Positions 1-64,000 of a DNA stretch of 64,000 nt are shown here, in pieces; the stretch's first letter is position 1, and each line of letters opens with the position of its first letter. The position numbers and the translations under genes are program-made. Source of the stretch: Cryomorpha ignava (GTDB taxonomy: Bacteria > Bacteroidota > Bacteroidia > Flavobacteriales_D > Cryomorphaceae); assembly GCF_010686655.1 (NCBI RefSeq), contig NZ_JAAGVY010000022.1, positions 1-64,000 of the forward strand, written 5' to 3'. The notes beneath the pieces were generated by a model, which ran no database searches, was not told the origin of the DNA, and saw only the letters and a program-made list of their open reading frames with translations.

Positions 1-225
1 GGTTTTCATGTTCTTGAAAGATGTTTGAGATTATCCTTCTAAGATACTGATTACCAATGCTTTATACTAATTTTTTAACATTTAATTTGCTGATTATCAG
101 CGGGTTATATTTTTGTCATGTACTAAAAAATTATTCATATGATGCGCTTCTTTCAATCTTTGCTATGTACTTAACATTATATCCTGGTTCTCTTTCCAGC
201 GCGAATTCCCTACTGCTACTAATTA
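1..225. other. Gene-poor left edge with a possible minus-strand gene remnant
   Basis: No intact gene is recognised. On the minus strand a short open frame ends at a TAA at 131-133 and reads protein-like text (…EPGYNVKYIAKIERSASYE), with a serine-rich stretch upstream, at about the place where the MITE at 226-370 is inserted. It may be the tail of a decayed gene. A plus-strand frame at 57-269 overlaps it and looks like chance. Confidence 0.3.
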
Positions 226-370
226 GTGTCTGTCCATACAGTCCACTATCTGCGTTGCACTTGTCTTGAAAACAGTCATCCCGCCCCAGCGGGACTCCTT
301 TATTTTCAATCCTACGTGCGCCTTGCTATTGAACTTTATGATCCAGCCACCTGACTCTATTGACAGACTC
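226..370. mobile_element. MITE-like hairpin element, copy 1 (145 bp)
   Basis: The ends form terminal inverted repeats, GTGTCTGTC at 226-234 and GACAGACTC at 362-370. The element is flanked by a perfect 6-bp direct repeat, TAATTA, at 220-225 and 371-376. There is no internal coding capacity. It shares its outer parts with the copies at 470-612 and 13386-13528, but its apical hairpin is different: TCCCGC…GCGGGA instead of TTGAC…GTCAA. A non-autonomous element mobilised by a transposase encoded elsewhere is the most natural reading. The transposase family cannot be named from this window. Confidence 0.85.
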
Positions 371-404
371 TAATTAGGTTGCTACTACTTGAATTCTATA
401 TATC

Positions 405-715
405 TTACTGCAAAAAAGGTTGGCAATCACAAGAAATAAATACACTTATAGAGAACCCAAGTCTATTTAGTGTCTGTCCATAAAGTCCACTATCGGCGTT
501 GCACTTGAATTGAAAACAGTTATTGACAAATGTCAACTCCTTGATTTTCAATTCTGCATGCGCCTTGCTATTGAACTTTATGATCCAGCCACTTGACTCT
601 ATTGACAAACTCTATTTAATCCACTATCCAATTTCAATTCCTTAATAGAACCATTTGATTCAACTTTTACAGTGTGATTTCCCATCTTAGAATCTATTGG
701 AGCTATAATTTTCAT
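405..715 (-). pseudogene. Small unknown gene fragment interrupted by MITE copy 2
   Basis: If the element at 470-612 and one 6-bp target duplicate are removed, the minus strand reads continuously from ATG at 713-715 to TAA at 405-407, giving about 53 residues. The N-terminal part includes KIIAPIDSKMGNHTVKVES and the C-terminal part LGFSISVFISCDCQPFLQ. The junction codons (…GLN-R-LGF…) fall inside the target duplication, so the insertion cut a genuine open frame. The product is not recognised. A further 25-aa frame at 738-815 may be its displaced N-terminus. Confidence 0.55.
470..612. mobile_element. MITE-like hairpin element, copy 2 (143 bp)
   Basis: Terminal inverted repeats are GTGTCTGTC (470-478) and GACAAACTC (604-612). 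The 6-bp target duplication TATTTA is at 464-469 and 613-618. Internal arms pair well: CATAAAGT with ACTTTATG, and GAATTGAAAA with TTTTCAATTC. The apex is TTGAC-AAAT-GTCAA, so a single strand would fold into one long hairpin. It is nearly identical to the copy at 13386-13528, which suggests recent mobility. It has the same orientation as copy 1, which lies about 100 bp away. Confidence 0.9.
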
Positions 716-737
716 TTGAACAAAATCTGAACTCAGT

Positions 738-815
738 TTATTTTAATTCTTGCCTCCAGAATGCGCCTATAATAAGTGTTGCTGACACAAAGATTACTGT
801 AATTATTGTCATCAT
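738..815 (-). CDS. Possible 25-aa hydrophobic peptide or N-terminal remnant
   Basis: The minus-strand frame begins with two ATG codons (810-815) and encodes MMTIITVIFVSATLIIGAFW followed by RQELK and TAA. It looks like a signal peptide or a single membrane segment. It lies 22 bp upstream of the MITE-interrupted frame at 405-715 and could once have been the leader of that protein, now separated by a frameshift. It could also be spurious. Confidence 0.3.
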   Translation of the reverse strand: MMTIITVIFVSATLIIGAFWRQELK

Positions 816-896
816 TCTTATTTCAATTTTAAGTAGTTCATCCTTTCATTAATGGCTGGTTTTAAGGGTGTTTAAATTATGCCATGCAAACCTTTT

Positions 897-1892
897 TTAC
901 AATACCAACTCAACAAAAATAGGAAAATGGTCTGAACCCATTTCTGGCAGGCGCTCCAATGTTTTTAATCGGAATTCATCAGTTACAAAAACATGATCTA
1001 ATGGCCACCTATTTAAAATGTTCGTTGCATTGTAACTGTTATAAAATCCTCTTCCTACCCTAACATCATAAAGTATGCTTTCAGTTCCGGTCAATTCATC
1101 AACATATGACCAAACCACATCATTAAAATCTCCTGCCACGATGGTCGGAAACTTTCTACCTTTGATTTTCTTTCCCAATTTCTTTAAAGCATCTTCCTTC
1201 TGACCTTCATTATCTGGTAAATTTTTAAAATGTGTAGGTGGGACAGGATGTAGAGAATGAAAGCTGATATACTTACCCCCAGAAAGAATAATTGTACTCT
1301 CAAAAGAAGGCACATTTTCATTTTGTAAATAATCAACTTCTACTTTTTCTATCGGGAACTTACTGAAAATAACCATTCCGTAGGTAACGTTGTTGATTGT
1401 ATGTTGGGAATAAGGATAATCATTTTCAAGAACTTTAAGTTGTTTGTCCCACCATTCATTTACCTCCATGGCCAAGATCAAATCAGGTTGTTTAATTTCA
1501 ATCAAATTGATGAATAGTTGAGCACTTTTATTGGACATTTTCACATTAGCTATTAATAGGCTTAATTGGGCATCATTTGGTTTTATTTCCTCTACTGAAG
1601 GAACTTCAACAGAAACCAAAGGTGTATAATTGATAAGATAAGAACCATTTATAACCATGCCCATTAAAAGTACACCGATGAACATATAATCATACCATCG
1701 CCAACGCCTTATCAATATAACTAGTATTGCAAGACAAATAAAGGATGCGATGAAAAACTGGATGCGCGGAAAATCAAGCATTTTTAAGTAAAGACTTTCG
1801 GTATTTCTCAAGATGGAAAATATTGAACATAATGCCAAAATCAATGCTATCACGATAATGACGATATACAGAACCTTCCTTGTTTTTTTCAT
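897..1892 (-). CDS. Membrane-anchored endonuclease/exonuclease/phosphatase (EEP) family protein
   Basis: This 331-aa protein has three N-terminal membrane segments (about residues 8-27, 43-61 and 68-90) followed by an EEP domain. EEP catalytic motifs are visible: the metal-binding Glu in ILAMEVNEWW, the GDFND motif, and the C-terminal SDHFPIF motif with the catalytic Asp-His pair. The family hydrolyses phosphodiester bonds in DNA, RNA, lipids or phosphoesters. The catalytic domain probably lies in the periplasm or at the inner membrane, and the substrate cannot be predicted. It is the first intact gene inside the MITE-bounded region and is about 180 bp from the DUF421 gene upstream. Confidence 0.85.
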   Translation of the reverse strand: MKKTRKVLYIVIIVIALILALCSIFSILRNTESLYLKMLDFPRIQFFIASFICLAILVILIRRWRWYDYMFIGVLLMGMVINGSYLINYTPLVSVEVPSVEEIKPNDAQLSLLIANVKMSNKSAQLFINLIEIKQPDLILAMEVNEWWDKQLKVLENDYPYSQHTINNVTYGMVIFSKFPIEKVEVDYLQNENVPSFESTIILSGGKYISFHSLHPVPPTHFKNLPDNEGQKEDALKKLGKKIKGRKFPTIVAGDFNDVVWSYVDELTGTESILYDVRVGRGFYNSYNATNILNRWPLDHVFVTDEFRLKTLERLPEMGSDHFPIFVELVL

Positions 1893-2074
1893 CCTCTTAA
1901 AGGTACTTAAAAATTGATTCCTTCATCTTTATTTTAGTTGTTGCTCAAATAGCTTTAGACAAATGGTATATGAATAAAACGAACAGTAAAAGAAAGATAG
2001 GCTAGATAGAAGTATTCGGTTTTCAGTCTAACCACAGGCCCTATTTTTAAGATAGTAATACATGGACAATAATT

Positions 2075-2605
2075 CTATGGTTTTATTCTTACACCTGAAA
2101 GTAATTTTTTGTCGAATCTTTCATTTTTATCGCTATCGGCGGAATGAAGCACCGAGATATCTCCCGTAGATTCGAGTACAACGGCAAAGACTTGGTCATA
2201 GTTAAGTACATTGGCCTCTCGTAGTTTAGCAATTACTTGATCCTCTTCTATTCGTGCATATTTTAAATTCTCATGCAAAATCGTATTGCCATCCATAAGA
2301 AGTAAAGGTGCGTTGGAAATAGTTCTACTTAGTGATGGAAATTTTTTTTGTAGGAAAGAAAAAGTCATCGCTAAAAACAGAAGGCCTGCAATTGCAATAG
2401 ATCCATGAGCCAATGATGTAGATGAGGTAAGGGTGGAAGAAATAATACTGCCAATAGCCACGGTAAAAGCAAAATCATAAGCTGTAAATTTTGCAAAGGC
2501 TCTAAGACCCACGATTCTGGTCAATATTATTATGACCACAAAAATAATGACACACCCAACTAAGGTCTGAAAAAGCGGGTCGTTGCTACTATATATCCAA
2601 TCCAT
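2075..2605 (-). CDS. DUF421 (YetF-like) membrane protein
   Basis: This 176-aa protein has about three membrane helices in its first 90 residues, then a small cytoplasmic domain with the DUF421 hallmarks: a TxxDFxxxxxxGSI-type segment (AYDFAFTVAIGSIISSTL), a PLLLMDGN stretch, and the LREANVLNYDQVFAVVLES stretch ending in GDISVL. The function of DUF421 proteins is unknown; some are linked to spore or envelope stress in Firmicutes. It is a paralogue of the protein at 19864-20448, with very similar motif order. It appears to be transcribed alone. Confidence 0.85.
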   Translation of the reverse strand: MDWIYSSNDPLFQTLVGCVIIFVVIIILTRIVGLRAFAKFTAYDFAFTVAIGSIISSTLTSSTSLAHGSIAIAGLLFLAMTFSFLQKKFPSLSRTISNAPLLLMDGNTILHENLKYARIEEDQVIAKLREANVLNYDQVFAVVLESTGDISVLHSADSDKNERFDKKLLSGVRIKP

Positions 2606-3027
2606 ATTGCTTATTTAATTGGTTAATTTTTAAACTATATACAACGTATCGGCATCGATCAAGCAGGGGGAATTTCATCTCAAGCTTCTCAAATCTAGCG
2701 CACTGACGGCTAAACGGACTACGAGAACACTTGAAAAGATTGGAACCCAAGGTCGTGAAATTGCCTTACTTAGTTGCCATCAAAAAGCGCTTATATTACA
2801 AGTCTAAACTACTATATTTATTTCAGAAAATCGCCAAAGCTTTAGCCAGGTTATAAATTGCTTCCTGACTGTTGCTAAGCATTTATAGGATCTATTAATG
2901 CTATTTTTGAAACGCTTTTATCATCTTCTGGCTCACTTAAAATGTCAATGCGGTATGTTGAGGAAAAAGTACTCGCGAGCGACGAATATTGGGCTATTGT
3001 CAGTAATTATTTATTCGATTTGTTTTT
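2606..3027. other. 422-bp gene-free stretch
   Basis: No credible gene, RNA or terminator is visible here. Short frames do not resemble known proteins. The stretch separates the start of the DUF421 gene from the end of the DUF1622 fragment and lies in the decayed accessory zone, so it may be remnant DNA. Confidence 0.4.
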
Positions 3028-3315
3028 TCACTTATCTTTTTTAGAATTCTCTATTTTAAATTTTTGCCAGCGAAACTCTCCTTCTAGCTCAACTTGGAGT
3101 GAAAGGCTTAAAAATGTTCTAATAAGAACAATTAAACCCAGTATTGAAACTGATTTTAAGGAAGGTTCAGTAACAACTGTTGCCATTATATCGGCTGCGA
3201 TTAATATTTCTAAGCCGAGAAGCATGGATTTCCCAACCGCCTGTCGAAGTTCTATATAAGTAATAGGGTTTTTACTTTTTAATAGAAAGATAAATTTACC
3301 AGGCGAGCTACTCAA
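3028..3315 (-). pseudogene. DUF1622 membrane protein, N-terminally truncated
   Basis: The frame encodes about 95 residues with the conserved DUF1622 core: YIELRQAVGKSMLLGLEILI, then AADIMATVV, then LGLIVLIRTFLSLSLQVELEG. Family members normally carry an additional membrane helix before this core (about 115-130 aa in all). Here a TGA lies directly upstream of the only available start, a TTG at 3313-3315, and the upstream 55 bp up to the next gene encode nothing like that helix. I infer a 5'-truncated copy. A short functional version starting at TTG cannot be excluded. Confidence 0.6.
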
Positions 3316-3370
3316 TCAATGTAATGCTGGCCAATGGCGCCTGAAATAGCCAGCGCCAATTTTCGCAATA

Positions 3371-4975
3371 CTATTTCTGTCTTTTAAACAGTGACAACTC
3401 CCTGATTACCGCGCGGCTTTCAAACCCTCCTGCAAGTGCGCCGGTAGTTACCCCCACAGTACTAATGAATGCAGCCAGGCGTATCAAATCGGTTAATTCA
3501 ACTGCCTGCTTATTTAAGGTAGGCCAGGTTTGTATCAGGTCTCCCGGGAACACATAGAGTTCCATAAACAACATCAGCAAACCGACCATTAAAAAAAGGC
3601 CGATGCAAGCAAGGAATATGCTTAGGTATATAGTTGTATTTGCTACGGCAAGATGTTCTGTCAGAATTCTTTTTTCTTTCCGCGGTAAGAAAAGTGATTG
3701 TATTGTAACGAGATAAAAGCTGGCACCCATAATACTCATTACCGCAAACATGATGGCAACAGAATTGGGCATATTTATCCCTACATCCCATATCTCTGCA
3801 GTGAATAGTAGGATAAATGAAGGACTTACGGCTGCGGTTACCAGCTTTGGAAGCGACAGAGGAAGCAAGATCGCCCTATTTCTTAAAATGGGTTTGATTA
3901 GTTGTTTGGGATGACGAAATGCCATTAACAAATGAAACATAAAACTCTCCAGTCCATTGCCGCCGCGTAACTCCCGTTCAGGCAGGCGCTCGTTATTCTT
4001 ATGTAACCTATCTATCTCTGCTTGCGTGAAAGCAGGCACCGATTTGCGATCTGGTATGAACTCGAAAGTAGACATAATTTTAGAACGACCTTTCTTTGTG
4101 CGGCTTAGTTCCAGGATCTCTCCTACCAAGTGCAAGAATAGTGCAGCCGCATTATACCTTACCGATTCATCGTTCAATGAAAGCATCGGCTGTTTTCTCC
4201 CAGTAGTCACCAATTTTCGAGTGGATATCATGGCGATTCGGGCTACGCTAGATGTGAAACCAGCGTCAACCCTGTTTTTTACGGTTGCCAAGGCAACATC
4301 TGTTATTACCAGCATCATATCATAGGGCCCTTCGGCCATTCGGAGGCTAGTATCATCCAGAAAATCTGAAGGTCGCCTGGCTTTATCAGTGGCCAACTGT
4401 GATGGATCTGTGATATCGAAGCTCCACGGGATACCGGTAGCAGCCTGCAATGGAGACATTACATCTAATATTAACTGCTCGGCAAACTGCTTTAATTCTT
4501 CCTTCGACTCCTTTTTACTGTATTCAATTAATATCCCGATATTCATTTCAGGCTCTGGTTGCGGGCCTTTCGCTTCCTTTAATGCTGTTAAAAATCGGCG
4601 TCCTGAAGTTAATGAGCGCAACACATTTGTAGAAGAAATGAAACTCGCCGAACGCAAAATCCGAATGGCGTTAAGCAACCGAAATACTCTAAATGCAGGA
4701 ATTATTAATGCGAGCAGCGTAATCCAGTTTTGTTTTATGTATGTCCATTTGCTAGCCGCCAGGTATAGCTTTAAAATATATTCAAAAATAAAAATGCCCC
4801 AGATGATGTAAAATATCGTGTTCTGGATCTGGCCCAATCCTTTCACCAGATCTACAATAAGCAAGTAAAGCCAAAGGAGTGACAAAATAAACATTGGAAT
4901 TTCAAGCCCTGCTTCGAGTTTGTACAATGCCCTGTACTTTTTGCGCTTATAAGAAAGTTTGTGCGTGTTTTGCAT
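3371..4975 (-). CDS. Large membrane protein: voltage-sensor-like N-terminus, possible degenerate metzincin domain, C-terminal TM region
   Basis: This is a 534-aa protein. Residues 22-110 contain four hydrophobic segments ending in an S4-like helix, FRVFRLLNAIRILR, with regularly spaced arginines, as in voltage-gated cation channel sensor domains. Residues 145-330 form a soluble domain with HLVGEILEL (H282, G285, E286) followed 10 residues later by IMSTF. The spacing resembles the metzincin HExGHxLGL and Met-turn, but the catalytic Glu and the other His ligands are missing. At least three more membrane helices follow (about 378-530). Function unknown. The start is 55 bp upstream of the DUF1622 fragment's region. 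The domain reading is inference from motif spacing. Confidence 0.6.
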   Translation of the reverse strand: MQNTHKLSYKRKKYRALYKLEAGLEIPMFILSLLWLYLLIVDLVKGLGQIQNTIFYIIWGIFIFEYILKLYLAASKWTYIKQNWITLLALIIPAFRVFRLLNAIRILRSASFISSTNVLRSLTSGRRFLTALKEAKGPQPEPEMNIGILIEYSKKESKEELKQFAEQLILDVMSPLQAATGIPWSFDITDPSQLATDKARRPSDFLDDTSLRMAEGPYDMMLVITDVALATVKNRVDAGFTSSVARIAMISTRKLVTTGRKQPMLSLNDESVRYNAAALFLHLVGEILELSRTKKGRSKIMSTFEFIPDRKSVPAFTQAEIDRLHKNNERLPERELRGGNGLESFMFHLLMAFRHPKQLIKPILRNRAILLPLSLPKLVTAAVSPSFILLFTAEIWDVGINMPNSVAIMFAVMSIMGASFYLVTIQSLFLPRKEKRILTEHLAVANTTIYLSIFLACIGLFLMVGLLMLFMELYVFPGDLIQTWPTLNKQAVELTDLIRLAAFISTVGVTTGALAGGFESRAVIRELSLFKRQK

Positions 4976-5104
4976 ATTTACAAGCTTTTAGCTCTACGGA
5001 GTCTCATTAAGAAAATACCGTAGAAAACTGGGTGAACAATCTTTAGGGTTCTGAAAATTTCCATGAGTTTATCGTAAGAAAACACAAAATCCAAACGTCT
5101 GATT

Positions 5105-5476
5105 TTATCCATCTCGGAAATTGGTGATTAGTGGGGTTACATTCGGATTAAAACCTTCATGAGAAAGTGGAAAAATTTCCTTGTCGAAATAAGTCCATGT
5201 TTTTAGGTCAACCGTCATATATTTAGTGGTATCAACAAATGTCCAACCGTTCTTTGATGCGAATTGAATAATTCTTTCAATGTCAAAAGTTCCTTGTTTC
5301 TCACTTTTCCAGAACATTGCGCGCTGACCGCCCCAAGGTTCTTGGTCGGTCAATTGCTTTATTTTGTTATTCTTATCGAAGTCAGTCCAAAAAACCACTA
5401 GCATTGTCTTATTACAAGAAATTAGCAATATTGTCTCAAATGTTATTATGGCTGCCTGTTTTGTCATTTTTTGCAT
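5105..5476 (-). CDS. Hypothetical probable lipoprotein
   Basis: The frame opens at 5518, but I prefer the ATG at 5474-5476 (or 5467), which gives a short hydrophobic leader ending in LLISC, a passable lipobox. The mature part is tryptophan- and aromatic-rich (WTDFDKN, WGGQRAMFW, NGWTFVD, LKTWTYFD). No family is recognised. It follows the BatD-like gene by about 70 bp on the same strand and the two may be co-transcribed. Confidence 0.5.
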   Translation of the reverse strand: MQKMTKQAAIITFETILLISCNKTMLVVFWTDFDKNNKIKQLTDQEPWGGQRAMFWKSEKQGTFDIERIIQFASKNGWTFVDTTKYMTVDLKTWTYFDKEIFPLSHEGFNPNVTPLITNFRDG

Positions 5477-5543
5477 TGGGCAAAACGGCAACTGTATGGT
5501 ACGTGTCCCGTAGGGCATGCACTATACAGAATGTTGTGAGAAG

Positions 5544-6113
5544 TTATTCTACTTTTTTAATCTTATTTATCTCTTTAAGATTAAGTAGACGAATGAATAC
5601 CCATTCGCTGTTTTCAAATTTCTCAATGAATCCTGTTTCCTCATGAAAAGATATTCTGATAGTACCTTCAGGTTTCGAAGAATCAAATACCAGTCTTTCA
5701 AGTTTAATTCTGCTTTCTTTCTTATCGGATGGTACAACCGTTAGAAAGATATTCTCACAAGGAATAATGGATTCGTTCAGATATGCCGATATGCATTCCA
5801 TTTTAAAGCTTCCGACATTAAGAGGTCTTAATTTATATATGTATTCCGTTTCTGAAGTCTTCAGACCGTCTGCAAACCTTATTTGCTTGAGCTTTTGGGG
5901 ACCAAATGAAACCGCAAAGTTTTTGAAGTTGGGAAAACTTACGGAGTCTGGCTCGAAATCGATTTTTATGGATACTTTAATTAATTCGTCCACTCCTATG
6001 GTATCTTTTTCTAATTCTACTCGAACCGATTGAGCGTTCATTCTCAAGACAGCCATGAGAAGTATGAGAAAAGTCAGCGAAACCCGCAGAGTGAAATGAA
6101 AATGGTCATTCAT
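5544..6113 (-). CDS. BatD-like (oxygen tolerance) N-terminal domain protein
   Basis: This 189-aa protein has a signal peptide ending near RMNAQS. It then has one Ig-like domain matching the start of BatD proteins: VRVELEKDTIGVDELIKVSI, then FPNFKNFAVSFGPQ, then YIYKLRPLNVGSFKM. Full BatD proteins are 400-600 aa with several repeats and a membrane anchor, so this is a short, single-domain relative, probably periplasmic. No Bat operon partners (MoxR, VWA proteins) are nearby. The adjacent lipoprotein gene may be its partner. Confidence 0.6.
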   Translation of the reverse strand: MNDHFHFTLRVSLTFLILLMAVLRMNAQSVRVELEKDTIGVDELIKVSIKIDFEPDSVSFPNFKNFAVSFGPQKLKQIRFADGLKTSETEYIYKLRPLNVGSFKMECISAYLNESIIPCENIFLTVVPSDKKESRIKLERLVFDSSKPEGTIRISFHEETGFIEKFENSEWVFIRLLNLKEINKIKKVE

Positions 6114-6178
6114 GTTAGAATTTTTTGTTGATAAGAATTAGTAGTTATTCAAATACTCAAATTGCTCACAACATTCCG

Positions 6179-6262
6179 ATAAGCGTACATGTACGCTTAT
6201 TTCCGCATTGGACGTAACCTCTGTGACCCTTTCGCACCCCAAGTTTAATCAAAAAACCCAAA
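6179..6262 (-). repeat. Intergenic hairpin plus conserved 30-bp core, copy a
   Basis: A perfect 22-bp palindrome occupies 6179-6200 (arm ATAAGCGTACA). It is followed at 6233-6262 by a 30-bp core (starts CGCACCCCAAG, ends AAACCCAAA) that is identical to 13253-13282 and related to 9103-9130. Each copy lies about 110-170 bp upstream of a minus-strand gene in the accessory zone. The element could be a cassette-boundary or regulatory repeat; its function is unknown. Confidence 0.7.
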
Positions 6263-6305
6263 TGATTAAAACTTACTACACAGTTATTAGCATCAATCTT
6301 CCACT

Positions 6306-7757
6306 CTACAGTACAATCGCAGCTATCTCATCTACTAGAGCCGCCATATTATAATACGCATTGTTGGATAGGAAAATAATCGTTTTATCAGAATCTGGCA
6401 TGCGCATGATCAGTGTTGAATAACCCGGCCAACTCCCCGTGTGATATTCTAAGTCTTGAATATTATCGCCTTGCGTTAGAAAGACTCCATACCCATAATT
6501 CGTTGGTTTGCCATTTTTTAAAACATATGGGGTATTCATCCTCTTTGTTGATTCTTCGCTAAGAATTGCATTCTGCTTTAATCCGTCATTCCATTTCTGC
6601 AAATCCAAAATAGAAGAGCTTACGCCATCGTCGCCCGTAATACCATCCATAAACGACACATAATCATACCTGGATAAGCTATCAGGCAATACAAATTTAT
6701 TTCTTTGAGCCGAAAATACATGTCCACTTGCATAATTTGAAAGTGAATCCTTTTGAATTCTTCTGTGGTACACAATCGACTGATCCATGTTTAAGGGCAT
6801 AAAAATATTTTCTTTTAAGAAGGCACCGTAAGTTTGATTGGAGATCTTTTGAATAATACTTGAAAGCACTACGTAGCCCGTGTTTGAGTAATCCCATCGA
6901 TCACCAGAATTGAATAATAATTCAGGTTTCTGTTCAGCAAATAAGGTCAGTATGTCTTCGTTTGTGGCAAATTTTGAATGATCCCAATGTTTTTTCAATA
7001 AGGCCATATAATCAGGAAGGCCGGAAGTGTGCGTTAGTAATTGTTCAATGGTAATTTCAGGATAGGGAAAATTAGGCAAGTATTTGCGAACCTGATCGCT
7101 GCAATTTAATTTACCCCTTTCTTGCAGTTGCATGATGGCCAACGCGGTAAATTGCTTTGAACACGACGCAAGTAAAAAAAGTGAACTGTCATTGAGTGCC
7201 AGTGAATCTTGGAAGTTCAGGTAGCCGACATTCTTTTTATATAAAATGCTATCACCACTGGAAACCAAAATGCAGCCATTAAAGCTATATTGACCAGTGG
7301 AGCGAATTGTTTTTTGTACAACAGAATCAATTTGATGTGCATCATCCTTGTGGTTTTTCAATTCTCCGGTGTTTCGATATACAAATGTGGGGTAACCAAA
7401 TCCCATTCCTTGAAGTTTGCCTTTTTCATTGAAGATGAACTGCATAAATGTCCTTTTGCTTGCAAATGCGGGGGTAGTCAATTGTGCAGTAGCACTATAC
7501 TTAGATGTGAAAATGATAGTGTCTATTACTACTTGTCCGTATTTCTGGGTAAACGGCAAGTATTCTTGTTCGAGTTTTTTTTGTCTGATTAGTACCTTTC
7601 CGATGAGCCCCCATGACTTTTTCACCACTTTATAATCCGAATTGTTTATCCCTTCAACAACTGCTTCTACAGAGTTTATGTGGTTTTCATAGTTTTGAGA
7701 ATAGCCATTTAGTTTTAACACAAATAAAAAAATGAAGACTGCAAATAATCTAAGCAT
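6306..7757 (-). CDS. Serine hydrolase, beta-lactamase class C / penicillin-binding family
   Basis: This 483-aa protein has a signal peptide (cleavage near NGYSQ) and an N-terminal ~110-residue domain (24-135) of the small alpha+beta type often placed before such hydrolases. The S12-type catalytic domain follows, with S198-C-S-K201 (SxxK), Y290-S-N292 (YxN) and a late YHTGSWPG stretch in the position of the third (KTG/HxG) motif. It probably acts in the periplasm as an esterase or D-peptidase on an unknown substrate. It lies 11 bp downstream of an AraC-type regulator on the same strand, so the pair likely forms one operon. Confidence 0.85.
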   Translation of the reverse strand: MLRLFAVFIFLFVLKLNGYSQNYENHINSVEAVVEGINNSDYKVVKKSWGLIGKVLIRQKKLEQEYLPFTQKYGQVVIDTIIFTSKYSATAQLTTPAFASKRTFMQFIFNEKGKLQGMGFGYPTFVYRNTGELKNHKDDAHQIDSVVQKTIRSTGQYSFNGCILVSSGDSILYKKNVGYLNFQDSLALNDSSLFLLASCSKQFTALAIMQLQERGKLNCSDQVRKYLPNFPYPEITIEQLLTHTSGLPDYMALLKKHWDHSKFATNEDILTLFAEQKPELLFNSGDRWDYSNTGYVVLSSIIQKISNQTYGAFLKENIFMPLNMDQSIVYHRRIQKDSLSNYASGHVFSAQRNKFVLPDSLSRYDYVSFMDGITGDDGVSSSILDLQKWNDGLKQNAILSEESTKRMNTPYVLKNGKPTNYGYGVFLTQGDNIQDLEYHTGSWPGYSTLIMRMPDSDKTIIFLSNNAYYNMAALVDEIAAIVL

Positions 7758-7768
7758 GAGGTAAATTT

Positions 7769-8611
7769 TTAGTGAGAAGTTTCATCAAAAATATCACCAT
7801 TCCATCTTTTAGAATTGTAAAAATCGAACGTTAGGTCTTTATTATCAAAATATTTTTTTGGGGTCATGTGCATCGTACTTTTGAAGTCATGAATAAAATG
7901 TGCCTGATCGAAATAACCATTGTTAAATGCAATATCCTGCAAATTGATAGATAGGTTAGGCTGGATTGAACTTAATGTTTTATTGATTCTGATTATTTGA
8001 ATCATCTCTTTGGTTGACCTACCAAGTCCAGAGAGACACAAATTTCGCAATGTATTTGATGATACATTTAATTCTTCACAAAGACTATCCACACGGTTTG
8101 TTTCAGCCGAATAAATACGACGCATAACATGCAGCACCCGCTGATCATACTTATTCCGAATATGTGCCAGGATAAATTCTTCGATTGCCTGAATAATTAA
8201 ACGATCGTTATCGCAGGTAAGCAGCTCTTCTTGCAGTTTATCGACTGCTGATGCCTTAAAAATCTCCTTTGTGTTCAGGTGGGGACAATTTACAATGTCA
8301 CTCATTGGATTTGACACCAGTAAATGGAAAAAAAATGGCTTGAACCCTATGGCAATTTCTCTAAAATTAGGGCTGATTTTAATTAAATCTGGTTTTTTTA
8401 TTAGTCCGTAAATGCAAGATTCCGGCGCTTTGTTCCAGCCTTGATTTTCTTTGAGGTGAGAATCACCCTCTAAAAAAAAAGCAATTCCAATTATTCCATT
8501 TGGCGCTGTGGTATATCTTTTCTCTGTAAGTCCATTTTTTAACTCATACACGTCATAAAGCACTTCGCTTAGCAAAGTGGAGTGGTTATGTTGTATCAGT
8601 CTGTAATGCAT
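7769..8611 (-). CDS. AraC family transcriptional regulator
   Basis: This 280-aa protein has a C-terminal AraC/XylS double helix-turn-helix: first helix pair around LCEELNVSSNTLRNLCLSGL, second around LQDIAFNNGYFDQAHFIHDF, then the characteristic MTPKKYF ending. The N-terminal ~150 residues form a DUF6597-like sensor/dimerisation region (starts MHYRLIQHNHSTLLSEVLYD). It probably controls its own operon with the serine hydrolase immediately downstream. The ligand is unknown. Confidence 0.85.
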   Translation of the reverse strand: MHYRLIQHNHSTLLSEVLYDVYELKNGLTEKRYTTAPNGIIGIAFFLEGDSHLKENQGWNKAPESCIYGLIKKPDLIKISPNFREIAIGFKPFFFHLLVSNPMSDIVNCPHLNTKEIFKASAVDKLQEELLTCDNDRLIIQAIEEFILAHIRNKYDQRVLHVMRRIYSAETNRVDSLCEELNVSSNTLRNLCLSGLGRSTKEMIQIIRINKTLSSIQPNLSINLQDIAFNNGYFDQAHFIHDFKSTMHMTPKKYFDNKDLTFDFYNSKRWNGDIFDETSH

Positions 8612-8649
8612 TTATTTGCCTTTAACGATCGTTTAAAAGAATGGGATTT

Positions 8650-8679
8650 AATCACCAACCTTTCTGTTAATTGGTGATT
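8650..8679. repeat. Perfect 9-bp inverted repeat downstream of the small lipoprotein pseudogene
   Basis: AATCACCAA (8650-8658) and TTGGTGATT (8671-8679) flank a 12-nt loop. There is no T-tract, so it is not a canonical terminator. It lies between the AraC start and the stop of the pseudogene at 8721 and could attenuate read-through or serve as an operator. Confidence 0.45.
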
Positions 8680-8720
8680 CCCTACTCTATATTTACATTT
8701 TTAGTTTTGTACTAAAGTCG

Positions 8721-8991
8721 CTATTTTTTAATTAAATCGTAGCCGTCACTTATCCATGTTTTTGCTTCTTCAATAACTTCGCCGGTTGTAGGGTTTTTAT
8801 CGTCGAAAGATTCACTGGCAAAAAGTTATCAGGTATTATTCCATCTTTATGCGTGGTTCCATCTTTGCTTTTGCAATCGAAATTATAGAATCCAATACTT
8901 GTTTTGAATTGGCTCCATTTGATAGGCTTTCTTGACTTCTGCAACAAAATGACGTCAATACTATCAGTCCTATTAGTATGTACTTTTTCAT
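8721..8991 (-). pseudogene. Small lipoprotein gene with two frameshifts
   Basis: An SPII signal starts at ATG 8989-8991 (MKKYILIGLIVLTSFCCRSQ). The frame then reads …SIAKAKMEPRIK and continues in the next frame as DGIIPDNF. It shifts again to ASESFDDKNPTTGEVIEEAK, ending WISDGYDLIKK-TAG at 8721. The shifts fall in homopolymers, AAA near 8846 and TTTTT near 8820-8824; one base added at each restores a single ~90-aa protein. All three pieces look like coding sequence, so this is a recent pseudogene or two homopolymer base-calling errors. The family is unknown. Confidence 0.7.
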
Positions 8992-9067
8992 GCACGAATT
9001 GTTTTTGAAGTCTTGGCTAAAACTGGACATGCCGGACAAGGCTATCCCCCAACTATCCCAACTTTTG

Positions 9068-9130
9068 GGCATCTATCCTTTTTACAGATGCCAACATCTT
9101 TGGCACCCCGAGTTTAGCTAAAAACCCAAA
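9068..9130 (-). repeat. Intergenic hairpin plus conserved core, copy c (diverged)
   Basis: The hairpin GGCATCT…AGATGCC (9068-9092, perfect 7-bp arms) is followed by a core at 9103-9130. This core is a diverged version of the 30-bp core at 6233-6262 and 13253-13282 (GGCACCCCGAGTTTAGC… against CGCACCCCAAGTTTAAT…). It lies about 110 bp upstream of the lipoprotein pseudogene. The hairpin sequence is unrelated to those of the other copies, but its relative placement is the same. Confidence 0.6.
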
Positions 9131-9244
9131 AGATTAGAACTAATCGCATAACTGCATAAAAGCATAATGAAACTAAAACCTTCTTCCGCAAAGTTAATTT
9201 AGCCCATTTGCGCACAACCTTGCATAACGAACTAGGTCACTTTT

Positions 9245-10219
9245 TTAGTCCACCGTCAACAAAATTTTCCCAATATGCGCGCTACTTTCCATCAACTTAT
9301 GCGCTTCCGACGCATCTCCAAGTGGAAACTTCTTGTAAATAACGGGGTGTATTTTTTCAGAACGGAACAATGGCCATATGGTTTTTTCAACTTCCTTGGC
9401 AATCTGCGTTTTTACAGCTGCGGATTGCGGCTTCAGAAAGCTTCCGGTCAATACCAGGTTTTTACTCATTACAGTGCGAAGATTAATCTTTACGTCCATA
9501 CTCTTCATTCCGTTTATATTAATCAGTCGACCTTTTTTATTGAGAATTTCGAGATTCTTTTGAGTATAATCTCCACCGACCATATCCAGAATGACATCTA
9601 TTCTTTCGTCTTTTAAAACTTCTTCGAAGGCTTCTTTTTTGTAGTTTATGGCCTTGCCAAGATCCATTTTATTCAGAAAATCGATCTTTTTATCAGTGCC
9701 GGCGGTTGTATACACCTTGGAGCCCAGAGCCTTAGCCATTTGCAAACCCATGGTGCCGATGCCGCTTGTGCCACCGTGAATCAATAATTTTTCACCGGGT
9801 TGAAGATTTCCCAATTGAAATACATTGAACCAAACCGTGAAAACAGTTTCGGGAATTGCAGCGGCATCGGTTAAACTTATTCCTTCGGGTACAGGAAGGC
9901 AATGAGAACTCTCAACAGCGACATATTCGGCATAACCACCGCTCGCAATCAGCGCGCAAACTTTGTCGCCAATTTTTTTATCGCTAACATCGGAACCTAT
10001 CTCTATAATCTCACCCGAAACTTCCAGGCCGGGGATCAACGCATCAGAAGATCCTTTGCCATAGGCCTTTGTGTTTTTGCGTGTTACTACATCGCTGCGA
10101 TTCACACCCGCTGCTTTCACTTTGATTAACACCTGGTTTTTGTCCGGTTTTGGTTTTGGGGTTTCTTCTAGTTTTAATACTTCCGGCCCACCGGATTTCG
10201 TTATATGGATTGCTTTCAT
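9245..10219 (-). CDS. NAD(P)H:quinone oxidoreductase, zinc-independent MDR family (PIG3-like)
   Basis: This protein has 324 aa when started at the ATG of MKAIHITKSGGPEVLKLEE; the frame extends 10 codons further upstream, but this start matches the family. The medium-chain dehydrogenase fold is clear: AAGVNRSDVVTRK, the LLIHGGTSGIGTMGLQMAKA nucleotide-binding motif, and DVILDMVGGDYTQKNL. Catalytic zinc ligands are absent, as in quinone reductase/PIG3 members that use NADPH to reduce quinones. Cytoplasmic. It is intact, unlike its neighbours on both sides. Confidence 0.9.
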   Translation of the reverse strand: MKAIHITKSGGPEVLKLEETPKPKPDKNQVLIKVKAAGVNRSDVVTRKNTKAYGKGSSDALIPGLEVSGEIIEIGSDVSDKKIGDKVCALIASGGYAEYVAVESSHCLPVPEGISLTDAAAIPETVFTVWFNVFQLGNLQPGEKLLIHGGTSGIGTMGLQMAKALGSKVYTTAGTDKKIDFLNKMDLGKAINYKKEAFEEVLKDERIDVILDMVGGDYTQKNLEILNKKGRLININGMKSMDVKINLRTVMSKNLVLTGSFLKPQSAAVKTQIAKEVEKTIWPLFRSEKIHPVIYKKFPLGDASEAHKLMESSAHIGKILLTVD

Positions 10220-10505
10220 TTCATTTATTTTTTTGATCAGCATAAACATACAAATTATTCCACGGCTCTAGGGTGCTGTATTTCTGATGCTTCCGTAAGA
10301 TCTTTTACCAATTTCTTGTCGGTTACGTGGCAGAAGATACTTATCGGCTTCGGAACTCCACCATAAAATCGCTCCACAACGCAACGAACCGTCCCGGTAC
10401 ATCGGGATGGTGTGAGAGGTGGTTGCAGAGTGGTTACTGAGCTTGTCGAAGTGCTTGTCGAAGTGCTTGTCGAAGTGCTTGTCGATGTGCGCACTCCGTC
10501 CCTAT
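10220..10505. other. 286-bp spacer with repeat array and possible fragment
   Basis: Between the oxidoreductase start and the AAA/TOPRIM pseudogene end lies a spacer dominated by the 12-bp repeat array at 10441-10488. A short minus-strand stretch ending near 10255 reads ISIFCHVTDKKLVKDLTEA and looks protein-like. No start or family could be assigned. Confidence 0.4.
10441..10488. repeat. 12-bp tandem repeat, four units
   Basis: GCTTGTCGAAGT occurs three times exactly (10441-10476), with a fourth variant copy GCTTGTCGATGT (10477-10488). The motif is preceded by TTACTGA. It creates (Ser-Thr)n reading on one strand and is not coding. Such TCGACAAGC-type repeats are common between Bacteroidetes genes. 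Confidence 0.9.
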
Positions 10506-12155
10506 TTAGGGGCGGAGCTGTCTACTCGATTGGGCATAGTTTTCTTTTATTATCAATGCAGTTAATTCACCAAGTATCGTCCTCAAGGTTTTTAATACAG
10601 CTTCATCATCAATGATTAACTTCCTTACAATACTTTCATATGTTGCCCTATCAATACCTAAACCATTAGCAATGTTATTAAGCACGGGTGTTTCTCTTAC
10701 TGGATAGCGAGCAATAAGACCATTTAAATTTTTGTCATAAATTAATTGATCAAATTTGGCTACCTCTTGATTGAAATAATCTTCAAGACTAAGTTTGAGT
10801 TCAAAATCTTTATTTTCAATAATGTCAGTATGTTTTGGAAGCATAGACATAATCTCGGTTCTAACTCTTTTTTCAGATAATCTGGAACAGAGTCTCTCTT
10901 TATGTGAGCTAATGTAACTAACTATATTTACTGTTGCAGTACCGAACAATTCATCACTATCTGACCCTGTGAGTTCCGCATAAGTGTTAGCAACGAATCT
11001 TATAATATCTAAATGATAATATAGGGACTCAACGGAATAACATTTGGTTGCTATTATTCTTTTTTCAAACAATTCTTGAATTTGGTCAGTTGTTCTGTCA
11101 TCTGCATCAATAAGACCAAAAGCATTAATCCAGTGTAAGGATTCACTACTAGTTATGCCTTCTACAGCTTTCAACATCTTTACAACTGCCTTTTGGAACA
11201 ACGGAGACAGTAGGATATATTAATTGGTAAATCTGTCTATCTAAACTTTCATTATTGCCTTCAACAAAAAGAATTTCTCGTTTTGCTCCTAATATACTTT
11301 TTTTAATTTCTGGCGAAATTTGAGCTGATTCTGCTATTAAATCTGCATCCCAACTGTCAATATTCTTTCCGTTCCAGCTGCAGTTTCTTACTAGCAAAGT
11401 ACTTGATTTGAAGTTGTCTACTGGTAGAAAAATGTCGTGGATTGAAATTACAAAGGCGCAATCGCTTCTTTTGAGAAACAGTGATGTCAATAGAGGGGAA
11501 ATTATTGCACGGTGTAAATGGCTTTCAGGTTCATCAATTATTATTAATGTGTTTGGATCAGAGGTTAATACATCTGCAGCAATAAGTAATGCATTTCGTT
11601 CGCCATCTGAAAGTTCAGCGATGCTGTACAAAGCGCTACCATTCTTAGAAGCGAACAACTGTTCATCTTTACCAAGTGAGATTTCAATGGGTATGTTTGC
11701 TATTGCAAGTAACTCATTGATTCCTTCAATAGGCGCTTGAGCATTTGAGAGTTTTTTGGCTGAATCCATATCATCTTCATCTACCGCTTTTGCAATATGT
11801 CTAGCTCGAATATTTTGAGAGTTTATGAGATCAAATATTGAAATGCTAGATCTTTGAGAAGAATATACGTCTTGCCATCTTGAAGTGATTTGCTGGTCTT
11901 GGTTATTTATATTCGTCTCTGTCTGCTTCTTTTTCGCAGCAGTTAAATCCATAGAATTACTTGTAAACCAAGTTTGCCTATGCGCTAAAATCCGTTTCGC
12001 ATGGGCTCTGTTACTAGCATATAAGTTATGCATTAATGTGGACTTCCCAACCCCATTTGCTCCGAGAACGAAGACGGCTCACCCTCCGCCAATGGAACAG
12101 ATATTTGCCCATTATTAGAAGTCTTAATGTTAAATAAATATTTGTTCTTCGTCAT
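10506..12155 (-). pseudogene. AAA ATPase with C-terminal TOPRIM/DUF4435-like domain (OLD-like), two frameshifts
   Basis: Reading begins at ATG 12153-12155 (MTKNKYLFNIKTSNNGQISV) and runs to PLAEGE. A frameshift near 12073-12078 follows, then VFVLGANGVGKSTLMHNLY (Walker A). Further on are the ABC-type signature LSDGERNALL and Walker B LIIIDEPESH, then LFVEGNNESLDR of a TOPRIM-like domain. A second frameshift near 11165-11200 follows, after PKGSCKDV, and the frame resumes as KAVEGITSSESLHWI with FGLIDADDR (acidic DxD). The end is at 10506. Intact relatives are OLD-family-type nucleases or ATPases, often in phage-defence settings. As read, the gene cannot give a full product. Confidence 0.75.
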
Positions 12156-12168
12156 TCAGTTTAATTAT

Positions 12169-12296
12169 GCCAACGGCAATATAAGCGTAGTGCGGGATTT
12201 CGAAGCACATACTTTCAATAAACCGTAATGTTCCTTGATTGCAAGATATTCATTTTTAGACGTACAGCCCGCATTACGTTTATAAAATGTTAGCGG
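12169..12296 (-). repeat. attC-like palindromic site (candidate integron cassette boundary)
   Basis: On the minus strand the site runs from CCGCTAAC (12296-12289) to GTTGGC (12174-12169), 128 bp apart. The inner arms CGTAGTGCGGG (12186-12196) and CCCGCATTACG (12268-12278) pair with one mismatch, and further pairing extends outward. This is the general attC layout (YYYAAC … GTTR with imperfect palindrome). The TAA stop of the gene at 12290 lies inside the CTAAC box, and the next gene's ATG is only 14 bp beyond GTTGGC. The core boxes do not match the RYYYAAC/GTTRRRY consensus perfectly, and no integrase is in the window. Confidence 0.5.
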
Positions 12297-13084
12297 TTCG
12301 GGTTTCTTCTTTTATTATTTTTTGTTGTCATAATTTTAATATCTGAATACAGGTAAATGCATGCAATTGTAATTGCTGCAATTCCGGCTATAACTGCTCT
12401 AACAGTCATAGATTGTGAAATCATATAAATGCCAAGGATAATCAGAGAAATGCAAAATGGATAAGCTAAAAGTCTGATTAAAACTCTTTTTAAGCTCCAT
12501 TCGCTTTTCACTCTTTCAATTTTAACTACTTCTGGTTTTCCATTTTTGACAGCTGTCAAGTTTTCCAAGAATGTACTAATATTTTTCCTATTCCATCCAA
12601 ATGAGGCTACAGAGCTCATACTTTCAGGGCTGCAAATGCTGTTCACAAAAAGGCGGTCTTTATCTTTTGCAATTGTAACCATCTCACCCCAACTTGCTGT
12701 CCAATTCCAAGATCGATATGCTCTTAAAAAATTCTTGTTATTACGCTCAATACTCCATTTTAATTCTCTTGCAGTCCTATCAACGGCTTCTTGAAATTGC
12801 TCGTCTGAAAATGTAACATCGATTTCTTTAAATTTCAGGCGCCTATATTGGATAAAAGCAAAAAATAGAGCAAGCAATAAAAATGGTAACGAAGTTCTTA
12901 TTATTTCTCTTGAAGTCCGAACTCCGGTATAGGTGTCCGTTACGTGAATTTGAATCAAACTCCATGCTGTCAATGAAACGATAAACAATAGAAACAAGAC
13001 TATTCCATAATGAGTTAAAGTCTGAAGAGGTTTTAATTTCAGTCTTTTATTTTTTTTCATTATTTGTGTCCACCTATTTTTCAT
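12290..13084 (-). CDS. Hypothetical four-helix membrane protein
   Basis: This 264-aa protein has two N-terminal membrane helices (about 25-47 and 66-84). A ~100-residue soluble middle follows, with tryptophans (RAYRSWNWTASWGEMVTI, ICSPESMSSVASFGWNRKN). Two C-terminal helices (about 207-226 and 231-248) and a basic tail ending RRNPNR complete it. No family is recognised. Its stop codon is embedded in the attC-like site, and a GTTAGCGG box lies 25 bp upstream of its start. It therefore looks like a single-gene cassette. Confidence 0.6.
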   Translation of the reverse strand: MKNRWTQIMKKNKRLKLKPLQTLTHYGIVLFLLFIVSLTAWSLIQIHVTDTYTGVRTSREIIRTSLPFLLLALFFAFIQYRRLKFKEIDVTFSDEQFQEAVDRTARELKWSIERNNKNFLRAYRSWNWTASWGEMVTIAKDKDRLFVNSICSPESMSSVASFGWNRKNISTFLENLTAVKNGKPEVVKIERVKSEWSLKRVLIRLLAYPFCISLIILGIYMISQSMTVRAVIAGIAAITIACIYLYSDIKIMTTKNNKRRNPNR

Positions 13085-13108
13085 TTGTGGTTACCATATT
13101 TTGCCTGA

Positions 13109-13282
13109 CCGCTAACACATCAATAAGCGCAACTAGTTAACTATATATCCCAAAATCAGGGAATAAACGCAACTTCTATTACGCTTATTGAAAAATAAGC
13201 GCAACTGTTGCACTTATTTCCGTTTTGGGCGTATGCTGTTTCAAACCACTTCCGCACCCCAAGTTTAATCAAAAAACCCAAA
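13109..13282 (-). repeat. Intergenic multi-hairpin element with conserved 30-bp core, copy b
   Basis: From the gene outward: a GTTAGCGG box on the minus strand (13116-13109); a hairpin with perfect 10-bp arms TCAATAAGCG (13120-13129) and CGCTTATTGA (13182-13191); and a second hairpin, AATAAGCGCAAC (13194-13205) with GTTGCACTTATT (13207-13218). The 30-bp core at 13253-13282 is identical to 6233-6262. The layout is the same as in copy a, again upstream of a minus-strand gene. Confidence 0.7.
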
Positions 13283-13385
13283 AGGTTGCCACTTATCTTA
13301 TAGCAAATGTGAAAAGGCAAAAGAATCCCTCACTCCCATCGCATAAAGCAAACTTAAACCAACACAATCACTAAGAGATTAAATA

Positions 13386-13528
13386 GTGTCTGTCCATAAA
13401 GTCCACTATCGGCGTTGCAATTGAATTGAAAACAGTTATTGACAAATGTCAACTCCTTGATTTTCAATTCTGCATGCGCCTTGCTATTGAACTTTATGAT
13501 CCAGCCACTTGACTCTATTGACAGACTC
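13386..13528. mobile_element. MITE-like hairpin element, copy 3 (143 bp)
   Basis: Terminal inverted repeats GTGTCTGTC (13386-13394) and GACAGACTC (13520-13528) are flanked by the perfect 6-bp duplication TAAATA (13380-13385 and 13529-13534). The sequence differs from copy 2 at only a few positions. It marks the right edge of the accessory zone, in the same orientation as copies 1 and 2. Confidence 0.9.
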
Positions 13529-13534
13529 TAAATA

Positions 13535-13554
13535 GGCCGCCTCAATACGCGGCC
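13535..13554. repeat. GC-rich hairpin GGCCGC…GCGGCC
   Basis: A 6-bp perfect inverted repeat with an 8-nt loop lies directly beside the target duplication of MITE copy 3. No T-tract follows. It may be a structural remnant of the original intergenic region. Confidence 0.4.
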
Positions 13555-13624
13555 CGAGAAAATAAAACAGACGATTATAGTACTTTCGTTTTTAAAGATA
13601 CTACGGGGGCTAGACTCCGGCCAT

Positions 13625-13647
13625 AAAAAAAAGCCCACCGAGCTTTT
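13625..13647 (-). terminator. Weak intrinsic terminator of the response regulator gene
   Basis: On the minus strand AAAAGC…GCTTTT with a 7-nt loop is followed by a run of T (the A-run at 13625-13632 on plus). It lies 67 bp past the stop of the response regulator. The stem is short. Confidence 0.4.
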
Positions 13648-13713
13648 ACCAAATACCTAAGTCTAGCCTATAACCAAACCGGATATTTTCGGTTTTTCGT
13701 TTTGGGATACCCC

Positions 13714-14133
13714 TTAAATGTTTCTCGCTATTGTTTCATTAAAAGTATGCACATCAAACGGTTTCGCTATATAGCCATTGGCGTTTGTCTTTTTACAGAT
13801 TTCCTCAATTTTATCATTGGCCGAAAAAAGAAGAACAGGAACATGCTGGGTTGCCGGATTCTCTTTAATGAGCACTACGGCTTTCTCACCGCCAATTTCA
13901 GGTATCCAAAGGTCCATTAAAATAAGATCGGGCTTAATAAGGGCAATATCATCAATTACATTATCACATCTCGTTCGTGTCTCCACACGGTATTGATCTC
14001 TTGTTAAGAGCATTTTGCAGAGAAACAAAATCTCCAGATTGTCTTCATATATTAAAACACACTTATCTGCTTTACTTTTCACCCCCGCTGCAGGAAACTC
14101 TTCAACTGAAAGAAGTACCTTATTTTTACCCAT
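13714..14133 (-). CDS. Single-domain response regulator (CheY-like)
   Basis: This 139-aa protein consists of a receiver domain only. The acidic pair is in VLIYEDN, the phospho-acceptor is D74 in LILMDLWIPEIGG, the T/S position is in LLFSAND, and Lys is in YIAKPFD. A ~20-residue N-terminal extension precedes the domain. There is no output domain, so it probably relays phosphate or acts by protein contact. It lies 64 bp downstream of the large PAS histidine kinase on the same strand, the likely partner. Confidence 0.9.
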   Translation of the reverse strand: MGKNKVLLSVEEFPAAGVKSKADKCVLIYEDNLEILFLCKMLLTRDQYRVETRTRCDNVIDDIALIKPDLILMDLWIPEIGGEKAVVLIKENPATQHVPVLLFSANDKIEEICKKTNANGYIAKPFDVHTFNETIARNI

Positions 14134-14197
14134 TTTTATTCTATTACTTAAAAAAGTCGCACAATTTTAAGCATTTATTCTTTAACGAAACCTCAAT

Positions 14198-16417
14198 TTA
14201 TTCTGACTGCTGCACACCATTTACCGGCAGGGTAAAATAAAATGTACTTCCTTTTCCTACTTCGCTTTCTACCCACAATTTACCGTGGTGGCGCTCTATT
14301 ATTTCATAAGAAATAAACAAACCCACACCCATACCTTGAAACTGCACGGCATGCTCTTCCACGCGGTGATACTTTTCAAATATTTTATGCAGACTCTGCT
14401 CGGCTATTCCGATTCCGGTATCTTTTACTGCCACGGTTATTCTATCTTTTTCTTGAGCTAAAGTTATAAAAACACTTTCTGAATGGGGAGAATATTTAAT
14501 AGCATTGCTGAGTAAATTAATGACCACCTGCTGTAGCCTGTTTTTATCGCCCATTACAGCACCATTCACTTTGCCGGTCTTTATGATGATACTTTCAGGC
14601 GAAGTAAGCTGTATATTCTCTACGGTACCGACTATCATTTCATTAAAATTGAAGGTAGTCATCGAATAATTTAATTTACCGAATTGTATCTTACTCACGT
14701 CCAGCAATTCGCCAATTAATTCATTGAGTCTGTCAACAGATTGGCTGGCTTTTAAAGCAAACATTTTTGCTTCTTCTGCGGTATCACTTAAGGTAAGTTC
14801 CAGCATTTGCAAATAGGCCTTAGCCGTGGTAAGTGGCGTTTTCATTTCATGACTGGCTATACCCATAAATTCATCTTTTTTCTCGTCTTTTAATTTTTGG
14901 TCATTGATATCGGTAAATGCTCCTACCCATTTTATTATTTTATTTTCCGAATCTAAAACAGGCTCTGCTACGACCGAATGCCATCTGTAATCGCCGGCTC
15001 TGTTTTTAAGCCGCACTTCAGATTTATATACGTTGGCGGTAGCTAAACTCTTCATCCATGATTCATTTATGCCGGCATAGTCGTCAGGATGCACTATTTC
15101 TTCCCATTCTTTTTCGCCTCCAGGCTCAACACCCGAATATTCCTTCCACCGAGATGATGCAAACTCTGCATTGCCTTGTGCATCGGTTACCCAAATTAAT
15201 TGAGGTATGGTTTGTGTGAGGGAGCGAAAGCGTTCTTCGCTCTCTTTTATGCTTTTATTAACCAAGGCCTGTGCCGTTACATCAGTTGCAATAATTCCAA
15301 TACCATCTATTTCATTATTCATATTATACTGTGGGTATAAAATGAAATTGTAATAATTTAAAGTGGGCTCTCCATTGTGTAAAAACCTTACAGGCATTTC
15401 GATGGCATTATGAGGTACACCTGTTTTATAAACTCCCGTAAATATTTCCCTATAACCCTGATCTGCCAATTCGGGCAATACATCAAAGTACTTTTTCCCA
15501 ATTACGTCTTTACCCTTGCCCCATATATTTATAATTGTTTCATTGGCCGTGGTAATAACTAAATCTTCTCCATCTAAAATCGCCATGGCCGATGGCGAAG
15601 AGTAAATAAGGTTGTGCATGCGTTTTTCGCTTGCTTCTATTTTTTTTCTGGATTCAATTTGGTCGGTTATATCACGCGCAATTTTTAATGCTCCGGTTAT
15701 CTGTGCGTTATTGTCTTTAATTGGTGAAATGGTGAGCGAAATATCGATAAGCCTACCGTCCTTAGCGACCCGCTGCGTGTCAAAATGGGCAATTGTTTCA
15801 CCTTCTTGAATTTTTCTAATTATTTCAGGTTCTTCATTAATGCGGTCAGGGGGAATTATTTTGAGGATGGACTGGCCAATCATTTCGGCACGCGTATAAC
15901 CAAATAATTTTTCTGCCCCAAGGTTCCAGCTGGTTACAATTCCTTTAAGTGTTTTACTTATGATGGCATATTCAGATGATTGCACAATGGTAGCCAGCGT
16001 GGCATTTCCTTCGTCTGCCTTATTTGCATCAGTCACGTCTTCAATAGAAAGCAAGATTAAATTCTGTGACTCGCTATGGCGTATAATCTCCTGGGCATTC
16101 AAGAGCATTGTTCGCTCACCAATATCAGGAAAACGATGCTTTACTTCATAATCAGTAATCTTTTTTCTTTTCGGTAAAATTTCTTCCAGAAGTTTACGCA
16201 GTGAAGGAATATTCCATTGTTTGTTGCCAAGGTTATAAATTAAAGCCCCTTCTGTTTCCGTTGTTTTTAAATTAAAAACTTGATGAAATGCGTGGTTTGC
16301 CGACACAATATGAAGGCTTTTATCGAGCACCAGTAGCGGTTGCCGAATATTTGCAATCACAGCTTCTGAAAAACTTTTCGATTCCGCTATCTGCTCATTT
16401 AAATCAGTCATTTCCAT
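14198..16417 (-). CDS. Multi-PAS sensor histidine kinase
   Basis: This 739-aa protein has four PAS domains (about residues 18-125, 140-250, 262-380 and 395-505). A HisKA domain with the phospho-accepting His in FMGIASHEMKTPLTT comes next. The HATPase domain has N-box NLLSNAIKYS, G1 DTGIGIAEQS and G2 GMGVGLFIS. There are no membrane helices, so it is a cytosolic sensor. The open frame extends in phase upstream of the ATG through a coiled-coil-like LDLRTKQFELEN stretch to a stop. The first PAS resembles those in CheR-PAS-kinase fusions, so the gene may be the 3' part of a once longer fusion. Probable partner: the adjacent response regulator. Confidence 0.9.
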   Translation of the reverse strand: MEMTDLNEQIAESKSFSEAVIANIRQPLLVLDKSLHIVSANHAFHQVFNLKTTETEGALIYNLGNKQWNIPSLRKLLEEILPKRKKITDYEVKHRFPDIGERTMLLNAQEIIRHSESQNLILLSIEDVTDANKADEGNATLATIVQSSEYAIISKTLKGIVTSWNLGAEKLFGYTRAEMIGQSILKIIPPDRINEEPEIIRKIQEGETIAHFDTQRVAKDGRLIDISLTISPIKDNNAQITGALKIARDITDQIESRKKIEASEKRMHNLIYSSPSAMAILDGEDLVITTANETIINIWGKGKDVIGKKYFDVLPELADQGYREIFTGVYKTGVPHNAIEMPVRFLHNGEPTLNYYNFILYPQYNMNNEIDGIGIIATDVTAQALVNKSIKESEERFRSLTQTIPQLIWVTDAQGNAEFASSRWKEYSGVEPGGEKEWEEIVHPDDYAGINESWMKSLATANVYKSEVRLKNRAGDYRWHSVVAEPVLDSENKIIKWVGAFTDINDQKLKDEKKDEFMGIASHEMKTPLTTAKAYLQMLELTLSDTAEEAKMFALKASQSVDRLNELIGELLDVSKIQFGKLNYSMTTFNFNEMIVGTVENIQLTSPESIIIKTGKVNGAVMGDKNRLQQVVINLLSNAIKYSPHSESVFITLAQEKDRITVAVKDTGIGIAEQSLHKIFEKYHRVEEHAVQFQGMGVGLFISYEIIERHHGKLWVESEVGKGSTFYFTLPVNGVQQSE

Positions 16418-17153
16418 ATTTTCAAGCTCAAATTGCTTTGTGCGCAGATCTAACTTCCTTTTTGGTCAATCGCATCAGAAATGATTTTAGGTTGTTTATC
16501 TGAAAGCGGTTTGTTCTAAAGTATTTTCAGTGTAATCGCTTACCAATTTTCATGTAAATCTCGCAAATAATTCACTTCCTCTAATTTATTTCAAGTTAAC
16601 ATAATAATCCGGATTTCAATCCACCCACTCCCTTCAAACACGAATTGAAGCCCCATTTTATCTAAGATTGTGAGTTATTTCTAAACGCAAAACAGGGTTT
16701 TCGCCCAGCCAGGTTTATCTACCGCATCGGTAAGCACCTTGTCAATACAAGGCCATTCCCCACTTTTGCCCGGCTCAAGGTAAACCGGTGATTACTGATT
16801 CGGTGTTGAATCCTCAATTAAGTAATGACTGAGAAACTTCGTTAGTTGAAATTGGAGCGCTTTCCATGGTTAGCTTGCTCACAACAACTCTCTCTGAAAT
16901 GGTTGCCAAAATGAAGTGAATAGTGTCATGGAGTACGACAAAAAACCATCACCTCCGGATAGAGCATTCTGCTTTATTTATTTGTGCTTAAAACAGCGTT
17001 GTGAAATAAAAATAAAATGTCAATACTAAAAAGCATGACCAAGACCTTTGCCCAATTCAGGAACGCAGTAATTATGAGCCATCAAAATATTCTTTTCAAA
17101 TTCTTTCAAATTTAAGAGTGGTGTGTTCAATACTAAGTTGTTTTCTTGAGTAA
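16418..17153. other. 736-bp stretch between two histidine kinases, probably decayed
   Basis: There is no intact gene. Just upstream of the kinase start the same frame stays open for about 13 codons, and then stops appear. Near 16700-16800 the minus strand has a 36-codon open frame with protein-like text (EPGKSGEWPCIDKVLTDAVD, then KPGWAKTLFC) but no start. I cannot assign a family. A lost CheR-type segment or another degraded gene is possible. Confidence 0.35.
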
Positions 17154-18242
17154 TTAGTAATCGCTCTTAAAATAAACTTTAAAGGTTGAACCTTCGTCAA
17201 TAACGCTTTCTACTTCTATCTTGCCACCCTTATCATTTAGCATTCTGTTTACAATGTACAAACCTATTCCTGTGCCTTCAATTTGAGGGTTTATTCTTGA
17301 AAACTTATCAAAGATGTTTTTATGATGTATTTTGTCGATACCTAATCCGTTGTCTTTAATAGAAAGAAGCACATAATCTTCCTGCTTCACGGTCTTAATC
17401 ACTATTTTTAAAGCTTCATCCGTTCTTCTATACTTAATGGCATTACTTAAAAGATTAAAAACAATGCTCCGTAAGTTTTTTCTTGAAAAAATTATTTCTG
17501 ACGTATCAAATTGGGTGTGTATTTCTATCCCATTAGTGTAAATCTCATTCCTTAAAGCAAGAATTACATCATTAAATATATCTTCAATATTCACGCGTTC
17601 TTCTTCATTGGGTAAACTAGATTCTACATGAACATGATCGGTAAACTCTTTTAACAATGCTCTCATATTGTTAGAAGCTCTTGTAAGCATTTCAACCCAT
17701 GTTGTAAATTGTTCTGTATCCTTAGAATTATATGCTTCCATTAACTGATCTGCAAGCAATAAAACAGTTGAAAGTGGCTGCCTTATGTCGTGAGTCAAGG
17801 TGTAAAGTAAAGTGTCGTTTTCGGCATTTAATCTTTCCAGTTCGTTTAATACAGCAATTCGTTTTGTTATATCTACGAAGGTTAGAATTACACCATTGGT
17901 TCTATTTTCCTTCCTAATTTTGTAGGGCAAAATGTTCATCTGAAACCACTTTTTGTCGGTTGTTTGAACTTCTTTTTCGAGAATATCACCTGTGGAAATT
18001 ACTTCATTTATATTTTCAATTAAAGTTGGGTAACGAATATTGTCCGTTACATCTTCTATATGTTTGTTTATATCCGCTTCTGTCAAGGTAAATTGCTTCA
18101 TAGCAGGTGGTGTGAATTTCCTTAGTATAAGGTTGCCGTCTACGTACAATTGCGGAATAATGGTGTTGGCAAAGTAATTTTCTAAATCTTCATTTAAATC
18201 ATCTAATTTACTAGCCGACACCTTTGCTGTAGTTTTTACCAC
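17154..18242 (-). CDS. PAS-domain sensor histidine kinase
   Basis: This 362-aa protein has an N-terminal PAS domain (about 20-125; includes KKWFQMNILPYKIRKENRTN and VILTFVDITKR) of the type fused to CheR proteins. The HisKA-like helix carries His in LYTLTHDIRQPLSTV. The HATPase has NLLSNAIKYR, DNGLGIDKI and GTGIGLYIV. Soluble. It lies between another kinase and an orphan CheB on the same strand. The group may work as one signalling unit, but the spacers of 356 and 736 bp argue against one tight operon. Confidence 0.9.
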   Translation of the reverse strand: MVKTTAKVSASKLDDLNEDLENYFANTIIPQLYVDGNLILRKFTPPAMKQFTLTEADINKHIEDVTDNIRYPTLIENINEVISTGDILEKEVQTTDKKWFQMNILPYKIRKENRTNGVILTFVDITKRIAVLNELERLNAENDTLLYTLTHDIRQPLSTVLLLADQLMEAYNSKDTEQFTTWVEMLTRASNNMRALLKEFTDHVHVESSLPNEEERVNIEDIFNDVILALRNEIYTNGIEIHTQFDTSEIIFSRKNLRSIVFNLLSNAIKYRRTDEALKIVIKTVKQEDYVLLSIKDNGLGIDKIHHKNIFDKFSRINPQIEGTGIGLYIVNRMLNDKGGKIEVESVIDEGSTFKVYFKSDY

Positions 18243-18598
18243 TAATAATTCATTTAGAATGTATAAACAATAATTTTATTAATTTTAAAGCTCTTCACAA
18301 CCATGCACGCAAGGTTATCTCCAAAGGCTGAAGTGCCAATGAGAGTGTGCCGAGTACTTTTGGTGAATATAAAACATTTTGGTGATCAAAAAAGTTCAGG
18401 CTGGTTTATTAATAAACATTGATTATGCAGGCGATGACGAAAATAGAAATACGCTATAAACGCCATTCCCGGTCGCATAGGCAAACCCGATGGCTGACCC
18501 TAAATACTCCTGGTTACCGTATGGGTCATTTCAATGGAATACCTTTGTGTTATTTGCCATAATATTCTTCCAAGTAAATAATAAACATTGAAAGTCAT
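18243..18598. other. 356-bp gene-free stretch
   Basis: The stretch between the CheB stop and the kinase start contains no recognisable gene, RNA or terminator. It could hold the kinase promoter. Confidence 0.4.
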
Positions 18599-19597
18599 TT
18601 ACAACGTGTTTTGAGTGGCGAATAAAATTTCTTTCATTTTGTCAACATGAAACTGTATGTTTTCTCCCTTTTGCTGATAGCTTGATGCCATTTTAGATAG
18701 TCCTTTTTTAGTATTTTCATCTTCCATTTTCTTTAAAAGCGTTCTACGCTCTTCCATAATGCGCAAGGCTGTCCATAATGTAGATTCTAATATTTCGCCT
18801 TGCTTCACTACCAAATCTTTTTCAGAATACGAATGTCCAATATGGCAACGGTAACGGTCTGGTTTTCCATTTTGTTTCTTAATGTCCCACAAGCCGCCTC
18901 CACAATCAGGACAAGCATAGATACTTTTTACGCCCAACTGTTTTACATGTTCATAGTCTACCACCACTCTTTCAGCAATTTCAGATTCTATAATAACATC
19001 ATGTGGGGCGGCAATCTCTCCGCGATTCGTTTGAGTAATCTCAAAAAATGTCTCACCCATTTGGCGTAGCGCAAGGCAGTAATCAACTTCCATGTTATTG
19101 AGAACCGAAAGGGGCATATCAGGATATTCTGCTTCGTTAGGATCTTGCACCATGCAGATTCCTCCACTCCTTTTAATGGCCAGCATGCCTGTAGTACCGT
19201 CGTCAAGTGAGCCTGTTAGTACGACCCCGATAACTCTTGTGCTGTAGGCGGCAGCTGCTGATCGAAACAATACATCAATGGAAGGTCGCCAACGATTTTC
19301 TTCGGGTCCCCGACCAAGAATAATTTTATTTTTCTTAACGAGTAAGTGCTGATTTGGTGCAGCAACGTAAATATGTCCTTTTTCTATTTCGCTATCTTCT
19401 TTTGCTACTTTACATTTTAAAGAGGTATGTGGTTGAAGCCGATGCACTAAGAAATCGCAAATACTTGTACGCGATAAGTGCATCACGATAAAGACTGCTG
19501 CATCCATATTGTCTTTCAATTGCGAAACTAATTCAGTCAGTGCGCTCATACCGCCGGCGGAAGTACCAACTACAATAACAAATTTTGGGGTTTTCAT
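18599..19597 (-). CDS. Orphan chemotaxis-type protein-glutamate methylesterase CheB with Zn-ribbon-like tail
   Basis: This protein has 332 aa from the ATG of MKTPKFVIVVGTSAGG; the frame extends 47 codons upstream without homology. The CheB esterase triad is visible: Ser13 in GTSAGG, His40 in VMHLSR, Asp133 in GSLDDGTTGM. There is no receiver domain. The C-terminal part has CPDCGGGLWD … YRCHIGHSYS, a likely zinc-binding knuckle found in stand-alone CheB-like proteins. No flagellar or chemotaxis genes are present, so its substrate is probably a non-chemotaxis receptor or kinase, perhaps one encoded beside it. Confidence 0.85.
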   Translation of the reverse strand: MKTPKFVIVVGTSAGGMSALTELVSQLKDNMDAAVFIVMHLSRTSICDFLVHRLQPHTSLKCKVAKEDSEIEKGHIYVAAPNQHLLVKKNKIILGRGPEENRWRPSIDVLFRSAAAAYSTRVIGVVLTGSLDDGTTGMLAIKRSGGICMVQDPNEAEYPDMPLSVLNNMEVDYCLALRQMGETFFEITQTNRGEIAAPHDVIIESEIAERVVVDYEHVKQLGVKSIYACPDCGGGLWDIKKQNGKPDRYRCHIGHSYSEKDLVVKQGEILESTLWTALRIMEERRTLLKKMEDENTKKGLSKMASSYQQKGENIQFHVDKMKEILFATQNTL

Positions 19598-19863
19598 CTT
19601 ATTGTAGGTTTTTACGTTTATCAAGAATGCCGTTGATTTGAAAACGGACCAAAAAAGTATAAAAGTACTCCATTCGGTTTCATGTTCGCAACTTTTCTTA
19701 AAGGCTAAACGAAATTCCCAAATTAAATTCACTGCCAATTAAAAGCATATATAAAAAGACCCCTTCACTTTTTGCTTTATTTCATTTCTAACAAATGTGC
19801 CTCGCTAACTGGTTTCATATTTGCGTTCTGTTTTCCCTATTTATATCTTTAAATCATAAATCT

Positions 19864-20448
19864 ATGGATGTTTTTGAGAATTTAAAGTGGCTTCTCATCA
19901 GTTGGGATTCTGTTCTAATCACTATTTTTTCTACCATTCTTATCTATACCGCTGTAATTGTGCTTACGCGAATAAATGGGTTGAGAACATTTGCAAAAAT
20001 GAGCAGCTTTGATTTTGCGATCACAATCGCCATTGGTAGTTTAATTGCATCTACCATGCTTTTAGAAGAACAGTCTGTTGCCAAAGGAGTCTTGGCGCTA
20101 ATTGTACTACTGCTTCTGCAAGCGATTATAGCCCATATGCGTAGGAAAAGTGATAAACTGGAACAAATCATCACGAACACTCCCGTATTGCTCATGGAGG
20201 GAAAGAAGGTTCTTTATGAAAATCTGGAAGCTACGCGCGTTTCTGAAGCTGATTTATTCGCCAAGTTGCGCGCGGCCAACGTTTCTCATTTTGATCAGGT
20301 ACTTGTGGTAGTGCTTGAAACCACCGGCGACATTTCTGTGCTACATACCGGCGAACCCAGCAATAAGGTTTCTGAAGAAGTATTGAAAAATGTAGCATAT
20401 ACTGCCGGTAAATCTAATTTACCAAAATCTGAAAGAAGCATAGACTAA
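19864..20448 (+). CDS. DUF421 (YetF-like) membrane protein
   Basis: This protein has 194 aa from the ATG of MDVFENLKWLLISW; the frame starts 23 codons earlier, but the spacing matches the family from here. Three membrane helices are followed by the DUF421 cytoplasmic domain: FDFAITIAIGSLIASTML, PVLLMEGKKVLYENLEATRV, LFAKLRAANVSHFDQVLVVV, and GDISVLHTGE at the end. It is a second copy in this window, similar to 2075-2605 at equivalent motifs. It diverges from cheB and sits in a run of stress-type genes. Confidence 0.85.
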   Translation: MDVFENLKWLLISWDSVLITIFSTILIYTAVIVLTRINGLRTFAKMSSFDFAITIAIGSLIASTMLLEEQSVAKGVLALIVLLLLQAIIAHMRRKSDKLEQIITNTPVLLMEGKKVLYENLEATRVSEADLFAKLRAANVSHFDQVLVVVLETTGDISVLHTGEPSNKVSEEVLKNVAYTAGKSNLPKSERSID

Positions 20449-20641
20449 TTTTTTTTGTAGAAACTCTTCCCCGAATAGACAGGTTATTCCCCTATTGATA
20501 GAGGTTGATTTATAGGCATATTTAACTGTGACTTTATATAAAAAAATTACGATTCTACTTGGTTAAAAACAGATAGATGAGTAGTTACTACGTCAACTTT
20601 TTCGATACAAAATGAAAACGGTGAACAAATTGCAATAAATA

Positions 20642-21556
20642 ATGACTGAAATTAACTACAAAGAAACTTTTACTATGAGCAGCCTGATTACTGTAACCAC
20701 CAATAAGAATGATTCATTACATATATTTCTTGATGCTATTGCTTCAGGTACTTCTATGCCCAGAGAAGTTATTGTAATAGATCTTAGCGGGAGTGCAGAA
20801 ACTGATAAAGCATATAACTTTATGGTTAAAATTCAACAGAATAAGGGTCTAAACGATGCCAGTCCAATTTCGACTGCACAAAATCTCGGAGCCCGCAAGG
20901 CGTGGGACGACAATCTCATTTTTTTGGATGTTAATTGTATTCCTAGTACAACGTTTATTGAAAAAATGGAAGAGCACCTTCTATGCGCCACTGGATTAAT
21001 TATGGGAGAACCCCGTGAATTAAAACTATCAGCGTCAGCCCGTACTGGTGAATCAGATTTATTTGCCAATAGCCGGTATAATCCCCTTAGACCAGAACTT
21101 AAAAAAGAACTTACCCTTTGTTTTGATCCCAACTTATTTTGGGGTCAGGGATTCGGAATAAGTAAGAAGGAATTTATAGAAATGGGTGGATTTGATGAAA
21201 ATTATAAAAATGGGATTACTTTTTCCTATCTCGATTTTATGTATAAACTTTTCCAACAGAAAAAAGATTTTTATTTGTCTAAAAATACTTTCTATCATTC
21301 CATCGTAGAACAGCTATCCACAGGAGAGCCTGACTTGCACAGCATTGTTTACCACAGCAATTATTTTTTCAATAAATGGAGCGGATGGCCTATGAAAAAA
21401 AAGTTAGCCAAATTTGTAAAACAAGGTTTGATAGAATGGAGTGAAAACCAAACCACGGAAATTAAAATTCTTAAAAACCTTGATCTCAATCTTACAACCA
21501 GCGGTAATAAAGAAGCGGTATTTAATTCTAAAATGACGCATGAAAATATCGGGTAA
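20642..21556 (+). CDS. Family 2-like glycosyltransferase
   Basis: This 304-aa protein could also start at ATG 20675 (MSSLITVTTNKND). The GT-A fold is suggested by SLITVTTNKNDSLHIFLDAI, then PREVIVIDLSGS, then the AQNLGARKAW … LIFLDVNCIPS segment, where a DxD motif is usual; here it is DVN. The acceptor-side motif FWGQGFGISKKEFIEMGGFD is of the galactosyltransferase C-terminal type. The protein is soluble. The replaced DxD residue may affect activity. Its 3' end overlaps the next gene by 17 bp, so they are translationally linked. Confidence 0.75.
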   Translation: MTEINYKETFTMSSLITVTTNKNDSLHIFLDAIASGTSMPREVIVIDLSGSAETDKAYNFMVKIQQNKGLNDASPISTAQNLGARKAWDDNLIFLDVNCIPSTTFIEKMEEHLLCATGLIMGEPRELKLSASARTGESDLFANSRYNPLRPELKKELTLCFDPNLFWGQGFGISKKEFIEMGGFDENYKNGITFSYLDFMYKLFQQKKDFYLSKNTFYHSIVEQLSTGEPDLHSIVYHSNYFFNKWSGWPMKKKLAKFVKQGLIEWSENQTTEIKILKNLDLNLTTSGNKEAVFNSKMTHENIG

Positions 21557-22073
21557 AATTAGGCGGCCTTTATGGGGCGGGCTCATAGCTTCTGCCATTA
21601 TAGGAGTCGGAATCTATTATCTCGGAAATTTAAGTCAGTATGAAGCTCGGGAACTGTTAGGCAAATCAATTCCGGGTTTTAATATGCTTTGCAATACTGT
21701 TGTGCTCGCTTCGGCCACCATACTTGCTTTATTGTTAACTGTGCTCGGCATTTCCTCCACATCAAAATCGCACCTAAGCCAAACCCATTATCATCAGGTA
21801 GCTCTCCTCGCTAAATGGGACACCATAATTTTCATAGCCGCCATTACGCTTTTTCAGTTCTCAAACATTCCTATAACCGAAGCAGAAAATTTTCCTAAGG
21901 ATTGGTACAATCTGCTTTACTGGGCTACGCTCATATCATCGTCATTGCTCTGCGGCGGAACTGTAGCAGTTATCTTAATGCTGTACAACACTGTTACTAA
22001 TATGATTGACATTGTAGGTCTTGGTGTAAAAGACCATCGGCTAGTAGAAAACGAAAGCCTGGACGAAGAATAA
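21540..22073 (+). CDS. Hypothetical four-helix inner-membrane protein
   Basis: This 177-aa protein has predicted membrane helices at about 10-31, 47-68, 93-112 and 125-147, and an acidic tail ending ENESLDEE. It starts inside the glycosyltransferase gene, 17 bp before that gene ends, so the two are co-expressed. No family is recognised. Confidence 0.65.
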   Translation: MKISGKIRRPLWGGLIASAIIGVGIYYLGNLSQYEARELLGKSIPGFNMLCNTVVLASATILALLLTVLGISSTSKSHLSQTHYHQVALLAKWDTIIFIAAITLFQFSNIPITEAENFPKDWYNLLYWATLISSSLLCGGTVAVILMLYNTVTNMIDIVGLGVKDHRLVENESLDEE

Positions 22074-22316
22074 CCCCTGCGATTTGCGGTGAGTCGGGGA
22101 ATATAGTGGGGAGATGTTTCCACAAGTATATAAGTGGTATTAAATCAGCAATATAACAACATACACTCACATTATTTATAAAATACTATATATCAGGTTA
22201 ATAGATACTTATCTCTATGAATACGAACCACATTAATTTCGAATGGAACAGGCTCTCTTTGTGTGACTTATAGGCACAAAATTTGTGTTAATTATTAAAA
22301 CACTAAACCTTATATT

Positions 22317-23345
22317 ATGAAAACTACTACTACTAACATTGAAAACAGAGTTAATAAGCTTAGCCACGTGTCGTGGGGAGCTATTTTTGCCGGTTTCGTA
22401 GCGGCTTTATCTATTATTTTCCTGCTTAATCTACTCGGAGTCGGTATTGGCTTCGCAACCATAAATCCTTTAGAAGAGAGAGATCCGTTGGAAGGCCTCG
22501 GTTGGGGTACGATAATCTGGTGGACGTTGTCTAACCTTATTGCACTCTTTGTAGGAGGTATGATAGCAGGCCGCCTGGCGGGATTTACCGACAAAATGGA
22601 TGGGGCACTTCATGGAGCTATAGCCTGGAGTCTTTATGTACTCTTGTCTGTATACCTAATTACTTCAGCCGTAGGAAACGTCTTTAGTGGAATAGCCGGC
22701 ACAGCATCAAACCTCTTTGGTGGCGACAAATCCAAAGTTTTGGTAAACTATGAAGGTGCCCAACAGGATGCTGAAAAGACTACCAATATGGGTATGGACA
22801 AAATAAAGCAGCAAATAATGCAAGTGGTTAACAAAGGCCAGTCATTGAATATTCTACCTGATGATGCATCGCAGGAACTAAAAGATGTTATGAAGAACAA
22901 TGACGTTACTGCACGTGGTGTAATTAACAGCCTCGATGTGGATGAATTTGTAAGCGACCTGAATTTTGATTTGGATAATGAGGGGAACCTTAAAATTACA
23001 ACAGAAGGAAATGACGAATATTTTCAGAAGGAAAAGCTGAAAACATATTTGGCAAATAATACCCAGATGACCAAACAAGAAATTGATGGGCTGATCGAAA
23101 AATGGGAAACCAAAATTCAAAAGGCTGTTGATAAAGCTGAAGCAAAATTCCGTGAGTTAAAACAAGAAGCAATTGCTTATGCCGATAAGGCTGCAGAGGC
23201 TATGGCCAAATTTAGTATTGCTGCCTTTTTTGCCCTCTTATTAGGTGTAGCTGCCGCCCTATTTGGTGGAGCCATGGGTGCAGATCAACTTGTGATTTAT
23301 GAAAAAGAACTGGAAGTAGAAACCGTTACAAAATCAGATTATTAA
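22317..23345 (+). CDS. PhnA-like / glycine-rich membrane protein
   Basis: This 342-aa protein starts with HVSWGAIFAGFVAALSIIFL, a pattern typical of PhnA-like membrane proteins. A second hydrophobic segment containing GGMIAGRLAGF and a third helix follow. A long, charged, helix-rich soluble region (about 125-295) comes next, with Gln/Lys/Glu-rich coiled-coil-like stretches. One last helix precedes the C-terminus (FSIAAFFALLLGVAAALFGG). The biochemical role of the family is unknown; it often sits among stress genes. It has its own terminator at 23363-23400 and a 243-bp upstream spacer. Confidence 0.6.
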   Translation: MKTTTTNIENRVNKLSHVSWGAIFAGFVAALSIIFLLNLLGVGIGFATINPLEERDPLEGLGWGTIIWWTLSNLIALFVGGMIAGRLAGFTDKMDGALHGAIAWSLYVLLSVYLITSAVGNVFSGIAGTASNLFGGDKSKVLVNYEGAQQDAEKTTNMGMDKIKQQIMQVVNKGQSLNILPDDASQELKDVMKNNDVTARGVINSLDVDEFVSDLNFDLDNEGNLKITTEGNDEYFQKEKLKTYLANNTQMTKQEIDGLIEKWETKIQKAVDKAEAKFRELKQEAIAYADKAAEAMAKFSIAAFFALLLGVAAALFGGAMGADQLVIYEKELEVETVTKSDY

Positions 23346-23362
23346 GTTTCAAATAATGATAT

Positions 23363-23400
23363 AATAATCCCGGCAGGTAATTCTGCCGGGATTATTTTTT
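23363..23400 (+). terminator. Rho-independent terminator
   Basis: A 14-bp stem (AATAATCCCGGCAG with CTGCCGGGATTATT) and a 6-nt loop are followed by TTTT. It begins 17 bp after the stop of the PhnA-like gene. Confidence 0.9.
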
Positions 23401-23415
23401 CAATTTTGTATTAAG

Positions 23416-23856
23416 ATGAATTTTATTCTTAAAATAATTGTAGCTGCCGTTTGCGCTACAACGGTTATGACGGCCTTTAGTTATGCCATAAGTTTTATAT
23501 TTAAAAGAAACTATAAAGAGCCGGCATTGCTTAACCGGGTATTAGATCAACTTCAGTTCTTTCCTTTTCCTGCTAAGCGTAATTCTCTGGTCGGTTGGGT
23601 GCTCCATTACCTCATTGGTCTAGGGCTCACCATTCTTGCTGTATTCATAATCTATCTCACCGACTGGCAATTTACGAGGCTCTACGGAATTGGGTATGGG
23701 TTTGTAGCTGGTATTATAGGAATTCTAAGCTGGAAATGGATGTTAAAAATGCATTCTTACTCTCCGCGTATAGATGTGGAAGGTTATTTTGAACAACTGC
23801 TGGTAGCGCATATTTTATTTGGATGGAGTTTGGCGGGTTTTTATAATCTACTGTAG
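23416..23856 (+). CDS. Hypothetical membrane protein
   Basis: This 146-aa protein has four predicted membrane helices (about 5-27, 60-80, 88-108 and 124-144). Histidines and tryptophans sit near membrane borders (VGWVLHYLIGLG, LSWKWMLKMHSYSP, LVAHILFGWSL). It resembles the small uncharacterised inner-membrane proteins found near stress genes in Bacteroidetes, but no family name can be given. It lies between two terminator-bounded units. Confidence 0.6.
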   Translation: MNFILKIIVAAVCATTVMTAFSYAISFIFKRNYKEPALLNRVLDQLQFFPFPAKRNSLVGWVLHYLIGLGLTILAVFIIYLTDWQFTRLYGIGYGFVAGIIGILSWKWMLKMHSYSPRIDVEGYFEQLLVAHILFGWSLAGFYNLL

Positions 23857-24008
23857 CAACAATTCTTTGAGTTCGAGAAAAAAAGGATGGAATAAGAATG
23901 TCTTCATTTCCTTCCGGGAATTGCAATGAGATAAACGAAGAAAAATTTCGGCACGTTTATTTCATAAGTAATACCAACTAAATATTCAATCCTTTAAAAA
24001 CAAATATT

Positions 24009-24368
24009 ATGAACATCACACCAAATTTATTATCCTCAACAAGTATTGCAGGAACCAATGTAAAAAATCCGTCAGGAGAAAACATTGGAGAGATTAAAGA
24101 TTTAATGGTTGACTGGAGTACTGGCCAGGTGGCTTATGCGGTACTTTCGTTTGGAGGTTTTCTGGGAATGGGAGATAAATTGTTTGCCATTCCGCTAGAA
24201 GCGTTTGAATTTGACACAGCCGACGCAGAAGACCGCATTGTCCTAGATGTCGATAAAAACTTTCTGGATGACGCACCGGGCTTTGATAAGGACAACTGGC
24301 CAAATACAGCAGATCATGAATTTACCAGAAATGTTTATTCTCACTACGATGTTGAGTATAAATTCTAA
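24009..24368 (+). CDS. PRC-barrel domain protein
   Basis: This 119-aa protein has the PRC-barrel core: SIAGTNVKNPSGENIGEIKD, VDWSTGQVAYAVLSFGGFLG, GDKLFAIPLEAFEFD, and IVLDVDKNFLDDAPGFD. Stand-alone PRC-barrel proteins of this kind are soluble and probably bind other proteins or polyanions; they are often stress-induced. It has its own terminator and neighbours the YciE/F gene, which is convergent. Confidence 0.85.
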   Translation: MNITPNLLSSTSIAGTNVKNPSGENIGEIKDLMVDWSTGQVAYAVLSFGGFLGMGDKLFAIPLEAFEFDTADAEDRIVLDVDKNFLDDAPGFDKDNWPNTADHEFTRNVYSHYDVEYKF

Positions 24369-24390
24369 AATTTCCCAATCTCATTAAAAG

Positions 24391-24423
24391 AAGAAAGGAG
24401 CCCATTGCGGCTCCTTTCTTTTT
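24391..24423 (+). terminator. Rho-independent terminator of the PRC-barrel gene
   Basis: The stem AAAGGAGCC/GGCTCCTTT (extendable) with a 6-nt loop is followed by a T-run. The preceding A-rich arm may also let it serve the convergent YciE/F gene. Confidence 0.85.
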
Positions 24424-24479
24424 GAATTGAACAAAATTTTAATTAAGCTATAATTACCAAATAGCAAAGCATATAGTTA

Positions 24480-25016
24480 TTACTTGGCTTTTTGATTGAT
24501 GCTTTGGGTGGCAAGCTCAGACAATTTTTTGTCGGCGGCTTTTTCTTCTTTCAAGGTTTTTTTGAGAATCTTTGCTACATCGTCAATACCGAGTTCTTCG
24601 GCCCAGGCAATGAGTGTTCCGTAGGTGGCAATTTCATAATGCTCCACTTTTTGTCCGGCAGCAATTATACCTGCATCACGTACTTTTCCAGATTCAGTTT
24701 CTTTCATGATATCCTCACCTTCGGCGATGATACCCGCCATAGCATCACATTTCTTACCTTCTGCCTTCTCATCTATCATTTCAAAGGCCTCATCTAAGCG
24801 AGAGATTTGTTCTTTCGTTTCTTTCAGATGATCATCTAGTGCATCTTTCAATTTTTTGGTAGATGCATTTTCAGCCATTTTGGGAATCGCCTTGGTAAGC
24901 GCATTTTCTGCCCAATAAATATCTTTAAGGCTGTCAAGAAATAATTCATTCAAATCTTTGGCTGCGCCACTTTTGGCTTTAACACCATTCGCGGAAGCAT
25001 TTTTTGTAGTACTCAT
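24480..25016 (-). CDS. YciE/YciF family ferritin-like protein (DUF892)
   Basis: This 178-aa protein starts with a Lys/Ala/Ser-rich N-terminal tail of about 20 residues. The four-helix DUF892 domain follows: DLNELFLDSLKDIYWAENAL, then LKDALDDHLKETKEQISRLD, then AGQKVEHYEIATYGTLIAWA. The Glu and His residues that bind the di-iron centre of ferritin-like folds (…EHYEI…) are present. Such proteins are induced by osmotic or general stress. It is cytoplasmic and lies among PRC-barrel and BON genes. Confidence 0.9.
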   Translation of the reverse strand: MSTTKNASANGVKAKSGAAKDLNELFLDSLKDIYWAENALTKAIPKMAENASTKKLKDALDDHLKETKEQISRLDEAFEMIDEKAEGKKCDAMAGIIAEGEDIMKETESGKVRDAGIIAAGQKVEHYEIATYGTLIAWAEELGIDDVAKILKKTLKEEKAADKKLSELATQSINQKAK

Positions 25017-25038
25017 AACTGTTCATTTTAGGGTTAGA

Positions 25039-25769
25039 TTATGCTTCAATCCAATTCTTAATCCACTTTTCATAAAAATCGGTAAATGACTGATTATCAT
25101 CGCTATTTCCTATATTAGCATACGAGATATAGAGCAAAATTTCCACCAAGTGTAGAATTTTAAGGGCACAACGAAATATTTACAATTTCCGGACGCTAAA
25201 AGATTGGAACATTATGCCTTGAAAATCACTTATACAAGCAATGTAGATCGAGCAACGTACCCATGGGAATTAGAAACATAGAGAATTATCATGCATCTAT
25301 TCAACCTTGGCTACAAGAATGGCATGAGGATAAATAGCACAACACTGTGGGAACATAGCTACACACCTTATAATATTGAATTTTACGTACGGGAAATAGA
25401 TGAGCCAATATGAACCAAAAAAGACTTAAAAAAGGTGAAGGATTCTAAATGACTGCACTATTGAGTTGGCCATTATTTAAGCCAAAATAGTATCAATAAT
25501 ATTTAAAGTTACGTAAAGAAATTTGAACATATTAAAAATAATCAGGCTGACGCTATCAATTTTTCCCGTCATTAATGATTCATATAATTCTAGCTATAGT
25601 TGCGCTTTGGCAAAATCTTATAATCTTAGTCTTTAAATAAGAACACATATATCGATTTACTAAAAATTTTTAAATGCAGGATGTTGCCCGTTGAGTTTAT
25701 ATAAGTGTAAGGAGCTATTTCTGGCACGTTATTCTCATTACTCTTAGCCTAATCTTAAACTTAAATACA
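25039..25769. other. About 730-bp gene-poor stretch with a possible minus-strand fragment
   Basis: Near 25039-25175 the minus strand carries a ~44-codon open frame without a clear start. It ends in LLYISYANIGNSDDNQSF, then TDFYEKWIKNWIEA and TAA (25039-25041), which reads like the C-terminus of a real protein. The rest, up to the BON-domain gene, shows no gene or RNA that I can recognise. Confidence 0.35.
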
Positions 25770-26819
25770 ATGAATTATAATGATGACTGGCGCGAAGAAC
25801 GCCGCAGACACAAAGAAAATTCCAATTACAACCCAAGATGGGAAAACCAGAATGAGCGACAAGGCTCCGGCGACTCGGGATACAGGAATAATTCTGAATT
25901 TGCCACCTCAAATTCCGGTAGTATTGACAGTTCTGACCATCGTTACGAAAGTAACAGAAATAGCGAGCAAAATTCTCGCAGTGGCAGAAACCCCAGCTGG
26001 GATCAAAATGCGCCAAACAGCAGCATGAACGAGGGGCGCAACCAAAACGAGGGTCGTAATCACTTTCAAGAGAGAGACTTTGAGCGTTCTGGAAATTATG
26101 GCAATACCTATCAAGGGCGCAATAATGATAACAGACCTAACCAGAATTACAGTGCCCAGGGTATGAGTGATCCACGATATGGCAATCCACAGTTCAGCGA
26201 CCGCCAACGTCGTGGCTCAACGGGCGGTTCATCTGACCGTTATGAAAGAGGAAATTATGGAGACAACACTGATTATCGATCTTCAGGTCAAAACTTTGAA
26301 AATGCACCACAGGGACGTTATGGCTCGCATACCCAAGGTTGGGATGATAACGAAGACTACAGAGACGGCAAAAGTCTTGGACGCAGAGACTTGAGAGATT
26401 CCGGTACTGATTATGCCAGCGGCAGCCATAGAGGTAAAGGCCCGAAAAATTATAAGCGCGATGATTCCAGAGTCAAGGATGATGTGAACGATGCACTTAC
26501 AGATCACCACAATATTGATGCTTCTCATATTAATGTTGAAGTAAAAGAAGGTAATGTGATTTTAAGTGGTCATGTGGAAAATCGCCAGGCAAAACGCGAA
26601 GCCGAATACGCAATTGACTACATTTCGGGTGTGAACAATGTGGAAAATCGAATCCATGTAGAATCTAAATCGAATGATTCCGGTTCAAGCTCATCAAACT
26701 CGAGTTCATCAGAGTCAGACTCAAAAACTGGTTCAAACTCAAATGATAGCAAGTATTCTGATGATGAAAACAAATCGTCATCAGACACTTCAAAACGAAA
26801 CGGCAAAACTACAGTTTAG
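25770..26819 (+). CDS. BON-domain protein with long low-complexity Arg/Gly/Asn/Ser region
   Basis: This 349-aa protein starts MNYNDDWREERRRHKEN and continues with about 210 residues of hydrophilic, disordered R/G/N/S/D/Y-rich sequence. A RGKGPKNYKRDDSRVKDDV linker leads to one BON domain (about 230-292: INVEVKEGNVILSGHVENR … YIDSGV-like loop … VENRIHV). A Ser/Asp-rich acidic tail of ~55 residues ends it. BON domains usually bind membranes or other ligands. No signal peptide is present. The linker before the BON domain is conserved in the family, which suggests a cytosolic stress protein. Its own terminator follows. Confidence 0.8.
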   Translation: MNYNDDWREERRRHKENSNYNPRWENQNERQGSGDSGYRNNSEFATSNSGSIDSSDHRYESNRNSEQNSRSGRNPSWDQNAPNSSMNEGRNQNEGRNHFQERDFERSGNYGNTYQGRNNDNRPNQNYSAQGMSDPRYGNPQFSDRQRRGSTGGSSDRYERGNYGDNTDYRSSGQNFENAPQGRYGSHTQGWDDNEDYRDGKSLGRRDLRDSGTDYASGSHRGKGPKNYKRDDSRVKDDVNDALTDHHNIDASHINVEVKEGNVILSGHVENRQAKREAEYAIDYISGVNNVENRIHVESKSNDSGSSSSNSSSSESDSKTGSNSNDSKYSDDENKSSSDTSKRNGKTTV

Positions 26820-26839
26820 AGGATAGTTTTTTAAACTAG

Positions 26840-26876
26840 AAAATGGCTTCCGAATAAATTGGAAGCCATTTTTAAT
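26840..26876 (+). terminator. Rho-independent terminator
   Basis: The 12-bp stem AAAATGGCTTCC/GGAAGCCATTTT with a 9-nt loop and a short T-run begins 20 bp after the BON gene stop. Confidence 0.85.
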
Positions 26877-26917
26877 TTTCTGTAAATAACAGGAGTCTGA
26901 TAAGGGATTTCTAAAAA

Positions 26918-27367
26918 TTAGTAACCAAAACTACCAACGACTCTCGGCGCAAGAAATTTAATAAGATCCGGATGAATAGCTTTGGAAATGCCATTTATTT
27001 CTCTTTCTGTTACTATACCGTCATTGGTATTTGGCATATCAAGCACTTTTAAAAATGCTTCACCTTTATCGCAGTCAAAGTGTAATCGATACGTAAAGGC
27101 CTTCTCAAAACATTCAGAAAACATTAGGAAAATTTGCTCATTCTTAATAACCGGCCTTGTGAGGTCAGTGAAATGAATACTCGGAAACACTCCAAGAAAG
27201 GGTTTATTAAGCGCCCTATTGCAATTGGAATTCATAAAATCAGGAGGATTGCAATAAACGCCAATACTGTATCTCTTACAAGCCGTGGTACATTGAAAAT
27301 CAAGTTCATGATTCGTTTTATACACTTTTATATCGTTAAGCAATTCGTCAAAACGCATACTAGTCAT
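26918..27367 (-). CDS. Hypothetical protein
   Basis: This 149-aa soluble protein contains several cysteines (LDFQCTTACKRYSIGVYCNP, MNSNCNR, LHFDCDKG) and ends in LAPRVVGSFGY. There is no signal peptide, membrane helix or known motif. It lies between the terminator of the BON gene and the end of ligD, on the ligD strand, about 100 bp beyond the ligD stop. Confidence 0.5.
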   Translation of the reverse strand: MTSMRFDELLNDIKVYKTNHELDFQCTTACKRYSIGVYCNPPDFMNSNCNRALNKPFLGVFPSIHFTDLTRPVIKNEQIFLMFSECFEKAFTYRLHFDCDKGEAFLKVLDMPNTNDGIVTEREINGISKAIHPDLIKFLAPRVVGSFGY

Positions 27368-27468
27368 ATCTATTCGATTAAGGATGACGTAAGATAAAAA
27401 ACAGTATTCTAATTATTAAGAATCTATTTCGAGAAATTTTTGTTCCAAAAGGGAGAATTATTTTTATT

Positions 27469-29940
27469 TTAGAGACTATCGAATTGCTCTAAAGCCTTGT
27501 TCATATCAAGCTTTTCAGTTAGCACTTTTTCAAAAAGGTCTCCTTCCTTTTCTATTCTGCTTGGCATATTATGAATATCGAAATCACTGATTTTCAGATT
27601 TTTATTAACTTCATCCCAATGTAGCGGGGTAGAAACAGTAGCCCCCGGTCTTGGGCGCACACAATATGGAGCAGCGAGGGTTTGCCCCTTCTTATTTTGC
27701 ATAAAGTCAAGATATATTTTTCCGTTCCTGGCTTTTATAGATCTTTCCATACTTGTCGTTTTTGGAAGCCTCTCTTGAATAAAATGACAAATAAGCTTGG
27801 CAAAAGAGCGCGATTCGTCGTAATCGTATTTTCCCGAAAGGGGAATATAAATATGCAAACCTGTGGAACCTGAAGTTTTGCAATATCCTTCAATTTTTAC
27901 CTGATCTAAAATTTCTTTGGCCACTAGCGCCACTTCTACCACTTGCGAGAAAGGTGTCTTCTCTGAAGGGTCAATGTCAATAACCGTATAAGTGGGGTTA
28001 TCCAGTTTGCCAACGTTTGAATTCCAGGGGTTTATTTCAATGCAACCCAGATTTGCCATATATATTAACGTTGCCTCATCTTGACAAAGCAAATAATCAA
28101 TATTCTTATCGGTCGATTTTGAGTGTATCGCAATTGTATCAACCCAATCGGGCAAATTTTCATTGTCTTTTTGATAAAAGCCTTCCTTATCAATACCATT
28201 GGGATGCCTGTGCAAATTTTGAGGTCTATCTATCAAATAAGGCATAATGGTATCGGCAATCTGGATGTAGTAATCAATTATATCATATTTTCGAATGCCT
28301 TCTCCGGGAAAATATATTTTAGCGGGATGGGTTATGGCGACCTGCTTGCCGTCTATTTCAAGCACTGAATCCGAACTCATTTTAGCACTTTTACTCTCCT
28401 TAACTTTTGTTGGTGTTTTACCCGTTGGTGTTTTGTCTGCAACTGCTATTTTGTCAAGGGATTTATCATCCCGTAAACGTTTAAAAACCGGATGACGCAG
28501 CAAACCTTTACCGGTAATTTCGCTATAATTTACCTCGCAAATTAGTTTGGGTAAAATCCAATGGGGCTTCCTGCCTTTTAAATTTGGTGCAGACTTGAAA
28601 GGATGTTTTTGAGCCTTTAGGCTTTTCATTTTCTTCAAAAGATTTGCGCGCATCTCGCTGCTAAAACCGGTTCCACAATTGCCAATATACTCGAGCTTGT
28701 TATTTTGGTAAGCTCCCAAAATCAGCGAGCCAAACTCTACTCCTTCAGATTCTGTGTATCCGCAAATAATGGCTTCTCTATCGTTTACATTTTTAAACTT
28801 CAACCAAACTTCACTTCGCGCTCCCGGATAATACGCACTTGCCCCATCTTTAGCCATTATGCCCTCAAAACCGGCTTTTATCACTTTTTCGTAAAAGGCA
28901 GAGCCGAGCGTTTCTATGTGATCGCAATAGCGAATATTTTCCGAGCCGGCATTTTCTACAAGGACTTTGAGCAGCTCTTTTCTGTCTTTCAGCGGAAGCG
29001 AAATTGTAGAATGCCCATTTAAATAAACGAGATCGAAAACGTAAAAAACCAAATTGTCATTTTCTTCACCTTTGTAGTTCTGCAATTTTTCAAAATCCGA
29101 ATACCCCTCTGCATTTAATATTACCACTTCTCCATCCAGCATAACTTCGTCGTCAAGAGACGTAAAACTCCTGGCAATTGGCGCAAATTTTTCATTTAGA
29201 GACAACCCATTTCGAGAATAGAGCTGAACTTTTCCATTTTTGACAGATGCCATCGTCCGGTATCCATCCCACTTTAATTCGTAAATCCAGTTCTTATCAT
29301 CGAAGATTTTTTTGCCCGTTTTAGCGAGCATTGGTTTTACCAATTGGTTGGCATCACTTCCACTTATTCCAATTCTATTGCCGCCCTTACCTTTTTCTAA
29401 TTGGTGGTGCGCCTTTTCGGCAAATGTTTCCGAATCATAAGGCACATCAACCGCGTATTCATCGTCTTTTTTAATGAGAAGCCAGTTGTTTTTCCCTTTT
29501 TCGAAGTGTGCTTTTACGAGTGCAAAATCACCTTTTACTTTCGTTCCCTGAAAATGAATTTTTAAGTCTCCTTTCTTTAGCTGTTCCGCGGCATCCTTCA
29601 CACCTTTTCTTTCATTGATGATGTATGTACCTTTATCCCAGATCTTCATATCGCCAGCTCCATAATTCCCCTTTGGAATATTTCCGTGAAAGGTGAGATA
29701 CTTCACAGGATGATCTTCGGTTTGCACGGCCAGCCTTTTATCATCCGGATTAAGCGATGGACCCCTTGGAACGGCCCAGCTTTTCAAAACGCCTTCCATC
29801 TCAAGACGCAGGTCATAGTGCAAACGGCTGGCCTGATGTCTTTGAATTACAAACCTCCCGCCATCAGATTTATCCAAATCACCCTCCGGCTCTGGTGTTT
29901 TATCAAATTTCCGTTTTTTATTGTAATCATCCAAACCCAT
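27469..29940 (-). CDS. ligD: ATP-dependent DNA ligase LigD (PE-ligase-polymerase)
   Basis: This 823-aa multidomain repair enzyme is arranged 3'-phosphoesterase, ligase, polymerase, as in Pseudomonas. The PE domain (about 25-170) has RHQASRLHYDLRLEMEG and HPVKYLTFHGNIPKGNYG. The ligase domain (about 205-505) has the adenylated Lys in YELKWDGYRTM and later motifs (DGEVVIL, EGIMAKDG, WLKFK). The primase-like polymerase domain (about 540-815) has the metal-binding TVIDIDPSE. It fills, trims and seals double-strand breaks with Ku. It is one base downstream of ku in the same operon. Confidence 0.97.
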   Translation of the reverse strand: MGLDDYNKKRKFDKTPEPEGDLDKSDGGRFVIQRHQASRLHYDLRLEMEGVLKSWAVPRGPSLNPDDKRLAVQTEDHPVKYLTFHGNIPKGNYGAGDMKIWDKGTYIINERKGVKDAAEQLKKGDLKIHFQGTKVKGDFALVKAHFEKGKNNWLLIKKDDEYAVDVPYDSETFAEKAHHQLEKGKGGNRIGISGSDANQLVKPMLAKTGKKIFDDKNWIYELKWDGYRTMASVKNGKVQLYSRNGLSLNEKFAPIARSFTSLDDEVMLDGEVVILNAEGYSDFEKLQNYKGEENDNLVFYVFDLVYLNGHSTISLPLKDRKELLKVLVENAGSENIRYCDHIETLGSAFYEKVIKAGFEGIMAKDGASAYYPGARSEVWLKFKNVNDREAIICGYTESEGVEFGSLILGAYQNNKLEYIGNCGTGFSSEMRANLLKKMKSLKAQKHPFKSAPNLKGRKPHWILPKLICEVNYSEITGKGLLRHPVFKRLRDDKSLDKIAVADKTPTGKTPTKVKESKSAKMSSDSVLEIDGKQVAITHPAKIYFPGEGIRKYDIIDYYIQIADTIMPYLIDRPQNLHRHPNGIDKEGFYQKDNENLPDWVDTIAIHSKSTDKNIDYLLCQDEATLIYMANLGCIEINPWNSNVGKLDNPTYTVIDIDPSEKTPFSQVVEVALVAKEILDQVKIEGYCKTSGSTGLHIYIPLSGKYDYDESRSFAKLICHFIQERLPKTTSMERSIKARNGKIYLDFMQNKKGQTLAAPYCVRPRPGATVSTPLHWDEVNKNLKISDFDIHNMPSRIEKEGDLFEKVLTEKLDMNKALEQFDSL

Positions 29941-29941
29941 A

Positions 29942-30715
29942 TCAGGCCACTTTTTTCTTCTTTTTATCGAGGCTGGCTTTAAGTTTCGCCATCAAATCTT
30001 TGGCCGCCGTAGGTGTCGATTTTGTCTTTTTCACTTTGGTTTCTTTACCGGCAGCCTTGTCGTTAATTATTTTCATCAACTCGTCTGAATACACATCCTT
30101 ATACTTCTTAAAATCGAACTTTTCAGTGTATTGATCTATCAGCGAAATGGCCATATCAACTTCTTTCTTAGAAACTTTCGTGTCAGGCAACTTCATTTTT
30201 TGTGGATCTCGCAATTCGTGAGCAAAGCGAATGATGTGCAATACCAGCGCATCTTGGTAAACGCCTACCAGACACAGATTTTCTCTTTGGCGCATTACAA
30301 ATGTTGCCACACCCAGCTTTCCGGTTTTTTTAAGTGCGTCGCGCAGGAGATTGTATGATTTCCCGGCATCCTTTTGGGGTTCTACAAAATAAGGTTTCTT
30401 GTAAAGCACATCGGCTACCTCATCTGATTCTACAAAAGACTCAATATCTATAGTACGGCTTTTCTTAAAATTGGCTTTTTCATAATCTTCATCCTCCAAT
30501 ATTACGTAGCCTTCATCCTTTTTGAAGCCTTTTACTATGTCGTCCCACACAACCTCTTTTCCGGTATTTTCGTTTATCCGCTTATAGCGAATGTGCGCAT
30601 TGTCATGTTTATCAAGCATATCGAGCTCAATACCGCGTTGCTCTGATCCCGAATAAAGCTTTATGGGGATAGACACGAGTCCAAATGATATTGATCCATT
30701 CCAGATTGATCTCAT
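29942..30715 (-). CDS. ku: Non-homologous end-joining protein Ku
   Basis: This 257-aa bacterial Ku is of normal length. It begins MRSIWNGSISFGLVSIPIKL, the standard signature. RYKRINENTGKEVVWDDIVK and AHELRDPQKMKLPD follow, and it ends in a lysine-rich tail (KLKASLDKKKKKVA). It forms a homodimeric ring on DNA ends and recruits LigD. It is first in a two-gene operon with ligD, which begins after a single base. Confidence 0.97.
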   Translation of the reverse strand: MRSIWNGSISFGLVSIPIKLYSGSEQRGIELDMLDKHDNAHIRYKRINENTGKEVVWDDIVKGFKKDEGYVILEDEDYEKANFKKSRTIDIESFVESDEVADVLYKKPYFVEPQKDAGKSYNLLRDALKKTGKLGVATFVMRQRENLCLVGVYQDALVLHIIRFAHELRDPQKMKLPDTKVSKKEVDMAISLIDQYTEKFDFKKYKDVYSDELMKIINDKAAGKETKVKKTKSTPTAAKDLMAKLKASLDKKKKKVA

Positions 30716-31048
30716 AATTAATCTCTTTTTTATCTAATTCTGCCTGGCACTAGCCCTCCGTCGAAAACTGACCGAGCCAGATCGGTTTCAGAAAAATGTT
30801 AAAAGTACAAAGCATAATATAGAAACCGAAAGCCCAAAACAGTCACTTCCTTCTGTCAGGGGCTCCCGGTTCCATCAAAAATAGTTTAGGGTGCCAAAAC
30901 GTGAATCCAAAATACATTCCATTCCTTTATCATCTGGTCTTCAGTACACTATGCATTAAACCCTGAAACGGTTTCAGTTTTGAATCCCCACTTGTGTTGA
31001 CTTTTGGACACAATTATCTCCTGATTTCACTGAGTTAATCCTACCCAA
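30716..31048. other. 333-bp spacer upstream of ku
   Basis: There is no gene. It contains a perfect 15-bp interrupted palindrome, CTGAAACGGTTTCAG (30963-30977), about 250 bp from the ku start, and a related GGTTTCAG at about 30784. These could be operator sites, but nothing else supports this. Confidence 0.35.
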
Positions 31049-31092
31049 ATTTAAAAAAAAATTGCCGCTCGATAATTCGAAGCGGCAATCTT
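31049..31092 (-). terminator. Rho-independent terminator of the 36-aa basic protein gene
   Basis: On the minus strand the stem TTGCCGCT/AGCGGCAA, with inner pairing TCGA/TCG around a short loop, is followed by an uninterrupted run of nine T. It begins about 40 bp past the stop at 31131. Confidence 0.9.
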
Positions 31093-31130
31093 TGCAAAAC
31101 TTTAACCGGTTTAATAAAGCTTTTGCTCTA

Positions 31131-31241
31131 TTATTTTTTCGGCAGTGGTTTTTTATTTTGATCTTGTTGGCTTTTGGCCTGTGGAGTTTTTTGACCTGGT
31201 TTAGTTTCAGGTTTTCTCTCTTGTTTTTTTTCTGTAGGCAT
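31131..31241 (-). CDS. Small basic Lys/Gln/Pro-rich protein (36 aa)
   Basis: ATG at 31239-31241 opens a 36-codon frame: MPTEKKQERKPETKPGQKTP, then QAKSQQDQNKKPLPKK, then TAA. It is very hydrophilic, strongly basic and probably disordered. A strong terminator follows directly and an AT-rich promoter-like region precedes it, which supports a real transcription unit. Similar short KPQ-rich proteins occur near stress genes in Bacteroidetes, but no function is known. Confidence 0.65.
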   Translation of the reverse strand: MPTEKKQERKPETKPGQKTPQAKSQQDQNKKPLPKK

Positions 31242-31603
31242 GACGTTTAAATTTTAAGGTTATTAAAATATTACATTTAATTAGTGTTCAAATTTGAATC
31301 CAAACGTAACATTCAGATTACCAACACCAATCTAAAGTACTGATGTAGAATTTTTTACACAAGTTGCCCGCTTTGTATATTTCCTTACTTCAGTTTGTAT
31401 TTCTTGACGGGTAAGGAAGCGTTTAAAAGGTACACGAAGGCCTGAAAATTGCTACTATTTCAGTGATTTTCAACAGATCAAACACTATTTAAAAAAACAG
31501 CACATTTATTGCTGTGGGGAATTCGATTTCAAAAACCGCTTTAAATCGTACCTATCTTACCATTTCAATATCTTTACACTTCATTTTCCTATTTTTGATT
31601 CCG

Positions 31604-32677
31604 ATGAAGGTTAAAATTTTATTCTTACTATTTATTCTTACTACCTCCTGCGCTACACCAACTAATAAAACAGGCGAAAAGGAATTATGGGCAACCAATA
31701 ATCAGGATCAGAAATTAGATTTAATAGCCAAGCCACCACGAGGAATGGTTTTTGTTCCTGGCGGAAAGTTCATTTTGGGAAGCGAAGATTCGGAAGCACA
31801 GCGTACCGAAGGTCCTGCAATAAACGCAGAAGTTTCAGGATTTTACATAGATGAAACTGAGGTAACAAATGCGCAATTCTCGTCTTTTGTTGAAGCAACG
31901 GGGTATAAAACTATATCTGAAAGATCAATTGATTGGGAAGATTTGAAGTCGCAAGTTCCATCTGGCACTCCTAAACCACCTGACTCACTCTTAACGGCAG
32001 GTTCCCTTATCTTTGGTCCCGCTCCAAATGTTACCAATCTTTACGATATCTCGCAATGGTGGGCGTGGAAAGTGGGTGCTAATTGGAGGCATCCCCAAGG
32101 GCCTGATACCAATATTGATGGAAAAGAAAATTACCCCGTCGTTCATATCGCTTTTGAAGATGCGCAAGCTTACGCCAAATGGGCAGGGAAACGACTTCCT
32201 ACCGAAGCCGAATGGGAATACGCCAGTCGCGGTGGTAAAGGCCATAAACCATTTGCCTGGGGCGAAAAACTAATGCCTGACGGGAAATATCTCGCCAATT
32301 TTTTTCAAGGTTCTTTCCCTGATAATAATTCAGCGAATGATGGATATGCTGGTGCCGCACCGGTAAAAATGTATCCGCCAAATTCGTTGGGCTTATATGA
32401 TATGATAGGCAATGTTTGGGAGTGGACAAACGACTGGTACAGACCAGATTCGCATAAGCTTGCCAATCTGGTGTCTGCAAAGGGATGCTTTAATCCGCAA
32501 GGACCCAAATCTAGTTATGATCCTATCGAGCCACTCGTCCCGAAACGCGTTATTAAAGGAGGGTCGTTTTTATGCAGCGATGAATACTGCAGCAATTACC
32601 GCCCTAGCGCCCGGATGGCCACTGCTATAGATTCCGGGCAGGAACATTTGGGTTTTAGATGTGTGATGGATTTATAA
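31604..32677 (+). CDS. Formylglycine-generating-enzyme-like (SUMF1 fold) lipoprotein
   Basis: This protein has 357 aa from the ATG of MKVKILFLLFILTTSC, with lipobox TTSC, so it is membrane-anchored outside the cytoplasm. The FGE-sulfatase fold is clear: MVFVPGGKFILGSEDSEAQR, YIDETEVTNAQFSSFVEATG, YPVVHIAFEDAQAYAKWAGK, RLPTEAEWEYASRGG, IGNVWEWTNDWY, and RVIKGGSFLC … GFRCVMD. A cysteine pair occurs near the end (SDEYCSNYRPSAR, GGSFLC), as in catalytic FGEs. No sulfatase gene is nearby. It is the first of three collinear genes with a PPIase and HupE/UreJ. Confidence 0.85.
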   Translation: MKVKILFLLFILTTSCATPTNKTGEKELWATNNQDQKLDLIAKPPRGMVFVPGGKFILGSEDSEAQRTEGPAINAEVSGFYIDETEVTNAQFSSFVEATGYKTISERSIDWEDLKSQVPSGTPKPPDSLLTAGSLIFGPAPNVTNLYDISQWWAWKVGANWRHPQGPDTNIDGKENYPVVHIAFEDAQAYAKWAGKRLPTEAEWEYASRGGKGHKPFAWGEKLMPDGKYLANFFQGSFPDNNSANDGYAGAAPVKMYPPNSLGLYDMIGNVWEWTNDWYRPDSHKLANLVSAKGCFNPQGPKSSYDPIEPLVPKRVIKGGSFLCSDEYCSNYRPSARMATAIDSGQEHLGFRCVMDL

Positions 32678-32797
32678 TAAATTCCATTGCTTTTTGAAAT
32701 ATATCCAGACGATTTAAAAATCCAAATCGTCCAAATTGCCGTATATTTTTTTTGAATTCTTAAATTCACCGCCAAACCGTTTAAAATAACCTAATCG

Positions 32798-33670
32798 ATG
32801 CCAAAATTTTTCAGAGAACCCCTTTTTCACTTCCTGCTTTTCGGAATACTTATTTTTATTCTTTATGCTTTTGTAAATCAGGGCGAAGCGGGCGAAAATG
32901 ATATCGTGATAGATGATGGAAGAATGGAACATATTATAGCGCTCCATCAACTCGAGTACAAGAAACCGCCATCAGAAGATGAGCTTCTGGCACTTATAGA
33001 AAGTAATATTCGTCAGGAAATTTTCTATCGCGAAGCCCTGCGCTTGCACTTAGATGAAAATGACGATGTGGTAAAAGGACGCCTCGCTCAAAAAATGGAG
33101 TTTTTAAATAACGACCTTACCGCTATAGATTCGGAGCCTGACACAGAAGAGCTTGCGGCTTTTTATAGTCAAAACAAGGAGAAGTATAAAACAAAACCGA
33201 CCTATACTTTTTATCAAATTGGGTTTAGCAAAAACAATGAAACAAATGCCCGCGAAGCGGCAATAAATGTTCTTAAAGAAGCTAATAATATACCGGTGGA
33301 GAATATGCGTGATAAAGGAGGTAATCTGCCATTATCTTTTTCGTATAGCGGTATGACTGCTGAGGCTTTGGGATATGAATTGGGTACTGATATGGCTGAA
33401 AAGCTTGATAAAGCTCCTCTTAAGCAATGGTTTGGCCCGATAGAAACGAAATACGGTGAGCATCTTTTCTTTCTGGTAGATCGGCTAGAACCAACCTTCC
33501 CCGAACTGGAAAGTATTGAAAAAAAAGTCGCAAACGATTTCGCCGCAGAAAAAGAAAAGGAAGTACAAAACGCAATGTACCAGGAGCTTAAAAGCCAATA
33601 CAAGATACAGGTTGAAACCAATGAATTGGATGCAGCTATGAAGAAACGAATTTTGGAAACCGTAAACTGA
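32798..33670 (+). CDS. Membrane-anchored peptidyl-prolyl cis-trans isomerase (parvulin/PpiC type)
   Basis: This 290-aa protein has an N-terminal membrane anchor (about 8-27), a SurA-N-like helical region (ELLALIESNIRQEIFYREAL), and a parvulin domain (about 135-235: TYTFYQIGFSKNNETNAREA … WFGPIETKYGEHLFFLVDRL). It ends in a charged helix. The domain faces the periplasm. It is one base upstream of hupE/ureJ. This pairing recurs in other Bacteroidetes and Proteobacteria genomes and suggests a folding partner for a membrane or secreted product. Confidence 0.85.
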   Translation: MPKFFREPLFHFLLFGILIFILYAFVNQGEAGENDIVIDDGRMEHIIALHQLEYKKPPSEDELLALIESNIRQEIFYREALRLHLDENDDVVKGRLAQKMEFLNNDLTAIDSEPDTEELAAFYSQNKEKYKTKPTYTFYQIGFSKNNETNAREAAINVLKEANNIPVENMRDKGGNLPLSFSYSGMTAEALGYELGTDMAEKLDKAPLKQWFGPIETKYGEHLFFLVDRLEPTFPELESIEKKVANDFAAEKEKEVQNAMYQELKSQYKIQVETNELDAAMKKRILETVN

Positions 33671-33671
33671 T

Positions 33672-34667
33672 ATGCTCAAAATTTTCAAAGCATTCGTATT
33701 GGTATTATTTTTTCTGGGCTTTTCAGCCAATGTAGCTGCCCATGAGGTAAGACCCGCCTATTTGCAGATTAGCGAAACTGGAAATAACATCTATAAAGTT
33801 TTCTGGAAAGTGCCCACCATAAGAAATGCTGAGCCCGACATCAAACCCATTTTCCCGAAAGGGTACACATTAGAAATGCTCCGAACGCCCCAAACACGCG
33901 GAAATGGGATGGTGTACGCATACGTGCTGAAAGGAAACGAAAGCCTGGCTGGGAAGCAAATTACAATCGAAGGACTTTCAAGTAGCGGCATCGATGCTCT
34001 AATAAATATTGAGTATGCCAACGGTGAAAAAGCATCGCTCTTGGTTCAGCCGGGCAAAAATTCGGGAATCATTCCGGGAAAAACTGACAAGGGCCAGGTT
34101 GTAAAAACATATACCATTTTGGGAGTGGAACATATTTTATTTGGATTAGATCACTTACTTTTTGTTCTGGCCTTGATAATTATTACCAAAGGTTTTAAGA
34201 AAGTATTAAAAACAATTACCGCATTTACACTTGCACATAGCATTACACTAAGTATGGCTGTACTTGGCTATGCCAATGTTCCGGGACCACCCGTTGAAGC
34301 TATTATAGCATTGAGCATTGTATTTTTGGCAGTGGAAATTCTTAAAAATATAAATGGCGAGCAAACTCTAACGAGCAAAAAACCGTGGTTAGTTGCTTTT
34401 ACTTTTGGACTTCTGCACGGATTTGGATTTGCCGGTGCCCTCGCCGAAGTGGGTTTGCCACAGAGTGAAATTCCTCTGGCTCTGGCATTCTTTAATGTGG
34501 GTGTTGAGCTTGGGCAAATCGGATTTGTTATTCTTGCATTGATTCTTATAAAAATATTGGCGCTGAATAAAAACTGGCCAATGGCACTTAAAAAATTACC
34601 CGCCTATGCTATCGGATCAATCGCTATGTTTTGGATGATTGAAAGAATCGCCGGATTTTGGAATTAG
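33672..34667 (+). CDS. HupE/UreJ family membrane protein
   Basis: This 331-aa protein has a signal peptide and a ~130-residue extracytoplasmic domain (HEVRPAYLQISETGNNIY …). About six membrane helices follow, carrying the HupE/UreJ hallmarks: GVEHILFGLDHLLFVLAL, TLAHSITLSMAV, GLLHGFGFAGALAE, FFNVGVELGQIG. HupE proteins carry Ni or Co; UreJ_2 members with this extra N-terminal domain are often of unknown substrate. It immediately follows the PPIase, and the two are surely co-transcribed. No nickel enzyme is in the window. Confidence 0.9.
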   Translation: MLKIFKAFVLVLFFLGFSANVAAHEVRPAYLQISETGNNIYKVFWKVPTIRNAEPDIKPIFPKGYTLEMLRTPQTRGNGMVYAYVLKGNESLAGKQITIEGLSSSGIDALINIEYANGEKASLLVQPGKNSGIIPGKTDKGQVVKTYTILGVEHILFGLDHLLFVLALIIITKGFKKVLKTITAFTLAHSITLSMAVLGYANVPGPPVEAIIALSIVFLAVEILKNINGEQTLTSKKPWLVAFTFGLLHGFGFAGALAEVGLPQSEIPLALAFFNVGVELGQIGFVILALILIKILALNKNWPMALKKLPAYAIGSIAMFWMIERIAGFWN

Positions 34668-34758
34668 CTAAATAATCCATATAAAAATTTACGTTAAAAG
34701 CTCTTTTCAACATTGCTTTTACTACCTTGCTTGTTTGAATTCTTAACCAGAAAAAGCC

Positions 34759-35535
34759 ATGCTAATAACTCGAGTAATTTATCCCCTTTCTCTTCGCGAT
34801 AGGGTAAGCTACAAACTAAATAGGTTTTATAAACATTTGAATACAAAGGATGTAACTACGCTCTTTGGAAAAAACGTAAAGATGGATCTGCTTGAAACCG
34901 ATTTTGGGCATAGAAGGATAATTATGAATGGGTTTTATGAACTCGGCCTTAGTCGCGAAATTCACGAGCTTGCCCAGCAAGGTGGGGTATTGTTTGATGT
35001 AGGGGCTAATTATGGCTACTATTCGTGTATTTGGGCTTCCGCAAATAGTGAAAATAAGGTGCATGCCTTTGAAGCGTCGCCAAAAAATGTGGATCCGCTG
35101 ACCAACAATATCTCAAAAAACGACCTCTCTCCACAGGTGGTAATCAATCAATTGGCCATGGGAAAAGAAAAAGGAAAATTGAGATTTAATTTGGCTCTCG
35201 AAAAAAATCAATCGGGCTGGGGTGGTTTAACAATTGATGAAAACACCGAATCTGTTGAAGTAGACGTTAATACCCTGGATAATTATACAGCTGATAACGG
35301 GATAGAACGTATCGATGTTTTGAAAATAGATACTGAAGGAGCCGACACCTGGGTGCTGTATGGCGCAGAAAGATTATTGAAAGAAAAAAGAATTAAACAT
35401 ATCCATTTTGAAGTTAATCTACCCCGAATGAAGCTTTTAAAAATTTCGCCCGATGATGCTCCGAAATTTTTGGAGAGCGTAGATTATAAAGTAAAAAAAA
35501 TATCAGAATCAGACTTTTACGCCTATCCGGGATAG
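34759..35535 (+). CDS. FkbM family methyltransferase
   Basis: This 258-aa class I SAM-dependent methyltransferase has motif I in LFDVGANYGYYSCIWA and the acidic loop in VHAFEASPKNVDPL. The FkbM-specific segments are INQLAMGKEKGKLRF, VNTLDNYTADNGIERIDVLK, IDTEGADTWVLYGAERLL and HFEVN. The family O-methylates sugars or polyketides and is often found in glycan or surface polysaccharide contexts. It lies upstream of a convergent rluF and a GT2 gene. The substrate is unknown. Confidence 0.9.
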   Translation: MLITRVIYPLSLRDRVSYKLNRFYKHLNTKDVTTLFGKNVKMDLLETDFGHRRIIMNGFYELGLSREIHELAQQGGVLFDVGANYGYYSCIWASANSENKVHAFEASPKNVDPLTNNISKNDLSPQVVINQLAMGKEKGKLRFNLALEKNQSGWGGLTIDENTESVEVDVNTLDNYTADNGIERIDVLKIDTEGADTWVLYGAERLLKEKRIKHIHFEVNLPRMKLLKISPDDAPKFLESVDYKVKKISESDFYAYPG

Positions 35536-35583
35536 AAGAGCATAAATCCAATTTTTAATTTGCGATGATCAGAAAACATGAAG

Positions 35584-36312
35584 CTATATCGTTTTTTCAG
35601 AATCTTCTAAAAGTAGATTCAGTTCGTTAAGTTCGGCTTTGGTTAAGTCGCGCCACTTCCCTACCGGAATGTCAAGCCTGATATTTATTATGCGGGTTCG
35701 CTTCAATTTTATCACTTCATAATCCAAATATTCACACATACGCCTAATTTGTCGGTTAAGGCCTTGTGTGAGTACAATTTTAAAAATATAGTTTCCTACC
35801 TGCTCAACCTCGCACTTTTTTGTAACTGTTTCGAGTATAGGAACGCCATTAGACATTTTCTCAAGAAACTCCGGTGTTACCGGCTTATCGACCTGCACAA
35901 TATACTCCTTGCCATGATTATTTCTTGAGCGTAATATTTTATTTACGATATCTCCATCGTTTGTCAATAAAATCAAGCCTTCACTGGGTTTATCCAGTCG
36001 GCCTATAGGGAATATCCGCGTTGGATAATTAATAAAATCAACGATATTGTCTTTCTCTCTTCGGGTATCAGTTGTGCACACTATTCCCACTGGTTTGTTA
36101 AAAGCGATGTAAACCGGTTTTTCCTCCGGAGTTGTAATAAGTTTTCCGTTTACGTGTACTACATCGCCCGGCGCTACTTTGGTGCCGAGCTCGGGCACTT
36201 TCCCGTTTATGGTTACTCTGCCCTGGTCAATTAATTTATCAGCCGCGCGCCTTGAGCAATAGCCAGCTTCAGTTAAAAATTTATTGATTCTTACCAATTC
36301 AGTATCAGCCAT
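35584..36312 (-). CDS. rluF: 23S rRNA pseudouridine(2604) synthase RluF-like
   Basis: This protein has 242 aa from the ATG of [10 protein letters not shown] (two codons inside the open frame). The S4 RNA-binding domain is at residues 5-60 ([20 protein letters not shown]). The RsuA/RluB/E/F catalytic domain has the active-site Asp in [20 protein letters not shown] and the C-terminal [20 protein letters not shown]. It modifies rRNA. It sits 7 bp after the glycosyltransferase gene on the same strand. Confidence 0.9.
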
Positions 36313-36319
36313 GCTCACC

Positions 36320-37213
36320 CTATTTCTTTTTCTTGTATTTTTTTAAAATCTCGTAATTGCGGTAGGAGGTATCTATACCGAGATATTTCTTCAATACGGC
36401 TTTTGTTTTATCTTTTCCACTGCGCCGATTTTCTGAAATATCGTAGTCAAATTTCCAGTTTAGCTTTTCAATTCTTGGCTTCATCACTTCGGGATGACCT
36501 CGCTCAAAGAGTTTTAGCTCACGCACATGACTCTCATAGTCAAACGATTCCCCCTTCTCAATATTTTCCTCAATCCAGGAGTCGTCGTGCCAGAGTTTAT
36601 TAAAATTCTGACGTTTCTTTTGCATGGCTCTCGGGTCTTTTACCCAGCCGTAGTGATAGATATAGGCATCAATAGGCACAACACTAAGTTTTTGGTTTTC
36701 GCCTTTTCTAAATCCCTGGGCATCTCGGTATGAATAAATAGACTTATCATTTTTAATTACCCTTATCTCATGGGCATACCAATTGGCACTTGCGCCCACA
36801 TAATCGTACGAACCGTAAAAATGCAAGTAACTGAAGAGGAGTCCATCCACCTGTTTATCACCTTTATATTGCTCCATAGCTTTCCGAATAACGGGAAGAT
36901 ATTTTTCATGTACCACTTCATCGCCTTGAATGTAAAACGCCCAGTCAGCATCGGCAGCCACTTCGGCGAAAGCCTTATTTGTTTCTACTGCCAGCACACG
37001 CCCGCCTTCACGCAAAGATTCATCCCATTCTGTTTCTATAATACGTATTTTTTTGGGGTCGATCGCCTGAATGAGTTCCAGCGTTTTATCATCACTTTTT
37101 CCTACTGCGACTACAAAATCATCGCAAATAGGAAGGATAGATAAAATGGCTTCCACAACAGGATAATCATAGATAAGCGCATTTTTAACGAAAGTGAAGC
37201 CAGTGACCTTCAT
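36320..37213 (-). CDS. Family 2 glycosyltransferase
   Basis: This 297-aa protein has a GT-A fold with [40 protein letters not shown], and the metal-binding-like region [17 protein letters not shown]. It has no membrane helices. Such cytosolic GT2 proteins add sugars to surface glycans. The C-terminus is lysine-rich. It is just upstream of rluF and likely co-transcribed. Confidence 0.85.
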
Positions 37214-37506
37214 AATTGCAAAGGTAAGGATTGGTTTTTTGTTTTTGGTGATTATTCCCTTTGGGTCTTCCTGCCGCTTAGGGTTATACTATCGGAATGA
37301 GAAACTGGAGGGTGGCATGGACAAATATAATTTTTGTAGCAAAACCATTAACTTGATCAAAGTAGTAGGGTCTATATCACTTATATTCTAACTCTATCAA
37401 GATAAGTAATGCCACGCGTCAAAATAACTAAAAACCAATCACTAGAAACTTTTAAGCCAAATTATTCTACTCGTCAAAAAACTAAAAACCAAGCACTAAA
37501 AACTAT

Positions 37507-38235
37507 TTAAGACAAGCTAATACGCTTTAATCTTTCGTAAAGCGGTAAGCATTCATTCAATAGGGGTTTCAGCCTTTCGGGGAATGGTGAAGTTTTGGGT
37601 TCGTAGGGTTGGAAACCGGTCGACTTATGTACATTTCCGTACCAGTGCTTTGCCCAAACCCCGTCTTCGGGAATAGGCCCTGATACCCATGTGAGCATTG
37701 CCTCATCAAAGGGAATTGCCAATGCAGCACATAATTTTTTGAGCTGATTTTCAGGGCTTTGTAAAATGGACTTGCTGTCTAATATTATTATCGGCAATTC
37801 ATTGGCCTCCAAATATTCAAGCAATTCAATATGCATAGCATAGCCCACATCTGACATTGTCGGGTTTTCGATTTCTTTGGCGTAAGAAGGAAGCATTTCT
37901 CTGGGATCTCGGGTTAGTATGACATTGATCATTTCAGGTAGAAAAGCCCAGTCGATATTGATAAGATGATGGGTCATTTGCTTGAAAAAAAGAACCGGTT
38001 TTTCGGCCTTTCCAAGCATCATTTCAACGACTTTATTCCCGTCATTCTCCATGGTATCAAGCACTTCTTGTGCCAATGGATGGTATACTTTGGCATCGCT
38101 GCTGCGCAAATAATGAGCGTACAAGGGTTCGTCAAAAACGAGCGTATCACCTCGCTGTGCAAATGCATACATCAGCGCCGTTGATACATTGCGCGGCCCC
38201 GACCAAAGATTTATGCGCTTTACGCTATCAGGCAT
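37507..38235 (-). CDS. Sulfotransferase-like P-loop protein
   Basis: This 242-aa protein has a 5'-PSB-like loop, RINLWSGPRNVSTALMYAFA, and a 3'-PB-like segment, NVILTRDPREMLPSYAKEI. It ends in LPLYERLKRISLS. It resembles the sulfotransferase-like domain that is fused to class IV aminotransferases in some eukaryotes. Here it overlaps the aminotransferase gene by 8 bp, so translation is coupled. The substrate is unknown; transfer of sulfate or another group to an amino-acid-derived compound is a guess. Confidence 0.75.
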   Translation of the reverse strand: MPDSVKRINLWSGPRNVSTALMYAFAQRGDTLVFDEPLYAHYLRSSDAKVYHPLAQEVLDTMENDGNKVVEMMLGKAEKPVLFFKQMTHHLINIDWAFLPEMINVILTRDPREMLPSYAKEIENPTMSDVGYAMHIELLEYLEANELPIIILDSKSILQSPENQLKKLCAALAIPFDEAMLTWVSGPIPEDGVWAKHWYGNVHKSTGFQPYEPKTSPFPERLKPLLNECLPLYERLKRISLS

Positions 38236-39172
38236 TTACAGAATTATTTAATCGTTTTACTTCGCGTTCAATCAGGTCGTGGTAGAGGCCACTTAATCTT
38301 CTGCTCATATTTCCAAACTTGCCATTTCCAATTTGGCGACCGTCTATTTTCACAACAGGTGTAACGCCTCCAAAACTTCCGGTTACAAAAGCCTCATCAG
38401 CACCATATACATCAAAAAGCGAAAAATTAGTTTCACGACAAGGTATTCCATTTTCGCGGCACACCCGAATAATATTTGCTCTGGTAATTCCATTCATGCA
38501 GTATTGACCGGTAGATGTAAGCACTTCATCATTTTTTACAATAAAGAAATTAGTTGCATTGCAGGTAGCTACAAACCCATGAATATCAAGCATTAGTGCC
38601 TCGTCGGCTCCAGCCTCTAGTGCCTGTATAAGTGCCTGTACTTCGTGAAGCTTGCTGTGGCAGTTGAGCCGCGGGTCTAAATAATCAGGACTTCCCCGAC
38701 GGATGGTGCTGGTAAAAAGTGAAATACCTTTTTCTTTCGATTCTTCTGATGCCTTTTTGTGCTCGGCGATAATCACGAGATTGGGGCCACTTATGGTGAG
38801 CCTTGGATCTTGAGAGGGGGTTTTCTTAATTCCTCTGGTTACCATGAAGCGTACATGCACATGGTCGCTCATATTGTTGGCATCAAGCGTTTGCTGTATT
38901 TTTTCTGCGAGCTCTTCCCGCGTCATTTTCAAATCCATTCCCACAGTTGCAGCTGCATTCCAAAGCCTGTCGAAATGCATATCCAGAAATACGAGCTGAC
39001 CTTTGTGCAATCTTACTGCTTCCCAAATGCCATCGCCTACGAGATATCCGCTGTCAAAAACCGATATTTTCGCATCCTTTCGCGGAAGCAGCTCTCCGTT
39101 TACATAAATTACAATCTCATTGTTGCGATCATCTTGTAGTGCATTGTGTGTTCCATGGATCATAAACTTCAA
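38228..39172 (-). CDS. Class IV aminotransferase (branched-chain / D-amino acid type)
   Basis: This 314-aa PLP enzyme of fold type IV (start possibly at codon 4) has VYVNGE-like strand IVIYVNGELLPRKDAKISVF, GYLVGDGIWEAVRLH and RGIKKTPSQDP. The PLP lysine is in RLNCHSKLHEVQALIQALE, and EALMLDIHGFVATCNATNFF and GITRANIIRVC follow. The exact specificity (BCAT, D-amino acid or aminodeoxychorismate-lyase-like) cannot be decided. It is translationally coupled to the sulfotransferase-like gene downstream. Confidence 0.85.
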   Translation of the reverse strand: MKFMIHGTHNALQDDRNNEIVIYVNGELLPRKDAKISVFDSGYLVGDGIWEAVRLHKGQLVFLDMHFDRLWNAAATVGMDLKMTREELAEKIQQTLDANNMSDHVHVRFMVTRGIKKTPSQDPRLTISGPNLVIIAEHKKASEESKEKGISLFTSTIRRGSPDYLDPRLNCHSKLHEVQALIQALEAGADEALMLDIHGFVATCNATNFFIVKNDEVLTSTGQYCMNGITRANIIRVCRENGIPCRETNFSLFDVYGADEAFVTGSFGGVTPVVKIDGRQIGNGKFGNMSRRLSGLYHDLIEREVKRLNNSVNA

Positions 39173-39264
39173 ATTTTGGAAGCTGTAAACATACCGAAAT
39201 CACAATGAAAATAGCCCGATATCTGCTGAAAATTCGTACGATTGCAAAACAAGTAAAAAAAACA

Positions 39265-40188
39265 ATGGCGCAAGTAAAGTACCAGGAGATTATAGAAGAA
39301 ATATTTAATGAATTAAAAGCCAAGCCAAATAAAGGCAAGGTTGCTACGTATATTCCTGAACTTGGAATTGTATCTGCCGAAAAATTTGGCGTTTACTTAC
39401 GAACTGTTGAGGGGGAATCCTTTTTTTATGGTGACAGTAACGTACCTTTTAGTATTCAAAGTATTGCAAAAGTACTTTCTTTAGCGTTGGCTTATAAAAC
39501 AGATGGTGCTAAATTGTGGAAACGTGTAGGCGTTGAGCCATCAGGAAACCCATTTAACTCACTGATACAACTGGAATACGACTGCGGCAAACCGCGGAAT
39601 GCGCTCATTAATGCTGGGGCAATTGTAATTTGCGATGTGCTTATGAGCCAGTATGAAGATGCGCCTGCGGTATTGCTCGATTTTATTCGAACGGCATCTG
39701 GCAACTCCAGTATTGAGTACGATATGCGTATTGCTCAATCTGAAAAATCACAAGGTTTTCGCAATATGGCTCTGGTAAATTTTATCAAATCGTTTGGCAA
39801 TATTAAAAACGATTCGGAGAAAGTACTTGATTTCTATTTCAATCTCTGCTCTATCAAAATGTCGTGTAAGGAGCTCGCTGAAACTTTTGTTTTCCTTGCA
39901 AATAACGGGCGTAATCTTGAATTAAATCGCGATATATTAACATCAAGTGAAACGAAACGCCTAAATGCCATTATGCTGACATGCGGGTTTTATGATGAGG
40001 CTGGAGATTTTACATACAAGGTAGGCCTTCCGGGAAAAAGTGGCGTGGGCGGCGGTATAGTAGCCGTATATCCAAACAATTACAGCATTGCAGTCTGGAG
40101 TCCGAAATTAAATAAAAAAGGAAATTCTTATTTGGGAATGAAGTTTTTAGAGCGGTTTACATCTGAAACCGGCTTATCAATATTTTGA
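39265..40188 (+). CDS. glsA: Glutaminase
   Basis: This protein has 307 aa from the ATG of MAQVKYQEIIEEIF (20 codons inside the open frame), matching the family length. The catalytic Ser66-x-x-Lys69 is in PFSIQSIAKVLSLA. Also present are GNPFNSLIQLEYDCGKPRNA, INAGAIVICDVLM and GLPGKSGVGGGIVAVYP. The cytosolic enzyme converts glutamine to glutamate and ammonia. It is a single gene, with a convergent response regulator downstream. Confidence 0.95.
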   Translation: MAQVKYQEIIEEIFNELKAKPNKGKVATYIPELGIVSAEKFGVYLRTVEGESFFYGDSNVPFSIQSIAKVLSLALAYKTDGAKLWKRVGVEPSGNPFNSLIQLEYDCGKPRNALINAGAIVICDVLMSQYEDAPAVLLDFIRTASGNSSIEYDMRIAQSEKSQGFRNMALVNFIKSFGNIKNDSEKVLDFYFNLCSIKMSCKELAETFVFLANNGRNLELNRDILTSSETKRLNAIMLTCGFYDEAGDFTYKVGLPGKSGVGGGIVAVYPNNYSIAVWSPKLNKKGNSYLGMKFLERFTSETGLSIF

Positions 40189-40207
40189 AAATCAAAAAAT
40201 GAATAAA

Positions 40208-40624
40208 TTATTGCCGGTTATCTTCTTGTTTAAATAATGAATTTAAACTTTCTACCGTTAGAGGCTTTGTAAGATATGCCATTACATTATAGCCTTTGGT
40301 TTTATTAATGTCGGTTTGATTATTTGAAGAAGTAAGCACCACAATTTCAACGTTTTCCCAATAATTTCTTTCGAGCGCTTTATATTTTTGAAGAAATTCA
40401 AAACCATCCATTCCGGGCATATTTAAATCGAGAAAAATTAAATCAGGCTTATTTCCGGTTTCCGAATTTGCGCTAACATCTTTTACAATGTATTCAAGAG
40501 CTTCAGCACCATTGTGAACCACTGCAATATGCTGAGTTAATTCTGTTCTTTCTATAATCTTTTGGTTAATAAAACAACTTATCGGATCATCGTCAATTAT
40601 GAGTGTGCTCTTAAATTTTTTCAT
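40208..40624 (-). CDS. Single-domain response regulator
   Basis: This 138-aa receiver domain has the acidic patch in LIIDDDPISCF and phospho-acceptor D66 in LIFLDLNMPGMDG. The TSS switch is in VVLTSSNNQTD, and Lys is in YLTKPLT. It is the Rcp1/CheY-like type with no output domain. It is 61 bp downstream of a membrane histidine kinase on the same strand, probably its partner. Confidence 0.92.
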   Translation of the reverse strand: MKKFKSTLIIDDDPISCFINQKIIERTELTQHIAVVHNGAEALEYIVKDVSANSETGNKPDLIFLDLNMPGMDGFEFLQKYKALERNYWENVEIVVLTSSNNQTDINKTKGYNVMAYLTKPLTVESLNSLFKQEDNRQ

Positions 40625-40685
40625 CTATTGCTGCGACTCCTTGTCAGTTTAATTCCCTTCTTGCTTTTTGGTGCGAGAGTCATCA

Positions 40686-42116
40686 TTATGGTTTTTGCAA
40701 AAATAATTCAAAAATGGTTCCAACCCCTATTTCGCTTTGAGCTTTTATCATACCGCCATTTCTTTCAACTATTTTCTTTACCAGATAAAGTTCTACACCA
40801 CTGCCAGAAAGATCTTTATGGAAGCGCTTAGACAAACCGAATATTTGATCGCCGTGAAGCGATACATCCATTCCCAATCCGTTATCAGCAAATCGAAGTA
40901 CGAAAAACCCGTCTTTTAAGTACGTGGAAATTTTAATCTCTCCAGATCTATCGGGTGATTTATATTTGATAGCATTGGATAATAGATTTAGAATGATTTC
41001 TTTTATTCCCGACTCGGAATAGCGTAGTTTTTCTAATTCGAAATGTGTTGAAACAGATGTATCTGCTGCGTCAATAAACTCTTTATGCTCTTCCAGAATC
41101 TGAAAAAGCAAATCTTGCAGTTCTATCTCTGCACCATCCGCATCGGGCTTTGAATCAATAAGCATCAATTGTTCAAGCCTATTTATGTTAGCGTTGAGCA
41201 CAACAATAGATGCATTCATTTTATTGCGAATATTCTCCTGAACCGGATCTGTGGCAGGAATCATAAAAAGTAGATTTAGCAGTCCTTGCAAATTATTTAT
41301 AGGCGCCTTTAAATCGTGCGAAGTAGCAAAAATGAAATTGTCGAGTTTATCGTTCGTTGCAACAAGTCCTGTATTGATTTTCTTCAGCTTTCTCTTCGAT
41401 TTCTCTAGTTTATAGATCAACATATTAGAAAAAGCAACAACACTGGTTAACATTATAGTAATTACAATGGCATTAACCCAGAACAGGATGCTGGCAGATT
41501 TTCTACCCACTCTTCCCATCACAGCCGAAAATTCGATCTCCTTCGAAGTTAACTCAATTGACAATGTATTGATTTCATTAAAAAACTGACGCTTTAACAA
41601 GCTATCTGCCTTACTGTCTGCAAAAGGTGTAGCCTTATTTATATCAACACCGAGATGAATAAGTTGATTGACAAGAGAATCTCCCTGCCACCAAATAGCA
41701 ATAGCATTCTGCATAAATTTATAATGCCGGAAGCCTTTATAAAGCCAGATAATATTATCAATATTTTCGGGAGGGTTCTGCCCTTTGCTAAGCGATTCTC
41801 TAACAAAACTATCGGAGCTGGAGTTTAGTAAACCATGCAAACCAGAGCCAGTACTGGAAGGTATAGAAATATACTGGAGAAATAGTTCATATTCTACAGG
41901 ATCTTCATAAACCAAGTAAGTCATGAGATGCCTTACTCCTTCTTTCTGATTTTTCGAATAGGTAGACTCTCCTGAAATGTAAGCATTTATGCCCGAGACT
42001 ACTTTAATAGTATTGTAATTGAAGATAGTGAGCACCGCACACGCAAACACGGCAACAACAAGCAGAAAAACTCTGTTACCCTTCTTTTTTGATATTATAG
42101 CTGTGCTTTGCGACAT
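40686..42116 (-). CDS. Membrane sensor histidine kinase
   Basis: This protein has 476 aa from the ATG of MSQSTAIISKKKGNR; nine further upstream codons are in frame but look non-coding. Membrane helices at about 16-36 and 200-225 flank a ~160-residue extracytoplasmic helical sensor, rather like four-helix chemoreceptor sensors. Coiled coil, HisKA with His in IFATSHDLKAPINNLQG, and HATPase (NLLSNAIKYKSPDRS, DNGLGMDVS, GSGVELYLV) follow. The usual G2 glycine is replaced: VELYL instead of xGLYL. It pairs with the response regulator that follows. Confidence 0.9.
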   Translation of the reverse strand: MSQSTAIISKKKGNRVFLLVVAVFACAVLTIFNYNTIKVVSGINAYISGESTYSKNQKEGVRHLMTYLVYEDPVEYELFLQYISIPSSTGSGLHGLLNSSSDSFVRESLSKGQNPPENIDNIIWLYKGFRHYKFMQNAIAIWWQGDSLVNQLIHLGVDINKATPFADSKADSLLKRQFFNEINTLSIELTSKEIEFSAVMGRVGRKSASILFWVNAIVITIMLTSVVAFSNMLIYKLEKSKRKLKKINTGLVATNDKLDNFIFATSHDLKAPINNLQGLLNLLFMIPATDPVQENIRNKMNASIVVLNANINRLEQLMLIDSKPDADGAEIELQDLLFQILEEHKEFIDAADTSVSTHFELEKLRYSESGIKEIILNLLSNAIKYKSPDRSGEIKISTYLKDGFFVLRFADNGLGMDVSLHGDQIFGLSKRFHKDLSGSGVELYLVKKIVERNGGMIKAQSEIGVGTIFELFLQKP

Positions 42117-42639
42117 GTACAGTAAAGATTTTATCAAGCCCAAAATTCAGCTACCAGAAATTTTTTCTTTTGGTCAATAGAGTAAAACATGATCTGGTTA
42201 TTTTGATTGATCCGTTCAAAGGTGCAGAAAATCATTGTGAAACAATAAAAAAAATTCAATTATTTTATTCATTCACAGCCTTATACAGAATAAGCTAATG
42301 AATCAAAAAAAGGTTTTTCAACATAAAGCACTTCATCGGGAAGGATATACATCCTGTATTATGCTGACTTTCAGTATCCTGAACCGAAGCATCAATGATC
42401 AATTTGAAATTAAGAGTGGTATATCTGAATATGTTCATGATTCTTTATTTTAAACAAATATTGTACATACATTTGCACCGAAATTTTAAAGCTTGCATGA
42501 GTAGTATTAGCCAGATTAGCCGGTTTAAATTTCAACAGAAATTTTAAACAAAAGCCTGGCATAATTGTCTTATTAATACTTTATCAAAATGCATTATTTA
42601 AAAATCTCGAAAGGAAAATTAATTTAAAACCAAAGTTAA
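42117..42639. other. About 520-bp spacer upstream of the azurin gene
   Basis: There is no gene of any length. A TACATTTG (42468-42475) matches the Bacteroidetes -7 consensus TAnnTTTG, about 165 bp before the azurin ATG, but no good TTG element lies at the proper distance. The rest is AT-rich. Confidence 0.35.
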
Positions 42640-43152
42640 ATGAAACAAATTGTAATTATTTTAGCATCAGCACTTATGCTGGTAAGCTGCGGTGGCGGCG
42701 AGCAAAACACAGATTCTACAATGGATAATACTCCGGCCACAGAATCTAAATCTGACGAAGTAATGGATGAGGCTCCTGAGGCTGTAACATTAACCATTGA
42801 AGGAAACGACGAGATGAAGTACAACAAAGACATGCTATCTGTAAAAGCCGGTCAGGAAGTGACTTTGGTTTTGAAGCATGTTGGAAAAATGGACAAAGCA
42901 GCAATGGGTCACAACTGGACGCTTCTTAAAAAAGGTGTTGACATGCAGGAATTTGCAATCGAAGCGATAGCAGCAAAAGATAGCGAGTACATTCCGGTAG
43001 GTACCAATAAAGTAATCACTCACACTGCCATGATAGGTGGTGGCGAAGAAACTTCTATTACTTTTACAGCTCCGGCAAAAGGTAAATACCAATTCCTTTG
43101 TACTTTCCCAGGGCACTTTGCTGCTATGAACGGAACTTTTATGGTGGAGTGA
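42640..43152 (+). CDS. Azurin-like blue copper lipoprotein
   Basis: This 170-aa protein has an SPII signal with lipobox LVSC (C17). A Gly/Thr/Asp/Glu-rich linker comes before the azurin cupredoxin domain. Copper ligands are visible: His91 (MGHNW), Cys154 and His159 (FLCTFPGH) and Met163 (AAMNG). It is an outer- or inner-membrane-anchored single-electron carrier, probably for respiration. It is a stand-alone gene with a terminator 24 bp after its stop. Confidence 0.95.
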   Translation: MKQIVIILASALMLVSCGGGEQNTDSTMDNTPATESKSDEVMDEAPEAVTLTIEGNDEMKYNKDMLSVKAGQEVTLVLKHVGKMDKAAMGHNWTLLKKGVDMQEFAIEAIAAKDSEYIPVGTNKVITHTAMIGGGEETSITFTAPAKGKYQFLCTFPGHFAAMNGTFMVE

Positions 43153-43175
43153 TTTCCAAAAACATTTAGAATGAG

Positions 43176-43202
43176 AAAGCCCCAATAATTGGGGCTTTTT
43201 TT
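43176..43202 (+). terminator. Rho-independent terminator of the azurin gene
   Basis: Stem AAAGCCCC/GGGGCTTT, 7-nt loop, T-run. Confidence 0.9.
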
Positions 43203-43251
43203 ATTCTACAATATAAGTCTTCGTTGTTTAACCTATTTATTTTCGTATATC

Positions 43252-44805
<1,554 letters not shown>

Positions 44806-44924
44806 CTATTTTTTGCGGGTGCAAAGGTCGCATTTATTTATGATATAAAAACAGCTCTGTTTAGGGTGCCTTTTGCACCGATACAAATGTTCTTATAAAG
44901 GCTGCCGCCAATAAAACGGCCGAA

Positions 44925-46055
44925 TTATCTTTCGACAGACTTCATTAACCCAAAACAGAGTTCCTCAAGATTACCTGAATAAGCATTGGATCCCGAAACA
45001 TTTGAAAGCACAACAACGGCTCTGCAATTATTTGGGTCAATAATCATGCACGACGTATAGCCTCCTGTACTTCCCCTTTGCGAATAAAGCATATTTCCAT
45101 TTTCGCTTCTGGTAATCCTCCAGGCCAATCCTATTTCAGTTTTATCGTCTTGATTGAAAGTAGGATTCCGCGTAAGCGCTAGCACTTTATCGGCAGTATC
45201 GCAATGCGCTTTCGCGAATTTTGCCAAATCCTCAGCAGTAGATAGTGCTGCTCCGGCCCCGCCGAGCGCTGCCATATCCCAATTAGAAGTATGCTTGCCG
45301 TCTTTATTTAAACCGGGAACCAAAGTATTCTTAATGTCTTCGCGATGGGTTGTAGTTGCCGACATTTTATACTTTTTGAAAATACGCTCTTCAAGTAGGT
45401 CGTCAATTGATTTTTCATCAACTTTAGATAGTGTATAACCAAGCAATCCAAAGCCAAGATTTGAATCAGAATAAGATTTTCCGGGCGGATTAGATAATGA
45501 AAGATCGTTTTCCAAGTATGCGGCAAGCGTTTTCTCATCAAAATTTTTGTACGGGTTTCGCATACTTAAAAGTGATGTAAGGAGCATACCCGTTGGCACA
45601 TTTGGTAAGCCTGAAGTGTTGTTTGCCAATTGCTCAAATGTTATTTCAGTACTATCTTTCATTACTACAGGCAGATGTGTTGAAATGCTGTCTGTTAATT
45701 TCAACTTATCTCTTACAACAAAATCAGCAAGCAAAGTGGCGGTCATTACTTTTGTAATTGAGCCAATTTCAAAATGTACATCCTGATTGTGAACACTTAA
45801 AATGGTATCGTTTCTGGAGATTACTCCCAGAAAAACAGTTCCCGAATCGGTAAGAATAGCGATAGAAACTTGAGTTCTATTTGGAAAATAATCCGTTTTA
45901 TTAAAAATGAGTGCTGCCTGAGTAGAGTCTATTCCCTTTTCAGCAAATAGCTCATTTGCAGCTTCTGAAGGGGGTGTGGGCTTGCAACTAATAAGCCATA
46001 ACACGGGCAGGAGAAAACAAAAAAGGGAAGCCTTAATCCAAATCTTAGAAGTCAT
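44925..46055 (-). CDS. Serine hydrolase, beta-lactamase class C family, lipoprotein
   Basis: This 376-aa protein has an SPII signal with lipobox LISC (C24). The catalytic S99-I-T-K102 is in FEIGSITKVMTATLL. The Tyr motif is YSDSNLGFGLLGY, and there is a late RGSTGGYTS (third motif). It is an envelope-anchored esterase or peptidase of unknown substrate. It is independent of the hydrolase at 6306-7757, to which it is only distantly similar. Confidence 0.88.
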   Translation of the reverse strand: MTSKIWIKASLFCFLLPVLWLISCKPTPPSEAANELFAEKGIDSTQAALIFNKTDYFPNRTQVSIAILTDSGTVFLGVISRNDTILSVHNQDVHFEIGSITKVMTATLLADFVVRDKLKLTDSISTHLPVVMKDSTEITFEQLANNTSGLPNVPTGMLLTSLLSMRNPYKNFDEKTLAAYLENDLSLSNPPGKSYSDSNLGFGLLGYTLSKVDEKSIDDLLEERIFKKYKMSATTTHREDIKNTLVPGLNKDGKHTSNWDMAALGGAGAALSTAEDLAKFAKAHCDTADKVLALTRNPTFNQDDKTEIGLAWRITRSENGNMLYSQRGSTGGYTSCMIIDPNNCRAVVVLSNVSGSNAYSGNLEELCFGLMKSVER

Positions 46056-46174
46056 AGTGCATTATGGATGAGTTTCAAATCTACTCTTTCAGAATAAGAA
46101 AATCCATGATTTTGTTTAAATGCTTATTAAAGGCATTCATTTATAATAGCCTTTCGCGAAAAGAAATCAAAATT

Positions 46175-47044
46175 TTAAGCTGTGCTATTTCCCTCCCTCT
46201 TCTGGCTTCGCACAGAGATATAGTTAAAAACTTCGCGCATCGTTTTCTTTCTTATTTCTCTTTGCAAGAGCGGATCAATGTTCTTGAGTTTATACTGAAA
46301 TTTCATTTCAAGATGATCGGCTTTCATTTCTACCACTTTTAGATTATACGACTTGGACATAATGTACTCGCTAAAACCTTCTAAAGTGCGTATAAGGTCT
46401 TTTTCTAATTCTTCTATACTGATTACATTCTTTAAACCTACCTGAAAATCAATGCTCATAATACGTGCATCGCGTCGGGTATAATTTATAATTTCGTTAA
46501 AATAGACTTTGAAATTTGGCATAATCACCAAGTCGTCGTCATCATTTAATATTTTGATTTTCAACATACCTATTTCAATAATTCTTCCTTTGTGATTATC
46601 GAGTTTTACATAATCGCCTATTCCAAATGTATTTGAAAAGCTGAGATATATTCCGCTTAAGAAATCGGCGATATAGTCGCGTGTTACAAGTGCAATAGCT
46701 GCTGCAACTATGGTTGCCGAGGTAATTATTTCAAATGGATCTACCCCGAAAAGCCGAAGGACAAAACCTATAAAACCGAATGCAATAAGAATGTTGGCAA
46801 TATTTTCAATACCAAAATGCACGTTGTCCTTTTTCTTAAAAGGTTTATTATTGCGCCTTGCATAGTAAGCAATAATCACAATAGAGAGAAGCTTAATAAA
46901 CAAGTAGAAAATCAAAAATGCCATTAGGGCATATATCATAGGATTGCGATCCAGAATATCCTCAACTGTTTGATTAAAATAGCGCAAATAGATTATTATT
47001 GCGAAAAGAATAATTTGAAATATTACACCTGGTTTCTTTAGCAT
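46175..47044 (-). CDS. MscS-family mechanosensitive channel
   Basis: This 289-aa protein has three or four N-terminal membrane helices (about 7-22, 36-58, 83-105 and 110-135). The MscS beta domain follows: VTRDYIADFLSGIYLSFSNT, GIGDYVKLDNHKGRIIEIGM, DDDLVIMPNFKVYFNEIINY. The C-terminal alpha/beta domain ends GNSTA. It releases solutes on hypo-osmotic shock. Confidence 0.93.
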   Translation of the reverse strand: MLKKPGVIFQIILFAIIIYLRYFNQTVEDILDRNPMIYALMAFLIFYLFIKLLSIVIIAYYARRNNKPFKKKDNVHFGIENIANILIAFGFIGFVLRLFGVDPFEIITSATIVAAAIALVTRDYIADFLSGIYLSFSNTFGIGDYVKLDNHKGRIIEIGMLKIKILNDDDDLVIMPNFKVYFNEIINYTRRDARIMSIDFQVGLKNVISIEELEKDLIRTLEGFSEYIMSKSYNLKVVEMKADHLEMKFQYKLKNIDPLLQREIRKKTMREVFNYISVRSQKREGNSTA

Positions 47045-47139
47045 AGCAATAAAGAAGTATGACTTGGATTTAGCTTAAATACCTATTTGCAACTGAAATT
47101 GTTGTTACGGCAAAAATACAATGAAAATTAACTTTGGCT

Positions 47140-47799
47140 TTACTTTCTGCGGGCGTCTTCCATTTCTTTTTGCAAATGATCGAGATAGAGAATTCCATTT
47201 AGGTGATCTATTTCATGCTGAAAAATTATAGCTGTAAAATCTTCTACCATTTCTACTTTCTGCTCCCCATTCATTCTATCGTATTCTATCAGTATGGCGT
47301 AAGAACGGCAGTGCAGGGTATCTGTTCTATTTGGAACAGATAGGCAACCTTCGCGCCGGGTTTGTTTCATTTCTGAATACTGCAGAATTTTTGGATTCAA
47401 ATATAGTTCAAACGGAAACCCTTCTTTATCAAAGCGCTGCACCCAAATGATATTTTTCAAAATACCCACTTGTGGCGCAGCTATTCCCACGCCCATTGAT
47501 GCACTATCTATTACCGTGTGGTAGAGCCTTGCTATAAATCTGGTTAAAACTTCATTATTTTCATCAGGAGTAATGTATTGAGAATCTTGCCTGAGCAGAA
47601 CAGAGTCTTCTCTATTGGTGATTTTATAAACGCGCATTGGAATTTCTGGCGAGCCATCTAAAATCAAAATTTCCTGATGACTTGAAAATTGAGAGACCTT
47701 TTCTGACTTGTACAATACTCCTTTTATGCTGGAGCATCCTGAAATCGTCAGAGCTGTAAGCAATAGTATACCAATCCATTTCAGGAAACCTCTTCTCAT
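47140..47799 (-). CDS. Peptide deformylase with lipoprotein signal
   Basis: This 219-aa protein has a complete deformylase catalytic domain: GIAAPQVG (105-112), EGCLS (150-154) and QHEIDHL (194-200), with zinc/iron ligands Cys152, His195 and His199 and catalytic Glu196. It starts with an SPII signal, RGFLKWIGILLLTALTISGC (C22), so the enzyme should be anchored outside the cytoplasm, where nascent-chain deformylation does not occur. The substrate is therefore unclear; N-formyl peptides or another amide in the periplasm are possible. It abuts the lipoprotein gene upstream by a single base. Confidence 0.9.
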   Translation of the reverse strand: MRRGFLKWIGILLLTALTISGCSSIKGVLYKSEKVSQFSSHQEILILDGSPEIPMRVYKITNREDSVLLRQDSQYITPDENNEVLTRFIARLYHTVIDSASMGVGIAAPQVGILKNIIWVQRFDKEGFPFELYLNPKILQYSEMKQTRREGCLSVPNRTDTLHCRSYAILIEYDRMNGEQKVEMVEDFTAIIFQHEIDHLNGILYLDHLQKEMEDARRK

Positions 47800-47800
47800 T

Positions 47801-48286
47801 TTAATAGGTAGCTCTAATCTGAACTGAATTCTGGCGTAGTTTATAATCCTTTTCCTGGTACATAAATTCCACTACCACATCTACCTGGCTGTCAGGAGTC
47901 CATTCTGGCCCGCCTGTAGTATTGGCCTTTAATCTGATGTCATCTGACCGTTCAGAATTTACCATGGTTTGCACCCAAACGCTATCCCCATTTAAGACCA
48001 CCATTCTTTTAAAAATCAAATTAGACGGCAATGATTCATTATCTTGGGCTGAAATACTTACTGCTGCGCGCAGCGAACGCTCTGCTTTACCAACAGATGG
48101 CATAAAATCGCGCCACAGCTCTGTGCTTAAAAGGAGCGTTTTGCCATCAACTACAAGCGATTGGGGGGTATCTTGCAGCGCTTTCACCAATTTGGCATCT
48201 GTCCTTGCGCCGTCTGCTGGCGTAGTTTTTTCGCAGCTGGCTGCACATAACACGAGGGCTGCGAATATTAGAAAAACTGAACGCAT
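47801..48286 (-). CDS. Hypothetical lipoprotein
   Basis: This 161-aa protein has an SPII signal ending CAASC. The mature part is mostly beta strand, ending in QVDVVVEFMYQEKDYKLRQN. No family is recognised. It is separated from the lipoprotein deformylase gene by only one base, so the two are co-transcribed and probably act at the same membrane face. Confidence 0.65.
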   Translation of the reverse strand: MRSVFLIFAALVLCAASCEKTTPADGARTDAKLVKALQDTPQSLVVDGKTLLLSTELWRDFMPSVGKAERSLRAAVSISAQDNESLPSNLIFKRMVVLNGDSVWVQTMVNSERSDDIRLKANTTGGPEWTPDSQVDVVVEFMYQEKDYKLRQNSVQIRATY

Positions 48287-48322
48287 ATTCTGGTTGGTTT
48301 AGGATTTAATTTAGAGATTTGG

Positions 48323-48799
48323 CTAATATTTCACTTTATCATTCTTTTCTGCCCATTGGTTAAATACCACATTGGCATCGCTCCGCATCATATTTACAAA
48401 TTCAATTTTCTGGTTTTCACTTTTTTTATCCAGTTCATCGTATATAAACTGATCGTCAAAGTCAATCTTTGCAGCATCTTCTTTGGTGCAAGCGAAATAT
48501 ACTTTCTTGGGTCGCGCCCAATAAATAGCACCAAAGCACATTGGGCAAGGTTCGCAAGATGTGTAAATCACACAATCATCAAGTTGAAAAGTATTAAGTT
48601 CCCTGCACGCATTTCGTATAGCAACCATTTCGGCGTGAGCTGTTGGGTCGTTTGTACCGGTAACGCAATTATGTCCTTCAGCGATAATTTTTCCATCTTT
48701 TACTACTACGCAGCCAAAAGGGCCACCCATATTGGTTTCCACAGCTTTAGTAGAAAGCTCTATCGCGCGCTCCATAAATCGTTTATCGTCTTCAGTCAT
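48323..48799 (-). CDS. Nucleoside/guanine deaminase
   Basis: This protein has 158 aa from the ATG of MTEDDKRFMERAIELS (10 codons inside the open frame). It has a CMP/dCMP deaminase fold with zinc motif HAEMVAI (catalytic Glu) and SCEPCPMCFGAIYWA. The FIYDELDKK region is typical of bacterial guanine deaminases (GuaD type), which convert guanine to xanthine. Cytosolic. Confidence 0.9.
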   Translation of the reverse strand: MTEDDKRFMERAIELSTKAVETNMGGPFGCVVVKDGKIIAEGHNCVTGTNDPTAHAEMVAIRNACRELNTFQLDDCVIYTSCEPCPMCFGAIYWARPKKVYFACTKEDAAKIDFDDQFIYDELDKKSENQKIEFVNMMRSDANVVFNQWAEKNDKVKY

Positions 48800-48838
48800 A
48801 TTTATTAAATTCAAATTAATTAAAGCCACGAAAGGTAA

Positions 48839-50086
48839 TTAAACTTTGGATAGTGCCTGCTCAATATCCCAAATAATGTCATCTGAATCTTCCACTCCAA
48901 TTGAAACCCGGATTAGCTTTTCAGTAATTCCCATCTTACGTGCATGGTCAGGATCTACACCTGTATGAGTCATGGTAACAGGGTGTTGCGCCAAGCTCTC
49001 GGTGCTACCCAAGCTTACTGCCAGCTTAATGAGCTTTAACGAGTTGAGAAATTTAAAAGCTTCTTTTTCTCCACCGGCGATATCAAATGAAACCATTGCG
49101 CCCGGACCGCTGTATTGACGTTTGTAGATTTTGTAAGCGGGCGAATTTTTATCAATCAATCCCAAATAGTGTACACTTTCCACTTTTGGATGCGCATTTA
49201 AAAATCCAGCAACTTTTATCGCATTTTGCTGCTGGCGTTCCATTCTCACTTTAAGCGTTTCGAGGCTTCGCATTAGCAGCCAACCCGTATTGGGGCCAGC
49301 CATATTTCCTAAAAAGGTACGAAGTGTTTTTATTCGAACCATTAAATCTTTACGACCCAGCACAGCTCCTGCAATTACATCGCTGTGGCCGCCTATATAT
49401 TTTGTAGCCGAGTACATTACAAAATCTGCCCCAAGCTGAAGCGGATGTTGCCATAGCGGTCCCATGTATGTATTGTCTACAGCAATTAGCACTTCATTAT
49501 CACTGGTGTTGAATTTATTGGCCACTGCCCTGCACGATTCAATATCTATTAAATGATTGGTAGGATTGGCGGGAGTTTCTAATATCATCATTGCCAACTT
49601 ATCAGCTTTACCACTATCTCTGATCATTTTCTCCAGCTCATCTCCTTCTTGCCCCGATGTAAAACCGAGGGTTTCAATACCAAACTTAGGCAGGAAATGT
49701 TGAATAAAATGGTCTGTTCCACCGTAAAGTGGTGTGCTGTAAACCAATAAATCACCGGGTTTTAAAAACTCCAAAAGCACTGTGCTTATCGCGGCCATTC
49801 CACTTTCAAATACTGCACAATCATCTGCTTTATCCCATAGGCATAGCCGATTCTCAAGAATCTCCAAATCGGGATTATTAATACGACTGTATATTAATCC
49901 AAGCTCTTCGTTTGGCAATTTATCGCGCTTCCCATAAGCTACTTCAAAAAAGGCTTTTCCTTCTTCGGCTGTTTTAAAAGCAAAGGTTGAGGTTTGAAAA
50001 ATGGGACATTTAATAGCTCCTTCAGATAACTCTGGCTTGTAGCCATAAGTCATCATTAAGCTTTCGGGTTTAAATTTATGATCCAT
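48839..50086 (-). CDS. Cystathionine gamma-synthase family PLP enzyme
   Basis: This 415-aa protein of the Cys/Met metabolism PLP family has the PLP lysine in MYSATKYIGGHSDVIAG. Upstream are VFESGMAAISTVLLEFLKPG and LAMMILETPANPTNHLIDI. Members may be cystathionine gamma-synthase, gamma-lyase or methionine gamma-lyase. The sequence alone does not decide, although the N-terminus (TYGYKPELSEGAIKCPIFQT) fits the bacterial cystathionine gamma-synthase-family group. No met or cys genes are adjacent. Confidence 0.9.
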   Translation of the reverse strand: MDHKFKPESLMMTYGYKPELSEGAIKCPIFQTSTFAFKTAEEGKAFFEVAYGKRDKLPNEELGLIYSRINNPDLEILENRLCLWDKADDCAVFESGMAAISTVLLEFLKPGDLLVYSTPLYGGTDHFIQHFLPKFGIETLGFTSGQEGDELEKMIRDSGKADKLAMMILETPANPTNHLIDIESCRAVANKFNTSDNEVLIAVDNTYMGPLWQHPLQLGADFVMYSATKYIGGHSDVIAGAVLGRKDLMVRIKTLRTFLGNMAGPNTGWLLMRSLETLKVRMERQQQNAIKVAGFLNAHPKVESVHYLGLIDKNSPAYKIYKRQYSGPGAMVSFDIAGGEKEAFKFLNSLKLIKLAVSLGSTESLAQHPVTMTHTGVDPDHARKMGITEKLIRVSIGVEDSDDIIWDIEQALSKV

Positions 50087-50315
50087 AATAACTACTTTTG
50101 ATTCTTATGAGAAAAGCGGTTTTTCTTCTCCATTGCAAAACTACTTGCATTTTTTAGAAGAGTTGAAGAATTATGTAATTTTGATTGATTATGAATTGTG
50201 CGAAAGCTAAAGCGTCACTAAAACTGATATTGTAATCAAAGTCACCTAAGAATCACATTAAAATAGCGACTTTTGCATCATTCAAAATACATCACGAACT
50301 TAAAATACAAATATT

Positions 50316-50624
50316 ATGGGATTAATGGATATGCTAACGGGCAGCTCGAAAAAAGACAAAATTCAGGAAATGCTTCAAAATGGAGCTGTAGTGGTAGATG
50401 TGCGCAGCCCGGCAGAATTTCAGGGTGGCCACGTGGCTGGCTCTACAAATATTCCGCTTCAAGAGATCGAGAAAAACGTTGATAAGCTTAAAGCAATGAA
50501 AAAGCCTGTTGTGCTATGTTGTGCTAGCGGTGCCAGAAGCGGACAAGCCAGCAATTTCTTAAAGTCAAAAGATCTTGACTGCGAAAATGGCGGTGGCTGG
50601 ACTCGTGTGAATTCAATGATGTAA
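50316..50624 (+). CDS. Single-domain rhodanese
   Basis: This 102-aa rhodanese domain has the active-site Cys in VVLCCASGARSGQASNF. The AVVVDVRSPAEFQGGHVAGS signature is present. It probably transfers sulfane sulfur in the cytosol. It diverges from the cystathionine gamma-synthase-type gene, so the two promoters share 229 bp. Convergent with a 38-aa membrane peptide gene. Confidence 0.92.
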   Translation: MGLMDMLTGSSKKDKIQEMLQNGAVVVDVRSPAEFQGGHVAGSTNIPLQEIEKNVDKLKAMKKPVVLCCASGARSGQASNFLKSKDLDCENGGGWTRVNSMM

Positions 50625-50629
50625 TAGGT

Positions 50630-50746
50630 TTAATTGTCAGCATAAGCGTTCATTTTCTTCAGAACAAACGGCCGACCAATAAAAATCAAAAGAATTAATC
50701 CAATGACGATACTAATCGGAATTGGATTTTTTTTTGAACTGCTCAT
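50630..50746 (-). CDS. Small single-span membrane protein (38 aa)
   Basis: ATG (50744-50746) to TAA (50630-50632) encodes MSSSKKNPIPISIVIGLILL followed by IFIGRPFVLKKMNAYADN. It has one helix with a basic start, typical of small inner-membrane proteins. It ends 5 bp after the rhodanese stop, on the opposite strand. No known family. Confidence 0.55.
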   Translation of the reverse strand: MSSSKKNPIPISIVIGLILLIFIGRPFVLKKMNAYADN

Positions 50747-50829
50747 ACGAGGAAAGAGCTGTGACTACAATACCTTTGAATGAACCAAAGAGACAGAAGA
50801 ATCAACACGATTTTTTGCTACAAGGAAAT

Positions 50830-51474
50830 TTACCTCATCAATTCTTCAATCTTTTTATAATCGGCTTCTGCCCAAGAATGCATATTGGTAAGAACGAGAT
50901 ATTCAGCCCTGAATTTATAAAGCTCAAGCCGGTTTGGATATTTCATTATCAAATCATTGACTTTATTCAATACATCTGCAGGATTGATGTTTCTCAACTG
51001 ATCTTGATATTCAAGCCTAAGCCCTCTTTGAGAAATGGTAGAATAATCTTTTTAAACTAAGCTATACCCCAAATCATATTCGTGAATGGCGCTATACCAT
51101 TTGTTATCCAACATCCATTTATCGCCTTGAGCCATATATTTATTAAATTCCATAAAATCTGACGTGGTTACTGTAATTGAATGAATGATCTTACCAGCAG
51201 GCCTCGACGGCCAAAATATTACTGTAAGCCAAATGGCAATCGAAAAAATAAGCACAGATATTAGGGTGAGAAATATCTTTTCTCGAAGATACTCTTTCCG
51301 GATTTTTGATCGAATTAATGCACGCTCTTGAGGTGTGGCTGTTCTAAAAGCTGCTTCGCCCCCCGCAGCTTTTCTATAGGCCTCTTTGGCGCGAAAATAA
51401 GATTTCCCACTTTTGAATAATCTTTTCTTCCGAATCAATGCCGTATTGTTTCGGTAGCTGACTATCATGTGCAT
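50830..51474 (-). pseudogene. TPR-like membrane protein gene broken by an in-frame TAA
   Basis: The gene starts at the ATG of MHMIVSYRNNTALIRK (51474, or 51468). A basic region and one membrane helix (FLTLISVLIFSIAIWLTVIF) follow, then GDKWMLDNKWYSAIHEYDLG and YSLV. A TAA at 51052-51054 comes next. The same frame then continues with coding-like KDYSTISQRGLRLEYQDQLR, ADVLNKVNDLIMKYPNRLEL and HSWAEADYKKIEELMR, to a TAA at 50830-50832. The whole would be about 214 residues with TPR-like helices. One nonsense change explains the break. The longer upstream start would overlap the cphA terminator. Confidence 0.6.
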
Positions 51475-51533
51475 TATGCTGCCTTCGCCGCCCAAGAGTT
51501 CTTTTTTTAAAGCCAATATACCATTTTTACAAA

Positions 51534-51560
51534 TAAAAAAAAGCCCCAATCTGGGGCTCT
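51534..51560 (-). terminator. Rho-independent terminator of cphA
   Basis: On the minus strand the stem AGCCCC/GGGGCT with a 5-nt loop is followed by eight T. It lies 37 bp past the cphA stop. Confidence 0.85.
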
Positions 51561-51596
51561 GATTTGATTGAAATCTTAATGTCAGAATAAGAAAAT

Positions 51597-54230
51597 TTAT
51601 TGTAAGACACTTGTATCTCCACTCACCTCTCTGTCTTTCAGCTTCATAACCAAATCTAGTGCATCTGGAATCACATCGCTGCTGAGCACAATTAGCGATC
51701 CTTCCACGGCATTGTCAACCGCAAAAATAATCGCTTCTCTCTCTGAAGGGATTATGGTAGTCTTCATATTCGGGTTTTGCATTTTAATGCCGTCGTGAAG
51801 CATTTTTATGAGCTCTTCTTCCGTTTTTCCGCGCAAGCGCTTATCCTGTCTGATAATGATTTCATCAAACATTTCAGCAGCTATCTGGCCAATAGCGTTA
51901 TTGTCTTCTTCGCGTCTGTCGCCAATTCCTGCTATTATCCCCACTTTTACGGTGGCTTCAATAGAATCAACAAATTTCTTTAATGCCCGCATTCCCGCAG
52001 GGTTGTGAGCATAATCGAGCAAAATGTTGAAATTGTTGAACTTAAACATATTAAGTCTTCCCGGAGTTTGCGTAGGCGACGGAATAAACGTTTCGAGTGC
52101 CACTTTTGTATCTTCAATACTTATTCCCTGAATATTTGCAGCAAGGATAGCTGGCAAGACGTTTTGAATCATAAACTCCGCTTTTCCGCCATGGGTAAGC
52201 GGAATATTCTCTGCACGCATTACACGCATTTTCCACTCTCCTCTGCAAAGTGTTACATATCCATTTTCATAAATTGCTGTAATTCCACCCCGCTTTTGAA
52301 GAGCTTTGATGCGTGGATTGTTCTCATCCATAGAAAACAATGCCAAACTGCATTCAATGTTTCTCCTCATTTCGTAAACCAGATCATCATCTGCATTTAA
52401 TATGGCGTAACCGGATGGCAACACAGTTTCAGGAATAACTCCTTTAACCTTAGCCAATTGCTCAATGGTATGTATTCCGCTAAGGCCGAGATGATCTGCA
52501 GCAACATTAGTTACAATACCTATATTGCATTTCTTAAAGCCGAGTCCTGCTCGCAATAAACCACCACGGGCACATTCTAAAACGGCAAAATTTACGGTAG
52601 GGTCTTTCAATACAAATTCAGCGCTGGTGGGACCTGTGCAGTCTCCCGTAACGAGCAATCTATTCTGAATGTAAACACCATCGCTGGTAGTATAACCTAC
52701 ACGCTTTCCATTGAGTTTAGCAATATGGGCAATGAGTCTGGTAGTGGTCGTTTTTCCATTTGTTCCCGTAACTGCAATAATTGGAATTCTTCCGGTATCG
52801 CCGTGTGGGAATAACTTATCGATAACCGGTGCAGCAACATTTCTCGCCAATCCCGAGGTAGGTGCAAGGTGCATTCTAAAACCGGGGCCGGCGTTTACCT
52901 CAAGTACAGCACCACCTGTATCGTTTAGCGGCTGGGAAATATCTGTAGTCATTATGTCAATTCCACAGATATCAAGGTCAATAATTTTAGAAATCCTTTC
53001 GGCCATCGATACATTAGAAGGATGCACAATATCTGTTACATCTGCCGAAGTACCGCCCGTTGAGAGATTGGCAGTATCTTTAAGGATGAGCATCTCACCT
53101 TCGGCAATTACAGAGTCAATATGATATCCTTTTGCAGCTATAATCGTCTTTGTAAGTTCGTTTACAGTTATTTGCGTAAGCACATTCTCATGTCCATACC
53201 CACGTCGCGGATCAGAATTAACCTTGTCAACAAGCTGCTGAATAGTTGATTTTCCGTCTCCAATAACATGTGCTGGCGTACGTTTAGCAGCCGCAACCAG
53301 CTTATTGTTAATTACCAGTAGTCTATAATCTTCGCCATTAATATATTTCTCTACAATAACAGCGCGTGAAATATCTTTTGCCGCATTAAATGCTACAACT
53401 GCATCAGCATAATTCTTTATATTAACAGTTATTCCACGACCGTGGTTTCCATCAACCGGTTTTATAACCAGCGGAAAACCGACATATCTGCACGTTTCTT
53501 CAAGGCTGCTCTCTTTGCGAATAATCTCTCCGCGGGGAACCTGTACCTCGGCTTGCTCAAGCAAAAATTTGGTATCTTCCTTATCGCAGGCAAGCTCTAC
53601 TCCTATGCTACTCGTTTCGCTGGTTACAGTGGCCTGGATGCGTTTTTGATTTGCTCCATAACCCAACTGGCAAAGCGAATATTTATTTAAACGAATCCAC
53701 GGAATACCGCGTGCCTCTGCTTCTTCAATAATAGAGCCTGTGCTTGGTCCCAGTCTTACCGCCTCACGCAATTCGCGCATTTTCTGAATATCCGCTTCCA
53801 AATTGTAATCAGCGCCGCTTACCAATGCTTCACAAATTGCAACTGCGCTTTCGGCGGCAAATCTTCCCACGGCCTCTTCCATATAGGCAAAAACCACGTT
53901 ATAAACGCCTTCTTCGCCAAAGCCGCGGGTACGCCCGAAGCCAACATCCATTCCTGCCAGGGTTTGAATTTCTAAAGCAATATGCTCAATTACGTGACCC
54001 ATCCAGGTTCCCTCATCTACCCGTTGAAAGAAACCCCCTTCAGTGCCTACTGAGCAACGATGCTCATACATTCCGGGAAACATCTTTTCAAGTCTTTCTC
54101 TAAATCCATTTACTTTATTGGTAGGTTTTTGCTCCATTTCCAGAAGGTCGAGCACCATAACAATAAGTTTATGACGGCGCACAGACCAGTAGTTTGGCCC
54201 CCGCATGGCATTGATAGAACGTATTTTCAT
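51597..54230 (-). CDS. cphA: Cyanophycin synthetase
   Basis: This 877-aa protein has the full bipartite architecture. The N-domain and ATP-grasp region (to about residue 480) has VIKPVDGNHGRGITVNI and LEVNAGPGFRMHLAP. The Mur-ligase-like domain has P-loop AVTGTNGKTTTTRLIAHI (about residue 490), LECARGGLLRAGLGF and LLDYAHNPAGMRALKKFV. It adds Asp and then Arg to the growing multi-L-arginyl-poly-Asp polymer, using ATP. It diverges from the cyanophycinase gene, with a 112-bp shared control region. Confidence 0.97.
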   Translation of the reverse strand: MKIRSINAMRGPNYWSVRRHKLIVMVLDLLEMEQKPTNKVNGFRERLEKMFPGMYEHRCSVGTEGGFFQRVDEGTWMGHVIEHIALEIQTLAGMDVGFGRTRGFGEEGVYNVVFAYMEEAVGRFAAESAVAICEALVSGADYNLEADIQKMRELREAVRLGPSTGSIIEEAEARGIPWIRLNKYSLCQLGYGANQKRIQATVTSETSSIGVELACDKEDTKFLLEQAEVQVPRGEIIRKESSLEETCRYVGFPLVIKPVDGNHGRGITVNIKNYADAVVAFNAAKDISRAVIVEKYINGEDYRLLVINNKLVAAAKRTPAHVIGDGKSTIQQLVDKVNSDPRRGYGHENVLTQITVNELTKTIIAAKGYHIDSVIAEGEMLILKDTANLSTGGTSADVTDIVHPSNVSMAERISKIIDLDICGIDIMTTDISQPLNDTGGAVLEVNAGPGFRMHLAPTSGLARNVAAPVIDKLFPHGDTGRIPIIAVTGTNGKTTTTRLIAHIAKLNGKRVGYTTSDGVYIQNRLLVTGDCTGPTSAEFVLKDPTVNFAVLECARGGLLRAGLGFKKCNIGIVTNVAADHLGLSGIHTIEQLAKVKGVIPETVLPSGYAILNADDDLVYEMRRNIECSLALFSMDENNPRIKALQKRGGITAIYENGYVTLCRGEWKMRVMRAENIPLTHGGKAEFMIQNVLPAILAANIQGISIEDTKVALETFIPSPTQTPGRLNMFKFNNFNILLDYAHNPAGMRALKKFVDSIEATVKVGIIAGIGDRREEDNNAIGQIAAEMFDEIIIRQDKRLRGKTEEELIKMLHDGIKMQNPNMKTTIIPSEREAIIFAVDNAVEGSLIVLSSDVIPDALDLVMKLKDREVSGDTSVLQ

Positions 54231-54342
54231 TTAATCAGAGTTTTAAAGTTATTAAGACCACTATGTATGGAAATTCATCGAAATATATGGTTTTGATTCA
54301 ATAAATAGGGTAATTTTGAACTTTATTCAAAAAAAATCTTTG

Positions 54343-55209
54343 ATGAGCGATAGTAGCGCAAATGGTGTCTTGATACCAATCGGGGGGAATGAGGATAAAG
54401 GATACGATCTGGAAGATGTGTATGCTTTAGACTTTATTGAAGAAGGGATTTTGCAACACGTTGTAAAACAGGCAGGCGGAAAAAACTCAAAAATTGTCAT
54501 TATTCCTGCCGCATCTAGCATCCCAAAAGAGGTAGCCGTAAATTACCGCGACGCTTTTACAAAACTGGGTTGTACCAACGTGCATCTTTTAAAGATACGA
54601 GAGCGGGCTGATTCTGAAAAAGAGAAGTCTATAGATCTGGTGAAAACAGCTGATGCACTTATGTTTTCGGGTGGCGACCAGTCTAAGATTGTCGCCAAAA
54701 TGGGCGGATCTACCATTCATAAAATAATGATGGATCGGTATCAAAAGGAGCATTTCGTAATTGCCGGAACCAGCGCGGGTGCCATGTGCATGTCTCAAGA
54801 AATGATCACCGGTGGCAATAATACCGACTCATTCCGCAAGGGGACCGTTTTTATGGATAAGGGAATGGGCTTCATTCCATCGCTAATTATTGATTCACAC
54901 TTTATTCGTCGCGGAAGGTTTGGCCGATTGACAGAAGCAGTAGCCAAATATCCCGAATTGGTAGGAGTTGGTCTCGCAGAAGATACAGGTTTAATTATCA
55001 GAAATGATACAGAGTTTCAGGTTATTGGATCTGGAATGGCCATTGTGTTTGATGCGCGAACCTCTACCCACAACAATCAGCGGATATTGGAAGAAGGTAC
55101 TCCAATGACCCTAACAGATTTAAAAACGCATATTCTTTCAAATGGAGATCGTTTTGAGATAAAAACAAGAAAGATTAAGGTATTGCCTATGAATGCCGAG
55201 TTTGTTTAA
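54343..55209 (+). CDS. cphB: Cyanophycinase
   Basis: This protein has 288 aa from the ATG of MSDSSANGVLIPIGGNED (a start at 54316 is also possible). It is an S51-type peptidase: nucleophile Ser144 in VIAGTSAGAMCMS, plus LMFSGGDQSKIVAKM and IIDSHFIRRGRFGRLTEAV. It cleaves cyanophycin to beta-Asp-Arg dipeptides in the cytosol. It is divergent from cphA. The dipeptides would be hydrolysed by the isoaspartyl peptidase encoded at 55714-56640. Confidence 0.95.
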   Translation: MSDSSANGVLIPIGGNEDKGYDLEDVYALDFIEEGILQHVVKQAGGKNSKIVIIPAASSIPKEVAVNYRDAFTKLGCTNVHLLKIRERADSEKEKSIDLVKTADALMFSGGDQSKIVAKMGGSTIHKIMMDRYQKEHFVIAGTSAGAMCMSQEMITGGNNTDSFRKGTVFMDKGMGFIPSLIIDSHFIRRGRFGRLTEAVAKYPELVGVGLAEDTGLIIRNDTEFQVIGSGMAIVFDARTSTHNNQRILEEGTPMTLTDLKTHILSNGDRFEIKTRKIKVLPMNAEFV

Positions 55210-55348
55210 TGATAATGTCTGTCGTGTCTCACTCTACAGCGGAATCTACCACGTCAGCGCGGAATTTTAAAGCTGTTGTGTAATTCTGTAAATTGCAAGT
55301 GGGTTATTCGGTTTTGAGTTTTCGGTTCTTTGATAAAAACCGAAGGCT

Positions 55349-55437
55349 TATTGCTTGCCTATTGCTTATTGCCTATCACCTATTGACTATTGCTTTTTGC
55401 CCATTGCTTATTGCCCATTGCTTATTGCTTATTGCCG
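55349..55437. repeat. TTATTGC/CCATTGC low-complexity array 1
   Basis: About twelve irregular copies of a 7-mer (TTATTGC, CTATTGC, CCATTGC). It is non-coding, although open frames pass through it. It is the first of two blocks in the 55.2-55.7 kb spacer. Confidence 0.85.
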
Positions 55438-55455
55438 CCCTTGTGCATTCCTCTG

Positions 55456-55500
55456 CATACGCACTCCCTTCGGTCGTACATACGCACTCCCTTCGGTCGT
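55456..55500. repeat. Two direct copies of a 22-bp unit
   Basis: CATACGCACTCCCTTCGGTC (plus GT) occurs twice, one after the other, between the two TTATTGC arrays. It is non-coding. Confidence 0.85.
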
Positions 55501-55599
55501 CGGCGAAAAGCCTCGTCGGATGCAGGAAAGGGAGTTTACCTTACGGTATAATAAAAATTAGAATCTAATTGGAAGGATTTGAGTAGTAATTAAGATCGT

Positions 55600-55706
55600 T
55601 ATTGTCTATTGCAAATTGCCAATTGCTTATTGCAAATTGCCTATTGCTTATTGCCAATTGCTTATTGCTTATTGCCAATTGCTTATTGCCCATTGCCTAT
55701 TGCAAA
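55600..55706. repeat. TTATTGC/AAATTGC low-complexity array 2
   Basis: About fifteen irregular copies of the same 7-mer family as array 1, running to the end of the isoaspartyl peptidase gene. No gene occurs in 55210-55713 apart from these repeats. Confidence 0.85.
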
Positions 55707-55713
55707 ATTAACT

Positions 55714-56640
55714 CTACAGATAAATATTAATCTCCTCCAACCCATCAGAATTGCGACACCCTCTGTACATCCCCTCGGTATTAAAGGGCATAGCTATGTC
55801 GCCTTTTGAATTTACAGCAATCAGACCACCGTCGCCGCCTATTTTGAGAATCCGCTTGTTAATAACTTCATCAGCAGCCTTTTGAAGTGAATATCCCTTG
55901 TGCTCAATTAGGCAAGCCACATCGTAAGCCACAACGCCGCGTATAAAAAACTCGCCGCTTCCGGTGCACGATATTGCGCAGGTTTCGTTATTGGCATAAT
56001 TGCCTGCACCAATCATAGGGCTGTCGCCGATGCGGCCAAACCGTTTATTGGTCATTCCGCCTGTGCTTGTTGCTGCGGCAATATTTCCGTCAGCATCACA
56101 GGCTACTGCACCTACGGTTCCAAATTTTGAATCTTTTTTTGACGAATGGTCTAATTGAAAACTGTCGGTATCTTTTATCTCAAGCCATTGTTCGTGGCGA
56201 AATTCATCGTAAAAATAAGAATCAGGCTCCTGTGTATATCCCTGTAGTTTAGCAAATTGAAGTGCTCCCTTTCCAGCCAGGAAAACATGTTCACTTTTGT
56301 CCATAACATCGCGCGCAAGGCTCACCGGGTTTTTAATGCCCGAAATCAGCGATACAGCACCTGCGTTAAGTGTCTTCCCATCCATTATTGCCGCATCCAT
56401 CTCGTGGGTTTCATCGGCTGTAAAAACACTTCCTTTACCTGCGTTAAACAGCGGAGAGTCTTCCATTACCCTTACCGCAATCTCTACCGCATCAATGGCA
56501 GATTTTCCTTCAGCTAGGGCAGAATATCCCGCATTGAGGGCTTTTTCCAGGTCGGCTCTGTAATTTTGCTCCTTTTCGGGCGTCATCATTCCTTTTACGA
56601 GCGTTCCTGCTCCACCGTGTATTGCTATTGAAATTTTCAT
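55714..56640 (-). CDS. iaaA: Isoaspartyl peptidase / plant-type L-asparaginase
   Basis: This 308-aa Ntn-hydrolase precursor would self-cleave before Thr175 ([12 protein letters not shown]), which becomes the nucleophile. [17 protein letters not shown] and [12 protein letters not shown] form the substrate site. It hydrolyses beta-aspartyl dipeptides such as beta-Asp-Arg from cyanophycin, and L-asparagine. No signal peptide. It sits next to cphA/cphB, separated by repeat arrays, which fits a role in cyanophycin use. Confidence 0.93.
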
Positions 56641-56687
56641 AAAATATAAGGTTGGTTTCTTAAATTAAAAGACCGGGTTGCATAAAA

Positions 56688-57788
56688 TCAATTGAGGACA
56701 ATTCGTTTGGTAGCAATTATTTTGTTTCCGCTTCCGCGAATTTCTAAGAGATAAATTCCACGAGATAAACTACTAACATCCATTCGGTTTGAGTCTTCTA
56801 CCTGAACCAAATCTCCAGCAGAATTAAAAAGCTTTAATTTGATCTTGCCGGAAGTGTTTACTGTAAAATAATCGGTTGCAGGATTGGGACTTATCGTGAA
56901 TTCTTCTTTTTCAGTTTTAGCTATTCCGGTCAGATTTAAATTCAATTTAAATAAACCTGAATTGCCCAAAAAGCCCCCTTCTGAAGTGAAATAAAAGAGA
57001 CCCGGATTTATTTCTGAAACTCCTTCTATTTGATAAGAATAACCAGATGGAGCCTGTAAATCAATATGCTCTGTTATACCCTGCGAAAATTGTCCTTCGG
57101 GAAATGATGAAATAATAATTGCAAACGGACTTATTAGCGAATAGCCACTCAAAATTAGTCTTCCGGTGTTTTCATTTATAGCTGCACCGGTAATCATCCC
57201 CTGCGCATCCATACTATCTGTTCTGTTTAGTGCATAATTGCCCGGTAGCTTGCTTAAGGGATATACATTTGTGCGGTTGTCGCCCCAGTTTTTTGTAAAG
57301 ATGTACAGGCTGTCCTGATAGGAAATAAAGGCTTCTGCATCGAAATTGGTAGAAAATGGCGCCGACGTAAAATCTGTTTGATCACTATAGTTAAAAGAAA
57401 TTGCTTCGGCAGTAGCCTGATCGTTATCAGATTCAAAATAATCGCTTTGCAAAATTCGGTAAACTTTCAAATCGGTACGCACTCCATTGTTATTTCCAAA
57501 ATCACCTATGTATATATACGTATTGTCGTGGGCAAGATCTTCCCAATCTTTATTGATAGCATTCAGCACAGCCACTGTTCTAAGCACATTTCCCGTAAGG
57601 CTATCTATTTCGTAAAGGCGTGCTTCTCCACCCGAATCACTGTGGGTAATTAATTTTCCGTTAAGGTATATTAAGCCCGAGCTTTCGCTGATGGTAGAAG
57701 ATAGTGGGGTGAGCAATTCTAAATCTTGCGCAAAAATTGACACAGGCAAAGTAACCAGTAAGAACTTTAAAAGATGTTTTGCCATCAA
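56688..57788 (-). CDS. Secreted protein with T9SS type A sorting domain
   Basis: This 366-aa protein has a signal peptide (cleaved near VSIFAQ). A region with beta-propeller-like repeats follows (about 30-280: ESSGLIYLNGKLITHSDSGG, DWEDLAHDNTYIYIGDFGNN). The C-terminal ~75-residue T9SS type A domain has FTISPNPATDYFTV and LSRGIYLLEIRGSG. It is exported through the type IX system and probably released or attached to the cell surface. The function is unknown. Confidence 0.85.
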   Translation of the reverse strand: MMAKHLLKFLLVTLPVSIFAQDLELLTPLSSTISESSGLIYLNGKLITHSDSGGEARLYEIDSLTGNVLRTVAVLNAINKDWEDLAHDNTYIYIGDFGNNNGVRTDLKVYRILQSDYFESDNDQATAEAISFNYSDQTDFTSAPFSTNFDAEAFISYQDSLYIFTKNWGDNRTNVYPLSKLPGNYALNRTDSMDAQGMITGAAINENTGRLILSGYSLISPFAIIISSFPEGQFSQGITEHIDLQAPSGYSYQIEGVSEINPGLFYFTSEGGFLGNSGLFKLNLNLTGIAKTEKEEFTISPNPATDYFTVNTSGKIKLKLFNSAGDLVQVEDSNRMDVSSLSRGIYLLEIRGSGNKIIATKRIVLN

Positions 57789-57845
57789 TACTTGTTTTCT
57801 GCAAACTTACTTAAGAATCTGCAATGCACTCCATAAGTTTCGTTC

Positions 57846-58316
57846 TTAACTCGAATATTTACCAAACTTTTTATCTACTGCCATTGTGCGGTAATCGAAA
57901 ATTTCCTGAAGTTTACTTTTTATTAAAATCCCATTGGCCATAGCACCTAAAAAGCCAAATGGTGGCTTGTAACTCACAATATCGCGCATCAACACGCCAT
58001 TTGGAATTGCTGAAATATGATGCTGGTGATGCCAAATAGCATAAGGCCCCACCCGCTGCTCGTCAACAAAATACTCTTTCTCCTTTACATGAGTTATCTC
58101 TGTGACCCACAGTGTTTTAATTCCAAATACAGGGCTTACCTTATAGCTGATAATCATACCGGGATACATTTTTTCAGAAAGGTTATTGGAAATAATATCG
58201 AAGCCCATATAGTCGGGGGTGATTTCTTTTAAATTGCCGGGAGATGAAATAAAATCCCAAACTTCATCGATAGACGCGTTTACTTTTTGTTCTTTTATTA
58301 ATTGGTAGAATCCCAT
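57846..58316 (-). CDS. SRPBCC family (polyketide cyclase/START-like) protein
   Basis: This 156-aa protein has the START-like fold: QLIKEQKVNASIDEVWDFIS, SPGNLKEITPDYMGFDI, WVTEITHVKEKEYFVDEQRV, HHQHHISAIPNGVLMRDIVS. It is cytosolic and binds hydrophobic ligands in related proteins. The ligand is unknown. Stand-alone gene. Confidence 0.88.
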   Translation of the reverse strand: MGFYQLIKEQKVNASIDEVWDFISSPGNLKEITPDYMGFDIISNNLSEKMYPGMIISYKVSPVFGIKTLWVTEITHVKEKEYFVDEQRVGPYAIWHHQHHISAIPNGVLMRDIVSYKPPFGFLGAMANGILIKSKLQEIFDYRTMAVDKKFGKYSS

Positions 58317-58433
58317 TTTTGCAGTAGTGTATTTATAGGCTTAATTAACCAAAGGATTATTATTTTGTTTAATATTTTTCGGGAACATATAAACACATGA
58401 CATTTGCCTAAATAAATAAACTGACCAGTGGTG

Positions 58434-59147
58434 CTACCGAGTTGCCTTTTTGTAAAACTTAAATAGGCTTTTATTCAGCTTTCTTGCAGCAAGGAGTATC
58501 CTGTCAATTTCAGGCTCTAAGCTATAGGCACGCACATAATACGGAAACGGATCGGTGAGTTGCTCAAGATTTTGATCTTTTACAACAAATGCCGGAAGTC
58601 TCAAGTTTGACGAAGAATAATAAACCGGTTTATTTTCAATTCCTTTTTCGGTGACTACCTGTCTATAAGTATCATACCGGGGGTCGCGTTCTTTTAAAAT
58701 AGCCAAATCAAGAACCAGGTAATACACATCATTTACCAGCGGGTTTGGAATTTCATTTAGCTGCCCATTCATAAATTTCATATTGTCAAAATCTTTTGAA
58801 ATAAGCTTATCTGTTTCTTCGCTGTAGAAGAATGCGGTTTTACAGAATTTAATATTAACCGGAAAGGTTGTCGCAATGGCCTTATTTAGCGCTATTTGGT
58901 CGGCTTCCATTTCATTTGCCTTCTGGTCATAGCCCTTTTCTCTTATTGTCTCAAGCGTTTGTGACTTCGTTGACAGTCTAATCAGCAAAATTCCCTTTTT
59001 CAGATTCTTAATTTGCTCTTCAGCAATTTGCCGTTCAATCTTTCCTTTGCTCTTCCCCCTCTTTGTATTGACCTCTATATTTTGCCCGTAGCCATGTTGC
59101 AAAATCAAAACAAGAAATAGCCATGTCCCTAATATCGTTTTTCCCAT
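58434..59147 (-). CDS. Hypothetical secreted protein
   Basis: This 237-aa protein has a signal peptide (…VLILQHGYGQ). The mature protein is mixed alpha/beta, with IKFCKTAFFYSEETDKLISK and NDVYYLVLDLAILKERDPRY. It ends in a basic LLAARKLNKSLFKFYKKATR. The family is not recognised. Confidence 0.55.
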   Translation of the reverse strand: MGKTILGTWLFLVLILQHGYGQNIEVNTKRGKSKGKIERQIAEEQIKNLKKGILLIRLSTKSQTLETIREKGYDQKANEMEADQIALNKAIATTFPVNIKFCKTAFFYSEETDKLISKDFDNMKFMNGQLNEIPNPLVNDVYYLVLDLAILKERDPRYDTYRQVVTEKGIENKPVYYSSSNLRLPAFVVKDQNLEQLTDPFPYYVRAYSLEPEIDRILLAARKLNKSLFKFYKKATR

Positions 59148-59259
59148 GATTTAAAACTACGTAAAATATCTAAGGACGTCTAATGAGCAATTCTAAAATA
59201 TACCGAAGCAGGAGATATTAAATTATTTTTTGTAGGTTTAAACTTTCTGTTTCATAGCT

Positions 59260-59308
59260 AGGAAATCCTCATACCTTGTTCCCTTGGTTTTGAGGATTTC
59301 CTTTTTTT
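59260..59308 (+). terminator. Orphan plus-strand intrinsic terminator
   Basis: The perfect 12-bp stem AGGAAATCCTCA (59260-59271) and TGAGGATTTCCT (59291-59302) with a 19-nt loop is followed by seven T. Both flanking genes are on the minus strand, and no plus-strand gene exists upstream, so it may end a small RNA that starts in 59150-59260. Confidence 0.6.
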
Positions 59309-59338
59309 ATAAAATGAAGAAGCAACTATTCACTTTTT

Positions 59339-59929
59339 CTAAAATTTCTGAAATACCAAGGTGGTCATTGCCCTTAAATCTTGAACATTGGTTGTTTTTA
59401 CTGGTTCAATGAGCTTTAAAGGGTAGGATTGTAAAAGTTCTGATATTATTCTTCTGGTAACATAAAAATTGCCGGCTTCTTTGCTTATTCCATCTTGAAC
59501 CCAAGGCTTTTTACCGTCTAATCCAATATCTGAAGCGACGCGTATAAATAAAGTGCCTTCCGGTTTCAATACCCTTACTAATTGAGAAAACATAACATCA
59601 AACTGCTCCCTGCTTTGCGCGAAATGCAATACAGCACTGCAGAGAATGTGGTCGAAAGCACTTTCGCCGAAAGACAAACTATCTAAGTTTCCTACCGTAA
59701 AATTTTTTGAAATGTCTGGATAATTCTCTTTTGCCTGCGCAATTCTTTCAGCATCGGCGTCAATTCCCGCAAGGGTGAAATAATTCTGATAAAACCATTT
59801 CAAATTTCGTCCACTCCCGCAGCCTGCATCCAAAATGGATTCACCGGGCTGGTAGCGCCCTTTCAAAATCTGGTCGATAATGTAGATATCAACATTGCCA
59901 ATTAGGTCGTAGGTCTGTTTGTAATTCAT
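59339..59929 (-). CDS. Class I SAM-dependent methyltransferase
   Basis: This 196-aa protein has SAM motif I in SILDAGCGSGRNLKWFYQNY, the acidic residue in LAGIDADAERIAQAK, and motif DHILCSAVLHFAQSREQF. It is a Methyltransf_11-type enzyme with a small substrate. Its identity is unknown. Confidence 0.88.
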   Translation of the reverse strand: MNYKQTYDLIGNVDIYIIDQILKGRYQPGESILDAGCGSGRNLKWFYQNYFTLAGIDADAERIAQAKENYPDISKNFTVGNLDSLSFGESAFDHILCSAVLHFAQSREQFDVMFSQLVRVLKPEGTLFIRVASDIGLDGKKPWVQDGISKEAGNFYVTRRIISELLQSYPLKLIEPVKTTNVQDLRAMTTLVFQKF

Positions 59930-60044
59930 TAGGATTTTAAACCGTTATAAGCTAGAAATATTAGTTGATTCATCTGTAACGTAAGTCACTGTAAATAAGG
60001 AATAAATACGCGATCTTTATGTAAAATTAATAAAAGCAATTAAA

Positions 60045-60704
60045 ATGGAAAATACAGAACCAGTTGCGGTCAATCCAATGCCAAGAATTGGCGACCAGGC
60101 ACCAGACTTTAAAGCAAAAACAACCAAAGGCGATATTGAGTTATCAAAATTTGCAAAAGATAAATGGATTGTGATGTTTTCGCACCCTGCCGATTTTACG
60201 CCTGTATGCACCACAGAATTGAGTGGCTTCGCAACGCGTAAAAATGAGTTTGACGCACTCAATACAGAGCTTTTAGGATTGAGTATCGATAGTATTCACG
60301 CACATTTGGGTTGGGTTAATAACGTGCATGAAAAAACGGGCGTTTATTTCGACTTTCCGATTATAGCCGATATTGATATGAAAGTAGCTAAACTTTACGG
60401 TATGCTGCAACCAAATGAAAGCGAAACTGCAGCTGTTAGAGCTGTCTTTTTTATAGACCCTAAGAAAAAAATACGTTTGATTATGTATTACCCACTAAAT
60501 GTAGGTAGAAACATGAATGAAATTTTGAGAGCGTTAGAAGCTCTGCAAATATCTGATGAGCATGGTGTAGCAATGCCTTTGGACTGGAAAAAAGGAGATA
60601 AGGTAATCGTTCCACCACCAAAAACATTGGATGAGATGGCTGATAGACTTAAAGATGATCGTTATGAGAAAGTAGATTTTTATCTCGCCAAAAAATCATT
60701 GTAA
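60045..60704 (+). CDS. 1-Cys peroxiredoxin (Prx6 type)
   Basis: This 219-aa protein has peroxidatic Cys55 in SHPADFTPVCTTELSGFA. The Prx6-type C-terminal extension is present (VVPPPKTLDEMADRLKDD, YLAKKSL), and there is no resolving Cys in the usual place. It reduces peroxides in the cytosol. It is first in a plus-strand block with DUF202, DUF2892 and MBL-rhodanese genes. Confidence 0.93.
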   Translation: MENTEPVAVNPMPRIGDQAPDFKAKTTKGDIELSKFAKDKWIVMFSHPADFTPVCTTELSGFATRKNEFDALNTELLGLSIDSIHAHLGWVNNVHEKTGVYFDFPIIADIDMKVAKLYGMLQPNESETAAVRAVFFIDPKKKIRLIMYYPLNVGRNMNEILRALEALQISDEHGVAMPLDWKKGDKVIVPPPKTLDEMADRLKDDRYEKVDFYLAKKSL

Positions 60705-60800
60705 TTGGTCTTCTTGAATTTTAGTTAAGTTTGATAAGAAAGAATTAAAGCGGCGAGAAATTGCCACTTTAATTTTCAAATATTGAATTACATTTGGAAA

Positions 60801-61061
60801 ATGGAACTCAAACTCACAGATAAATTAGCCATTGAACGAACCAGACTTGCAAACGAACGTACTTTTCTGGCCTATTTCAGATCGGCAATTGTGTTTTTGA
60901 GTTCAGGATTTGCCATAATTAAATTGGAAATGCTTCGAGAGGTAATTTGGATTGGTTATGCTCTCATTGTGATTGGACCAATTTTATTTTTCATCGGCTT
61001 GTTTAGGATGTTGTACGTGAAGAAACGAATAAAGAAGTCCTATCAAAATGACCCTGATTAA
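60801..61061 (+). CDS. DUF202 membrane protein
   Basis: This protein has 86 aa from the ATG of MELKLTDKLAIERTRLANER (6 codons inside the open frame). The DUF202 signature TRLANERTFLAYFRSAI is followed by two membrane helices (about 38-55 and 60-80) and a basic tail. Function unknown. It lies in the oxidative-stress/persulfide block. Confidence 0.88.
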   Translation: MELKLTDKLAIERTRLANERTFLAYFRSAIVFLSSGFAIIKLEMLREVIWIGYALIVIGPILFFIGLFRMLYVKKRIKKSYQNDPD

Positions 61062-61261
61062 AAGACTACAGGTTATTTGGAGTTCGTGATTTCTTGGTTA
61101 AAGTATAGCGGTGGTGATTGAAGGCTGATGCTACGAAGAAAATATTTTAGTGATATATGTTATTGGATAGGCCAAATCTGTATAATCTCACAATTGGCGC
61201 CGGTGATTAGTTTTACCATAGTCGCAGGCTTTGTTTTTGGTAGAAATTAAAATATACAATC

Positions 61262-61465
61262 ATGAAAAAAAACATGGGCGGTGCAGATCGCATTATTCGA
61301 ATCATTATCGCAATAGTAGTTGGTATTTTATATTGGCAAGGCATAATTGCAGGAACATTGGCTTATGTATTGCTGGCATTTGCAGTAATATTTTTAATCA
61401 CGAGTTTCATCAATTTTTGTCCTTTATATCGATTATTTGGCGTAAACACTTGCCCGAAAAAATAG
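61262..61465 (+). CDS. DUF2892 (YgaP-type) membrane protein
   Basis: This 67-aa protein starts MKKNMGGADRIIRIIIAIVV, the usual DUF2892 beginning, and has two membrane helices and a C-terminal CPLYRLFGVNTCPKK with two cysteines. In E. coli YgaP this module is fused to a rhodanese. Here it sits 88 bp before an MBL-rhodanese gene, which suggests a role in sulfur handling at the membrane. Confidence 0.92.
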   Translation: MKKNMGGADRIIRIIIAIVVGILYWQGIIAGTLAYVLLAFAVIFLITSFINFCPLYRLFGVNTCPKK

Positions 61466-61553
61466 GACTAAAACTAGTGTTGTCAATTTATTAGCGGTTA
61501 CAGCAATTTGCTGTAACCTTTACGTATTCAATAGTATAGAAAAACGGAACCTT

Positions 61554-62885
61554 ATGAATATCAAACAATTCGAATACAAACCACTTGCCCACTATTCATA
61601 CGCAATAGTAAGTAAAGGCAAAATGGCCGTTATAGATCCGGAAAGAAATCCGGAACAGTATTACGCTTTCGCGAAAGCGAACAATGCAGAAATAGTTGCC
61701 ATCATAGAAACGCATCCTCACGCTGATTTTGTGAGTTCACATCTTGAGATTCACAAAAAGACAGGAGCAACTATATACAACAGTAAAAAATTAGGTGCTG
61801 ACTATCCGCATCAATCATTTGATGAAGGTGATAGTATTGCTTTGGGGAATATTACGCTAAAGGCTATAAATACCCCCGGCCACTCACCAGACAGTATAAC
61901 AATAATAGCTACTGAAGGTGATAAAACAACACTTTTTACTGGAGATACACTTTTTATCGGTGATGTTGGTCGTCCAGACTTGCGCGAGAAGGCTGGAAAT
62001 ATGAAAGCGAAGCGGGAAGAGCTTGCTGAAATGATGTACAACACTATGCAGAATAAGTTCAAAGATTTGCCAGATGATGCTGTGGTTTATCCAGCTCACG
62101 GTGCGGGTTCACTATGCGGTAAGAATTTGAGTGATGCAAACAGTAGCAGTTTGGGCAGTGAGCGAATGGGCAATTGGGCATTTAAGGATCAATCCAAAAA
62201 GCAATTTATGGACACTTTGCTCGAAGGTCAACCGTTTATTCCGTCTTATTTTGGTTATAATGTGGATATCAATAAAAGGGGTGCAGCAGATTTGAAACCA
62301 GCAATTTCTAAAATTCCATTTGTGGAAAATTCAGTTCCTACCGGACTTATAATCGATATGCGCAAAAAAGAAACCTTTAAAAAAGGCCATTTAAAGAACA
62401 GTATCAACATTGATGCAGCATCGGAAGATGATAAATTTGAAACTTGGTTAGGCGCTATAGTTCAGCCTAAGGAAGAATTCACATTAGTTGTTGATAGTGA
62501 AAGTAGTAAAGACAATATTTTGCACCGTGTAGCCAAAATTGGCTATGAACAACAGCTGAAGCAAATTGTCACACTTCCGAAAGAAAATCTTGTAAATACA
62601 GAAAAATTAGATCTGGCTGATTTTAAAAATAATCCCGATAACTACACCATTGTTGACATACGCAACCAAAGCGAGATAAACGAAGGCAAGTTTTTTAATA
62701 AAGCACTTTCACATCCGCTAAATGAGCTACGCGGCACAGCAAGTAAAATCCCAACAGACAAGCCCATCGTGGTGCATTGTGCGGGTGGGTATCGCAGCGC
62801 GGCGGGAAGCAGCATTCTCAACAAAGAACTAAAAGGTGTTAGAGTATATGATTTGAGTGATGATATAGAACAATTTAAAAAGTGA
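61554..62885 (+). CDS. MBL-fold persulfide dioxygenase-like protein with two rhodanese domains
   Basis: This 443-aa protein has an MBL domain (1-240) with metal ligands in IETHPHADFVSSH, GHSPDSI, FTGDTLFIGDVGRPDL and YPAHGAGSLCG, as in ETHE1/BLH-type sulfur dioxygenases. The first rhodanese (about 255-345) lacks the catalytic Cys (VVDSESSKDN instead of CxxG). The second (about 355-443) is complete, with Cys in IVVHCAGGYRSAAGS. It oxidises glutathione persulfide or related species. The GTG start of the next gene overlaps its TGA. Confidence 0.93.
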   Translation: MNIKQFEYKPLAHYSYAIVSKGKMAVIDPERNPEQYYAFAKANNAEIVAIIETHPHADFVSSHLEIHKKTGATIYNSKKLGADYPHQSFDEGDSIALGNITLKAINTPGHSPDSITIIATEGDKTTLFTGDTLFIGDVGRPDLREKAGNMKAKREELAEMMYNTMQNKFKDLPDDAVVYPAHGAGSLCGKNLSDANSSSLGSERMGNWAFKDQSKKQFMDTLLEGQPFIPSYFGYNVDINKRGAADLKPAISKIPFVENSVPTGLIIDMRKKETFKKGHLKNSINIDAASEDDKFETWLGAIVQPKEEFTLVVDSESSKDNILHRVAKIGYEQQLKQIVTLPKENLVNTEKLDLADFKNNPDNYTIVDIRNQSEINEGKFFNKALSHPLNELRGTASKIPTDKPIVVHCAGGYRSAAGSSILNKELKGVRVYDLSDDIEQFKK

Positions 62886-63334
62886 GCTTAAAAAAACCCA
62901 CAAAAGATTACGTTTTTGTTATCGTTCAACTATTGCTTTTCGCAGTGTACTTTTTACCCGTGCACTTGTTGTCGACGATAGCACTGCCGGTTTGGTTGAA
63001 TTATGCCGGCTTAATCATGTTAATATTGGCCGTTGTATTTGGAATTATGGCTTTCGTGCAGTTAAATACAAACATCTCACCTTATCCAACTCCTTTGGAA
63101 TCAGGGAAATTAGTTACAAACGGAGTCTTTCGAGTTGCCAGACATCCAATTTATACATCTTTGATTTTTTCGGGATTTGGGTATGCCATTTATCAGGAAT
63201 CAATTTTTAAACTCTTCATAACCTTGCTTTTGGTTATTCTGTTTTATTTCAAGTCGAAATATGAAGAAAGCCTGCTGACACAAAAATATCCTGATTATCC
63301 AGAATACAAAAAGCGAACACGTAGATTTATTTAG
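62882..63334 (+). CDS. Isoprenylcysteine carboxyl methyltransferase (ICMT)-like membrane protein
   Basis: This 150-aa protein starts at GTG 62882, overlapping the previous stop by four bases, so it is translationally coupled. Four membrane helices are followed by the PEMT/ICMT motif VARHPIYTSLIFSGFGYAI and EESLLTQKYPDYPEYKKRTR. It probably methylates a lipid or small molecule using SAM; the substrate is unknown. It lies between MBL-rhodanese and a soluble methyltransferase. Confidence 0.85.
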   Translation: MSLKKPTKDYVFVIVQLLLFAVYFLPVHLLSTIALPVWLNYAGLIMLILAVVFGIMAFVQLNTNISPYPTPLESGKLVTNGVFRVARHPIYTSLIFSGFGYAIYQESIFKLFITLLLVILFYFKSKYEESLLTQKYPDYPEYKKRTRRFI

Positions 63335-63340
63335 AAACTA

Positions 63341-63946
63341 ATGAATAATCTACCTTCAGATTTTTGGAATGAGCGGTATGCTGATGCTGAATATGCTTAC
63401 GGCATTGCGCCCAACGACTTTTTTAAAGCCCAGCTTGACGCGATAAAACCAGGTGATATATTATTGCCCGCCGAAGGCGAGGGTCGCAATGCGCTGCACG
63501 CCGCTAAGCAAGGCTGGAACGTGACTGCATTTGACAGTAGCAGTGGCGGTAGAAAAAAAGCTATACAACTCTCATTGGATCATGGCGTAGCAATGCACTA
63601 TGAAGTAGCCGATGTATTGGAATTTAAAACCAACAAAAAATTTGATGTTTTGGGTTTTATTTATGCCCATTTTCCAATAGAAATTCGAAAAGCGGCTAAC
63701 CAACGATTGATTGAATTACTTAAACCCGGCGGAATTGTAATTTTTGAAGCTTTCGCTAAAACACAATTGGGAAATCCTTCTGGCGGCCCTAAAAGTCTCG
63801 AAATGCTATTTTCTATTGAAGAAATTGAAGCCGAGTTTTCCGGAATACAATTTATACTGATGGAAGAAAAATTCATCCAGCTTAACGAAGGTCAATTCCA
63901 TCAAGGGAAAGCTGACGTTATACGGTTTGTGGGAATAAAGGAATAA
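63341..63946 (+). CDS. SAM-dependent methyltransferase (TehB/thiopurine-type)
   Basis: This 201-aa protein starts NNLPSDFWNERYADAEYAYG, typical of small Methyltransf_25-type enzymes related to tellurite resistance TehB. The SAM-binding region is ILLPAEGEGRNALHAAKQGW with VTAFDSSSGG. YAHFPIEIRKAANQRLIELL follows. It starts 6 bp after the ICMT-like gene, in one operon. It may act on thiol or metalloid substrates, in line with its neighbours. Confidence 0.88.
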   Translation: MNNLPSDFWNERYADAEYAYGIAPNDFFKAQLDAIKPGDILLPAEGEGRNALHAAKQGWNVTAFDSSSGGRKKAIQLSLDHGVAMHYEVADVLEFKTNKKFDVLGFIYAHFPIEIRKAANQRLIELLKPGGIVIFEAFAKTQLGNPSGGPKSLEMLFSIEEIEAEFSGIQFILMEEKFIQLNEGQFHQGKADVIRFVGIKE

Positions 63947-64000
63947 TCCCAATCCTTTAGAATCCTTAACATGATCGCTATTGTTGCTTAAAAATCACCG

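Follow-up and report, generated by a model that had tools for sequence, protein, structure and literature searches.

Integrons are defined and detected by an integrase, IntI, that carries an I2 domain. Their circular cassettes possess a single attC site, the outer arms of which are separated upon insertion; each site is therefore expected to carry a 3' arm complementary to the 5' arm of its successor. Integron recombination is considered to require the I2 helix (PMC8138268; PMC7790495), and I2 has been claimed as an innovation needed for the recombination of single-stranded attC sites (PMC7790495). Bacteroidota are listed among the carriers of integrons (PMC8618304), and an IntegronFinder survey reported for Bacteroidetes integrases without cassettes and one complete integron from Salinibacter (PMC9024848). 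Integron cassettes also integrate outside integrons at attG sites, which are described as divergent from their classical att counterparts (Loot et al., 2024, in PMC12901181). Arrays of recombinase-associated acquired interbacterial defence (rAID) combine a tyrosine recombinase with orphan immunity genes in a common orientation and with conserved motifs between the genes; the route by which these genes are acquired is unclear (PMC12247911). In Riemerella, aph(3')-IVb, flanked by 27 bp on its 5' side and by 140 bp of attC-like sequence on its 3' side, was found to integrate precisely, independently of homology and by an unknown mechanism (PMC13148043), and XerD genes have been noted beside tet(X), their role being untested there (PMC7473080). 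Our literature search, from which subscription journals were mostly missing, returned no description of arrays driven by I2-less integrases; a prior description is not excluded.

Here we analyzed a stretch of 64,000 nucleotides from Cryomorpha ignava (hereafter the window; contig NZ_JAAGVY010000022.1, C22), for which an original prediction had proposed an integron-like cassette with one gene framed by attC-type sites. A T9SS sorting tail encoded in this genome supports its assignment to Bacteroidota. We consider it likely, with a probability of just under nine in ten, that this feature is a mobile cassette of an integron-type system, composed of one gene and an attC-type site, which is located at an attI-like pad and belongs to an I2-less integrase.

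Results

The cassette gene is found on the minus strand at 12290-13084 and encodes 264 amino acids without a Pfam or NCBIfam match. The boxes, gene, stop codon overlap and distances of the original prediction were all present in the sequence at their predicted positions. The R' box GTTAGCGG at 13116-13109 (minus strand), which forms the 5' end of the cassette with a crossover inferred at G/TT, lies 25 bp ahead of the ATG at 13084, and the TAA at 12292-12290 overlaps the R'' box CCGCTAAC (12296-12289, minus strand). The downstream junction is formed by the R' box GTTGGC (12169-12174, minus strand), and the next ATG follows closely, 13 bp beyond 12169. The sequence between gene and GTTGGC had been described as a 128-bp palindrome; its length and its end at 12169 hold, but the element proved to be a hairpin whose inner stem is imperfect and whose loop is long and variable, and the core of the attC-type site from AAC to GTT comprises 120 bp (12172-12291, minus strand). 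Similarly, CCGCTAAC does not pair with GTTGGC as assumed, but over 9 bp with the start of its own cassette, (A)CCGCTAAC at 12296 being complementary to GTTAGCGG(T) at 13116. The arm-pairing check revealed no matching next R'' for the GTTGGC box, nor was any site detected beyond the downstream gene (10506-12155, minus strand), which encodes an OLD/Abi-like ATPase of the AAA_21/DUF4435 type, is frameshifted soon after its ATG and probably represents resident DNA or a decayed cassette.

Folding of 12169-12296, which had been proposed as a check, gave a divided outcome. The parted site in its chromosomal form was not more stable than shuffled sequences (z = -0.67 for the top and -1.64 for the bottom strand), whereas with the cassette's own two arms joined, as in the free circle, the bottom strand reached a z of -3.60 that was matched by none of 200 shuffles. 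Homologues of the cassette gene are sporadic (8 of 395 genomes), and conserved synteny, which would have refuted the original prediction, is absent. Hairpin sites of a similar general kind are located near homologues of the gene at L155 and L158. Current mobility of the cassette is inferred only.

An attC-type site was confirmed downstream of the gene but not upstream, where the cassette is preceded by a repeated element ending in GTTGCGCTTATTGATGTGTT (13114-13298, minus strand). We read this element as an attI-like landing pad because its motif, ATAARCG...CGYTTAT...GTT, matches the one directly behind the integrase genes of relatives, such as GAAATAAGCGCAATAGCGCTTATCCAATTGTT behind the integrase of G004 from the same family; it may be an attI that has been displaced or, alternatively, a repeat of the host that mimics attI. 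A copy with 90% identity occurs at C2:124-310, and the homology stops at the GTT(A) junction, beyond which the sequences differ. Further copies or related pads were observed ahead of other cassettes at C22:6170, within the window, as well as at C2:190543 and C8:49661. The former is a second attI-like pad (6170-6275, minus strand) containing the palindrome ATAAGCGTACATGTACGCTTATCGGAATGTT, which in its exact form is present twice in the genome and not at all in a reversed control, with cassettes after both copies. The second pad and cassette extend over 5484-6172 of the window, with a gene of 189 amino acids that has a BatD DUF11-like domain (5544-6113, minus strand) and a short attC-type site of 52 bp (5484-5535, minus strand), the R'' box CTCACAAC of which pairs over 8 bp with GTTGTGAG at the pad. 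A repeated stretch, TTTTGGGTTTTTTGATTAAACTTGGGGTGCG, was also noted upstream of pads (window positions 6179-6275, 9103-9135 and 13200-13298) and may be a promoter, a terminator or part of a carrier element. The uninserted form of the main locus would correspond to the pad at 13116 joined to GTTGGCATAATT.

Sites of the same kind are repeated elsewhere in the genome, as the original prediction required. A blastn search with the site at 12172-12291 detected 20 further copies (76-92% identity, E <= 7e-10), and a covariance model of the core from which the arms were excluded detected 37 sites with E < 0.001; in a search of relatives, sites were found in 14 of 30 genomes, including the genome itself. 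Many of the blastn copies crowd on a few contigs (C71, C47, C62, C55 and C75), and contigs tend to break at or near them. While the sites in the window are single at each pad, other contigs carry two to seven sites each, together with contig breaks. Aligned copies agree between AAC and GTT but diverge outside this core. Among the 13 consensus pairs of the inner stem, six had both partners altered in one or more of the 21 copies, 95% of the cells in the stem alignment paired, none of 500 shuffles reached the observed covariation, and shifting the partner abolished it. A simple search for the pattern CGCTAAC N70-100 GTTRGC yielded no excess over the control; the arms vary, and the true spacing exceeds that of the pattern. 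Rfam contained no matching family for the site.

The arms, by comparison, follow the order of the sites. Among sites detected by the model without arms, the 3' arm matched the 5' arm of the next site over 7-10 bp in 11 of 18 neighbours, compared to 51 of 607 other arm pairs (8%), a difference not reached in any of 20000 permutations. This directly observed complementarity between successive sites is the imprint of circular cassettes. Several arm mismatches leave room for undetected sites of another type, for example the 52-bp ones found on C100, on C2 and in the window. Near-identical cassette ends, read by eye as an XRE/HigA-like antitoxin, were also noticed at two contig ends (L040:8889-9155 and L041:8100-8366); large chromosomal integrons typically contain toxin-antitoxin cassettes.

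The original prediction had considered an integrase-less cluster (CALIN). Nothing in the genome exceeded the IntI (TIGR02249) cut-off, but the system is more than such a cluster: an integrase does exist, which the present assembly covers only in part and which is intact in relatives. The ends of C75 and C100 each encode the final 59 residues of a tyrosine recombinase, a fragment that stops short of the I2 region. The two C-termini are near-identical and are followed by the same attI-like stretch and then by a different first cassette each, with three cassettes on C100 forming a chain whose arms match over 10, 9 and 9 bp. Searches of the contigs for recombinases did not recover the remainder of the integrase gene from the assembly, and C22 itself has no tyrosine recombinase match. 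Two other candidates were set aside: the tyrosine recombinase beside a site on C70, which contains stops and is followed by a frame resembling an IS91-type transposase by eye, was not accepted as the cassette integrase, and two adjacent tyrosine recombinases on C99 were read as a RIT-like element.

In the complete chromosome of a member of the same order (G009), the integrase of 381 amino acids is followed by a palindromic attI and about 20 cassettes in an unbroken chain. The sites of the first chain had been picked by arm pairing, which is circular as a statistic, and the region was hence rescanned blind to the arms. This rescan identified 17 sites, all of them on the coding strand, and 12 of 16 neighbours paired in comparison to 24 of 273 other pairs. 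One G009 cassette (L082:13817-15248) is tandemly duplicated, with two 214-amino-acid genes that share the same start and near-identical sites. A search of 150 genomes of the order with the G009 enzyme suggested that, apart from G009, about 74 of 149 possess this integrase type, counting matches above approximately 180 bits or high-identity fragments; XerC/D scored around 120 bits, and the threshold was set by eye on a bimodal distribution. In most of the relatives inspected, the palindrome and GTT are seen right behind the stop codon of the integrase gene, and wherever integrase and sites lay no more than 12 kb apart (eight genomes), the sites were without exception located downstream on the same strand. 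The association across the order is only moderate, with an integrase in 28 of 43 site-bearing genomes versus 46 of 106 without sites (149 genomes, Fisher p = 0.013). Sites without a detected integrase are common and look like integrase-less clusters or cases in which the integrase was not assembled. Many of the integrases at L098-L127 possess an additional N-terminal portion of about 95 residues (380-400 amino acids in total), while others are devoid of it (280-300 amino acids).

Compared to VchIntI4 (2a3v), the G009 enzyme is missing some 42-43 residues between two conserved halves, corresponding to the I2 insert. In the alignment, I2 was visibly absent from all 33 integrases of relatives: the segment comprises 25-26 residues in these cassette-type enzymes, 67 in 20 canonical IntI, most of which carry an ALxRKYPNA motif there, and 29-33 in Xer. 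The G009 integrase obtained 204 bits with TIGR02249, and the I2-less type remains below the IntI cut-off. In a careful tree, IntI forms one clade (100/100), and the I2-less enzymes are placed with IntI and apart from Xer (87/54). The unity of the I2-less group is weak in that tree (70/89, sister to IntI), whereas a quick tree nests IntI inside it. The trees thus disagree on whether IntI is nested in or sister to the I2-less enzymes, and the order of events is unresolved.

Comparable arrangements were also detected more widely. A Rufibacter plasmid (Cytophagales, L131) carries the same kind of array, in which 3 of 6 neighbours pair versus 0 of 36 other combinations. An immunity-gene array on a Bacteroides ovatus plasmid (L130:5725-12804), which fits the rAID definition and is termed rAID-like here, bears the imprint of the exchange at (A)TT, with 9 of 10 neighbours matching versus 4 of 100. 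On an Empedobacter plasmid, tet(X2) makes up an entire cassette, with a full attC-type site and arms that match over 10 bp, and a second cassette with 9 bp comes after it; in Acinetobacter tet(X3) is located directly at the attI of an I2-less integrase that is annotated as tpnF or tyrosine recombinase. The tet(X2) and tet(X3) units start exactly at the GTT crossover on Empedobacter plasmids (L161:3116-4328 and L160:698-1914) and in Acinetobacter (L128:3804-4988); the 3' arm GGCTACTAAC of the L160 and L128 copies mismatches the 5' arm.

Discussion

The system described here shares with integrons its single-gene cassettes with a stop codon over R'', attC-type hairpins with GTT/AAC, an attI beside the integrase gene and an IntI-related integrase. 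It meets the features of a canonical integron with regard to an attC with a covarying stem, a 5' end complementary to the cassette's own R'', and a first cassette joined at GTT by attI, but not with regard to an IntI with I2 (25-26 residues in place of 67). Unlike in integrons, the integrase reads in the same direction as the cassettes, and the attI consists of a short, almost perfect palindrome with GTT behind it; the arms of the sites pair over 8-10 bp. The rAID of gut Bacteroidales are similar in that their tyrosine recombinase is related and also lacks I2, their short genes share one orientation and their intergenic motifs are conserved, and the rAID-like array of B. ovatus exhibits the same arm exchange. 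This rAID-like array differs by joins at (A)TT, short sites and immunity genes, as opposed to GTT, sites of 52-190 bp and diverse genes here, and the window does not fulfil the rAID definition, with no tyrosine recombinase on C22 and cassette genes without an immunity-family match. As in attG insertions, single cassettes occur outside integrase-linked arrays; in contrast to these, however, the pads are attI-like and form a repeated element of the genome, so that the attG criterion is not met. The aph(3')-IVb unit of Riemerella anatipestifer, from the same phylum, is likewise a precise unit of short leader, gene and attC-like 3' hairpin, although no recombinase has been identified there.

A conventional integron or CALIN, the sites of which are moved by a canonical IntI with I2 encoded elsewhere and either unassembled or lost, could account for the integron-like site anatomy and arm exchange, and other classes of the phylum often possess canonical IntI, which exceeds the cut-off in 105 of 395 genomes. 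We nevertheless regard this explanation as very unlikely, given that no match over the cut-off was obtained in the C. ignava genome, only one of the 105 IntI-bearing genomes (G186) is from its own class, and the arrays of relatives begin directly behind I2-less integrases. Even less credit can be given to the idea that the sites are an ordinary dispersed palindromic repeat, such as a MITE, a REP-like element or a terminator, which flanks genes by accident. Elements of about 120 bp that form hairpins and occur in many copies, some distant from arrays, would be expected under this idea, but a MITE or REP has fixed ends, whereas here only the core is conserved and the arms vary and match the arm of the next copy. 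Moreover, the copies are co-oriented (17 versus 0 in G009) and located downstream of integrases on the same strand.

Equally hard to sustain is a shuffling of integron-like structures by homologous recombination between similar sites without an active site-specific recombinase. The identity of up to 92% between sites of the genome and the fragmentary state of its integrase are compatible with such a process, yet an exchange within the site would neither break cleanly at GTT nor preserve an arm pairing of 9-10 bp. In addition, both G009 and the rAID-like array maintain the pairing despite diverse sites, and tet(X) units as well as pads are joined at GTT. The mobile cassette of an integron-type system with an I2-less integrase thus remains the best explanation, although several points count against it: only a fragment of 59 amino acids represents the integrase in this genome, the I2 helix is regarded as indispensable for integron recombination, the window contains single cassettes and no array, and sites and integrase are only moderately associated across the order.

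According to this explanation, an I2-less tyrosine recombinase related to IntI would recombine the cassette hairpin with the palindromic attI beside the integrase gene or, alternatively, with a dispersed attI-like pad, with a presumed crossover at G/TT. Upon excision, a cassette would become a circle, and the union of its two outer arms would yield a single perfect stem. Catalysis by the I2-less enzyme and the use of a folded single strand are inferred, as no recombination has been observed.

The rAID-like array, the tet(X) cassettes, the Rufibacter array and the Riemerella capture all fit one system. Cassette exchange is a possible mechanism of rAID assembly, and, judged by analogy, the capture of aph(3')-IVb would probably be due to the same system. 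A tentative proposal, which at present we would not favor over its negation, is that a system powered by the I2-less integrases of Bacteroidia operates across the phylum and recombines hairpin attC sites in the absence of I2, that these enzymes constitute the ancestral stock or a sister line of IntI, and that the same system underlies rAID, the spread of tet(X) as a cassette and the Riemerella capture. If these enzymes are the stock or sister line of IntI, cassette capture would predate I2. The claim that I2 is needed for the recombination of single-stranded attC sites (PMC7790495) becomes testable with natural enzymes. The assembly of rAID and the movement of tet(X) would likewise gain a concrete, testable mechanism, and, if such arrays indeed run on I2-less integrases, a large reservoir of cassettes is being missed by current tools.
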